Assembly: GCA_004347685.1 (NCBI GenBank)
Contig: SLTJ01000051.1
Span: 1-41,301 of the forward strand
Direction of reading: 5' to 3'
Length of the DNA stretch: 41,301 nucleotides
Origin: Clostridia bacterium
Lineage (GTDB): Bacteria > Bacillota > DSM-521 > Neomoorellales > SLTJ01
Of the stretch, positions 1 through 41,301 are shown in pieces. The notes beneath the pieces are model-generated. The model saw only the letters and a program-made list of their open reading frames with translations, made no database searches and was not told the DNA's origin. Positions within the stretch are counted from its first letter, which is position 1. Each line of letters begins with the position of its first letter. A program made the translations under genes and the position numbers.

Positions 1-157
1 AAGAGACAGATAAGCCATTATTACTGGACTTTCGCCACCTGATCCCCATTTCCTGCAACGTACCTTAGGTTTCAATCCCATCCAGCTCGTTAGACGTTAG
101 TTCTGGTGGGAACACGGATTATAGGGTAATGGGGTTATCTTAATGGCTTTTCGCCCC

Positions 158-186
158 TTACGCTTCGGCCCGGGGTATGATATAAT
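158..186 (+). promoter_or_regulatory. Extended -10 promoter of the Nudix gene
   Basis: A perfect extended -10 (TGATATAAT) ends at 186. The -35 region at 158-163 (TTACGC) is poor, as often seen with TGn-type promoters. It sits about 95 bases before the ribosome site of the Nudix gene. Bases 1-157 show no supported gene. Confidence 0.6.
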
Positions 187-282
187 ACTGGAGCAGTTAC
201 AGATGTTCGGACAAAGGGGGTAGCGCATATCGAAGCGGATAGGTATGGGCGGCCATATCCACCGCCAGCCCAGGAGGTAGAT

Positions 283-960
283 ATCGGGGCCCGGATCCGA
301 GAGCGTCTGCAGCAGCGCCAGCGGACTATCCTTGACAGCCGGCTGTATATGAAGAACGGAGTTCTGCTCCCGCTGGTACCGGAGGGCGAGTGGGCGGTGC
401 TCTTTGAAGTGCGCTCATCCAATCTCAAACACCAGCCAGGGGAAATCTGCTTTCCCGGCGGCCAGGTGGATGCCACCGATACCAGTGAACAGGAGACGGC
501 CGTGCGGGAAACCTGCGAGGAACTGCAGGTGCCGCGTTCTTCCATTGAGGTGCTGGGCGAGCTGGATATCATGCTCACGCCCTTCCAGCTCATCCTTTAT
601 CCCTATGTCGGGATCCTGCGGGAGCCACAGGCCATTAACCCTGACTCCAGGGAAGTAGCCGGTGTTTTTACCGTGCCCCTTCGGGAACTCCTGCGGGTCA
701 CCCCAGAATACTACGAAATGACCGTCGAGGTCCAGCCGCCGAAAAACTTCCCCTTGCATAAGATCCCCAACGGGAAAGATTACCAGTGGCGCACCGGCAT
801 CCTCCCTGAACTTTTCTACGAATTCAACGGCTATGTAGTCTGGGGGATGACGGCCCGGGTGCTGAATAACTTCCTCCAGATTATCCAAGAGGATGTCGCC
901 GGGAGAAGTACCCCAGGGCCTCCAGCACCGGCACCCTGCCCTGTCCGGCCACGGCCATAG
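283..960 (+). CDS. Nudix hydrolase, NudL-type CoA pyrophosphatase
   Basis: Likely hydrolyses the diphosphate of CoA or related nucleotides in the cytoplasm. The Nudix box is clear (GG-Q-V-D, then RE-x2-EE-L), and the C-terminal Y-x-VWGMTA segment is typical of NudL. The first ATG is at 349, but family-like sequence (R-x-RL-x6-ILDSR) continues in frame upstream to 283. There an AGGAGG (272-277) stands five bases before ATC, and no ATG, GTG or TTG exists in frame between the stop at 178-180 and 349. I therefore place the start at ATC 283, by inference; 349 is the conservative choice. The last 20 or so residues are low-complexity and antisense to a YqeB remnant, so the original stop was probably lost in a rearrangement. 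Confidence 0.8.
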   Translation: MGARIRERLQQRQRTILDSRLYMKNGVLLPLVPEGEWAVLFEVRSSNLKHQPGEICFPGGQVDATDTSEQETAVRETCEELQVPRSSIEVLGELDIMLTPFQLILYPYVGILREPQAINPDSREVAGVFTVPLRELLRVTPEYYEMTVEVQPPKNFPLHKIPNGKDYQWRTGILPELFYEFNGYVVWGMTARVLNNFLQIIQEDVAGRSTPGPPAPAPCPVRPRP

Positions 961-1094
961 CCTCCTCCGGGCCGGCCGCCAGCTTCCCCGCCATGTCTTC
1001 TACCCGGGTCTCCCCGGTCCAGACATCCTCAGCCAAGGCCACGGTGCGGCGGATAACCGTGGGCTTTGGCCCTTCCAGGGCAACTACCTCTAGC
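897..1094 (-). pseudogene. Fragment of YqeB-like (EF2563 family) selenium-dependent molybdenum hydroxylase protein
   Basis: Read on the minus strand, an open stretch contains P-T-VIRRTVALAEDVWTGE followed by a VED segment and later a PGVLLP segment. This resembles the region after the N-terminal Rossmann part of YqeB-family proteins, which mature selenium-dependent molybdenum hydroxylases. Both ends are missing: no start, no GGGDLA-type N-terminus, and the 3' side runs into the end of the Nudix gene. The match is from memory of the family, so the assignment is moderate. A selenium link would fit the nearby selD. Confidence 0.5.
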
Positions 1095-1480
1095 GGCGGC
1101 TAAGGTGGGACGGCCAGACCCGGTGGCCTGCGAGGAACTCATCGAAGCGATTGCCACCTTTATCGCCAATAACGAAGTCACTGACGTTGAGCTGGCTGCC
1201 GCCCGGGAGGTGCACTTCAACAGCGCCGTTCCCGATTATTTCCACGAAAAGACATTACACGAGGTCTTGCTGGCCCGGCGCTATTTTCTGGAGCATCCGT
1301 CCGCGTCAACCTCAGAATCGCTGGTTCTGGCAAGTCTGCTGCACATATTGCATGGAAACCGCCCATACGCTTTAAGCCGGCGGTCGCATAGCATCACGCC
1401 CTTTGCTCCCAGCGGGCCTACTGAATACCGGCCTCTGTCGCCCCGCCTGCGGGAAAAGGTTCGGCGCAGCCTGGCGGTCG
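1090..1480 (+). pseudogene. Fragment of a DNA methyltransferase (N4/N6 methylase type)
   Basis: An open plus-strand stretch contains DYFHEKTLHEVLLARRYFLE, then LLHILHGNRPYALSRRSH and a P-F-x-P-S-G-P-x-EYRPL segment. These recall the middle of site-specific DNA methylases acting on adenine or N4-cytosine. The catalytic DPPY/SAM-binding parts are absent, it starts abruptly beside the YqeB remnant, and it ends inside the 3' end of the radical SAM gene on the other strand. The ORF is longer (1066-1701), but the part beyond about 1480 is antisense to the radical SAM gene. It looks like debris from a rearrangement. Confidence 0.55.
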
Positions 1481-2704
1481 CGTGTGGGTCGTGTCCTGGT
1501 GCAGGAAACAAGAAGGATCTTCAGCCAGGTAGTTACCACTGTGAGCGTAGGCCCGACCCCGGCAGCCGCCGCACAAAGGGTTGTATTCGCAGGTGGCGCA
1601 TTTTCCCTGGAGGGTTTCCCCCCGACGGCGGAGGTCTGAGAAAAGAGGAGCGTTTTCCCAGATCTCCGGCAGCGGCTTCTCCCGTACGTTTCCGGCGCTG
1701 ATCGGCAGAAACGGGCAGGCCCAAACATCGCCGTTGGGCTTGAGGTAGACCAGGCCGGATCCCGCGACGCACCCTTTGAAGACAGTGCGGGCCAGGGCCC
1801 GCCCGCAGGGACCGACTTTTTTCTGCTGGATGAGGTGTGCCCAATACTGCGGCCCGGCGACGGGTTCAATGACGGTATAGGCGTGTTTCTGGTTCTCAGC
1901 GATCATATGCATCAGCCATTCGTTCTGCTGACGCCCGAGTTCCCGGTCCTTAATGGTTTCCCCCCGGCCAACAGGTACAAGCTGGTAGTTCAGCACAATC
2001 TCGGCCTGGTACTTCCGCGCTATGGCGAGGATTTGGGGGAGTTCCTCCCTATTGTACTCCATGGCCGTAACATTGATTTGGAGGGCCATGCCGGCTTCTT
2101 TGCAGGCTTCAATGCCGCGGACGGCCAGCTTGAACGCTCCCTCGCTGTTGCGAATATAGTCGTGAAGCTCGGGGGTCGCGGCGTCCAGGCTGATGGCCAG
2201 CCCGGCTACGCCGCAGTCTCTTAGCCGCCTGGCTACCCTGGTGTCTATGAGCGTAGCGTTAGTAGCGATTACGCTAGGCAGCCCGAGCCCGGCGGCATAT
2301 TCGGCCAGGTCGTAAATATCTGGGCGCACCATTGGCTCTCCGCCGGTAAAAGCCAGCATGCGGAAGGCATCTATTGAAGCTATTTCCCGCAGAAGCTTCT
2401 TGCCCTCTGCTGTGGACAGTTCTTCGGGAGAACGGCGCCCACCACTGGCGTGGCAGTGGCGGCAGCGCAAATTACACGCGGTAGTCATTTCCCAGACAGG
2501 GTGGTTGGGAAAGCCGATACACCCCATGCCGACGGCCCCGGCCGCCACCGGCAAAGTTTTGGTACCCCGGGCCAGCCAGCCAGGCAGGTGTTTCCACCCG
2601 GTGAGGTAGGCCAGATAGAAAGCGGACAAGGCCTGGCGCAACACCAGGGTGGGAGGCCGGTAAAACGGCCGCACCACCCGCTGCACATGATCGCTATCCC
2701 GCAT
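1418..2704 (-). CDS. Radical SAM/SPASM domain protein
   Basis: A 428-residue radical SAM enzyme. The 4Fe-4S/SAM motif is C77-x3-C81-x2-C84. A Cys-rich SPASM region follows in the last 130 residues (CG, KGC, WACPF, C-x2-C-x5-C-x2-C), which binds auxiliary Fe-S clusters. The first 65 residues form an unusual, partly hydrophobic lead before the barrel. The start lies 31 bases after the UbiA gene's stop, so both are probably one operon. SPASM enzymes include peptide maturases and AhbC/AhbD-type haem enzymes; the substrate here is unknown. The last 20 or so residues overlap the methylase remnant and may be a non-native tail. Confidence 0.85.
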   Translation of the reverse strand: MRDSDHVQRVVRPFYRPPTLVLRQALSAFYLAYLTGWKHLPGWLARGTKTLPVAAGAVGMGCIGFPNHPVWEMTTACNLRCRHCHASGGRRSPEELSTAEGKKLLREIASIDAFRMLAFTGGEPMVRPDIYDLAEYAAGLGLPSVIATNATLIDTRVARRLRDCGVAGLAISLDAATPELHDYIRNSEGAFKLAVRGIEACKEAGMALQINVTAMEYNREELPQILAIARKYQAEIVLNYQLVPVGRGETIKDRELGRQQNEWLMHMIAENQKHAYTVIEPVAGPQYWAHLIQQKKVGPCGRALARTVFKGCVAGSGLVYLKPNGDVWACPFLPISAGNVREKPLPEIWENAPLFSDLRRRGETLQGKCATCEYNPLCGGCRGRAYAHSGNYLAEDPSCFLHQDTTHTRPPGCAEPFPAGGATEAGIQ

Positions 2705-2735
2705 GTTTATCGCCTCGTAATCTATGGAACACTAC

Positions 2736-3653
2736 CTAGCGAAAGCTGAAAAAAAGCAAGTACTGCAGGCTGACGAGCAGGTTTAACGCGATAGTCGCCG
2801 CGCATATCGGCTGGATTGTCCTGGCGTGACGGTAATGGCCCCGGACAATCCCCACCAAGGCAAAGCCGGCAACCGCGGTAGACAGGATAATGCCCAGAAG
2901 CCACGGCCACACCAGGCCTTGCGCGGGCCAGATGACCAGCCAGGCGGTAACGGCCGTGCCGGCGATGAGCAAGGCGTACAGGACGGCCATGCGCTGCGGC
3001 CCGAACGTGACGACGAGATTGCGCTTGCCGCTCGCGGCATCCGCTTCGCGGTCGGGAAACTCATTGATGAGGATAACCGCGGTAATGCTGAGGGCTACCG
3101 GGATGGAAAGCAGCGTGCCCAGGAGCGTAAACTCCCCGGCCAAAACGTAGTAGCCCATATTTACTGTCAGCCACCCATAGCAAAAGCCGATAAAACATTC
3201 GCCAACGCCGCGGTAGGCCCATTGAAATGGCTTGGCAGAGTAGAAAACTCCCCCTACCAGCCCCACGGCTCCCAAAACCAGGGCCGGCGCTCCCACCTCG
3301 AAAGCGAAGTGCAAAATCAGTCCGAGGATGACGGCGCCGGCGGCAGCCAGGTAGCCGGCAACAAGCACGTAGCGCCTGGGAAAACCAGCCAAAGATTGCA
3401 GTGCGCCGGATCCCCCTGAGAAAGGGTTGCGGTTGAGGTTGCGACTGTCCCCTTCGAAGTCATAGTATTCTCCCAGAAAGTACGTGGCCAGCATGATGAG
3501 GAAAACGGCTGCGGCCCCGGTACCGGCGGTTTCCCACCGCCAGGGGTAACCGTCATGAGCAGCTAACGCCGCGCCAGCGAAAAAAGGAAGCAGTCCAACG
3601 CTGTGAAAGGCAGGACGGGCCATCAAAAGCCAGGCCTTAGCTTTGGTTAGAAT
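2736..3653 (-). CDS. UbiA-family prenyltransferase
   Basis: An integral membrane prenyltransferase with about eight hydrophobic segments. Two Asp-rich motifs are visible: GEYYDFEGD (Mg-diphosphate site 1) and NEFPDREADAASGKRNL (site 2). Members attach polyprenyl chains to aromatic acceptors in quinone, haem or lipid synthesis. The acceptor cannot be told, and there are no menaquinone genes nearby. The first good ATG is at 3623 (MARPAFHSVG), but the family-like K-AWL segment lies upstream of it. A GGGGGGAG sits six bases before an ATT at 3653, giving ILTKAKAWLLMARP; I use that start tentatively. The longer reading frame to 3866 enters a repeat and is not supported. It is followed closely by the radical SAM gene. 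Bases 3654-3962 hold a dispersed repeat and no supported gene. Confidence 0.8.
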   Translation of the reverse strand: MLTKAKAWLLMARPAFHSVGLLPFFAGAALAAHDGYPWRWETAGTGAAAVFLIMLATYFLGEYYDFEGDSRNLNRNPFSGGSGALQSLAGFPRRYVLVAGYLAAAGAVILGLILHFAFEVGAPALVLGAVGLVGGVFYSAKPFQWAYRGVGECFIGFCYGWLTVNMGYYVLAGEFTLLGTLLSIPVALSITAVILINEFPDREADAASGKRNLVVTFGPQRMAVLYALLIAGTAVTAWLVIWPAQGLVWPWLLGIILSTAVAGFALVGIVRGHYRHARTIQPICAATIALNLLVSLQYLLFFSFR

Positions 3654-3813
3654 GGTTTCTCCCCCCAATTGTTGAGCAGGCGCTATGACAAGTATTCCGC
3701 ACCTGCTTCCACGATTCCTGCTTACAGATTTTGTTTTTGCCGCGTAACTGCCCTGAAGACTAGGCGCTCTGCCGTTTTCGTCCTTCGTTGGCACCACTGT
3801 CCAGTGGCATGAG

Positions 3814-3940
3814 CGTCTACTCAGGCCCCCGCCTGTCACCGCCTTTGAGCGCGGCCGCGCCGTCACCTTCGCGCAGCCTGATAACCCGGCTAGCGTCTGC
3901 AGTCGTTCGCCGTCCGACCTCCGACCGGCCTGGAGGCTGA
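3814..3940 (+). repeat. Dispersed repeat R1, copy A
   Basis: About 75-80 percent alike by eye to 28381-28505. Both copies carry GCCTTTGAGCGCGGCCGC, a CCTCCGACCGGCC block and the end GGCTGAGTAGTTGC. In both, one plus-strand frame stays open and ends in SDRP-x-G-stop. In copy A this would be a 43-codon ORF (3809-3940); in copy B it forms the last part of an MFS transporter. Function unknown. Confidence 0.65.
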
Positions 3941-3962
3941 GTAGTTGCTTTTGCCGCCGGCT

Positions 3963-4544
3963 CTATTCAGCCATCAGGCTGAGCACCGGCGCCTGGTAAG
4001 GATCATTGCAGGCCGGGCAGACCACCTGCCCGTCCTTCAGGGCGGCCCGGGGCTCCATCACTCCTTCGCCGCACGCGCTGCATTGCACGGTGGGGAAGAC
4101 CCTGGCCCCCTGGGGCAGGGCCACTTCTACCTCGCGCACGTCAAAAAGCTCTTCCACCGGTATTTCCCTGAGGTGACGGATTCTGGCCTCCCGCTCCTCG
4201 GGGCTGGCCTGGCGGGGCCTGCTGCCGGCCGGGCCGGCGGCCCCGTATTTCACCGCCACCCGCACCCCGCGGCCGTCACAGCGGCGGGCAAAGGTAAAGA
4301 CCTGCTTGCCCCAGTCCCGCAGATACAGGTTTCCCTTGCCAAAGGTACAGCCGGTGAGCACCTGCACCGCATCCACCCCGCAGGCTTCGTTCTCAACCAT
4401 GGCTACCAGTTCCTCGTCCCGGGAACGGTCAATCCCCAGACGCTCCAGCCCCGCCCAGGCCGCCCGGAAACCCATGGCCAGCCCAGGGCAGGCATGGCCG
4501 TGAAATTCCACCGCTTTTTCCCACAATATTTTTTGATCCTCCAC
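3963..4544 (-). CDS. FmdE family protein
   Basis: A 193-residue protein of the FmdE family (Pfam FmdE, PF02663), named after formylmethanofuran dehydrogenase subunit E. The N-terminal H15-G-H17-A-C19-PG motif and the EACGVDA-x-QVLTGCTFGKGN block are diagnostic and probably bind metal. Two C-x2-C pairs near the C-terminus make a zinc ribbon. In bacteria these proteins occur near molybdenum or tungsten enzymes; the partner is unknown here. The start is GTG 4544 behind GGAGTGA; a -10-like TATAAT (minus strand, 4589-4594) lies upstream without a clear -35. Confidence 0.88.
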   Translation of the reverse strand: MEDQKILWEKAVEFHGHACPGLAMGFRAAWAGLERLGIDRSRDEELVAMVENEACGVDAVQVLTGCTFGKGNLYLRDWGKQVFTFARRCDGRGVRVAVKYGAAGPAGSRPRQASPEEREARIRHLREIPVEELFDVREVEVALPQGARVFPTVQCSACGEGVMEPRAALKDGQVVCPACNDPYQAPVLSLMAE

Positions 4545-4608
4545 GTAAAATCACTCCGTTTTATGCTGAGATCCCTGCCGGCGCTAAGATTATACCGCTG
4601 CTGGTCAC

Positions 4609-4637
4609 TTGACATGGATGCCGGCAGGTCGTAATAT
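4609..4637 (+). promoter_or_regulatory. Sigma-A promoter of the HD-GYP gene
   Basis: TTGACA (4609-4614), a 17-base spacer, then TAATAT (4632-4637). This close-to-consensus match points at the HD-GYP gene 94 bases downstream. Confidence 0.8.
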
Positions 4638-4675
4638 GTATATACTTAATAAGATTATACGCTTAGACTAACAGG

Positions 4676-4717
4676 TGTCAAGGGACAGGGGCAAATTCCC
4701 CGTCTCTGACTCTGACA
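4676..4717 (+). repeat. REP-like palindrome in the HD-GYP leader
   Basis: TGTCA and TGACA ends flank a stem AGGGAC(A)GGGG / CCCCGTCTCT with a six-base loop (4681-4707). It lies in the untranslated leader just before AGGAGG (4717-4722). The TGTCA...GGGAC design resembles the palindrome at 38496-38541. It may be a REP-type element or a leader structure affecting translation. Confidence 0.5.
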
Positions 4718-4730
4718 GGAGGTAAGCATC

Positions 4731-5834
4731 ATGCCGCCAACGGCGGATCAGGGACAGATCCTTCTTCTGCAGGGACTGGCCAATTTTAACCAGCAACTCT
4801 GCGCCGAATGCCACGGCGTGCACTATCTCCTGCACCTGGAGGTAGAGGAAGGGGTACCATTTACGGCCAATAACTGCAGCGATCCCCGGGCGGCAGATTC
4901 CCTGGTGGGAGGGCTGAAACAATTCTTACGGCAAAGATGGCCCCTGCCTTCCGGGCAGCCTGTGCCCCTCGATCTTGAGGAACTGCACCTGCAGGTAGCC
5001 GTACCCCACCAATTTTCTATGCTCTTTCCCCTGGGGACGGAGGCCCGCCCCTTTGGCTTCCTCTTTACCCTGAGCGAAGCCCCCTGGCCCCCGGCCCAGG
5101 TGGCGGTTATCGGAGCCATGGCCCGGGCCCTGGGTTCCCTGGTGGTGCAGTTACACCAGGAAATGCAGCTCAGCAACGTGCTCCTAACGGTGGTGAACAG
5201 CGCCGTGACCGCCATTGAGGCCCGGGACGAATACACCGGCGGGCACTCGGCCCGCGTCGCTGATTACAGCTACCAGGTGGCCCGGGCCCTGGAGCTAGAC
5301 GACGCCCAGGCCCAGCTCGTCCACACCGCTGCGGCCCTGCACGATATCGGCAAGATCGGGGTGCGGGATAGCGTCCTGGCCAAGCCGGGACCCCTCGCAC
5401 CGGCCGAATGGGAGCATATCCGCCAGCACCCGGTGCTGGGAGAGAAAATCCTCTCTCCCATCAAGCTGTTGGCGCCGGTGCTCCCGGTGGTGCGCCACCA
5501 CCACGAACGGTACGACGGCCGCGGCTACCCCGACGGCCTGGCCGGGGAGGCCATCCCCCTGTACGCCCGCATCGTCTCCCTGGCCGACGCCTTTGAGGCC
5601 ATGACCAGCCACCGGCCCTACCGTCCGGCCCTCCCTGTGGCTACTGCCCTGGCTGAGCTAAAAGCTAACGCCGGCAGCCAGTTTGACCCAGAGCTGGTGA
5701 AGGTGTTTTTGCGGGAGGGAACTGATGGCCTCTACCCTTTCGTTAGACATTCACCTGCCGGCCAGAAGAGTAGCCCACCTACTGATTCCCGTTCGGTAAT
5801 GAAAAGACCGCCCTGGGAATTCTCCTCTACGTAG
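4731..5834 (+). CDS. HD-GYP domain phosphodiesterase
   Basis: Likely degrades cyclic di-GMP. The N-terminal 145 or so residues form a sensory region with Cys residues but no motif I can name with certainty. The HD-GYP domain follows: GGHSARVA, the catalytic H204-D205-IGKIGV, HHHERYDGRGYPDGL carrying the GYP signature, and SLADAFEAMTSHRPYR. No membrane segments are seen, so the protein is cytoplasmic. It starts at ATG with AGGAGG nine bases upstream. The domain ends near residue 328; the last 35 or so residues are antisense to the convergent methyltransferase (overlap 5732-5834) and may be an extension past a lost stop. Confidence 0.88.
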   Translation: MPPTADQGQILLLQGLANFNQQLCAECHGVHYLLHLEVEEGVPFTANNCSDPRAADSLVGGLKQFLRQRWPLPSGQPVPLDLEELHLQVAVPHQFSMLFPLGTEARPFGFLFTLSEAPWPPAQVAVIGAMARALGSLVVQLHQEMQLSNVLLTVVNSAVTAIEARDEYTGGHSARVADYSYQVARALELDDAQAQLVHTAAALHDIGKIGVRDSVLAKPGPLAPAEWEHIRQHPVLGEKILSPIKLLAPVLPVVRHHHERYDGRGYPDGLAGEAIPLYARIVSLADAFEAMTSHRPYRPALPVATALAELKANAGSQFDPELVKVFLREGTDGLYPFVRHSPAGQKSSPPTDSRSVMKRPPWEFSST

Positions 5835-6604
5835 CGGCGGATTTCCGCCCGGACGGCCGGGGTCAGCTCGGTATAGGCATAAAAAAAGTCCTCCAGGTCA
5901 GCTACCGCCTCTGCCGCCGGCATCTCCCGACGCCCGGTCTGATGCTCCAGTTCCAGGGAGGGGTAATAGCCCCAGGCCAACAGCAGGTGAAAGATGTACA
6001 CAGCGTCGGCAGCCAAGGGCGGCATGGGGGTACCGAAAAGGCGGTGCCAGAGTTCGGCCCGCTCCGGCTCCTGCCTGGAGATAAAGCCGCTGTAAAAACA
6101 GCCGCCCCGCCCGGCCCGGAGCATCTTCCGCAGGGTGGGCACGTCTTTAACCCCCGGCGACCTGGAGGCGATCACCAAGTCAAAGGCCCCTTCCCAGCCC
6201 CTGGCCCCCAGGTCCACCTCTTCCCAGGTGGAGCAGACAGTTTCAATGTTTTGCAGTCCAGCGGCTTCGGCCCGCTCCTGGAGAATGGCCAGCATGCCCG
6301 GAGCGGGGTCCAAGGCCACCACCTTTTTTGCCCGCCGGGCCAGGACCAGGGTCTCATTGCCGGGGCCGCAGCCGATGTCCAGGATTCTCGTCTCGGCTCC
6401 CAGGTCCTGGTGGTGCCCCAGCCAATGCAGCAACTGTGCCGCCCGCCTTTCTCCTTCCTGACCGCCGGTATTCCTGGCATAAAGCCCAGCCCGCCGGTCC
6501 CACCAGCGGATATCGGCCCGCTCCTTGACCTGGCGGCCGTAGAGGGAAGCGGCCCGTTCCTCAGACCAGGCCTTTTCCCAGAAGCCGACGTCGTTTAACA
6601 GCAA
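5732..6604 (-). CDS. Class I SAM-dependent methyltransferase
   Basis: A 290-residue protein with the SAM motif ILDIGCGPGNETLVLA, the acidic strand VVALDPAPGM and a later DLVIASRSPG in place of the usual motif-IV acidic loop. The substrate is unknown. The start is TTG 6604 behind GAGAGGAGC. Its 3' end overlaps the HD-GYP gene by 103 bases, tail to tail. The Trp-rich N-terminus (FWEKAW, RWWDRRA) is typical of small-molecule methyltransferases. Confidence 0.8.
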   Translation of the reverse strand: MLLNDVGFWEKAWSEERAASLYGRQVKERADIRWWDRRAGLYARNTGGQEGERRAAQLLHWLGHHQDLGAETRILDIGCGPGNETLVLARRAKKVVALDPAPGMLAILQERAEAAGLQNIETVCSTWEEVDLGARGWEGAFDLVIASRSPGVKDVPTLRKMLRAGRGGCFYSGFISRQEPERAELWHRLFGTPMPPLAADAVYIFHLLLAWGYYPSLELEHQTGRREMPAAEAVADLEDFFYAYTELTPAVRAEIRRYVEENSQGGLFITERESVGGLLFWPAGECLTKG

Positions 6605-6793
6605 TTTTATTGCTCCTCTCGAGAATACTATTGGCGCCTCCGAACCATGGTGCCACCAAGGTGAGCCAGACCGACAAACCGATAAGGCGAGGGAGCGTTC
6701 TCCCCCACCTCACCGCGCGAGCCGCCGCTCCTCTCGGATCCCCTCCAGGACAATCTGTCTCAAGACGGCAATCCAAACCGGGGCACGCTGAGG

Positions 6794-7438
6794 TTACGCC
6801 GGCAGGGCCAGGATTATCACGGTCATCTCCTCCGGCCGGGTGCCGGCAGATACCTCCAGGAACTCCTGGTTCGTCACCCGCGGGAACTGGCGGCTGAATT
6901 CGTCCACCCCCTGGATGGGGAATTGCTGCGCCGGCAACGCCGGCGTTTTATAGTGCATGGGCAGCACTATCCGGGGCTTGATGGCTTCCACGACCTGGCG
7001 GGCCTGGACGGCATCTATGGTAAAAAAGCCGCCTACCGGCACCATCAGTACATCCTGGGGGCCGATCTCGGCCACCTGGGCCGGGGTCAAGGCGTGGCCC
7101 AGGTCTCCCAGGTGACAGACCCGCACCCCGTCCATAACCCAGCGGAAGACGGTGTTGTTGCCCCGCTGGCGCCCGCCCTGGTCATCGTGAAAAGTAGCCA
7201 ACCCGTAAATATCCAGCCCCTGTGCTTCATGCTTCCCGGCACCCTGGATGACCTCCGGCTGCCCCTGGATCTGGTCAATGGCATTATGGTCAAAATGGTC
7301 GTGGCTGACGGTTACGACATCCGCCGCCACCTTAGGCGCCGGGTAACCAATCTGCGGGTCAAAGGGATCAGTCACCAGCCGCCGCCCTTCGGCATCAGCC
7401 AGCAAGAAACAAGCGTGTCCTAACCAGCGAATCTGCAC
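6794..7438 (-). CDS. Metallo-beta-lactamase-fold hydrolase (UlaG/UPF0173 type)
   Basis: A 214-residue MBL-fold protein. Visible signatures are IRWLGHACF near the N-terminus, H46-x-H48-x-D50-H51 for the zinc site, HLGDLGH and a C-terminal VLPMHYKT. These belong to the UPF0173/UlaG-like group of metal-dependent hydrolases of unknown substrate. GTG 7438 is chosen because AAGGAG stands eight bases upstream. The in-frame ATG at 7456 would itself overlap that ribosome site, and the reading frame beyond to 7765 has no family similarity. Confidence 0.85.
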   Translation of the reverse strand: MQIRWLGHACFLLADAEGRRLVTDPFDPQIGYPAPKVAADVVTVSHDHFDHNAIDQIQGQPEVIQGAGKHEAQGLDIYGLATFHDDQGGRQRGNNTVFRWVMDGVRVCHLGDLGHALTPAQVAEIGPQDVLMVPVGGFFTIDAVQARQVVEAIKPRIVLPMHYKTPALPAQQFPIQGVDEFSRQFPRVTNQEFLEVSAGTRPEEMTVIILALPA

Positions 7439-7474
7439 CTTTACCGCTCCTTTCATAACATGCCTGATGCTCCT

Positions 7475-7503
7475 ATTATATACCCCAGTGGAAAATAATA
7501 CAA
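7475..7503 (-). promoter_or_regulatory. Sigma-A promoter of the MBL-fold gene
   Basis: On the minus strand: TTGTAT (7503-7498), 17-base spacer, TATAAT (7480-7475), about 37 bases before the GTG start. Bases 7504-7789 show no supported gene. Confidence 0.7.
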
Positions 7504-7789
7504 GCAAACGGCAAGAGCAAAAAGGGCCCGGTAGGCGCGGCGGCGGTGTACCCTGCCGGCTACAGGAAAGACTACGGTTACGGGCATGAACCGGATGGCA
7601 TCCATAAGCTATCCTTATGTGGCACTGACCACCAATAAAATGTGCTAATGCAACAGGGGATAGAACAATTGCGGCGAAGGGGAACAATAGTCCCGGCGAA
7701 ATTCGCATGAACTTAGAGTAGCTCCACGCGGCATGACAGAACCGTGATCTTATGGCCAATCGCAAACGATGGAAGCGAGGTGGCGCCTT

Positions 7790-8824
7790 TTGCCGTCCAT
7801 AAAGCTGACGCAGTTATCCTGCAGTGCCGGGTGAGCGGCGAAAGTCGGCCCAGGGGACCTGGGCCATATTCTACAAAACCTGCCGACGGCGAAGCCCGCC
7901 GACCTGCTGGTGGGACTAGAGACAGGGGACGACGCCGCTGTCTACCGGCTGCGAGGGGACCTGGCCCTGGTACAGACCGTGGACTTCTTCACCCCTATTG
8001 TTGACGACCCATACGCCTTTGGGCAGATTGCCGCGGCCAATGCTCTGAGCGACATCTACGCCATGGGCGGAACACCTTTCCTGGCCCTGAACGTGGTCTG
8101 CTTCCCTGTGAAAAAGCTGGGGACGGAAATCCTGGCTGAAATTCTGCGGGGCGGGGCCGACAAGGTGGCCGAGGCCGGCGTCGCCCTGGCCGGGGGCCAC
8201 ACCGTGGAAGACGACGTACCCAAGTACGGCCTGGCCGTGAGCGGCACCGTGCACCCGGATGCGATCCTCACCAATGCCACCTCCCGCCCGGGAAACCGCC
8301 TGGTGCTTACCAAGCCCCTGGGCACCGGCGTCATCACCACAGCCATCAAGGCGGATATGTGTCCGGAAGAGGTAGCCGCGGCGGCGATCGCTTCCATGCA
8401 AGCCTTGAACGCGGCCGCGGCCCGGGTGATGCGGGAAGTCGGCGCGGAGGCCGGCACCGATGTCACCGGCTTTGGCCTCCTGGGGCACGCCCTAGAAATG
8501 GCCGTGGCGTCCAAAGTCGGCCTGCGGATAGAGGCCGCTTCGGTCCCCCTTCTCCCCGGGGCGCTGGAACTGGCCCGCATGGGATTGCTGCCGGGCGGGG
8601 CCCATGCCAATGCCCGCCACGTGCAGGAGTCTGTACGTTTCGCGCCGGGAGTGCCGCCGGAACTGCGCGACCTGCTCGCCGACCCGCAGACCTCCGGCGG
8701 GCTGCTGATGGCCGTGGCTCCGGAAAAAACGAGCGAGCTACTCGAGCGCCTGCACACCGCCGGGGTGACGGCTGCGGCCATTGGCGAAGTGACAGACGAA
8801 AGCGGGATAATCGCGGTGACGTGA
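7790..8824 (+). CDS. selD: Selenide, water dikinase, selenocysteine-containing
   Basis: Makes selenophosphate, the selenium donor for selenocysteine and 2-selenouridine. A naive ORF starts only at 7910, but the frame continues upstream through an in-frame TGA (7832-7834). The residues around it, KLTQLSCSAG-U-AAKVGPGDL, are the conserved N-terminus of SelD; the TGA falls exactly where other SelD have catalytic Cys or Sec, and the partner Lys is three residues on. The rest is canonical: GLETGDDAAVY, QTVDFFTPIVDDPY, ALSDIYAMGGTP, AGGHTVED, TDVTGFGLLGH and ADPQTSGGLL. The start is TTG 7790 with GAGGTGG six bases upstream, giving 344 residues with Sec15; ATG 7769 is an alternative. A perfect hairpin follows the TGA. 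It stands next to the Cys-rich-peptide cluster, though a separate promoter follows. Confidence 0.93.
7832..7865 (+). promoter_or_regulatory. Putative bacterial SECIS of selD
   Basis: The TGA is followed 12 bases later by a perfect 8-bp stem, GGCCCAGG (7847-7854) / CCTGGGCC (7858-7865), with a three-base GGA loop. Distance and size fit a bacterial SECIS read by SelB. The loop lacks the GU often seen in other species, but such motifs vary. Confidence 0.65.
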
Positions 8825-9081
8825 CTTGTCGCCTTCCCCCCACCTGGGAACCCTCGGCCTGCGGGTAAACCCCCGGGCCGGGCGGCTGGAGCCGGCGCGC
8901 GGGTATGCCCTGCGCCTGTGACCGTTACTGGCTACCCTTTTTATTTCCCATTCGCCACCTGTCTCCCTCGCCTCCCAACGCCCTGGCGGCAGCCGACATC
9001 ACTACTCCCTCAACGCAGCATGACGGAATAAAGTGAGACGGCCATGTCTCCCCGGGAGGAGGAGACAACGTCTTTTTCCTA

Positions 9082-9110
9082 TTGACAGCGTATCAATGAT
9101 CAAGTATCAT
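9082..9110 (+). promoter_or_regulatory. Sigma-A promoter of the Cys-rich peptide cluster
   Basis: TTGACA (9082-9087), 17-base spacer, TATCAT (9105-9110). It is followed by a leader of about 100 bases and the peptide's AAGGAGGA site. Bases 8825-9081, between selD and this promoter, show no supported gene or tRNA. Confidence 0.75.
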
Positions 9111-9111
9111 T
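9091..9111 (+). promoter_or_regulatory. Operator-like repeat overlapping the -10
   Basis: ATCA occurs three times at a strict 7-base period (9092, 9099, 9106). An inverted repeat AATGAT-N5-ATCATT (9095-9111) covers the spacer and -10 box. This is a natural place for a repressor to block RNA polymerase. The regulator is not known; an ArsR-type protein would suit the arsenic-like genes downstream, but that is a guess. Confidence 0.45.
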
Positions 9112-9218
9112 AAAAACGAGAAAAACATCCGCGAAACGTCTGGGTATGCCCAATAGCCCGGAAGCACATCGTACCGGTGCACCTGGATACTAACTGCTGT
9201 TAAGGAGGAACCTTCTCA

Positions 9219-9347
9219 ATGAAAGCTGTTACCAGCCAGAAGCAGAGTAATACATGCTGCGCAGGAGCGACCGCTCCAGCCCAAAAGCTAACGGTAGCCC
9301 AGTGTTGTTCCAAGGTGTCCCAGGTCGTGGCCGGCTGCCACAACTGA
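9219..9347 (+). CDS. Cys-rich RiPP precursor peptide (candidate)
   Basis: A 42-residue peptide with a strong ribosome site (AAGGAGGA, 9203-9210). The first 12 residues are polar (MKAVTSQKQSNT) and Cys-free, like a short leader. The rest holds five cysteines as two adjacent pairs and one single: CC at 13-14, CC at 29-30 and C40, ending in GCHN. It contains no aromatic residue. It is 28 bases upstream of a radical SAM/SPASM gene, the arrangement of SCIFF and other radical SAM-modified peptides, but it lacks the six-Cys pattern of SCIFF. Modification by the neighbour (thioether formation or methylation) is inference; a plain metal-binding peptide is the alternative. Confidence 0.72.
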   Translation: MKAVTSQKQSNTCCAGATAPAQKLTVAQCCSKVSQVVAGCHN

Positions 9348-9375
9348 GCTATTTTTAAAAGGCAAGGAGACGATT

Positions 9376-10773
9376 ATGTACCCCAGCCGCTATAACCTGC
9401 TCGTTCCCTTTCCCGATTCGGAGCAGCCTTACTTGCTCCTCAACCCCCTGTCCGGGTCCGCTGACCTGGTGGCGGCGGCCGAAGCCGGGGAGATAATGGC
9501 CATGACGGAGAATGGCCGGGTACCTGCCAATCCCGAACTCGCGGCTTACCTGACCGGGCGAGGCTACCTGCTACCGGACGGAGAGGCCGAGGAGGGCCGG
9601 TTGCGCGCCCGGGAGGCTGACTTCGGTCAGGCCCTGGCCGCTTCGCCGGTACAATTGCTGGTGATCCCGACCTACGAGTGCAACCTGGCCTGTTCGTATT
9701 GCTTCCAGCGGGACCTGCCGCCCCGGGGTGGTATCATGTCCCTGGAGGTGGCGCGGGCCTTTTTTGCCTATGTGGAGGCAAACTTCCTCCCGGCCCCGGC
9801 TCCACCCCTGGTGACCCTCTTCGGCGGCGAACCTCTCCTGGCGTCGCCCCGCCAGGAGGAAATCGTCTCCTTCTTGGCCACGGAAACGGCGAGGCGCAGC
9901 CTGGAACTGGCGGTGGTGACCAATGGCTATTACCTGGAACAGTACGAAGATATCTTGAGCCAGGTCAAGCTCCGGGAAATCCAGGTAACCCTGGATGGCC
10001 CGGCGGAGGTACATGATAGCCGCCGGCCCACCGGCAACGGCCAGGGTACCTATGCCGCTGTCGTGGCCGGCCTCGAGACAGCGGTAAGGCGCGGCTGGCC
10101 GGTGAATCTGCGGGTGGTCGTGGACCGGGCGAACCTCCCGGCCCTGCCGGAGTTGGCCCGCGAGCTGGAGGTGCGGGGATGGCTCGACCTGCCCCCGGAG
10201 CGGTTTAAGACGCAGATCGGCCGCCGTTACCAGCCCTTCGACTGCCCGGCCGCCCGGACCGAAGCCGGCGAAATCTTTTCCCGTCACCAGTTATGGGAAG
10301 AATTCTTGCGGCTGAGCGAGAAGGAGCCGGTGCTTTCGCGTTTCCACCCGCCAGACTTTCTGGGCTTGCGCCAGCTCGCCCTGACCGGCGAAATGCCCCT
10401 GCCTCTTTTTGACGCCTGCCCGGGGGGCAAGGGAGAATGGGCCTTTGACCTGTATGGCGACATCTACCCCTGCACCGCCACCTGCGGCCGGCCGGAATAC
10501 CGCCTAGGCACCTTTTATCCGCAGCCGCATCTGGATATGGCCGCCGTGGCGCCGTGGCAGCAACGCAGCGTCCGCACCATTCCCGCGTGCCAGGACTGCC
10601 CCCAGGCGTTATTCTGCGGTGGCGGCTGCGGCGCCATGGCCGCGAGCAACCGGGGCTCGCTCCTGGCCCCTGACTGCCGGCCAGTGACCGAACTCCTGGC
10701 CCTGGGGGCGAAATACTACCGGAAACAACTGCTGGCCCAGACGACCGTGGTCACAGCCACAGCTACAGGATAG
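9376..10773 (+). CDS. Radical SAM/SPASM peptide maturase (candidate)
   Basis: 465 residues. The first 90 residues lack Cys and include a PL-SGSADLV segment like the N-terminal peptide-recognition region of RiPP radical SAM enzymes. The core has C102-x3-C106-x2-C109 with YECNLACSYCFQ, then TLFGGEPLL and VTNGYYL. The SPASM part carries FDACPGGKGEWAFDLYGDIY, PCTATCG and C-x2-CP-x4-FCGGGCGAMA, enough for two auxiliary clusters. The length and domain order fit SCIFF-type maturases. It starts at ATG with AAGGAGA and lies between the Cys-rich peptide and the Trx-TrxR gene in one apparent operon. Confidence 0.88.
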   Translation: MYPSRYNLLVPFPDSEQPYLLLNPLSGSADLVAAAEAGEIMAMTENGRVPANPELAAYLTGRGYLLPDGEAEEGRLRAREADFGQALAASPVQLLVIPTYECNLACSYCFQRDLPPRGGIMSLEVARAFFAYVEANFLPAPAPPLVTLFGGEPLLASPRQEEIVSFLATETARRSLELAVVTNGYYLEQYEDILSQVKLREIQVTLDGPAEVHDSRRPTGNGQGTYAAVVAGLETAVRRGWPVNLRVVVDRANLPALPELARELEVRGWLDLPPERFKTQIGRRYQPFDCPAARTEAGEIFSRHQLWEEFLRLSEKEPVLSRFHPPDFLGLRQLALTGEMPLPLFDACPGGKGEWAFDLYGDIYPCTATCGRPEYRLGTFYPQPHLDMAAVAPWQQRSVRTIPACQDCPQALFCGGGCGAMAASNRGSLLAPDCRPVTELLALGAKYYRKQLLAQTTVVTATATG

Positions 10774-10785
10774 GAGGCGAAGCCT

Positions 10786-12075
10786 TTGTCTGACTTGATA
10801 ATCTACAGCCATAGCGAGAACTTCCGGCGCGACGTGCTGGAAAACCCTCTGCCGGTGGTGCTCGACTTCTACTCCGACGAATGCCCCCCCTGCACCGCTT
10901 TGGCCCCCCTGTACGAGCGGCTGGCTGAGCGCTACTGGGGGCGGGTAAGTTTCGTGAAGATTTTCCGCCAGGAGAACCGCACCCTGGCTGAGAGCCTGGG
11001 GGTCACCGCCAGCCCGACCCTTATCTTTTACCGGCAGGGGCAGGAAGTGGGGCCGCGCCTCAACGGTTTCATCAGCAAACGGGACCTGCGCCTGGCCCTC
11101 GAGGACCTGCTGGGCGAGGCGGCCGGGGAACAGGAAAAGAAGGTGGCGACGGCCGACCTCATCATCCTGGGCGGCGGCCCCGCCGGCCTCACTGCGGCCA
11201 TCTACGCCGGCCGGGCCCGGCTCAACACCGTGGTCATTGACGAGAGCCTGCCGGGCGGGCAGGCCGCCAGCACTTACCACCTCAGCAACTACCCCGGCAC
11301 CGGCGGCAGCGTCAGCGGCCGGGAACTAATGGATAAGATGCTGGCCCAGGCCCTATCCCTGGATGTCCGAGTCGACGACTTCAAGGAAGTGACCGCGGTT
11401 GACCTCACCGGCCCGGAGAAGGTGGTGGTTACCGAGGACACTGAGTACCGTGGCCGGGCCATTATCCTGGCCACCGGAGCCAGACCGCGCAAGCTGCCCG
11501 TGCCCGGAGCCGACGAGAGGCAGGGCCACGGCGTGCATTACTGCGCCACCTGCGACGGCATCATGTACGAGGGGCAGAGCGTAATCGTGGTCGGCGGCGG
11601 CAACTCGGCGGTGGAGGAGGCCGTATATCTCACCCGGTACGCGGAGAAGGTAACGCTGGTGCACGAATTCGACCACCTGCAGGCGTCCAAGATCGCCCAG
11701 GAGCAGGCCTTGGCCAACCCCCGGATCGAATTCGTCTGGGAATGCCACGTGCGGGAGATCGCCGGTGATGACGGCGTCACCGGGGTCACGGTGAAGCACT
11801 TGCCTACGGGCGAAAAGCGTTTTGTCCCCGGAAATGGCATCTTCGTATATATCGGCACCGAACCCCAGACCGCCCTTTTCCAAGGGCAGGTAGAGATGAC
11901 GGCCCAGGGCTATCTTGTTACCGACGCCGAAACGCGCACCAGCCAGCCGGGCGTCTTTGCCGCCGGCGACGTGCGGGCCAAGGAGGTCCGCCAGGTGGTG
12001 GCCGCGGCCGGGGATGGCGCCGTGGCTGCTGTCCAGGCAGAGAAATACCTGGCGAAATTGGAGGTTAGAGGTTAG
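10786..12075 (+). CDS. Thioredoxin-thioredoxin reductase fusion
   Basis: 429 residues in two parts. Residues 1-112 are a thioredoxin domain with C33-P-P-C36 instead of the usual CGPC. Residues 122-425 are a thioredoxin-reductase-like flavoprotein with the FAD motif GGGPAGLTAAIYAGRA, the redox centre C253-A-T-C256-DG and a second dinucleotide fold VVGGGNSAVEEAVYL. The usual NADPH-selecting HRRxxxRA is replaced by HEFDHLQAS, with no arginines, so NADPH may not be the donor. The domain order (Trx first) is the reverse of the mycobacterial fusion. The start is TTG 10786 behind AGGAGGCGA, only 12 bases after the maturase stop. It probably supplies or exchanges thiol electrons for the peptide pathway. 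Confidence 0.88.
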   Translation: MSDLIIYSHSENFRRDVLENPLPVVLDFYSDECPPCTALAPLYERLAERYWGRVSFVKIFRQENRTLAESLGVTASPTLIFYRQGQEVGPRLNGFISKRDLRLALEDLLGEAAGEQEKKVATADLIILGGGPAGLTAAIYAGRARLNTVVIDESLPGGQAASTYHLSNYPGTGGSVSGRELMDKMLAQALSLDVRVDDFKEVTAVDLTGPEKVVVTEDTEYRGRAIILATGARPRKLPVPGADERQGHGVHYCATCDGIMYEGQSVIVVGGGNSAVEEAVYLTRYAEKVTLVHEFDHLQASKIAQEQALANPRIEFVWECHVREIAGDDGVTGVTVKHLPTGEKRFVPGNGIFVYIGTEPQTALFQGQVEMTAQGYLVTDAETRTSQPGVFAAGDVRAKEVRQVVAAAGDGAVAAVQAEKYLAKLEVRG

Positions 12076-12089
12076 AGGTTGGTGGTTGG
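12062..12089 (+). repeat. Four tandem heptamers at the Trx-TrxR stop codon
   Basis: AGGTTAG, AGGTTAG, AGGTTGG, TGGTTGG in a row; the stop codon lies in the second unit. A related GGAGGTTAGAGGTGGG occurs on the minus strand at 23530-23545. Confidence 0.6.
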
Positions 12090-12118
12090 ATACCCACCCG
12101 GCGCCGGCTGGCAGCGTT

Positions 12119-12152
12119 CCGACCGGGGGAGGCACCGGTTGCCTCCCGTCGG
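12119..12152 (+). other. Strong hairpin between fusion and methyltransferase genes
   Basis: GGGAGGCA (12127-12134) pairs with TGCCTCCC (12140-12147) around a five-base loop, extended by CCGAC/GTCGG. There is no T-run after it, so it is more likely an RNA-stability or processing element than a terminator. Confidence 0.5.
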
Positions 12153-12231
12153 CTGGTTCGCTCCTATGCAGGTGCCCAGAGCAATCAAAGCAGCTTGAAG
12201 GAGGCACGGGCCGAACCGGTGCCGGAGAAAT

Positions 12232-12864
12232 ATGGACCTACAAGGATCTATTCGTGAGCGCTACGACCGCCTGGCCAGCGAGGCCGAAGACGATCTCTCC
12301 TGCGGGAATACCCTGGCCCTGGCCGGCCTGAAGCCGGGGCTGGCGGTGGCCGACCTGGGGTGTGGCCGTGGCAGCGAGACCCTGGCCGCCGCCCGCCTGG
12401 TGGCACCCCACGGCCAGGCCATCGGCATTGACCTTTCCCCGGCCATGGTCGGCCAGGCCTGCCGCCGGAGGGAAGAAGCTGGCCTCGGCAACGCCTTTTT
12501 CCTGGTGGCCGATCTCACCACCCTGCCCCTGGCCGCCGGCTCGATAGATGTGGTTCTCTCCAACTGTGTCCTCAACCACGTCCTCGACAAGGCTGCCGCC
12601 TACCGGGAGATACACCGCGTCCTCAAGCCCGGCGGCTGCTTTGTCATCGCCGACGTGGTTTCCCTCGCCCCTTTGCCGCCGGAAGTGCGCCAGGACCCGC
12701 AAGCCTGGGCGGAATGCTATGGCGGCGCCATCGCCGAGGCCGACTACCTGGCTGCCATCAGCCAGGCCGGCTTTATGCCGGTAGCGATACGGCAACGCCG
12801 GGAGTATATGAAGAACGGTTTCCCCCTGGCCAGCCTTACCCTGCGGGGAACCAAGCCGGCGTAG
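12232..12864 (+). CDS. ArsM-like SAM-dependent methyltransferase
   Basis: 210 residues. SAM motif VADLGCGRGSETLAAA (D41 region) and IGIDLSPAMV. It resembles arsenite methyltransferase ArsM: an SCGN-T-LALAGLKPG lead with C24, then VVLSNCVLNHV with C112 and QDP-x6-ECYGGA with C162. In ArsM the counterparts of C112 and C162 bind As(III). It lacks the C-terminal domain of long ArsM proteins. It may methylate arsenic, selenium or thiols of the Cys-rich peptide; which one cannot be decided. ATG lies behind CGGAGAAA, 156 bases after the fusion gene, same strand, no promoter seen between. Bases 12865-13046 hold no supported gene. Confidence 0.78.
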   Translation: MDLQGSIRERYDRLASEAEDDLSCGNTLALAGLKPGLAVADLGCGRGSETLAAARLVAPHGQAIGIDLSPAMVGQACRRREEAGLGNAFFLVADLTTLPLAAGSIDVVLSNCVLNHVLDKAAAYREIHRVLKPGGCFVIADVVSLAPLPPEVRQDPQAWAECYGGAIAEADYLAAISQAGFMPVAIRQRREYMKNGFPLASLTLRGTKPA

Positions 12865-13046
12865 TACTGGTCAGGTGACAACTCGCCGCCGGCCGACTCG
12901 CCTGACGCCGGAGCGCGACAAAAAGCCAGCCTGGGGCTAACCCGCCCTCCTCCCAACCATCCTCCTTTTCCACAGCCCCTCCCGCCCGCGCTTGCGGTCG
13001 CCTTCCTCCCGTGCTATACTGGTGCCGAGGGGGTGGGCCATTCAGC

Positions 13047-14033
13047 GTGAGCTTGCGCTGCCTGCATACAGCCGACCTGCATCTAGACTGGGCCTTCGAC
13101 AAAATGCCGCCCCAGCAACGGGCCATCCGCAGCCGGGAGGTGGCGGCCCGCCTCAAGACCATCGCCGACCTGGCGGTGGAGCAGCGGGTCCAGGTCCTGC
13201 TTGTTGCCGGCGACCTTTTCGATACGCCGGACGTGGCCGCGGCCACCGCCGCTTACGCTGCCGGTATCTTTGCCGAACTGGAGGGCCGGGGCATCCGCGT
13301 GGCCCTCATTCCCGGCAACCACGACCCCGTGGTACCCGGCTCGGTATGGGAAAGCCAGGCCTTCCCGCCCAACGTGTGTATGTTCCGGGCGTCCGAATGG
13401 CGCCACGTGGAGATCATAGACGGCTTGCACATGTACGGCATACCCTTTATTCCTGCTCTGGCCGGCGAGCCGGTGCTGCGCCGCCTGGAGCTCGTGCCGT
13501 CCTCTGGGTATCACGTAGCCCTGCTGCACGGCCAGTTCCTGGAGATAGAAGGCGGGTCCCACCATTACTACCCCTTTGTCGGCGCCGACATGGCGGCCAG
13601 CGGCCTGGACTACCTGGCCCTGGGGCACGTCCACCGCCCCCTGGCCCTGCCCCCTGCCGGCCGCACCCAAAGCTGGTACCCCGGCTCGCCCACCCGCTTC
13701 ACCTTCCGCAACCTGCAGGAAAGGCAGGTGGTCCTGGTAGAGCTGGCCGGGGGACAGGTGCAGTGTCAACCCCTTTTCCTGCCCGACCGACCGTACCTGC
13801 AGTTACCGGTGGCGGTGGATACCACCCCGGCCGAAGGAATCGGCCAAACCCTGGCCGCGGTCGCCGATCCGGAGGCCTGTGTTCAGGTAGTCCTGAAAGG
13901 GGGGGCCGAAGCCGGCCGCCAATCCCTGGCCGAGGCCATCCTGCAAGATTGGGGCCACCAGTTCTTCTTTTTAGAGGTAGTGGACCATACCCGGCCCCTG
14001 GATGAAGGTGAGGACACCGCCCCGGCTGAGTGA
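13047..14033 (+). CDS. SbcD/YhaO-like DNA repair exonuclease (metallophosphoesterase)
   Basis: A 328-residue calcineurin-like phosphoesterase. Metal ligands are visible in order: HTADLHLDW, AGDLFDTPD, PGNHDP, LLHGQF and LGHVHRP. This is the Mre11/SbcD nuclease pattern, with a C-terminal capping part like YhaO. An SbcC-type ATPase partner would be expected but is not in the window. GTG 13047 starts at MSLRCLHTADLH, behind GAGGGGGTGG; the frame upstream to 13011 has no family sequence. It faces addB, and the 48-base gap has a GC-rich inverted repeat (GCAGGC...GCCTGC). Confidence 0.85.
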   Translation: MSLRCLHTADLHLDWAFDKMPPQQRAIRSREVAARLKTIADLAVEQRVQVLLVAGDLFDTPDVAAATAAYAAGIFAELEGRGIRVALIPGNHDPVVPGSVWESQAFPPNVCMFRASEWRHVEIIDGLHMYGIPFIPALAGEPVLRRLELVPSSGYHVALLHGQFLEIEGGSHHYYPFVGADMAASGLDYLALGHVHRPLALPPAGRTQSWYPGSPTRFTFRNLQERQVVLVELAGGQVQCQPLFLPDRPYLQLPVAVDTTPAEGIGQTLAAVADPEACVQVVLKGGAEAGRQSLAEAILQDWGHQFFFLEVVDHTRPLDEGEDTAPAE

Positions 14034-14081
14034 CCACCCTCCTCGGCCGCAGGCGGCCGGCAACGGCCTCCGGCCTGCGCG

Positions 14082-17000
14082 CTAAACCCGCCGGTAGGCG
14101 TTGCCGGCGAGCAGGTCGAACTGGCAGACCGGGTGGTAGGCGCAGTAGCGGCAGGCCGTTTCCTGGCCCCGGCGGTATGGGGCAATGGCCACCTCCCCGG
14201 CCAGGATCTCAGCGGCCAGGGCCGCGGCCCGGTCAACGGCCCTCTGTAACAAATCCTGCATCTCCTCGGGCGTAAGGGCGCGGGAGCTTTTCGCCAGGTT
14301 GCCGTCCTGCTTCAGCCGCACCGGCACCAGCGGCGCGCCGGCCGCCTGCTCGTCCATCAAGCGGACTATCTCGGGGTCAGCCAGGACCAGGCCCTGCATC
14401 CGCCCCACTTCGGCCAGGCGCTCCGCCTCGGCCACCTGCGGGTCAGGGGGCACCTCGGCGCGCAGCAAGGGATTATGTACCGCCGAGTAGAGAAGCCCGG
14501 CCGGCTCTGCCTCCTCTCCCACCAGCCCCCGGCTGCGGCGGCAGGCCAGGGCCAGATAGAGCGGCAGTTGCAGGGAGAGGCCGGATTCCACGTCCCGCAC
14601 CTTCAGGTCCCGCGGCCGGCTCTTGTAGTCCACCACCCGCAGGTAATGCCGGCCGTCCCGGCCCCGGGCCGCGTCAATGCGGTCAATCTGGCCCCGCAGG
14701 ACCACCCGGCGCCCGCCGTCCAGCTCCAGTTCCAGGCCGGAGAGTTTCTCCCCCGGCCCGAACCTGGCCTCCACCGCCACTGGCCGGAACTTCCCCCGCC
14801 GGGCGTGTTCCCGCAGCACGGCCATTGCCTGGCCGACTATCCCTTTCAGGATCAGGGCCAGGTACTCGTAGCGGGCGGAACTGAGCAGAATCTCATCCTG
14901 CAATTGCGGCGCCAGTTCGTCCACCACCCCGGCCGCCAAGGAAAAGGCCGCCTCCGCCTCCATCTCCCCTGGGTCTAGGCCGGCTTCCTGCAGGCGGGTG
15001 ACGACAAGTTTCATGGCCGCGTGCAGAAAAATCCCCAGGCCCGGCGCATCCACCTTATACACGGGCCGCTCGTTTAGCTTAAGGCCGTAGGCGGCGAAAT
15101 GGGCAAAGGGACAGGCGGCAAAAAGCTCCAGCCGGGAAGTGCTGGACCCGAACCTGGTCCCGTAGAGACCAGCCACCACCTCGGCGGGCAAATCTTTTTC
15201 GGCATTAACCCGCGCCAGACCGACTATAACCCTCCCGGCCGCCTGCCGCCGCCCAGCATCGGCCACCAACCAGTGGTAGACATTGCGCCACCACGGATCC
15301 AGTTCACGGCTCCGCCGGGCCAGACGCAACTGCTGCGCCAACAAGCCGGCGACGCGGGGCACCCCGGGCAACAGTCCCACCTCGCCCAGCTCCCCCCCGT
15401 CTCCGGCTCCACCTTTCCCTGCCAGGCCGGGAAAGAGCCGCCGCAGTTGGCTCACCACCGGCGCGGGGGACAAAGCCCGGCCCTCGCTGTCAGCCAGGGG
15501 CCAGCTCACCCACAGGTATTCGCGGGCGCGGGTCAAGGCCTGGTAGATTGAAAACTGCTGGGCAAAAAGCCAGCGGCGCGAGCCGGGCGCCAGCACCAGG
15601 CCCTGGGCTTCCAGGGCCTCCCGGTCGGCGTCGGAAAAAAGGGCGTTCTCCGCCGGCCGGGCCGGAAAGGCTCCTTCATTGGCCCCGAGGATAAAGGCGG
15701 CCCTCACCTCCGGGAGGCGGGAGCGTTCCGGAGACCCGACTATCACCTGGTCCAGGCCCGGGGGGATACGGCCAAACTGCAAATCCTCCAGGCCGCTGTA
15801 CAGCACCTCAGCATACTCCTTAAGGGTATATTCTTCCGCGCCGAGGCCGGCGACAAGCTGGTCCATGACCTCCATAACGCCGTTCCAGACCGGCACGTGT
15901 TCCCGGGCCGCCAGCATGTCCCCCGTGGCCATGGCCTCCTCCTGCCAGCGCTGCAGGGTGTCGGCCACGTGTAGATCCTCTAGCAGCCGGTAGAGGACTT
16001 GGGTGAAAAAGTAGCCGGAGGCCCGCTCCACCCCGGCCAGGGCCTCGCCAAAGCCCCGCAGGGATATCACCACCTTCTGCCGCGCTGCTTCCACCTGCTC
16101 CAGGCAATCAACTGCCGCCTCTCCCGCCGGTTCCTCTTCTTCTCCTAGGGTAAATTGCCGCCGGAAAGACCAGGGCTCCTGGCCCAACCACCCGGCTCCC
16201 CGGATGCCGTGCGCCAGAACGTAATTTTCCAGCAGGTCTACTTCCTCGCGGTCTACGGGAAGCAGGTCTGTTTTTAGAACGCGAAAGACAGGCTCGTAGG
16301 CCCAGTTGCCGCTAACGATTTCCAGGCAGCCCTGGAGCAGGTCCACCAAGGGGTGGTGCAGTACCGGCGTCTTTTCATCTATAAAAAAGGGGATGGCTGC
16401 ATCGGCCAGGACAGTGGCTAAGAGGCTACGATAAGCCTCCAAGTCCGGGAGGATAAGGGCCATATCCCGCCAGCGGTAGCCTTCCTCCCTGGCCAGCCGT
16501 CGCATCTCGCCGGCCGCGGCCTCCACCTCAGCCCTGGGGTTGGCGGCGGCCAACAGCCTGAGCCCCTCAGCCTGACCGGCATAGGCCTTAACCGGGCGGG
16601 AGAAAAGTTCCCGCTCCAAATGGGCCAGGGCCGGGTTAACATAACGCGGCAAAACCGCGGCCATTGCCCCCCTCCCCACCCCGACCTCTGGCTTAAGGCC
16701 GGCGCCCGCACCTCCTACCCCCGCCTCCGTGTTTTCCATCCCGCTAACCCGCCAGACACCCTCGGGGCCGCAGCCGCTCCCGGCGCCCCCCTGCCGGCCC
16801 GGATGACCGCTGGTACCTATGGCCTCCCGGACCATGGTTCTTCCGGGAGCCGGGAAAACCAAGGGCGGTTCCACCGCGACCCCTGCGGCTGCCGCCAGTT
16901 CCCGTAGGCTACGGTATGTATCCCAGACCGGGTAGAAAACCTCGGTCTCGCCGATTTCCCCGGCCAGGCAGCCCGGGTCCAGACACAAGGTCACCGTCAC

Positions 17001-17687
17001 CCGGCCGGCCGTGCGCAGGCAGGCCGTCAAAACCGCCATTTCCTGTGGGGTAAAGCCGGTGAACCCGTCCACCCACAGGCTCGCCCTCTGAAGAAATCCA
17101 GCCGCGGCCAGACGCTGGCCGACCAGGGTGAGATAGTCGTCGGGGTCAGTATAACGGCCGGCCAGGTACTCCTCCATATCCCGGTACAGGAGGGCCACGT
17201 CGTGGAGCTTGCGCGTCAGCGGCGAATCGCCTTCTCCCTGGGCTGCCAGGGCGCCATGGGCCGCAGCTACCGCCTCCGGTCCCAGACAATAGGTTTTGAG
17301 CTCACCTATGCCCCTGGCCAGGCTGGAGGCCAGCCCCACCCGGCCGGCCAGCTGGGAAAAAGCCTGCAATTCTCCGGCGTGCCGTTCAAGCAAGGTACGG
17401 ATCAGCATCGCCCGGGCCAGTTCCCCCAGGGGCGGGCGCGTGGCCCCGCCGGCTTCCTTGAGCACCCGGAAGGCCAGACGGCGAAAGCTGAGAACCTGGG
17501 CGCGGGCGCTGCCGGTAATCCCGGGCTGCCGCAGCAGGGCCAGCTCGGTCTGGAAAGTGGCCTGCTCCGGCACGAGCAGGATCAGAGCCGGGCCATCCTC
17601 GCCGGAGCGCAGTTGGGTAGTTATTTCCTCCAGGCAGGCCCGGGTCTTACCGCTCCCGGCCCGCCCCACGATAAAGCGCAGGCTCAT
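14082..17687 (-). CDS. addB: ATP-dependent nuclease subunit B
   Basis: 1201 residues, usual AddB length. AddB with AddA forms the RecBCD-like helicase-nuclease that resects double-strand breaks and recognises Chi. N-terminal Walker A G8-RAGSGKT15; the C-terminal nuclease part has VVDYKSR. The Fe-S cluster Cys are one in LFAACPFAHFA and C1179-x2-C1182-x5-C1188. An odd Gly/Pro-rich insert occupies about residues 290-342 (16661-16817), between otherwise conserved helicase segments. No addA lies next to it in this window, although the two are usually adjacent. ATG lies behind GAGGGG. Confidence 0.93.
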   Translation of the reverse strand: MSLRFIVGRAGSGKTRACLEEITTQLRSGEDGPALILLVPEQATFQTELALLRQPGITGSARAQVLSFRRLAFRVLKEAGGATRPPLGELARAMLIRTLLERHAGELQAFSQLAGRVGLASSLARGIGELKTYCLGPEAVAAAHGALAAQGEGDSPLTRKLHDVALLYRDMEEYLAGRYTDPDDYLTLVGQRLAAAGFLQRASLWVDGFTGFTPQEMAVLTACLRTAGRVTVTLCLDPGCLAGEIGETEVFYPVWDTYRSLRELAAAAGVAVEPPLVFPAPGRTMVREAIGTSGHPGRQGGAGSGCGPEGVWRVSGMENTEAGVGGAGAGLKPEVGVGRGAMAAVLPRYVNPALAHLERELFSRPVKAYAGQAEGLRLLAAANPRAEVEAAAGEMRRLAREEGYRWRDMALILPDLEAYRSLLATVLADAAIPFFIDEKTPVLHHPLVDLLQGCLEIVSGNWAYEPVFRVLKTDLLPVDREEVDLLENYVLAHGIRGAGWLGQEPWSFRRQFTLGEEEEPAGEAAVDCLEQVEAARQKVVISLRGFGEALAGVERASGYFFTQVLYRLLEDLHVADTLQRWQEEAMATGDMLAAREHVPVWNGVMEVMDQLVAGLGAEEYTLKEYAEVLYSGLEDLQFGRIPPGLDQVIVGSPERSRLPEVRAAFILGANEGAFPARPAENALFSDADREALEAQGLVLAPGSRRWLFAQQFSIYQALTRAREYLWVSWPLADSEGRALSPAPVVSQLRRLFPGLAGKGGAGDGGELGEVGLLPGVPRVAGLLAQQLRLARRSRELDPWWRNVYHWLVADAGRRQAAGRVIVGLARVNAEKDLPAEVVAGLYGTRFGSSTSRLELFAACPFAHFAAYGLKLNERPVYKVDAPGLGIFLHAAMKLVVTRLQEAGLDPGEMEAEAAFSLAAGVVDELAPQLQDEILLSSARYEYLALILKGIVGQAMAVLREHARRGKFRPVAVEARFGPGEKLSGLELELDGGRRVVLRGQIDRIDAARGRDGRHYLRVVDYKSRPRDLKVRDVESGLSLQLPLYLALACRRSRGLVGEEAEPAGLLYSAVHNPLLRAEVPPDPQVAEAERLAEVGRMQGLVLADPEIVRLMDEQAAGAPLVPVRLKQDGNLAKSSRALTPEEMQDLLQRAVDRAAALAAEILAGEVAIAPYRRGQETACRYCAYHPVCQFDLLAGNAYRRV

Positions 17688-17767
17688 TGTGCAGCCCCTC
17701 TTCCTTTCTCGCTATCAGGCACGGTAAAAACTTCGCTCCCCAGGCAGGAATTTCCCCCTGGCAGCAG

Positions 17768-17797
17768 AATATAATTTCTCAAGGTAGCAAAAGTCAA
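17768..17797 (-). promoter_or_regulatory. Sigma-A promoter of addB
   Basis: Minus strand TTGACT (17797-17792), 18-base spacer, TATATT (17773-17768), about 80 bases before the addB start. Confidence 0.7.
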
Positions 17798-17837
17798 TAT
17801 ACCTTTTCAGAACGGGTGCCTGCTGGGTCGACATTCA

Positions 17838-18095
17838 GAATGCCCGGAGACTGTTCAACAGCCTCCCCCGCAGGCTAAAAGGGAAGCCGGTGTAATTCCG
17901 GCGCGGTCCCGCCACTGTAAGGGTGAGCGGCTTTGCAATCAGCCACTGTCCGGCGCTCAATGTACCTTATGTGCTAACAATAAAATGTCGCGGATAAACC
18001 TATTTAGCACTAAGTTACATTGAGTACCGGATGGGAAGGCGCAAGGCTGCCATGAACCCGAGCCAGGAGACCTGCCTGTTCCGCTTCACCACACG
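17838..18095 (+). ncRNA. Cobalamin riboswitch
   Basis: Core motifs are plain: GGGAAGCCGGTG (17880 on) and GGTCCCGCCACTGTAAGG, then the B12 box AGCCAGGAGACCTGCC (18061-18076). A peripheral arm is unusually long: CTCAATGTA (17956-17964) pairs with TACATTGAG, and inside it GTGCTAA pairs with TTAGCAC (ends 18024). It controls the cobalt importer genes cbiMNQO: when cobalamin is bound, the downstream hairpin should switch expression off. The exact 5' end is uncertain and may be some 20 bases earlier. Confidence 0.92.
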
Positions 18096-18120
18096 TACCT
18101 ACGCCGGATAGGGAGGTGAA

Positions 18121-18210
18121 ATGCAACAAATCCCCTGCCCCAGGCGCAGGGGATTTTTCATTCCCCGGCCGGAAATCGCAGGGAACATGGTCCTGCAGAC
18201 AGACTACTAA
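18121..18210 (+). CDS. Leader mini-ORF (29 codons) overlapping the terminator
   Basis: Starts with MQQIPCPRRR behind the excellent site AGGGAGGTGAA. Its codons 3-13 are the terminator hairpin; it stops 34 bases before the cbiM TTG. No similarity known. Either a leader peptide whose translation would affect the hairpin, or a chance ORF behind a relic ribosome site. Confidence 0.35.
   Translation: MQQIPCPRRRGFFIPRPEIAGNMVLQTDY
18128..18158 (+). terminator. Rho-independent terminator of the riboswitch
   Basis: Perfect 11-bp stem AAATCCCCTGC (18128-18138) / GCAGGGGATTT (18146-18156), seven-base loop, ending in TTTTT. It lies 52 bases after the B12 box and is the likely expression platform. Confidence 0.85.
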
Positions 18211-18244
18211 ATGCTGGAAAGTAAGTTAGCGGAGGCGAAAACAG

Positions 18245-19015
18245 TTGCGACGTCATCCACACCTGCGATCAGGGCCCCGGGCGGCCCGGCCCGTCAGGCC
18301 CCGGGTTCTGGCGGTCGCCGGCCTGGTGGCCTGGCTATGGCTCGCGCCCCGGCCGGCCCTGGCCATGCACATTGCGGAAGGCTTCCTTCCCTGGCAGTGG
18401 TGCCTGTTCTGGGCCGCCGTCACCATCCCCTTCTTCCTGCATGGCCTGCGGGCCATCGAGCGGGCCACTCGGGAAAGCCCGGACCTGAAAATGCTCCTGG
18501 GCCTGGCCGGAGCCTTTACCTTCGTCCTCTCGGCCCTGAAGCTGCCCTCGGTCACTGGCAGTTCCTCCCACCCGACGGGAGTCGGTCTCGGGACCCTCCT
18601 CTTCGGCCCCACAGCCATGACCGTCCTGGGCAGTATCGTCCTGCTCTTTCAGGCCCTGCTCCTGGCTCACGGCGGCCTTACCACCCTGGGGGCCAACACC
18701 TTCTCCATGGCCGTAGCCGGTCCCCTGGTGGCGTACGGCACGTACCGGGGCCTGCGCCTGGTCCGGGCCCCGTCCTGGCTGGCCGTTTTCCTGGCTAGCG
18801 CCCTGGCCGACCTGGCCACCTACGTGGTTACGGCCCTGCAACTGGCCCTGGCCTTCCCGGCGGCCACGGGTGGCGTGGCCGCGTCGGCGGTCAAGTTCAT
18901 GGGCATTTTTGCCGTCACCCAGGTACCACTGGCCGCCATAGAAGGGCTGGTCACCGTCCTGGTATTCAACCTGGTGGCCGGATCCAACCAGGAGGAGCTG
19001 GGAGACCGCCCGTAG
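18245..19015 (+). CDS. cbiM: Cobalt ECF transporter substrate-binding subunit CbiM
   Basis: Integral membrane S-component of the cobalt importer. An N-terminal hydrophobic signal ends in ALA, so cleavage would expose Met-His-Ile (MHIAEGFLP), the N-terminus that coordinates the metal in CbiM/Nik[18 protein letters not shown] and the [20 protein letters not shown] block are family signatures. TTG 18245 is chosen since GCGGAGGCG lies nine bases upstream and the signal peptide is in frame. First gene of cbiMNQO behind the cobalamin riboswitch. Confidence 0.92.
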
Positions 19016-19093
19016 AACTCCGGCCGCTGCCCCTTGCGAGGTGGCCCGGGCGCGCCCGGAGATAGATATCCTTCTCGAGGAGTGATAACACAG

Positions 19094-19399
19094 GTGCTAC
19101 GAACCATGCGGAACGTGAGCATCGGGCTGTTGGCAGTGTTCCTGCTGGCCCTTCCCCTGGTGCTGAACCGGGGGGCAGAATTTGCCGGCAGCGACGGTCA
19201 GGCCCAGGAGGCAATTACGGCGGTAGCGCCGGGGTACCAGCCATGGTTTTCTTCCTTATGGCAGCCACCTTCACCTGAAGTGGAGACATTGCTTTTTTCC
19301 CTCCAGGCCGCGGCCGGCGCCGGTTTTGTCGGGTATTACCTGGGGTATGTCCAGGGGTGGAAGAAAGCAGGAGAGCGGGGTAAATATGGTAGCAGTTGA
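19094..19399 (+). CDS. cbiN: Cobalt transport accessory protein CbiN
   Basis: About 101 residues with two membrane helices: one at the N-terminus and one near the C-terminus (AAGAGFVGYYLGYVQG), joined by an outside loop with PGYQPWFSSLWQPPSPEVE, typical of CbiN. It stabilises metal loading by CbiM. GTG 19094 has GAGGAG 11 bases upstream; ATG 19106 is possible. Its last 14 bases overlap cbiQ. Confidence 0.88.
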   Translation: MLRTMRNVSIGLLAVFLLALPLVLNRGAEFAGSDGQAQEAITAVAPGYQPWFSSLWQPPSPEVETLLFSLQAAAGAGFVGYYLGYVQGWKKAGERGKYGSS

Positions 19400-20183
19400 C
19401 AGCCACGCCTATGCTAGCCGCCTGCGGTCCTGGCACCCGGCGGAAAAGGCCGGCCTGGCCCTGGCCACCATGTTCATAGCTCTGGCCGCCGGCTCCTCCC
19501 TCACCGAGGTGACCATTGCCGTCCTCATGCTGGTCATGACCGTGGGCCTGGCGGGCATCCCCCCGGGCTTTTACCTGCGCCTGCTAGCCCTGCCGGCTGT
19601 CTTCGTGCTGGTGGGGGCGGCAAGTGCCGGCCTTTCTGTGACCGGACCGGGCCCGGGGGCTGGTGCAGATTTCCTCGTGGCCGTCTCCCTGGGAAACATC
19701 ACCACCGGCTTTACCGCCGCCGGCCTGTCCCTGGCCACGGGTCTGCTTCTGCGCTCCCTGGCCGCGGTCACCTGCCTTTACTTCCTGGCCCTGACCACCC
19801 CGATGGTAGATGTGATCTGGCTACTGCGGCGCCTGCGGGTGCCGGCTCTGCTAACCGAACTGCTGGAACTCACCTACCGCTACATTTTCGTCCTGGCCGA
19901 CCTGGCCTCCCAGGTGCGTACGGCCCAGTCCTGCCGCCAGGGGTATGCTTCCTGGAGCAATTCCTGCCGCTCCCTGGGAGGGCTTATCAACGCCGTCTTC
20001 CGCAAGGCGGGCTGGTATTCCCGGCAGTTGGCCGTGGCCCTGGCCGCGCGCGGCTACCAGGGGCAACTGGCGGTCATGGAGGCCGAGCACGGCCGCTGCC
20101 CGACGCGGGCCGCCTGGCTGGCCGGCCTGGAGGCCGGCCTCCTGGTCTTGGCCTGGCTGGACAGAGGTCACTACCTTGGCTGA
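19386..20183 (+). CDS. cbiQ: Energy-coupling factor transmembrane protein CbiQ
   Basis: The 265-residue T-component of the cobalt ECF transporter, with several membrane helices. The RRLRVPALLTELLELTYRYIFVL segment and the ARGY motif (LAARGYQG) couple it to the ATPase. ATG 19386 is supported by GGAGAGCGGGG and overlaps the end of cbiN; the longer frame from 19326 lies in cbiN. It overlaps cbiO by eight bases, showing translational coupling. Confidence 0.92.
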   Translation: MVAVDSHAYASRLRSWHPAEKAGLALATMFIALAAGSSLTEVTIAVLMLVMTVGLAGIPPGFYLRLLALPAVFVLVGAASAGLSVTGPGPGAGADFLVAVSLGNITTGFTAAGLSLATGLLLRSLAAVTCLYFLALTTPMVDVIWLLRRLRVPALLTELLELTYRYIFVLADLASQVRTAQSCRQGYASWSNSCRSLGGLINAVFRKAGWYSRQLAVALAARGYQGQLAVMEAEHGRCPTRAAWLAGLEAGLLVLAWLDRGHYLG

Positions 20184-21018
20184 AACCGTGCTCCTTGAAG
20201 CCAGGGAAATTGAGTTCAGCTACCCCGACGGCACCCCGGCCCTAGGTGGGGTCTCAGCCGGCATCATCCAAGGCAGCCGGGTGGCTGTCCTGGGTCCCAA
20301 CGGCGCCGGCAAGACCACCTTTTTCCTCCACCTCAACGGCACCCTGCGGCCACGGCGGGGGGAGGTGCGGCTGGCCGGCGAGAGGATAAGGTACGACCGG
20401 GCCTATCTCCGCGAGCTGCGCCGCACCGTGGGCATCGTCTTCCAGGACCCGGATACGCAGTTATTTTCCGCCAATGTGGCCCAGGACGTTTCCTTCGGGC
20501 CGGTCAACATGGGCCTGCCGCCGGCCGAAGTCCGGGAGCAGGTGCGGCAGGCCATGGCGGCCACTGGCGTTGCCCACCTGCAGGACAGGCCTACCCATTC
20601 CCTGAGTTACGGCGAGAAAAAGCGCGTGGCCCTGGCCGGGGTCCTGGCCATGCGTCCCCGGGTGCTGATCTGCGACGAGCCCCTGGCCTTCCTGGACCCG
20701 CAGGGCCAAGAGGAGCTGATAGAGTTGCTGGAGGCCGAAAGCCGGCGGGGGACAACGGTAGTAATCGCCACCCACGACGTGAACCTGGCCTACGCCTGGG
20801 CCGACCAGGTGCTGGTGATGGCCGCCGGGAAAGTCATCGGCACCGGCCGCCCGCAGGAGGTATTCCAGACGGCCGGGATCATGCAGCAGGCCGGCCTGCC
20901 AACCCCCTGGATCCTGGAGGTCTACCGGGAACTGGAACGGCAGGGGTGGGCGGCCGGCGGCAGCCCGCCGCGCCGCAAAGAAGAACTGCTCGCCCTGATC
21001 CGGCAGGCAGGCTGCTAA
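20176..21018 (+). CDS. cbiO: Cobalt ECF transporter ATPase CbiO
   Basis: A 280-residue ABC ATPase. Walker A G40-PNGAGKTT48, Q-loop FQDPDTQLFS, signature LSYGEKKRVALAG, Walker B RVLICDEPLAFLD and H-switch ATHDVNLAY. FQDPDTQLFSA is characteristic of the cobalt/nickel subgroup. TTG 20176 (AGAGGT upstream) begins inside the cbiQ end; the frame upstream to 19945 is a shadow of cbiQ. The convergent aprA-like gene ends 12 bases after it. Confidence 0.93.
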   Translation: MAETVLLEAREIEFSYPDGTPALGGVSAGIIQGSRVAVLGPNGAGKTTFFLHLNGTLRPRRGEVRLAGERIRYDRAYLRELRRTVGIVFQDPDTQLFSANVAQDVSFGPVNMGLPPAEVREQVRQAMAATGVAHLQDRPTHSLSYGEKKRVALAGVLAMRPRVLICDEPLAFLDPQGQEELIELLEAESRRGTTVVIATHDVNLAYAWADQVLVMAAGKVIGTGRPQEVFQTAGIMQQAGLPTPWILEVYRELERQGWAAGGSPPRRKEELLALIRQAGC

Positions 21019-21029
21019 CCACGGCCGGA

Positions 21030-22940
21030 TTACCGCACAGGGTACTCCTTCAGGTTGAAGGTATCGGTGTGCCGGGCGTAGCTGGAGGCGATGAACTTCA
21101 GCCAACGCTCGTCGTCGCGGTGTGGGTAATCTATCCGCTCGTGATAGGCCGGCCACCTGGTTTCCCGGCGGTAGCGAAGGTGTTCCACCAGGGCTGAGGC
21201 CACCAACACCAGGTCCTGCAACTGGTGCGCCAGCATGAGCTCATGCAGGTCAGCGGCCGACAGGTCCTGCGCCCGGTGGCGCAGCGCGGCCAGCTTCTCC
21301 CGCGCCACCAGCAGCCGCCCTTCAGAGAGGCGATATCCTTGAGAGGCCCCGCCGGCGTAATCCTCCATGACCGCCTGCAGGGCTTCCTGGAACTCGAGTA
21401 CCGCCAGCCCTTTCCCACCAGCCTGACGCAGGGGCCGGATAGCCGTAGTCAGGGCCGCCTGCACCTCGGCTTCCCCGCTGTCTCCCTCGACCCCGGGACT
21501 GCCCCCCGGCCGGGCGCCGGAACGCGACCCGAGATCAGGACCCGGCGACCGGCCGGTCGTGCCCGGACCGGGACCAAGGGACTCCCTGGGGGTAGGCGCG
21601 GACCACTGGGGCGGGGAACCGGCCCCTGGAAAGCTTATCCCTCCCCCTACCCCTACCTGGTAGACCCGACGGTAGTCGAGGTAGATCCGCAGCCAGGAGA
21701 GTTCCGGCGGCAGGGTCACGGGATCCAGTTCCCGGCCGGTAATATCGGCCACCGCGCTCGCCGCCGCTATTTCCCCTTCGGCCATGCACCCGCTCACATA
21801 CTTCTTGGGCGCCCCGCCAGCCACGTCCCCGGCCGCGTACAGGCCCGGCCGGGTGGTCCGCCGACCCGTATCCACCCAGTACCCGGCCAGGCCGTGGCCC
21901 CCCACCACGGTGGGTTCGGCCCCGGTTATCTCCAGGGCCACGTCGGCTGGACCCACGCCCTTTTCCGCCCACCAGAGGACCATGGCTGGACACATGGAAA
22001 GATAGCTTTCCCTCAGCCTGGCCGCCGCGGACGTCTCCAGTTGTCGCGTGTCCAGGTAACACGGCCCCCGGCCGTTTTCCTCCTCGGCCAGGGTGGCCCG
22101 CAGGCGGGCGGCCGTGGTACGCTCGCCGGCCTGAAGGTACCTTTCTCCGCGGGCGTTCACCTGGGGAGCCCGCACCCCCAGGGCCACTGTCCCGGTCGGG
22201 GCCATGGTACCTTTAACCCGCAAGGGGATAAACCTGGCCTCCAGGCTGGTAAGCTCGGCTCCGGCCCGTAGCCCCATGGCCAGGCCGGCCCCGGCGTTAA
22301 AGGGCGGGTACCACCTCCGGCCCCGGGCCGCCCCGGAATTGGGAGGGCGGTAGAGGCCGGTGGCCCCGCCGGTGGTGCAGATTACGGCCCGGGCCCGGAT
22401 GGCGTAGAAAATCGGGCGGCGGACGCCGACGGCATAAACCCCGGTGACCCGGCCGCCCTGGATAAGGTAGTCGCGGGCAGCCACCCGGTTCAGGATTTGC
22501 ACCCCGACAGCACGGGCCCGCCGCACCATCAGGGACTTTATCCTTTCTCCCCGCACTTCCACCGCATGCCGGCCCCGGCGCACATACCGCCCGCCGCCCC
22601 CGCGTGGGAAAGGTACTCCCCAGGCTTCCAGCTTATCCGCGGCCTGGTTGAAGCCGGCCGCCATGGTCAACACCAGATCGGAACGGACCACCCCGCTGGC
22701 CTCGGCCCGGACAAACTCCAGGAAGCTCTCCGGCGTCTCCCCCGGGTGCAGGTAAGCGTTAATGGCGTTCACTCCGGCAGCCAGGCAGCCGCTGGTGTCA
22801 GCCTGGGCCTTTTCTACCACCAGCACCGAAAGCCCTGGGGCCAGCTCCCGGGCAGCGATGGCTGCGGCCAGCCCGGCCACGCCCCCACCCACGACGACTA
22901 TCTCGGCGGCTAGTTCCTTTATTTCCCAGTCCAGGCTCAC
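21030..22940 (-). CDS. Adenylylsulfate reductase alpha (AprA)-like flavoprotein
   Basis: A 636-residue FAD enzyme of the AprA/FrdA/SdhA superfamily: [16 protein letters not shown] for [15 protein letters not shown] near the flavin site, and [24 protein letters not shown]. The AprA reading rests on the last motif and on its neighbours cysC, sat and yezD; a fumarate-reductase-like role is possible. It would reduce APS to sulfite with the ferredoxin-like protein encoded at 26145. A Pro/Gly-rich linker (about residues 433-490, plus-strand 21470-21640) breaks the conserved protein. GTG 22940 overlaps the cysC stop by four bases (GTGA). Confidence 0.82.
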
Positions 22941-23482
22941 GGCGCGCTCACATACCCGAGATTATAGAGTTTATCCATGATCTTGGCCAAGCTCTCTGTA
23001 GGTGTCTCCCGATGGGTGGCTACCACGACCTCCGGGGCCAGGGGCTCCTCGTACGGGTCGGAAACCCCGGTAAACTGGCCGATCTCCCCGGCCATGGCCT
23101 TTTGGTACAGCCCCTTTACGTCCCGCGCGGCGCACACCTCCAGTGGGCAGTGGACGTAAACTTCGACAAAGTCGGGTATCTGCGCCCGCACGTGTTCCCG
23201 GGTATCCCGGTAAGGGGAAATGGCGGCGGTGATGGCCACCACGCCGTTGCGGCTAAGGAGTTTGGCCACGTAACCGATGCGCTGGATATTGGCGTCCCGG
23301 TCAGCGCGGCTGAAGCCCAGCCCCTGGCTCAGGTTCTGCCGCACCTCGTCCCCGTCGAGCACCTCCACCCGCCTGCCCTGCTGCCGCAAATTTTCCGCCA
23401 CCATCCCGGCCAGGGTAGACTTCCCCGCCCCAGAAAGACCCGTAAACCAAAGGGTAAATCCCTTCACTTCGGCCAAGGCCAT
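22937..23482 (-). CDS. cysC: Adenylylsulfate kinase
   Basis: Phosphorylates APS to PAPS. P-loop G15-LSGAGKST23, [36 protein letters not shown] and [17 protein letters not shown] are all typical. ATG 23482 is used; the frame extends to 23518, and TTG 23476 is also possible. It is coupled to the aprA-like gene by a four-base overlap. Having both CysC and an APS reductase is unusual for a purely assimilatory route; PAPS may serve sulfation, or the two routes are alternatives. Confidence 0.92.
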
Positions 23483-23555
23483 CCCTTCCTTCCCAGAATG
23501 TTTCAGGTTAACCCCCATGCCGGCCGGGCATAACCCACCTCTAACCTCCGTTTCT

Positions 23556-24311
23556 TCACGGGAGCAGCGGGAGAATCTCCCGCACGTTGAGGATAAGCAC
23601 TAACGCGCCCACCAGCAGCATCAGAATTCGCGGTTGCAGCCGGCGGCAGGCCACAGCCGCCACGGGCGCGGCGATCACCCCGCCGGCCATCAGGCCGAGA
23701 ACGAGTTCCCAATGCACGGTCCTCAATAGCAACAAGAAAGTTATTGACTGCACCAGGGTGACAAAAAACTCGGCCAGGTTTACTGAACCAATGGCCAGGC
23801 GCGGCGCGCAGCCCCGGCCCAGAAGGGTGGAGGTGACTACCGGGCCCCAGCCGCCGCCGCCGACGGCATCTAGGAATCCACCGGTAATCCCCAGGGGGGC
23901 GGCCAAGTGGCCCAGGCCGTCACGAGCTTCCTCGGCCCTGGCTGGCCGGCGGGCCCGATTAAGGATGATCAGCCCCATGATGACCAGATATACGGCGATG
24001 AAGGGGCGGATGGCCTGGCCCGGCACCGAGGCCAGAACATAGGCCCCCACGATTCCGCCGACCACGCCAGGCAGGGCCAGCCGCACCAAGAGCTTTTTGT
24101 CAACATTGCCCAGCCGCAGGTGGGACAGGCCGGAGGTCAGGGTAGTAAATACCTCGGCCACATGCACGCTGGCGCTGCTGTATGCAGGACTGATACCCAA
24201 GCTCAAAAGAAAGGTGTTGGAGATTATGCCGTAGGCCATACCCAGGGCGCCGTCAACAAGCTGCGCCGCCAGCCCCACCAGCATGGCGGAAACAAATAGA
24301 CCCAGTCCCAT
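23556..24311 (-). CDS. TSUP (TauE/SafE) family sulfur anion permease
   Basis: A 251-residue membrane protein with about eight hydrophobic segments. It has the two family repeats: [20 protein letters not shown] early and [21 protein letters not shown] in the second half. Set between sat and cysC in a sulfur operon, it probably imports sulfate or exports sulfite; direction is inference. It starts at ATG 24311, 24 bases after the sat stop. Confidence 0.9.
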
Positions 24312-24335
24312 CTTTGTCCCTCCGTAAGCGCTTTG

Positions 24336-25502
24336 TTATCCGGCCATCTCTCCAGATTCCGCCAGGCCGCGGGCCAACACCCGGGCCACCTCCGGGCGGG
24401 TGAATTCCGGCGGTGGCAGCTCTCCCCGCCGCAGCATCTCCCGGAGGCGGGTGCCGCTCAGGACGACGTGATCGGCGTCGCCGTGCGGGCAGGTCTTGGG
24501 CGAGGCCATGCCGCCGCAGCGCCGGCAGTAAAAAGTGTTCTCGAAGAAAAGTGGGGTAATGCCCAGTTCCTCCGGGTCAAACTGGCGGAAGATCTCCTGA
24601 GCCGCGTACGGCCCGTAGTAGTTCCCCACCCCGGCGTGGTCCCGGCCCACGATGAAATGGGTGCAGCCGTAATTCTTCCGCACCAGGGCATGAAATATAG
24701 CCTCCCGCGGCCCGGCGTAGCGCATGGCTGCCGGCAGGACGGCGAGAAGCACGCGGCGGCGTGGGTAATAGGCCTCCAGGAGCACCTGGTAGCTGTCCAT
24801 GCGTACCGCCGCCGGGATGTCGTCGTCCTTGGTGGCGCCCACCAGGGGGTGAAGGAGCAGCCCATCCACGATCTCCAGGGCGCACTTCTGGATGTATTCG
24901 TGGGCCCGGTGCACCGGATTGCGGGTCTGGAAACCGGCCACAGTGCGCCAGCCGCGGGCAGCCACCTCAGCTCGCGTCTCAAGTGGCGTAAGGTGAAATT
25001 CGGGAAAGTCGGCCGGGGGGCCAGCGATCATGCGGACCGGGCCGCCCAGGAGCATTTCCCCCTGGGCCAGGAGACGGGCCACGCCCGGGTGGGCCGCCTC
25101 TGTGGCCCGGTAGACTTCCCGTGCCTCCTTGAGCCGGTCGTAGCCATAGATATCTTCCACCCGCATCAGGCCGTACATCTTCCCGTCTTCCCCGGCCAAA
25201 GCCACCTCCTCACCCTCCCGCAACTCCCCGGCCAAAGCCCGGTCAACAGGCAGGGTGATGGGCAGGCTCCAGACAGTACCGTCCGCCAGCCTCATATTCT
25301 CTACCACCGATATGTAGTCGTCCCGGCGCATAAAGCCTTCCAGTGGGCTGTAGGCGCCGGTGGCCAGCAATTCCAACTCACTGAGGGCCACCCCACCCAG
25401 CACCACCTGCCGCAAGTAAGGCACCTTACCGGCAGCCTCTTTGAGTTCCTCGCCAGCCAGCACCTGCTGCACCAGCTTCCCCCCGTGGGCTTCCAAAGGC
25501 AT
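24336..25502 (-). CDS. sat: Sulfate adenylyltransferase
   Basis: A 388-residue homomeric ATP sulfurylase, activating sulfate to APS. Signatures: [15 protein letters not shown] near residue 195, [17 protein letters not shown] near 290, and a [16 protein letters not shown] zinc-type site. It starts at ATG 25502 behind AAGGAGTG. The length equals typical Sat without a C-terminal kinase. First large gene after yezD and a terminator-like hairpin. Confidence 0.95.
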
Positions 25503-25535
25503 TTGGCTATCACACTCCTTCTTAGAGAAAACGAA

Positions 25536-25568
25536 AACTGGAGGCCAACTTCTCGGCAGCCTCCAGTT
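25536..25568 (-). terminator. Terminator-like hairpin between yezD and sat
   Basis: On the minus strand a perfect 10-bp stem AACTGGAGGC / GCCTCCAGTT with a 13-base loop, then TTTTCGTTTT. Placed inside the unit, it would lower transcription into sat (attenuation or polarity) rather than end the operon. Confidence 0.7.
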
Positions 25569-25574
25569 GTCTGG

Positions 25575-25742
25575 TCAGCGCAGGCGGATCTTCTCAGTCT
25601 TGTCAATCTGTACCACCCGGGAATCCTGGATCACTATGGTCACCGTGCCGTGCCGGATCTCGGAGATGGCGCGGATGATGGCCTCCAGGACTTCGTCGGA
25701 AACGGTGGGCGGTCGGGCCAGGACCTCGTTGGTGGCCAGCAT
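25575..25742 (-). CDS. YezD family (DUF2292) small protein
   Basis: 55 residues, ATG behind CTAAGGAGGTAGG, with IIRAISEIRHGTVTIVIQDS and ending QIDKTEKIRLR. This matches the YezD family, small proteins of unknown biochemical role that repeatedly occur with sulfate assimilation genes. It is the first gene after the promoter at 25794. Confidence 0.85.
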   Translation of the reverse strand: MLATNEVLARPPTVSDEVLEAIIRAISEIRHGTVTIVIQDSRVVQIDKTEKIRLR

Positions 25743-25761
25743 GCCCCTACCTCCTTAGTTT

Positions 25762-25776
25762 TCCGATAAGATTAGT
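25762..25776 (-). promoter_or_regulatory. Shared sulfur-operon motif, copy 1
   Basis: TCCGATAAGATTAGT on the plus strand, about 18 bases downstream of the inferred transcription start of the yezD-sat unit. 13 of 15 bases equal copy 2 at 26578. A roadblock-type operator is likely; an Rrf2/CymR-type regulator would suit but is a guess. Confidence 0.6.
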
Positions 25777-25793
25777 TATATATGATGTCCATA

Positions 25794-25823
25794 ATTATAC
25801 GGGCTCTCCGCCATAGTTGTCAA
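25794..25823 (-). promoter_or_regulatory. Sigma-A promoter of yezD-sat-TSUP-cysC-aprA-like unit
   Basis: Minus strand TTGACA (25823-25818), 18-base spacer, TATAAT (25799-25794): both boxes are consensus. Confidence 0.8.
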
Positions 25824-25882
25824 GGGGTGCCGCAAAAAAACTGCATGGCCTTATGGGCCACAGGCGGCCCATGAAACTACCA

Positions 25883-25947
25883 CCTATGGCCGGCACTTTC
25901 GTGAAAACCACCCATGCCGGCCAGGCGCAACCGATCATGGAAATAGG
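25883..25947 (-). repeat. Palindromic element R2, copy 1
   Basis: Minus strand begins CCTATTTCCATGATCGGTTG and ends with CCATAGG, a near inverted repeat of the start. It matches 31215-31277 and 29146-29197. It lies in the 320-base stretch (25824-26144) between the ferredoxin gene and the sat promoter, which has no supported gene. Confidence 0.6.
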
Positions 25948-26144
25948 CTGGAGCTGTTTTCTCGTTAGAGGTCCTGCTCTCCCGGGCCGGGCCCCGAGGC
26001 CGGCCGGAAAAAACCGGCCATGATAAGGTTATGCCCGCAGCGCAATCAAGGTTTATGTAAACATACACCAGAGATGTATTGGCATACCAGTGATAGGACG
26101 CGGCCCCATCAGGTGATAAGGCGTGAGGGGGCGGCCCGGGTATC

Positions 26145-26468
26145 TCACCTGCGTTCACGGGTATGGGTGACAAAAGTTTCCTGCCGCCCGTCAGGCCATT
26201 CCAGACTCCACTCAGTAACATCGGCGCGGGATCTGGCCATGAGCCGCACGCCGGCCCCGCCGCCAAGGGTGAGCGGCAGCACCAGGGCCGCCGCCCCGTG
26301 GGGGCAGGCCTTGAGGCAAGCGGCGCAATCCCAGCACTCCCCCGGACTCCGACACCCTACCTTGCCCTCTACCCGCTGTAGCACATCGCCCGGACAAGCC
26401 CGCACGCAGGGAGGATCCTGAGCCCGTGGGCAACCGGTGCACCTCTCCCCGTCAATAACCACTCCCAT
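26145..26468 (-). CDS. 4Fe-4S ferredoxin, AprB-like
   Basis: 107 residues with two cluster motifs: C-TGC-x7-C-x3-CP early and C-WDC-x2-C-x3-CPHGA in the middle, so two 4Fe-4S clusters. A basic/acidic C-terminal tail (LEWPDG) resembles the beta subunit of APS reductase, the electron donor to AprA. It shares an upstream motif with the sat unit, which supports that pairing. ATG behind GGAGGGAGAC. Confidence 0.82.
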   Translation of the reverse strand: MGVVIDGERCTGCPRAQDPPCVRACPGDVLQRVEGKVGCRSPGECWDCAACLKACPHGAAALVLPLTLGGGAGVRLMARSRADVTEWSLEWPDGRQETFVTHTRERR

Positions 26469-26542
26469 AGTCTCCCTCCATCACCAAAACGTTTCGTTTC
26501 ATAGGACGTGGCCAGCCAATTACCATCACCTTACCTCAAAGG

Positions 26543-26562
26543 ACCCGCTTACACCCGCTTAC
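26543..26562 (-). repeat. Perfect 10-bp tandem repeat at the ferredoxin transcription start
   Basis: ACCCGCTTAC twice without a gap, covering the expected transcription start. It may be a second operator or chance. Confidence 0.5.
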
Positions 26563-26566
26563 CTCT

Positions 26567-26595
26567 AATATAACTTATCCGATTTGATTAGTCAA
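26567..26595 (-). promoter_or_regulatory. Sigma-A promoter of the ferredoxin gene
   Basis: Minus strand TTGACT (26595-26590), 17-base spacer, TATATT (26572-26567), 99 bases before the ATG. Bases 26596-26947 hold no other supported gene. Confidence 0.75.
26578..26592 (-). promoter_or_regulatory. Shared sulfur-operon motif, copy 2
   Basis: TCCGATTTGATTAGT on the plus strand, lying in the promoter spacer and overlapping the -35 box, where a repressor would compete with RNA polymerase. See copy 1 at 25762. Confidence 0.6.
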
Positions 26596-26947
26596 GAAGC
26601 TTCTTTGTGACCCGCTCATATCGCAATTACAGCCCCCACCCTGGCCATGCCCCGGCACACCAAAGCATACGGGTGATTGCGGGCCGGACACCCGCCCCGA
26701 GCCGGGCACCAACCCTGCCGCCAGGCAGTAGCCATTCCCCAACACCTTCCTGGCACCAGCAGATATTTGCCCCGGCACGAAGGACTCAGGCCGTCGGCGT
26801 AGAATTAAGGTAATAACGCTGCTCCCGGTTGTTTACTTTTCCGGGCAACGCTGAAGACGCAAGCCGGTATCTGGCTTCTCGTCTGCATCCCCGCGGTCCA
26901 GTGCGAGTGGAGGCGCATCCCCAACGCAGGCAACACGTCCTTGGCTG

Positions 26948-28504
26948 GTGCTGGTAGCTACTGCCACCGGCGCCTTTGTCAGTTCCTTAAACAACAATAT
27001 CGTCAACGTGGCTCTGCCGCAGATGGCCACTGACTACGGCGTCAACCCGGCGCAGATCCAATGGGTGGTGACGACCTACTTCCTCACCACCGCCGTCACC
27101 ATGGTGATCGTGGGCCGCCTCTCCGATATCGTCGGCCGCAAACGGATATACACCCGCGGCTGCCTGATTTTTGCCGCTGGCGCGGCCCTCGCCGGCCTGG
27201 GCCCTTCATTATGGATATGCGTGATGGCACGGGTGGTGCAAGCCATAGGGGGTTCCATGCTGGTGGCCAATGCTCTGGCCATCGTGGCGGCGGTCTATCC
27301 GCCGGAAAAACGGGGGCAGGCGGTAGGAGTCAACGGGACGCTGGTGGGGGTGGGCAGCTTTTTGGGGCCTAGTCTGGGCGGGTTGCTCACCGATACCCTG
27401 GGGTGGCACTACATATTCCTGGTAAACGTACCCTTCAGCTTTCTTCTTTTTGCCTTCAGCCTCCTTTTCATCCCGACGGACAAACCGGACGACAAGGGTA
27501 CCGAACCCTTTGACCTGGCCGGTACCGTGTTTTACGCCCTGGCCATGCTGGCCATCATGGTCGGCACCACCAACTTGGCCGAAAACTACCGCTCGGCGCC
27601 TTTCTGGCTGGGACCCCTAGTCATTGGCGCCGGCCTCTTGGCCCTTTTTATCCGCCAGGAAACAGGCCATCCCCAGCCGGTACTGGACCTGCGCCTTTTC
27701 CGCAACCTCAGGTTCTCCACCGGCCTTACCAGCGGGCTATGCGCCTTTATGGTAGCGGCCTTTTCCAACTTTTCCCTACCCTTTTACCTTGAACATACCC
27801 TGGGGCTACCCCCGGCCTCAGCCGGACTGGTCATGACCCCGTTCCCGCTGGCCATGATGGCCTTTTCCTGGGTGAGCGGTTACCTGGCCGACCGCACCGG
27901 CACAGGAAGTGGCATTACCACCCTAGGCATGGCCCTGATCACCGCCGCCATGTTCTGGCTGAGCTTCCTTACTCCCGAGACCACCCCGGAGTCAGTGATG
28001 TGGCGGCTGCTGTTGCTGGGGCTGGGCATGGGTTTCTTCAATTCCCCGAACAACAGCGAGGTCATGAACGCCACTCCCCCGGGCCAGCTTGGCCTCGGCA
28101 GCAGCCTGCTGGCCACCAGCCGCCACGTGGGGCAAATGCTCGGTACCAGCCTGGCCGCTCTCTTCCTCGGCCTGGCCCTGGACGCGAGCGCCACCCTCTC
28201 CGCCCCGGCGGGGGCAGCAATAGCCCAGGGAGTCCGCCTCAGTTACCTGGCGGGAGGCATGATCGGCGCTGCAGGTGCCCTTCTCTGCTTCTGGCGCCTG
28301 GTCACCCACCGGCGGGAAAGGGACTCCCATGCCCCCCGGGAAGAATGGCAGGGGCTGACAGCCCGCCAGCTAGCCCGACAGCGTAACTACGCAGGTCACC
28401 GCCTATCACAGCCTTTGAGCGCGGCCGCACCGTCACTTTCGCGGAGCCTGAAACCCGGCTTGCGTCTTCCGCGCCGCCCGGCCTCCGACCGGCCCAAAGG
28501 CTGA
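26948..28504 (+). CDS. MFS transporter, DHA2 (EmrB/QacA) family
   Basis: 518 residues, about 14 membrane helices. N-terminal FVSSLNNNIVNVALP, the motif A-like GRLSDIVGRKRIY and GVGSFLGPSLGGLLTD are those of drug/proton exporters. GTG 26948 is the first usual start, but PTQATRPW just before it also looks like protein, with no start codon or ribosome site in frame back to the stop at 26852-26854. The true 5' end may be damaged or use a rare start. The last 40 or so residues run through repeat R1 copy B and are probably not native. Confidence 0.85.
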   Translation: MLVATATGAFVSSLNNNIVNVALPQMATDYGVNPAQIQWVVTTYFLTTAVTMVIVGRLSDIVGRKRIYTRGCLIFAAGAALAGLGPSLWICVMARVVQAIGGSMLVANALAIVAAVYPPEKRGQAVGVNGTLVGVGSFLGPSLGGLLTDTLGWHYIFLVNVPFSFLLFAFSLLFIPTDKPDDKGTEPFDLAGTVFYALAMLAIMVGTTNLAENYRSAPFWLGPLVIGAGLLALFIRQETGHPQPVLDLRLFRNLRFSTGLTSGLCAFMVAAFSNFSLPFYLEHTLGLPPASAGLVMTPFPLAMMAFSWVSGYLADRTGTGSGITTLGMALITAAMFWLSFLTPETTPESVMWRLLLLGLGMGFFNSPNNSEVMNATPPGQLGLGSSLLATSRHVGQMLGTSLAALFLGLALDASATLSAPAGAAIAQGVRLSYLAGGMIGAAGALLCFWRLVTHRRERDSHAPREEWQGLTARQLARQRNYAGHRLSQPLSAAAPSLSRSLKPGLRLPRRPASDRPKG

Positions 28505-28505
28505 G
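28381..28505 (+). repeat. Dispersed repeat R1, copy B
   Basis: See copy A at 3814-3940. Here the repeat's open frame is fused to the end of the MFS gene, giving the tail RLSQPLSAAAPSLSRSL up to DRPKG. Confidence 0.65.
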
Positions 28506-28561
28506 TAGTTGCGTTCGGACTTAACGGCCTATCCCAGTCAATCACCTGCGCTCACGCCGGG

Positions 28562-29044
28562 TCAGGACTTTCCTTCGGCGGGCTCGTTTGCTTCGGCTGC
28601 TCCGGTGCCGGCCTTTTCAGCTTCCTCCTCATCTTCCTCCTCATCTTCTTCTTCCAGCTCAAGGTCGTCAAGCCCCAGATCCTCAAGGTCTAGGTCCATT
28701 TCGTCCAGATCGAGGAAGTCTTCCTCGTCCTCGTCGAAGAAATCCTCGTCCTCTTCGTCTTCATCATCATCATCTTCTTCGTCCCAGTCTTCCGCCCCTG
28801 GGACAATCTCCAGTTCACGCCCCTTCTCGTTCCATTCCAGCTCGATCTCCAACCACCCATGGCCCTTACGGCGACCTGCTTCTAATTCCAGGACCACCAT
28901 GTCCCCGGGCCGCACCCCCACCCTGTGCCCCGAAGCTTCCAGTGTACCCCGGCCCTCCCGCAACACCTGAGCCAACTTTTCCAGATATTCAGCCGCATTC
29001 TTCACGTCCAGGGCCGCCTCAAACTCCAGTTCTCGCTTGCCCAT
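28562..29044 (-). CDS. Amphi-Trp domain protein with long acidic tail
   Basis: 160 residues. Residues 1-85 fit the amphi-Trp domain (AEYLEKLAQVLREG, then alternating charged strands and WLEIELEWNEKG). The remainder is a very acidic, low-complexity run of Asp and Glu ending in a KAGTGAAEANEP linker. The domain's role is unknown; the tail suggests binding of a basic partner or metal. ATG 29044 is preferred (GGGGG upstream); TTG 29050 is possible. A -10 like TATAAT lies at 29085-29090 on the minus strand. Confidence 0.75.
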   Translation of the reverse strand: MGKRELEFEAALDVKNAAEYLEKLAQVLREGRGTLEASGHRVGVRPGDMVVLELEAGRRKGHGWLEIELEWNEKGRELEIVPGAEDWDEEDDDDEDEEDEDFFDEDEEDFLDLDEMDLDLEDLGLDDLELEEEDEEEDEEEAEKAGTGAAEANEPAEGKS

Positions 29045-29145
29045 AACCAAACCCCCTTTGGTCTAGCCGGCTTTTCTGCCCTCTATTATAACAAAAAAGC
29101 GGAAGAAATACCCATACTTTTTAACAAAAATAGGTTGTGCCTTCT

Positions 29146-29197
29146 ACCCATTTTCATGATGGTTGTGCTCGAGGGGCATGAGGGATTCTGTCGAGAC
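29146..29197 (+). repeat. Palindromic element R2, copy 3 (partial)
   Basis: CCATTTTCATGATGGTTGTG, then GGGCATGAGGGATT. Similar to 31215-31277 but the right end is lost. It lies in the 29045-29359 gap, which has no other supported feature besides a -10 box. Confidence 0.55.
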
Positions 29198-29359
29198 GCA
29201 GTCCGGAAAATTGCCGCCGCCCACCCGGAGCGGCCGGAACCAAACGCTGCCACGTGATTTTCGTCCCACATCGCGAAGATACCTGGACTTAAGGGCCTAG
29301 GGAGGAAGTAGACGCCACAGTGAACAGCCGCTGTAAAGGGGCTCAGAGAGGGAAGCACC

Positions 29360-29788
29360 TCACCGCCGGGTATTGATAATGGGAGGCCAGGGGCGAAGGG
29401 CGGCAGCATAAGCCTGCTGCGCCTGTCGGGAGTTGGCCAGGTTCTGCTGCTCGGCGCGCATGCCCGCCAACCCCGCTTCCAGAATGGCCGCTACCTGGCC
29501 GTTAAGCTCCAAAGCCTCCCGGAGAAGCGCGGCCGCCTGGGCCGGGATGGCACCCCCCGCCGCTACTGGCCCGGACAGGTGGTGGCCAGGATCATTCTCG
29601 CCGGCGGCCTTGGCCACGGCTGCTTCCCAGCGCCGGAACAAACGCGATAAATCTTCCCCCACAGCCGCCACGCAGGCATAATCACCGGCCTGCGCCCCGG
29701 CGTACTGTTTGCCCACCAGGGCCCGGATCTCCCGGGCCAGGGACAGCAGTTCCCCTGCTCCCCTGGATGATCCGCCTTCAGCCGGCAA
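29360..29788 (-). CDS. Hypothetical helical protein, possibly FlgN/FliT-like
   Basis: 142 residues, almost wholly helical with heptad-like spacing and no Cys. The end, GLAGMRAEQQNLANSRQAQQ-AY, recalls the C-terminal helix of flagellar export chaperones FlgN/FliT; this is weak and no flagellar genes are nearby. It lies 22 bases after the DUF1646 stop, probably in the same transcript. Confidence 0.55.
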   Translation of the reverse strand: MPAEGGSSRGAGELLSLAREIRALVGKQYAGAQAGDYACVAAVGEDLSRLFRRWEAAVAKAAGENDPGHHLSGPVAAGGAIPAQAAALLREALELNGQVAAILEAGLAGMRAEQQNLANSRQAQQAYAAALRPWPPIINTRR

Positions 29789-29810
29789 CGGGCTTTACCT
29801 CCCTTGCCCC

Positions 29811-30824
29811 CTAAATAACGAAGAGGATAACGAAATAAATGATCAGCGTTATAAACCCGATGGGCGCGCCGAGGCGGGCCCACTCACTGCTCTTGATCTT
29901 CAGCTTGCTGGCGGAAATAATGTTGGGGATGTTGCCGGGAATGAGGATGCCGCCGCTGATCAAGAGCCCCATGAGCACGGCCTTGATCTGGTCGGGGTGC
30001 ATCTTATTGCTTATTTCCGCCGCCGTCAGGGTAGCGTTATCCAGGACGGCCGAAATCATGTTTATCCAATAAAGCAACCGGGCATCCAGGCCGATCACGT
30101 ACATGTCAATCACCGGCTTGAAGCCTTCGCCCAAGAAGGTCAGGGCCATGACAAAGAGGTAAACCTTGGCCGCCCGAATGACGATGCCGGCATAAGTTTC
30201 CTTCTCCCGGTCCTCGTCCAGCGTATCCTCCGAACGCTTCGGCTTGAGGTAAAAGGCTGCAAAAAGGCCCATGGCCACCACCCCCGGGACGACATAGGGG
30301 GCCAGGGTACGGAAAAGGTACCAGAAATCCACCCCCAGCTTACTGGTGGCGATGGTGGCCAAGGGCTCGCCCACCGGGGTCAGGACCGCCCCCAGGCCGA
30401 TGGCGTAGCAGGCGATGACGTCCAGGGCGATCTCCGACTTGCGGTCAAAGCGCACGGCGCTGATGATCTCCACCAGGACGATGGAAGCCACAATGGCGGT
30501 GATGAAACTCGAGGCCAGGCCCAGCACTACCACCACTACTATAAAAAATATCGAAACCGGCATTACCTTTAAGGCGCCGTCCACCGCGCCGCGGATGTAT
30601 TTCTCCAGCAGTTTGAAGGCTATGCCGGCGGCCAGCACCGCCGCCGTGATCATAATCGGCTCCTCCAGTGCCCTTAACAGCAGATTGGTAGTCATCACCC
30701 CAGAGACCAGGGCCGCGGCAACGCCCATGACAAAAAGGAAAGGCTCCAGGTTTTCTTCGATGGGCTTAATGAGAAAGGGCAGGGCTAAGACCAGCAGGAG
30801 GATAATTGCCAGGCCAATGATCAT
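29811..30824 (-). CDS. DUF1646 family membrane permease
   Basis: 337 residues with about ten membrane helices. GLGAVLTPVGEPLATIATSKLG and ISAVLDNATLTAAEIS, plus SGGILIPGNIPNIISA, match DUF1646, a group related to ion-transporter (arsenite/Na+ antiporter-like) families. The substrate is unknown; the paired TPVGEP and PGNIPN loops resemble re-entrant transport signatures. ATG behind AAAGGGG. Bases 30825-30945 show nothing certain. Confidence 0.82.
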   Translation of the reverse strand: MIIGLAIILLLVLALPFLIKPIEENLEPFLFVMGVAAALVSGVMTTNLLLRALEEPIMITAAVLAAGIAFKLLEKYIRGAVDGALKVMPVSIFFIVVVVVLGLASSFITAIVASIVLVEIISAVRFDRKSEIALDVIACYAIGLGAVLTPVGEPLATIATSKLGVDFWYLFRTLAPYVVPGVVAMGLFAAFYLKPKRSEDTLDEDREKETYAGIVIRAAKVYLFVMALTFLGEGFKPVIDMYVIGLDARLLYWINMISAVLDNATLTAAEISNKMHPDQIKAVLMGLLISGGILIPGNIPNIISASKLKIKSSEWARLGAPIGFITLIIYFVILFVI

Positions 30825-30945
30825 ACGGAATCCCCTTTCGAAACAGGTTTTCCTCGCGAGCAGGTGTCAAGAGACAAAACATACTCAGCTTATATTCTCC
30901 TTCAGCGCTGGAAATCCTGCCTCAATGTGGAACTATACAACGATA

Positions 30946-31155
30946 CTATCTCAAATGACCCAGGCCTCTAAGAACTTCGGCCCCCCGCTGGCGCCTGGCC
31001 CGGTCTACCAGGGGGAGCAGGCAGTACAGCTCCGGGGGCGCGGCGGCCTTGAACCCTTCGTACCCCTCCCCGCCCAAAAGGAAAATGTGCGCGGTCTTGG
31101 CCGGGGCGAAGCGAATGGCGGCCACGAAGGCCGGGTGCCACTGTTTGTTGGACAA
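30946..31155 (-). pseudogene. Truncated 5' part of an Rpn-type gene fused to other sequence
   Basis: TTG behind AGGGGAGTG begins SNKQWHPAFVAAI, a lead I associate with Rpn/transposase-like proteins. It then changes to an unrelated-looking stretch (HIFLLGGEGYEGF, later RRQRGAEVLRGL) I cannot assign. The 5' part and leader repeat at 39207-39278. Whether the 69-residue product is made is unknown. Confidence 0.5.
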
Positions 31156-31190
31156 GTTTCGACACTCCCCTAGTGCTTATATTATACCAC
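31117..31190 (-). repeat. Duplicated Rpn 5' end and leader, copy 1
   Basis: About 80 percent identical to 39207-39278, covering the leader, a -10-like TATAAT, the ribosome site and the first dozen codons. Confidence 0.7.
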
Positions 31191-31214
31191 GCTTATGGCC
31201 AGGCCGGCCTTCCG

Positions 31215-31277
31215 CCTATTTTCATGATTGGTTGTGCCCTGCGGGCATGAAAGGTTTGTCTCGAAATGAAAATAGCG
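31215..31277 (+). repeat. Palindromic element R2, copy 2
   Basis: Ends CTATTTTCAT (31216-31225) and ATGAAAATAG (31266-31275) are perfect 10-bp inverted repeats around a conserved 40-base centre. Best-preserved of the three copies; size and shape suit a tiny palindromic mobile element. Confidence 0.65.
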
Positions 31278-31292
31278 AGGAGCCATCCTTTT

Positions 31293-31556
31293 TTACTCAT
31301 AGTGGGTCCACATTCTTAATATTTTTACTACCCGTTCGTCCCTGAAAACTTCATAGACAATTCTATACTGGACATTTATCCGGCGCGCATAAGCTCCTTT
31401 TAAATCCCCTTTGAGCCCCTCGTATGGCGGCGGGCTTTGAAAGGGGTTCTCCTTGATAACCTTTAGAAGCTCTCTTGCTTTCCTGTCCAGGCCTGCCTTT
31501 TCCAATTTTTTGGCGTCTTTGGCCGCCTGCCTGGTATAGACTAATTTATATCCCAT
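31293..31556 (-). CDS. YoeB/Txe-type RelE-family toxin
   Basis: 87 residues: KLVYTRQAAKDAKKLEKAG at the start, NPFQSPPPYEGLKGDLKGAYARRI and QYRIVYEV, ending in WTHYE. This fits the YoeB/Txe group of ribosome-dependent mRNA interferases. ATG 31556 (MGYKLVY) is chosen over 31574. It overlaps the antitoxin gene by 16 bases. Confidence 0.85.
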   Translation of the reverse strand: MGYKLVYTRQAAKDAKKLEKAGLDRKARELLKVIKENPFQSPPPYEGLKGDLKGAYARRINVQYRIVYEVFRDERVVKILRMWTHYE

Positions 31557-31792
31557 CCTATATCCTCTACACATTCGCTAACAGGTGTATTCATGCCCTC
31601 GATAATTGATTCCCTCATGCCCGGAATGGATAATAAATACAGTGTTTCCTGTATGGCTCGCCAATCAGCTTCTGATACCAGGACCACACTTCCCTTTTTA
31701 GCTGTAATTTGTACCGGTTCGCTGGAGATAATCGTCTCATCAATCAAGCGATATATATTTTGCCTGGCCTGAGTGGCATTTACTACCTTCAT
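31541..31792 (-). CDS. YefM/Phd-family antitoxin
   Basis: 83 residues: MKVVNATQARQNIYRLID, PVQITAKKGSVVLVSEADWRAIQETLYL. The fold binds DNA and the C-terminus neutralises the YoeB-like toxin. ATG 31792 with GGAGGTG six bases upstream. AT-richer than its surroundings, which suggests transfer. Bases 31793-32027 hold nothing supported. Confidence 0.87.
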   Translation of the reverse strand: MKVVNATQARQNIYRLIDETIISSEPVQITAKKGSVVLVSEADWRAIQETLYLLSIPGMRESIIEGMNTPVSECVEDIGWDIN

Positions 31793-32027
31793 GTTCACCA
31801 CCTCCTGGCATCAATTATATCGTACGTTTCAACGTACGTCAATAAAGATGTTTGGTTGGTGCTAAGATTCCCGGCGACCTGCGTAGTCACCCAAAAAGGC
31901 CCCTCCGGCCGCAGCCCCTAGCCGTAACCCCTGGGCGGCAGATGCTATCTTGGGCAGATGTTCCCCGTGGCGTCTTCCGGGCTGAGTACACGAAGCATTT
32001 CTAACTGGTAGCAGGTGCTGTCCTTGG

Positions 32028-32702
32028 CTAATGCTCCCCGGCCCCGCCGGTGGACCGGCCGATTACCTCCAGGGCCTCTTGTAAGGTGCCGGCCTTGAAG
32101 ACCTCCCGGCGCAGCTTCTTTAGGCGCTCCAGGTCTTGGATGGTGTTCAGGGCCGCATCCATGCCGGTGGGCCGCTGGTCAAAACGGCTCTCCAGAAAGT
32201 CCAGAATGGCCGTCCTGGTGGCCTTCACTTATCCTTGCTGCAGGCCTTGCTCCATAAAGCGCTTCCTCAGCTCCTGGCCGAAGGGGTGCCGGTCAAAGAG
32301 TTCGGCCAGTTTCTCCCTGTTCGTCACTGGCATCTGCTGGGCCATGTTCCACACCTCCTCAATAGCCCGGGTTTCCACCAACTCGTTTTTCACCATGAAG
32401 TCCACTAGCTGCTCCAGGTCCTTGTCGGCCGGGTCTTCCAGGTGCTTCTTCAAAAGCAGAAAATCGGCCCTGGACTTCTTTGCCGGCCGCGTGAGAAAGA
32501 CGGCAAACATGTAAGAGGTTTGCGGGTCTTCCAGCTCGCCCAGGACTACTACCTGCATGCGGAGCTCGCTCCCTGCTACGGTGTAGATCCCTGGCCCCGG
32601 TTGCCCCGCCCTGACCTCCAGGCCCCGCCGCTTCATCCTGCCCAGCATGGCCCGGGGGTGGGTGCTGCTGACAAAGCTTAAGGTGAATTCGTCCATAAGG
32701 GG
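32028..32702 (-). pseudogene. Truncated, nonsense-mutated Rpn-family gene
   Basis: Nearly identical to 40408-41133. The 5' part is missing: similarity stops at about 32702, in the codons just before MDEFTLSF. An in-frame TAA at 32229-32231 splits the rest after LQQG. In the paralogue at 33567 the matching codon is GAA (GEVKATRTA), so one G-to-T change explains it. Downstream codons continue as a 66-residue frame (32028-32228). Bases 32703-32915 show no gene. Confidence 0.8.
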
Positions 32703-32915
32703 GGATAGGGGCTGCAACGGGGCCAGGGGCACTATGCACCGACGGCGAGGCCTGAAGAAGAGGCAGCAAGCGGAGGGGAGGGGATAGAAGGTGAAAAGGG
32801 CTGGTGCGTGGACCGACCCTTCTCCTCTCCCGGTCTCCAGATTTCCCCCGGGCCTGGCACCGGGTCCCCCTGAGATGGCCATTCAAGAACTGTCCCCGAT
32901 GCTTCCCTGATGTTC

Positions 32916-33329
32916 CTATGGCTGCAAGAGCCGTTCAAATCCAGCCTGCTCAAAGTGGTGGTCCGAGGTAAAGGCTCTCCGGCACCGCCTGCGCCGCATA
33001 ACCACAAAGCTAATACAATCAGTGAGACTCCAGTCCTTATCAGGGCGCTGGACAAACAGCCTCCAGCCCTCCTCTGTCAATTCTCTGGTGACGTGTACAA
33101 TCCGCAGTACCCGTAGGCTCTCTGCTTCTGCTGCCTGGGACATCAGCGCCCCGGCCAGGGGGCGCAAGGGCACCCTGCTTAGGGCATTACAGGTTTCCAC
33201 AAGGACTGCCTCAGTGGTAAGTCTGGGGACCTTGCCAAGAGTGCGGTACACGGCCACGGCCTGGTCATGAAGTTGGTCAGAGCGGTTAACCAGGGCCAGC
33301 CAGCCTGCAGTGTCCACAAAAATGGGCAT
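32916..33329 (-). CDS. PIN-domain toxin
   Basis: A 137-residue PIN nuclease. MPIFVDTAGWLALVNRSDQ gives the first catalytic Asp, TTEAVLVETCNAL the Glu, and WSLTDCISFVVMRRR the third acidic site. The C-terminus FTSDHHFEQAGFERLL is typical of VapC-like toxins. It begins two bases after the antitoxin stop. RNA cleavage is inferred from the family. Confidence 0.85.
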   Translation of the reverse strand: MPIFVDTAGWLALVNRSDQLHDQAVAVYRTLGKVPRLTTEAVLVETCNALSRVPLRPLAGALMSQAAEAESLRVLRIVHVTRELTEEGWRLFVQRPDKDWSLTDCISFVVMRRRRCRRAFTSDHHFEQAGFERLLQP

Positions 33330-33331
33330 GG

Positions 33332-33565
33332 TCAGCGCTTCTCCGCACCATAAAGATAATAATCATGGTGGTGAGCCAGATCCTCCGGCACATCACCTGG
33401 AGCTTCAGGGAGCCACTTATCCGGGTAAAGAAAAGGGTCTTGTGAGAAATCGGGCTTTCTTGAGCGGCCCTTTTCTAACTCAACTACGACGGGCGCCCCC
33501 TCTGGCAGCCTTGCCCCTTCCTCCAGGATTACTGTGTTACCTCTGACAACACCTCTATACGGCAT
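33332..33565 (-). CDS. Antitoxin of the PIN module
   Basis: 77 residues. The N-terminal YRGVVRGNTVILEEGARLPEG is a beta-hairpin, AbrB/DUF104-like DNA-binding start shared by many VapB-type antitoxins; the rest is charged. ATG 33565 is preferred; GTG 33574 would overlap the Rpn stop. Rpn, antitoxin and toxin genes abut and likely form one transcript. Confidence 0.75.
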   Translation of the reverse strand: MPYRGVVRGNTVILEEGARLPEGAPVVVELEKGRSRKPDFSQDPFLYPDKWLPEAPGDVPEDLAHHHDYYLYGAEKR

Positions 33566-33566
33566 C

Positions 33567-34502
33567 TCATCCACCCACTTCTTCCGAACTATTTCCCCGG
33601 CGCAGGTCGGTGACGGTGTCCAGGGCCGCGGCCACGCCAGCAGGCCGCTGGTTAAAACGGCTCTCCAGAAAGTCCAGGATGGCCGTCCTGGTGGCCTTCA
33701 CTTCGCCCCGCTGCAGACCTTGCTGCAGGCCTTGCTCTAGGCCCCGCTGCAGGCCAATGGCTTCGCCTTCCATGCGTCCCTTCTCATGCCAACTGGTGGT
33801 AAGCTGCATGATGGCCTCTACCTCCTTCTGGTCCAGGTTTCCTACTTCCCGGTTGAATTCCTCTTCCTCCTCCGGGGTGAGCTTGAGGTAGGTTTCGAAA
33901 AACCCGGCTATCAACTCCATCCGCGCCGGGTCTAGCTCCATCCGGGTAAGCATCCGCAGGAATTCTATCCTTACCTTTACCCTTTCCTCAGGCCTGAACC
34001 CCATCTTGCTTAAAAGAGCCGCGGCCACGGGGTTGTCGCTATCAATGAAGTCCCGCCAGTCGAGCTTCTTTAGCTCCAGCTTGTAGAACTTAAACCGCAG
34101 CACGTCCAGGAAACTGAAGCCTACCTCGAAGGTGTCCGGCTCATCCCGAACCTGGTCGTAGGCAAATACCGCCACCGGCAGTATCCTGCAGCGGTGCTTC
34201 TCATAGAGCCGGCTAAAGTAGACGAACATCCTCGCGTTGAAGTCTTTCTGCACGTAGGCCTGGTGCTCCACGTGCACCAGGATGAGGCCCGGTTCGTCTT
34301 TGAGTCTGGTCTCCACCAGGATGTCCACTTCGTGCCTTTCCCCGGCGGTGAGGTCGGTGAAAATCTCCTGTTGCCGAAAGCGCACCTGGCTCAGGTCTAT
34401 GGCCCTGGCCGCTTCGGGGAAGAAAAGCTCCATAAACTCCGCGAAGAAGGTCTCCAACAATTCCTTGAACAGGCGGTCGTGGACGATGCGCTCGGTGGTC
34501 AT
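33567..34502 (-). CDS. Rpn family PD-(D/E)XK nuclease / putative transposase
   Basis: 311 residues, the only complete Rpn-like gene here. Residues 1-200 have HDRLFKELLETFFAEFMELF, ERHEVDILVETRL and LILVHVEHQAY, the D-x(n)-E-x-Q nuclease signature. The middle is helical, and the end has QRG/EQG/QQG repeats and a TAILDFLESRF tail. Rpn proteins promote RecA-independent recombination in E. coli; function here is inferred. The last 10 residues diverge from the paralogues, suggesting a deletion. It starts at ATG 34502. Bases 34503-34941 are GC-rich, with a hairpin GGGCCTGGCC...GGCCAAGCCC near 34853 and no gene. Confidence 0.85.
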   Translation of the reverse strand: MTTERIVHDRLFKELLETFFAEFMELFFPEAARAIDLSQVRFRQQEIFTDLTAGERHEVDILVETRLKDEPGLILVHVEHQAYVQKDFNARMFVYFSRLYEKHRCRILPVAVFAYDQVRDEPDTFEVGFSFLDVLRFKFYKLELKKLDWRDFIDSDNPVAAALLSKMGFRPEERVKVRIEFLRMLTRMELDPARMELIAGFFETYLKLTPEEEEEFNREVGNLDQKEVEAIMQLTTSWHEKGRMEGEAIGLQRGLEQGLQQGLQRGEVKATRTAILDFLESRFNQRPAGVAAALDTVTDLRRGNSSEEVGG

Positions 34503-34941
34503 GTAACGGCTCCCGTTCTTATTTGGCGGTTGGAGTTATATAACCCCTCTGGCTATAGTTTACAGCAGGCTTGAGGGGGTTGGCAAGGAATTTTTCGCCC
34601 TCCCTGCTACCCTCCACCATGCCCATTTTACCGCCGGCCGGGCAAGGGCCGTAACGGGATTTTGGGGCCAAGATTGGGTGAGAAGCGGCCGGAGGAGGTG
34701 GTCTACCCAAACTGGCGTTGGCCGGGGGCTGGCCTGGCTGGGGGCCAGGGGAAGCAGGCGGGCGTGGGGACGGGTCTGGGGGCGAGGCGCGGGAGGGTGC
34801 TGGGGGAGGCACAGGGTGGGCGGAGGGGCGGGCAAAAGGGAAAGAGAAAGGGCCTGGCCCGGAGGCCAAGCCCTTCTCCCCGATTCCTGTCGAACTATGC
34901 GATGTCTGACACCATTTACTGCGAGGTCACGGTAGCTCTAC

Positions 34942-36090
34942 TTATTGACTGACTATAACCATCTGGCTTTGCTGGTCCCACTTGACCTTGGCCCCCAGTC
35001 CCTCGCCAAGGAACCGGAGGGGTACCAGTATCCGGCCGCCGCCGGTGATGGTAGCAGGTACATCCAGGTTGACGGGAGTGCCGTTAATTGTGGCGACAGT
35101 ACTATCAGCGGTGAGGCGCATGGTGATGTCTGCCTTAACCACTATCACCTGGCGGGTCGCCCCGTCCCAGGAAACCTGGGCGCCGAGACTTTCCGCCAGC
35201 GCCCGGAAGGGAATCAGGGTGCGCCCATCGGCGATCTGGGGCTGAACGTCGCCGAATTGCGGTTTGCTACCGTTGACAAAGACCTTGACTCCTTCAATCT
35301 CCAGTTTTTGATAAGTCTTGCTCAACTTGACGAAAATGTCCGGATCGTTGGGGTTAAGAGCGGCGGCCTGTTCGTATTGCTCCAGCGCCTCATCCAGTTC
35401 CCCCTGGAGTTCCAGGAGTTCCCCCAGCAGCTCGTAAACGTCGTCGTCATCGGACTTTTGGGAGGCCATGGCCTGGAGATGTTGCATCGCTCCCTCTTGA
35501 TCCCCCTGGCGGTAGAGGCTGACCGCGAGTAAGATACTGGCCTCTTCATTGTCCGGGTCTATAGCCAGGAGCTGTGTTGCCGCTTCTTTGGCCTGATCCC
35601 ACTGGTCCAGGGCGGCATAGGCTCTGGCCAGGTCTTCATAAGCGTTTTTATCGCCTGGGTCTTCGGCCAGTTTCGCCAGGGCTTTGGCCAGGTCTTCCTG
35701 GGCCTCCTGAATTTTTTCAGCTTTCTTCTCGGCGTCTTCCTCCTCGTCCAGGTCAAGGTCTTCATCCGCATCTTTGGCGGCTTCTTGATCTTCGTCTATG
35801 CCTTCGTCCTGGTTCTCATCTTTGTTCTCGACTTTGCCGCCATCCTGCCCGGTATACCGGCCTTCATCCTGAACTTCGCCGTCATTATTATCCTCGTCCT
35901 GGTCTGCGTCTTCCTCCGCGCCCGCTTCGTCATCATTGGCGACACCCGCTCCCGCTTGCCCCGTCTGGCTCGCAGAGATTGACATTTGTGACGTGCCTCC
36001 TGGAGCGGCTGTAGCTACTCCTCCCACTGAGTATACCGCCATCAGAAAGACAGCCATAACCAACAGCACCAGCAATCTTTTCCTACGCAT
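34942..36090 (-). CDS. Secreted TPR and stalk-domain (copper amine oxidase N-like) protein
   Basis: 382 residues from ATG 36090; TTG two codons earlier is also possible. Signal peptide MRRKRLLVLLVMAVFLMAVY...ATAA. Then an acidic Asp/Glu stretch of about 100 residues, three or four TPR repeats (LAKLAEDPGDKNAYEDLARAY and following), and a C-terminal pair of copper-amine-oxidase-N-like stalk units (TLIPFRALAESLGAQVSWD and ILVPLRFLGEGLGAKVKWD). Such units bind cell-surface polymers. Following rsgI and sigI, it is probably an extracytoplasmic target or partner of that system. The frame upstream to 36237 has no RBS support. Confidence 0.85.
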   Translation of the reverse strand: MRRKRLLVLLVMAVFLMAVYSVGGVATAAPGGTSQMSISASQTGQAGAGVANDDEAGAEEDADQDEDNNDGEVQDEGRYTGQDGGKVENKDENQDEGIDEDQEAAKDADEDLDLDEEEDAEKKAEKIQEAQEDLAKALAKLAEDPGDKNAYEDLARAYAALDQWDQAKEAATQLLAIDPDNEEASILLAVSLYRQGDQEGAMQHLQAMASQKSDDDDVYELLGELLELQGELDEALEQYEQAAALNPNDPDIFVKLSKTYQKLEIEGVKVFVNGSKPQFGDVQPQIADGRTLIPFRALAESLGAQVSWDGATRQVIVVKADITMRLTADSTVATINGTPVNLDVPATITGGGRILVPLRFLGEGLGAKVKWDQQSQMVIVSQ

Positions 36091-36311
36091 CTTCAAACCT
36101 AAACCTCTCCTTTCTGTTGTTTTTTGGCTTTTACTAGTTAGTGCGTGGGCGGAAAGAAATTTGGGGAACCAGCTCAAAAAGAATTTGATCCTCCTTGCCA
36201 ACGTCATCCTGATGGTCTTCTTTGCTGTTAACTTCATCGCTTAAAATCTTGATCGTTGCCAAAATTGCCGTCTTCAGTGGCACCATTATCCTCCCCGGTA
36301 CCATTCCTGGT

Positions 36312-37622
36312 CTATTGCTCCGTTCCTGCAACCGGTTCTTCTTTCATCGAATTACTGGGCGTACCGTCATTAGGGTCGAGGCTCTGGTCCAGTTCGTCGT
36401 TTGATTTTTCACCGGCCGTGTCATTGGAGGGTGGCAAGCTTTCTTTTTCATTGCCCAAATCTGGCCAGGGCACCCGGATATGGGGCCCATCCACGTTCAC
36501 CTCAACTTCGGCCTCATCTTCCTCTCCAGTCTTTTGGCTTTCACCCTGGGGCGCGTCCTCCTCATTGTCCACATCAGCATCGAGCTTTACCTCCGCGTTG
36601 ACTTCCACATCATCGTCTTTTCGTTCTTGCTTGCTTTCACTGCCGGCTTCTTCCTCGTCCTCTAGTAGGCGGTCGTCGTCCCCGCCTGGCTCCTCGTCCT
36701 CATCAACCACTGGGTCCACTTCTTCTCGTTTATCATCTCGCTGCTCAGGGTTACTGATGGCGCTCTGAGTACGGACTGGCGAAATTTTTTGGGGTTTAAC
36801 CAATGGTTCTTTGAGTGGCGGCTGATCGCTAGCTGCTACGTCTGTAGTGCCAAATTCAACTACTAGCTGTTTCAATTGAATACCCCTGGCGGATAAACGA
36901 TTCAGGATCTCCTGGATGCCGGCCTTGTCCTTTACGCTGGGGCCTGGCAAAACTCCTTTTTCGGCTGCCCTGGTAATGAGCAGGTAGTGGTTTACCGAAA
37001 GACCCGCCTCCCTGGCTCTGATGCGTTCCTCCGGAGAGGCGTTTTGAATGCCGACTTTGCCTTGAACGTTCCGAGCAGCAAGGCCTTTCAGGACAACTTC
37101 TTTTACCCTGGAAGCGTTCACCGGGACGAGTGCTCCGTCCCTGGCTGGGATGATGCTCACCAGCACCAGGTTATCCTGTCCGGGTTTGAGGTAACCGGAG
37201 TATTCGGCCTTTTGGATTATCCGGTCAAGGAAGGTATAGACGTCCTTCTTCCGGGGAGAAAGGCCCTTTACCAGCAATTTGGCGTCCTGGTTCAGGGGTT
37301 CCACTTCCAGCACACTGCCCGCACCGTCCAAGGCGATTTCCAGGCTCGGGTTGATGTCCACAGCCAGGTAGGCGACAGGGGTACCGCCGGGGACCAATTG
37401 CCAGAGGAAGGTCCCCAGGAATATCATTACTACCAGGCCCACCACCAGGGCTCCCCGGGAGGCAAAATACGGAACGGCGGGTACGGGCTGTTCAACCCAC
37501 ACTTCCTGGCCGACGGCAGCTCCTGTGGCAGGAAGGGGGTACCGCCTGAACTGCCGGTCTTCAGTGGCGACCCACATGTGGCGGCCTTCCGTCTTCACCA
37601 CTAACCCTTTTATCTTGGTCAT
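36312..37622 (-). CDS. rsgI: RsgI-type anti-sigma factor
   Basis: 436 residues. Cytoplasmic N-terminus MTKIKGLVVKTEGRHMWVAT is the RsgI domain that holds SigI. One membrane helix lies at residues 57-76 (ALVVGLVVMIFLGTFLW). An outside periplasmic-type domain follows (VAYLAVDINPSLEIALD, then AREAGLSVNHYLLI), and then a very acidic low-complexity tail of about 140 residues. In clostridia the outer part senses polysaccharide; no known binding module is visible here. It overlaps sigI by four bases (ATGA). Confidence 0.88.
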   Translation of the reverse strand: MTKIKGLVVKTEGRHMWVATEDRQFRRYPLPATGAAVGQEVWVEQPVPAVPYFASRGALVVGLVVMIFLGTFLWQLVPGGTPVAYLAVDINPSLEIALDGAGSVLEVEPLNQDAKLLVKGLSPRKKDVYTFLDRIIQKAEYSGYLKPGQDNLVLVSIIPARDGALVPVNASRVKEVVLKGLAARNVQGKVGIQNASPEERIRAREAGLSVNHYLLITRAAEKGVLPGPSVKDKAGIQEILNRLSARGIQLKQLVVEFGTTDVAASDQPPLKEPLVKPQKISPVRTQSAISNPEQRDDKREEVDPVVDEDEEPGGDDDRLLEDEEEAGSESKQERKDDDVEVNAEVKLDADVDNEEDAPQGESQKTGEEDEAEVEVNVDGPHIRVPWPDLGNEKESLPPSNDTAGEKSNDELDQSLDPNDGTPSNSMKEEPVAGTEQ

Positions 37623-38404
37623 CGAGGTTCACCTCCCCTTGAAGATCTGGCCGGCGTTATTGACGTGTCCGTTGGGCCGGCGCTACAGGCAGCCGGCGGT
37701 GGCAGCGAGAGCAAGGAGCGCAGGTGTGTGAATTCAGGAAGGGTGAGAATCAGGGTCAACGCCAGGATGTAAGCCCGCCCCCTTTTTAACACCTTCCGGC
37801 TGAGGCGTGTGGCCCGGGACAGATCCTGGAGAGGGAGCTGCTTGTAACGCTTCACGTAGGCCAGCATGTCCTGTTCCCGGGCCAGCACGCAGGCGGCTTG
37901 CACCAGCATCTCCCGGGTATCCCGGTGCTTGGGACAGGCCCGTTCCAAAAGATGAAGTGAAAGGCTAAAGTTACGTAAAACCTGGTCGAAACTTAGCATT
38001 TCTTCCGCCCGCTCGCGGGCCAGATCTTCCTCTTGGTACCGTCTCCACGCGGTGGCCGCTTCCCAGTGCGGAAGACCTTCCTCATCGCCGGGCAGCCCTT
38101 CCAGGGAGAGGTGGCGGTGTCGTGCTTCTTTACGATAGTAGTCGATCAGCCGGTTTTTGATCACCAGCCGGGCATAATGCAGGAAATCCTTGCCGGCAGA
38201 TGGGTTGAAGGTATCGATGGCCTCGTTGAAGGCCAGCAGGCTGACGCTCAACTCATCGTCGTTTTGCCAGTAAAGCCTGCGGCCGCAGTAAGCAGCCGCG
38301 ACCTCTGCTATGTAGGCCCGGTGAGATTGGAGCAGATCATCCCGGGCCTTCTCATCTCCGGCCCTGGCCTTTTCCAGGAGGTTGTGTAATGCTGGATCCT
38401 GCAC
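37619..38404 (-). CDS. sigI: RNA polymerase sigma factor SigI
   Basis: 261 residues from GTG 38404, close to the family's 250. AYIAEVAAAYCGRR, DDELSVSLLAFNEAIDTF, FLHYARLVIKNRLIDYYRKEAR are the sigma-70-like region 2 of SigI; LSRATRLSRKVLKRGRAYILAL is the C-terminal recognition helix. The longer frame to GTG 38542 runs through a palindrome and is rejected. SigI drives heat- or polysaccharide-response genes, controlled by RsgI. Confidence 0.88.
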   Translation of the reverse strand: MQDPALHNLLEKARAGDEKARDDLLQSHRAYIAEVAAAYCGRRLYWQNDDELSVSLLAFNEAIDTFNPSAGKDFLHYARLVIKNRLIDYYRKEARHRHLSLEGLPGDEEGLPHWEAATAWRRYQEEDLARERAEEMLSFDQVLRNFSLSLHLLERACPKHRDTREMLVQAACVLAREQDMLAYVKRYKQLPLQDLSRATRLSRKVLKRGRAYILALTLILTLPEFTHLRSLLSLPPPAACSAGPTDTSITPARSSRGGEPR

Positions 38405-38495
38405 CAGGTAATCACCCGCCTGTAGTATATTCGTGAAGCGTTTAGTTTTTCGGGGCCATGGAGTTGAATAATGATGATGACTATAAACCGGACTT

Positions 38496-38541
38496 TGACA
38501 CCGTCCCTTATGAATCAAGGGCTCCATAGGGACGGTTGTCA
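38496..38541 (+). repeat. REP-like palindrome upstream of sigI
   Basis: TGACA-CCGTCCCT-(T)-ATG (38496-38512) faces CAT-AGGGACGG-T-TGTCA (38525-38541), a near-perfect stem of about 16 bp. TGTCA/GGGAC composition as in 4676-4717. Confidence 0.65.
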
Positions 38542-38590
38542 CTACAGAGCCCTTTGGGAGGCCTTTTGGGTAAGTTAGTTTGTACCAGAT

Positions 38591-38824
38591 TTAGGGACTC
38601 ATGTGCTGGTTGGTCAGCAATTTTGGCGGAACTGGAATCTGGAAGATCTGCAGCAGTTCCTTTTGTTCTTTTCCAGGCCGGGTAATACTGTAGAAGCGTG
38701 TATCGCCAAACCGCTGGGAACGGCTTTGATCTCGCCGAGGAGCAAGGTATCTGAATATGGGTGTATATGAGAAAATGGAGGGCACTAAAACGCAGGTATC
38801 AATTACGACTGGAATCGTCAGCAT
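38591..38824 (-). pseudogene. Truncated PIN-domain toxin remnant
   Basis: Starts PVVIDTCVLVPSIFSYTPIF, the first strand and catalytic Asp of a PIN domain, then loses family similarity after about 28 residues; the other acidic sites are absent. It overlaps the preceding antitoxin gene by 26 bases. An internal deletion is likely. Confidence 0.6.
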
Positions 38825-38978
38825 TGGCTACTTTAACGGCCGCTTTCTTTAGCTCTTCATAAGTCAGGCCAAACTCCAACGTCTGGCGCTGCAGTTCACT
38901 GCCTAGCTTTCGGGCCAGAGAAAGCCGGCCTCCTATCCGGCCAAGCCTTTTTAGACCGGCATTACCCTTTATATCCAT
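38799..38978 (-). CDS. Small antitoxin-like protein
   Basis: 59 residues: MDIKGNAGLKRLGRIGGRL, SLARKLGSELQRQTLEFGLTYEEL. ATG 38978 has GGGAGGTG seven bases upstream, better than the frame's far start at 39086. Basic, helical, and overlapping a PIN remnant, so probably its antitoxin; no DNA-binding family is recognised with certainty. Confidence 0.6.
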   Translation of the reverse strand: MDIKGNAGLKRLGRIGGRLSLARKLGSELQRQTLEFGLTYEELKKAAVKVANADDSSRN

Positions 38979-39110
38979 ATGAACACCTCCCGTGCCCCTA
39001 CCCGACTCTCCTGGTCTTCCAAGTATGCTCTCGGCCGGCAGCAGAAGCCCGAATCCGCCTCCTTGCAGACATTTTACCACCAACAAAGATGGACGGGCAC
39101 GAAGAATCTT

Positions 39111-39245
39111 TCACAGAGACAAGAACGGCCGTGACCAACGCTTCTCCGCACCATAGGGGATGACTTCCACCTGGCCCGGCGCAGCATCCTTTAACGCTTC
39201 CATCACGGCGGCCATAAAGGCCGGGTGCCATTGTTTGTTGGGCAA
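39111..39245 (-). pseudogene. Truncated 5' part of an Rpn-type gene, second copy
   Basis: TTG behind GAGGGGTG starts PNKQWHPAFMAAVMEALKDA. After about 30 residues it turns into IPYGAEKRW, which matches the end of the antitoxin at 33332 by 17 identical bases (CGCTTCTCCGCACCATA type), and stops at 39111. Thus it appears to be a fusion of two unrelated fragments. Confidence 0.55.
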
Positions 39246-39278
39246 TTTTCAGCACCCCTCGTGCTTATGTTATACCAC
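39207..39278 (-). repeat. Duplicated Rpn 5' end and leader, copy 2
   Basis: Mate of 31117-31190; see there. Its -10-like box reads TATAAC. Confidence 0.7.
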
Positions 39279-39320
39279 AGGCAGGAGGTCGGGGTGGCCC
39301 AACAACAGGATAGGGATTAG

Positions 39321-39566
39321 TCACCGCCTCCTCTCATACCAGGCAAGGAACTCCTCCAGGGTTACACCCAGGTCCCTGGCCACCGCCTCCACCAACGGAG
39401 GCGGAAACTCCGTGCCCTTTCCATGCCTCACGTGCACGGTAAAAGGTTTTCCCTCTCTGTTAAGCCCGATCCATTTGTTATTGCGAAACTTCAGAGATCC
39501 CGGCCGGCTGAACGCCTGCAAGAACTTCTCAAACTCGGCCCGCCGAAGCTCCTTAAACCTGCTCAT
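39321..39566 (-). CDS. HicA-like toxin
   Basis: 81 residues of HicA type: GSLKFRNNKWIGLNREGKPF and VHVRHGKGTEFPPPLVEAVA, with His-bearing strands as in HicA dsRBD-like interferases, and a helix LGVTLEEFLAWYERRR. It overlaps hicB by four bases. The family's usual catalytic GSH motif is altered, so the class is moderate. Confidence 0.7.
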   Translation of the reverse strand: MSRFKELRRAEFEKFLQAFSRPGSLKFRNNKWIGLNREGKPFTVHVRHGKGTEFPPPLVEAVARDLGVTLEEFLAWYERRR

Positions 39567-39784
39567 TGGCCAACCTCGATTACCCGCACCTCAATTTCTT
39601 CGCCAACGTCTTGGAATACAGCCCCTTCCCCATATTCGGCCACCATCTCATCTATGGCTTCGCGGAGGCACTTTATTGCCTCCTCAGGCGTATCAGCGGT
39701 AGCCGTCGCCCGGACTACATCGCACCGAGCCATATAGGCATCCTTGCCCAGGCGGGTAATGGTAACCGGCAACCTGTATTTCAT
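39563..39784 (-). CDS. HicB-like antitoxin
   Basis: 73 residues with the HicB RNase H-like half: YRLPVTITRLGKDAYMARCD, then TADTPEEAIKCLREAIDEM. The usual C-terminal DNA-binding helix is absent or short. ATG 39784 with AAAGGA upstream; GTG 39793 is less likely. It precedes the HicA-like gene. Confidence 0.8.
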   Translation of the reverse strand: MKYRLPVTITRLGKDAYMARCDVVRATATADTPEEAIKCLREAIDEMVAEYGEGAVFQDVGEEIEVRVIEVGQ

Positions 39785-39963
39785 CTTACTCACGTCCTTT
39801 ACGAGCTGTCTTTGGCTAGCAAAAGCCCAACCGGAGAAGTTCAGCTGCCCTGGGCTCTTTATCCGTTAGGCTTACCCCGGTCCATTTTACCACGGGAAGG
39901 TCAGGGCGACAAGGGAAAATGTGGACGGTGTCGGCCGGGGGCCAAGGGGCAAGGAGCGTAAAA

Positions 39964-39994
39964 GAAGGCCCCCGAAGCTTCCGGGGGCCTTCTG
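39964..39994 (-). terminator. Strong bidirectional terminator-like hairpin
   Basis: Perfect 12-bp stem AGAAGGCCCCCG / CGGGGGCCTTCT, seven-base loop; on the minus strand it is followed by TTTTAC. It probably ends transcription from the Rpn gene at 40408. The 39785-40407 stretch has no other supported feature; it shares GAAAGGGCCTGGCCCG with 34850. Confidence 0.75.
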
Positions 39995-40407
39995 GCCTCC
40001 AGCTAGAGGCTACAACGTAGCCTTGTAACCCTGCTACTGTATGGTCAGCGTCTGCTCCTTGTTGCGAGCTGGGGACGAGGGCAGGGCAGAAGCGAAGGAG
40101 ATGTTCTGCCTCCCTGTGCCCGCCCCGCGCCACCAGGTCAGCGGTCATGCTGGCGCACGAAGAAAGGGCCTGGCCCGTGGGCCAGAGCCGGCATGGGGCA
40201 GCTGCCGTCGGCGGGGCCGGGAGGTCCGGCCGGGGACGCGGCGTGCAGCATGGCACCATTTACCTCTTCCTCAGGCTCGCCTCAGGTCCCACCTCACTGG
40301 CGGAGACCCTCGCCCCCGGCCAATAGGCCGGTGCCGACTCGCCCGCGCCTGCTTTTGACCACAGGTCAGCGCCCAGGTTGGGCGCAGAAAAAGAGGCGAG
40401 ACCAGCC

Positions 40408-41262
40408 TCAGTGCTCCCCGGCCCCGCCGGTGGACCGGCCGATTACCTCCAGGGCCTCTTGTAAGGTGCCGGCCTTGAAGACCTCCCGGCGCAGCTTCTT
40501 TAGGCGCTCCAGGTCTTGGATGGTGTTCAGGGCCGCGTCCACCTCCGCAGGCCGCTGGTCAAAACGGCTCTCCAGAAAGTCCAGAATGGCCATGCGGGTC
40601 TCCTCAAGCTTGCCCTCAAGCTTGCCCTCAAGCTTGCCCTCAAGCTTGCCCTCAAGCTTGCCTTGCTGCAGGCCCTGCTCCATAAAGCGCTTCCTCAGCT
40701 CTTGGCCAAAAGGGTGCCGGTCAAAGAGTTCGGCCAGTTTCTCCCTGTTCGTCACTGGCATCTGCTGGGCCATGTTCCACACCTCCTCAATAGCCCGGGT
40801 TTCCACCAACTCGTTTTTCACCATGAAGTCCACTAGCTGCTCCAGGTCCTTGTCGGCCGGGTCTTCCAGGTGCTTCTTCAAAAGCAGAAAATCGGCCCTG
40901 GACTTCTTTGCCGGCCGCGTGAGAAAGACGGCAAACATGTAAGAGGTTTGCGGGTCTTCCAGCTCGCCCAGGACTACTACCTGCATGCGGAGCTCGCTCC
41001 CTGCTACGGTGTAGATCCCTGGCCCCGGTTGCCCCGCCCTGACCTCCAGGCCCCGCCGCTTCATCCTGCCCAGCATGGCCCGGGGGTGGGTGCTGCTGAC
41101 AAAGCTTAAGGTGAATTCGTCCATAAGGGCCACGTCCGAGTGATGTAAGGCTTTGTAGAGGTAGGTAATGGCCAGGCCTTTATCGTAGTCGTTTCCCTCC
41201 AGGTAGTCCACCGGCGACTTGTACTCGAACCCACATTTCGCACCTTTGGATGGACCTTCCAA
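40408..41262 (-). pseudogene. Rpn-family gene, 5'-truncated duplicate
   Basis: 284 codons open from TTG 41262. The family part begins abruptly at FEYKSPVDYLEGNDYDKG, so the N-terminal nuclease signature is missing, while leaders of that type lie far off at 31155 and 39245. The rest is nearly identical to 32028-32702: MDEFTLSFVSS, LVDFMVKNELVETRAIEEVW, then a KLEG repeat and the TRMAILDFLESRF tail. It may still be translated but is unlikely to cut DNA. Sequence from 41263 to the window end is not assigned. Confidence 0.7.
40603..40662 (-). repeat. Five perfect 12-bp tandem units (KLEG) inside the Rpn gene
   Basis: CTCAAGCTTGCC on the plus strand five times without a gap. The unit is a multiple of three, so copy-number change adds or removes KLEG while keeping frame. 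The other two paralogues have QRG/EQG/QQG-type repeats at this place instead. Confidence 0.9.
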
Positions 41263-41301
41263 ACATTTTTATGGGGTGAGTGACAATTTGACTAGCCGCC
41301 A

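Follow-up and report, generated by a model that had tools for sequence, protein, structure and literature searches.

Two copies of a 15-bp element lie at the heads of sulfate-assimilation genes in the window (the whole 41,301-nucleotide stretch analysed here), and each is probably the central part of an operator read by a CymR/IscR-type repressor of the Rrf2 family that answers to cysteine and O-acetylserine. The most likely reader, judging from its sequence features, is the genome's single CymR/IscR-type Rrf2 protein, encoded on contig C10, and the operator is most likely a partly conserved extension of a known regulatory system and not a new one. The element offers an operator candidate for the poorly studied APS reductase made up of an AprA-like protein and a ferredoxin, which is present in many Clostridia. 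It also links a stray ferredoxin to the AprA-like enzyme as its likely AprB-like subunit, and it suggests that the reader is probably of an Rrf2 type that combines Fe-S ligands with a possible CysK-docking tail.

The genes concerned are all on the minus strand, and the functional reading of the 15-mer is therefore that of the minus strand. One unit starts with a gene for a small yezD-like protein (DUF2292/PF10055; 25575–25745) with a weak match to the sulfur-starvation protein OscA, and continues through sat, encoding sulfate adenylyltransferase (24336–25502), a TauE/SafE-family permease gene (23556–24311) and cysC, encoding APS kinase (22937–23518), to a gene for an AprA-like flavoprotein (21030–22940). 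The latter protein scores 676 bits against NF005331 (cut-off 557) and 289 bits against TIGR02061, below the cut-off of 642. It has a low-complexity insertion, an extra Pro/Gly/Ser-rich stretch of about 75–90 residues after approximately residue 430, which is absent from eight relatives. The ferredoxin gene (26145–26468, minus strand) encodes a 107-amino-acid, two-cluster protein that matches the AprB model TIGR02060 weakly, at 47 bits against a cut-off of 136. Its orthologue lies directly 3′ of the aprA-like gene in 8/8 relatives (G025, G023, G007, G094, G001, G037, G058 and G078), whereas in the window it is split from that gene and placed upstream of yezD-sat; because of this arrangement in the relatives, the stray ferredoxin is likely the AprB-like subunit of the AprA-like enzyme. 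The single APS-reducing pathway proposed in an earlier, sequence-only reading of the window fits with this pairing. Elsewhere in the window, at 28562–29050 on the minus strand, a gene encodes a 162-amino-acid protein whose Asp/Glu tail is very long.

The sequence-only reading had reported a 15-bp motif at 25762 and 26578, in the same orientation and with 13 of 15 bases identical, and recomputation of the coordinates and the identity reproduces all of this; on the minus strand the motif reads ACTAATC[TT/AA]ATCGGA. Copy 1 (ACTAATCTTATCGGA, 25762–25776) is in the yezD-sat 5′ leader, 3′ of the -10 hexamer TATAAT and flanked on its other side by the Shine-Dalgarno sequence of yezD. The promoter of this yezD-sat-tauE-cysC-aprA-like unit, TTGACA-18-TATAAT (25794–25823, minus strand), is of the sigma-70 type and matches at 12/12 positions. 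Copy 2 (ACTAATCAAATCGGA, 26578–26592) lies within the ferredoxin promoter, TTGACT-17-TATATT (26567–26595, minus strand; 10/12), between the -35 and -10 hexamers. Both putative operator copies thus overlap a promoter or start in a repressor position, as had been proposed. A terminator-like hairpin with a T run (25844–25862, minus strand) separates the ferredoxin gene from the sat promoter and gives the appearance of two transcription units, although it is weak, since one such hairpin was observed and 1.4 are expected in shuffled sequence.

The location of copy 1 in a transcribed leader near a Shine-Dalgarno sequence could suggest that the element works in RNA, as a riboswitch or attenuator, and not as a DNA operator. 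We regard this as extremely improbable: copy 2 lies within its promoter, upstream of the expected transcription start, and a riboswitch or other leader RNA was rejected when no Rfam family rose above its gathering score in window positions 20000–30000. Two other features of the ferredoxin promoter region are a perfect 12-bp palindrome, AAGAAGCTTCTT, at 26594–26605, which overlaps the -35 hexamer and could be a second operator, and the leader sequence AAACGAAACGTTTTGG at 26484–26499, with the palindromic core AAACGTTT, which bears a likeness to LacI-family operators.

Taken by itself, the similarity between the two copies is weak and borderline, not beyond chance. A match of 13/15 was reached in 38 of 1000 dinucleotide shuffles of the two 200-nt promoter regions, and in 73 of 500 when whole intergenic regions were shuffled; the first chance expectation for the 15-mer was unfair because the pattern had been derived from the two copies themselves. 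These counts, together with the absence of the site from the nearest relatives, are the points in favor of a chance likeness between two A+T-rich promoter stretches that has no function. The operator pair is credible because of its conservation elsewhere. We scored the sat-upstream regions of all 20 other sat-bearing genomes among 101 with the window's 15-mer, and a 14/15 match is present in both G025 and G071, which belong to one genus (0/400 shuffles each), as well as a 12/15 match in G023 (p=0.0175). The other 17 of these 20 genomes, including the nearest relatives G001 and G007, have no significant site, and a convincing one is absent from the sat promoters of G007, G058, G001, G037, G078, G085 and G042. 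The sequence ACCTATTTTCATATCGGAATTAT following the -10 hexamer in G094 was not counted, as its left half differs and it matches at 11/15 (p=0.2). Where the element is found it keeps its place, directly 3′ of the -10 hexamer, in the sat promoters of G025 and G071, the yezD promoter of G023 and the yezD-sat promoters of loci L110 and L251, and seven promoters, those of both window copies among them, agree fully at ten columns, ACTAA....AT.GGA. Three observations argue against a chance likeness: G025 independently matches at 14/15 in the same place within the promoter, G023 has its 12/15 site, and L110 has a match as well.

A further point against it comes from loci that contain AprA clusters, 80 of which were scanned on the operon strand with the box A[CG]TAA....AT.GGA[AT]. 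There are seven matches, six of them outside ORFs of at least 100 amino acids, and none for the reversed pattern. With L144 removed as a near copy of L138, 79 loci remain, in which five of the six operon-strand matches are intergenic, a number reached by none of 300 column-permuted patterns (mean 0.79, largest 4). The box pattern had been widened after an earlier profile search, and its strict form gives five matches, four outside ORFs; the opposite strand has three matches. Given this enrichment at the intergenic heads of clusters, we consider it very unlikely that the two window copies are alike by chance. The enrichment over permuted controls appears only in the intergenic, operon-strand count: a 16-mer box searched on both strands of whole loci at one mismatch gives 24 matches, not above the 8–37 of permuted patterns, and an operon-strand intergenic box is absent from 75 of the 79 loci. 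A 25-column profile search of 79 automatically called cluster heads yielded 15 passing matches, five of them on the other strand, at a loose threshold that lets in several chance-like matches, and serves as a lead only.

The genes behind these boxes are of several kinds. In L110 the box heads yezD-sat, and in L138 and L144 it heads a cluster encoding a SaoA-like ABC ATPase, sulfite reductase, O-acetylhomoserine (OAH) sulfhydrylase, CysC, the AprA-like protein and the ferredoxin. Two tandem boxes in L171 (at 1358 and 1520) lie 5′ of an SsuA-type binding protein gene in an AprA-like cluster, and the box of L177 heads a TauE-like permease-aprA pair, the permease being assigned by sequence reading, with no NCBIfam match. 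That the element also stands in front of sulfate-assimilation clusters of other Clostridia supports the proposal, made from the window, that the AprA-like protein and the ferredoxin would be co-regulated with Sat, CysC and the permease.

The window's own genome gives a different picture. The sequence-only reading had called for a genome scan and would have counted a motif missing from the upstream regions of other sulfur genes against itself; within this 3.12-Mb genome that outcome is seen, as only the two window sites are good. The pair is the sole match without mismatches, there are no places with one mismatch, and two of the three places with two mismatches are inside long ORFs. Searches with ACTAATCWWATCGGA at up to three mismatches found 75 places versus 92 for the backwards control, and with ACTAANNNNATNGGAW at up to one mismatch 14 versus 52; ten of the 12 one-mismatch places in the latter search are within ORFs of at least 80 amino acids, the other two being C8:21998 and C9:117858. 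Because the counts do not exceed the controls and the places are mostly in ORFs, a wider regulon does not emerge by this test. The regulon idea consequently holds for the local pathway and not beyond it, with no site at cysK (three loci), sulfite reductase or rrf2-nifS in this genome.

Two Rrf2 proteins in the genome score over the Pfam cut-off, one encoded on C10 and one on C8. The C10 protein (C10:30403) matches PF02082 at 167 bits; its best full-length NCBIfam match is the CymR model NF047409, at 183.6 bits (below the cut-off of 195), and it scores 135.6 bits against the IscR model TIGR02010 (below the cut-off of 207.55). Its best PDB matches are 4cic (194 bits) and CymR 2y75 (154 bits). 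The helix SEHYLEQLVS, which we take to be the CymR recognition helix, is identical in the C10 protein and Bacillus subtilis CymR (2y75). The C-terminal tail, YMYYI, is close to the YMFYI of Staphylococcus aureus CymR (3t8r) and of 3lwf, and is possibly a CysK-docking tail; a regular expression for the tail-binding loop of CysK finds PTSGNT at one of the three cysK loci of this genome. The C10 protein also has three IscR-like cysteines, C92, C101 and C107, which B. subtilis and S. aureus CymR lack in the alignments. The cysteines and the YMYYI tail occur together in 8/8 clostridial proteins of the C10 type (L031, G000:C10 1495–1947, and L202–L208), while two Rrf2 proteins from what appears to be Paenibacillus have the tail and lack the three cysteines. 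The 4cic protein, presumably IscR of Thermincola potens, has the YMYYI tail in common with the C10 protein, and at the positions of the three cysteines its crystallised chain has serines. The literature searched contained no report that this IscR controls sulfate assimilation. The C10 rrf2 gene adjoins, on the 5′ side, a NifS-type cysteine desulfurase gene (TIGR03402, 582 bits; cut-off 531). A related site, ending TAGGAATT, follows the -10 hexamer in the rrf2 promoters of G025, G037 and G078, and the genome's own rrf2 promoter has GTTACTCGGTTTTT, with the counterpart GTTACTAGGTTTTT in G058, which suggests that rrf2 may be autoregulated through a variant box.

The prediction of an Rrf2/CymR-type reader thus gains from the CymR-like helix and the tail of the C10 protein. 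The CymR operator has the consensus TAAWNCNNANWNNNTNGGAATT, of which the window sites keep the C, A, T and GGA but not the GGAATT, their ends being GGAAAA and GGATAA; some of the relatives' sites end GGAATTAT. This departure in the window sites is one of three points in favor of a true shared operator with another reader, either the RirA-like Rrf2 encoded on C8 or a protein outside the family, and a signal other than cysteine; the remaining two are the second Rrf2 over the Pfam cut-off, and the lack of the box at the other sulfur genes tested in this genome. We nevertheless consider another reader unlikely, since the helix region of the C8 protein, IPEAFFHKTVGCLSRAGL, is unlike that of CymR whereas the C10 helix is identical to it, since sulfur clusters of other genomes have the box at their heads, and since a related site occurs in rrf2 promoters of the C10 type.

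A close parallel is in Clostridium acetobutylicum. CymR is predicted to control CAC0102–0110, and the IscR and CymR motifs are described as alike (PMC3828012); CAC0102–0110, which include adenylylsulfate reductase A and a ferredoxin, show joint induction (Table 3) and carry a CymR-regulon label (PMC4845359). Both systems have predicted CymR/Rrf2 control over cysC, an aprA-like gene and a ferredoxin gene. In C. acetobutylicum, the aprA-like and ferredoxin genes are in one operon with those for CysD and CysN, whereas the window has Sat instead of CysDN and its ferredoxin gene forms a separate unit with its own putative operator. The C. acetobutylicum regulon also includes other cysteine genes in those accounts, in contrast to the present genome, where none of those tested has the site. 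A CymR-like Rrf2 gene adjoining iscS in C. perfringens is induced on cysteine limitation (PMC2940859).

Under control by the C10 protein, the repressor would, when sulfur is plentiful, sit on the leader of the yezD-sat-tauE-cysC-aprA unit and on the spacer of the ferredoxin promoter, perhaps with CysK, docked on the repressor's C-terminal YMYYI tail, keeping it on the DNA. CysK binds partners with a C-terminal isoleucine, CymR among them, and stabilises DNA binding by B. subtilis CymR (PMC4961446, PMC12895370). Repressor at copy 1 would block promoter escape or early elongation, and at copy 2 the binding of RNA polymerase. When cysteine is short, O-acetylserine would free CysK and both units would be expressed, such that the AprA-like flavoprotein and the split-off AprB-like ferredoxin would appear together with Sat; the shared operator would in this way keep the AprA-like and AprB-like subunits together. 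As a more tentative extension, one Rrf2 protein in these Clostridia might act as both CymR and IscR, its cysteines reporting Fe-S status and YMYYI reporting O-acetylserine and cysteine via CysK, so that the sat/apr box would answer to both and the ferredoxin copy would keep the two subunits matched.

Across the phylum, an extended form of the box, ACTAANNNNATNGGAATTAT, has 14 exact matches in 14 of 398 genomes. Twelve of these are outside coding sequence, a count that takes in two sites at sat, the ORF over them being sat itself read from an upstream alternative start; the backwards control has seven matches, six of them inside ORFs. The extended box precedes sat or yezD-sat in three genomes (two genera), and one gene each for an O-acetylhomoserine sulfhydrylase, a polar amino-acid ABC permease and IlvC; it also precedes genes for an alpha/beta hydrolase twice and for peptide-type binding proteins twice. 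The other matches lie before a small ORF preceding a CtaC-like gene, at one place without a gene identity, and at two places inside coding sequence. A sulfur connection is clear for four of the 14 matches. In L242 and L243 (1501–1520 in both), from two genera of one family, the extended box is 5′ of the same alpha/beta hydrolase gene, which is possibly an unrecognised member of the sulfur regulon.
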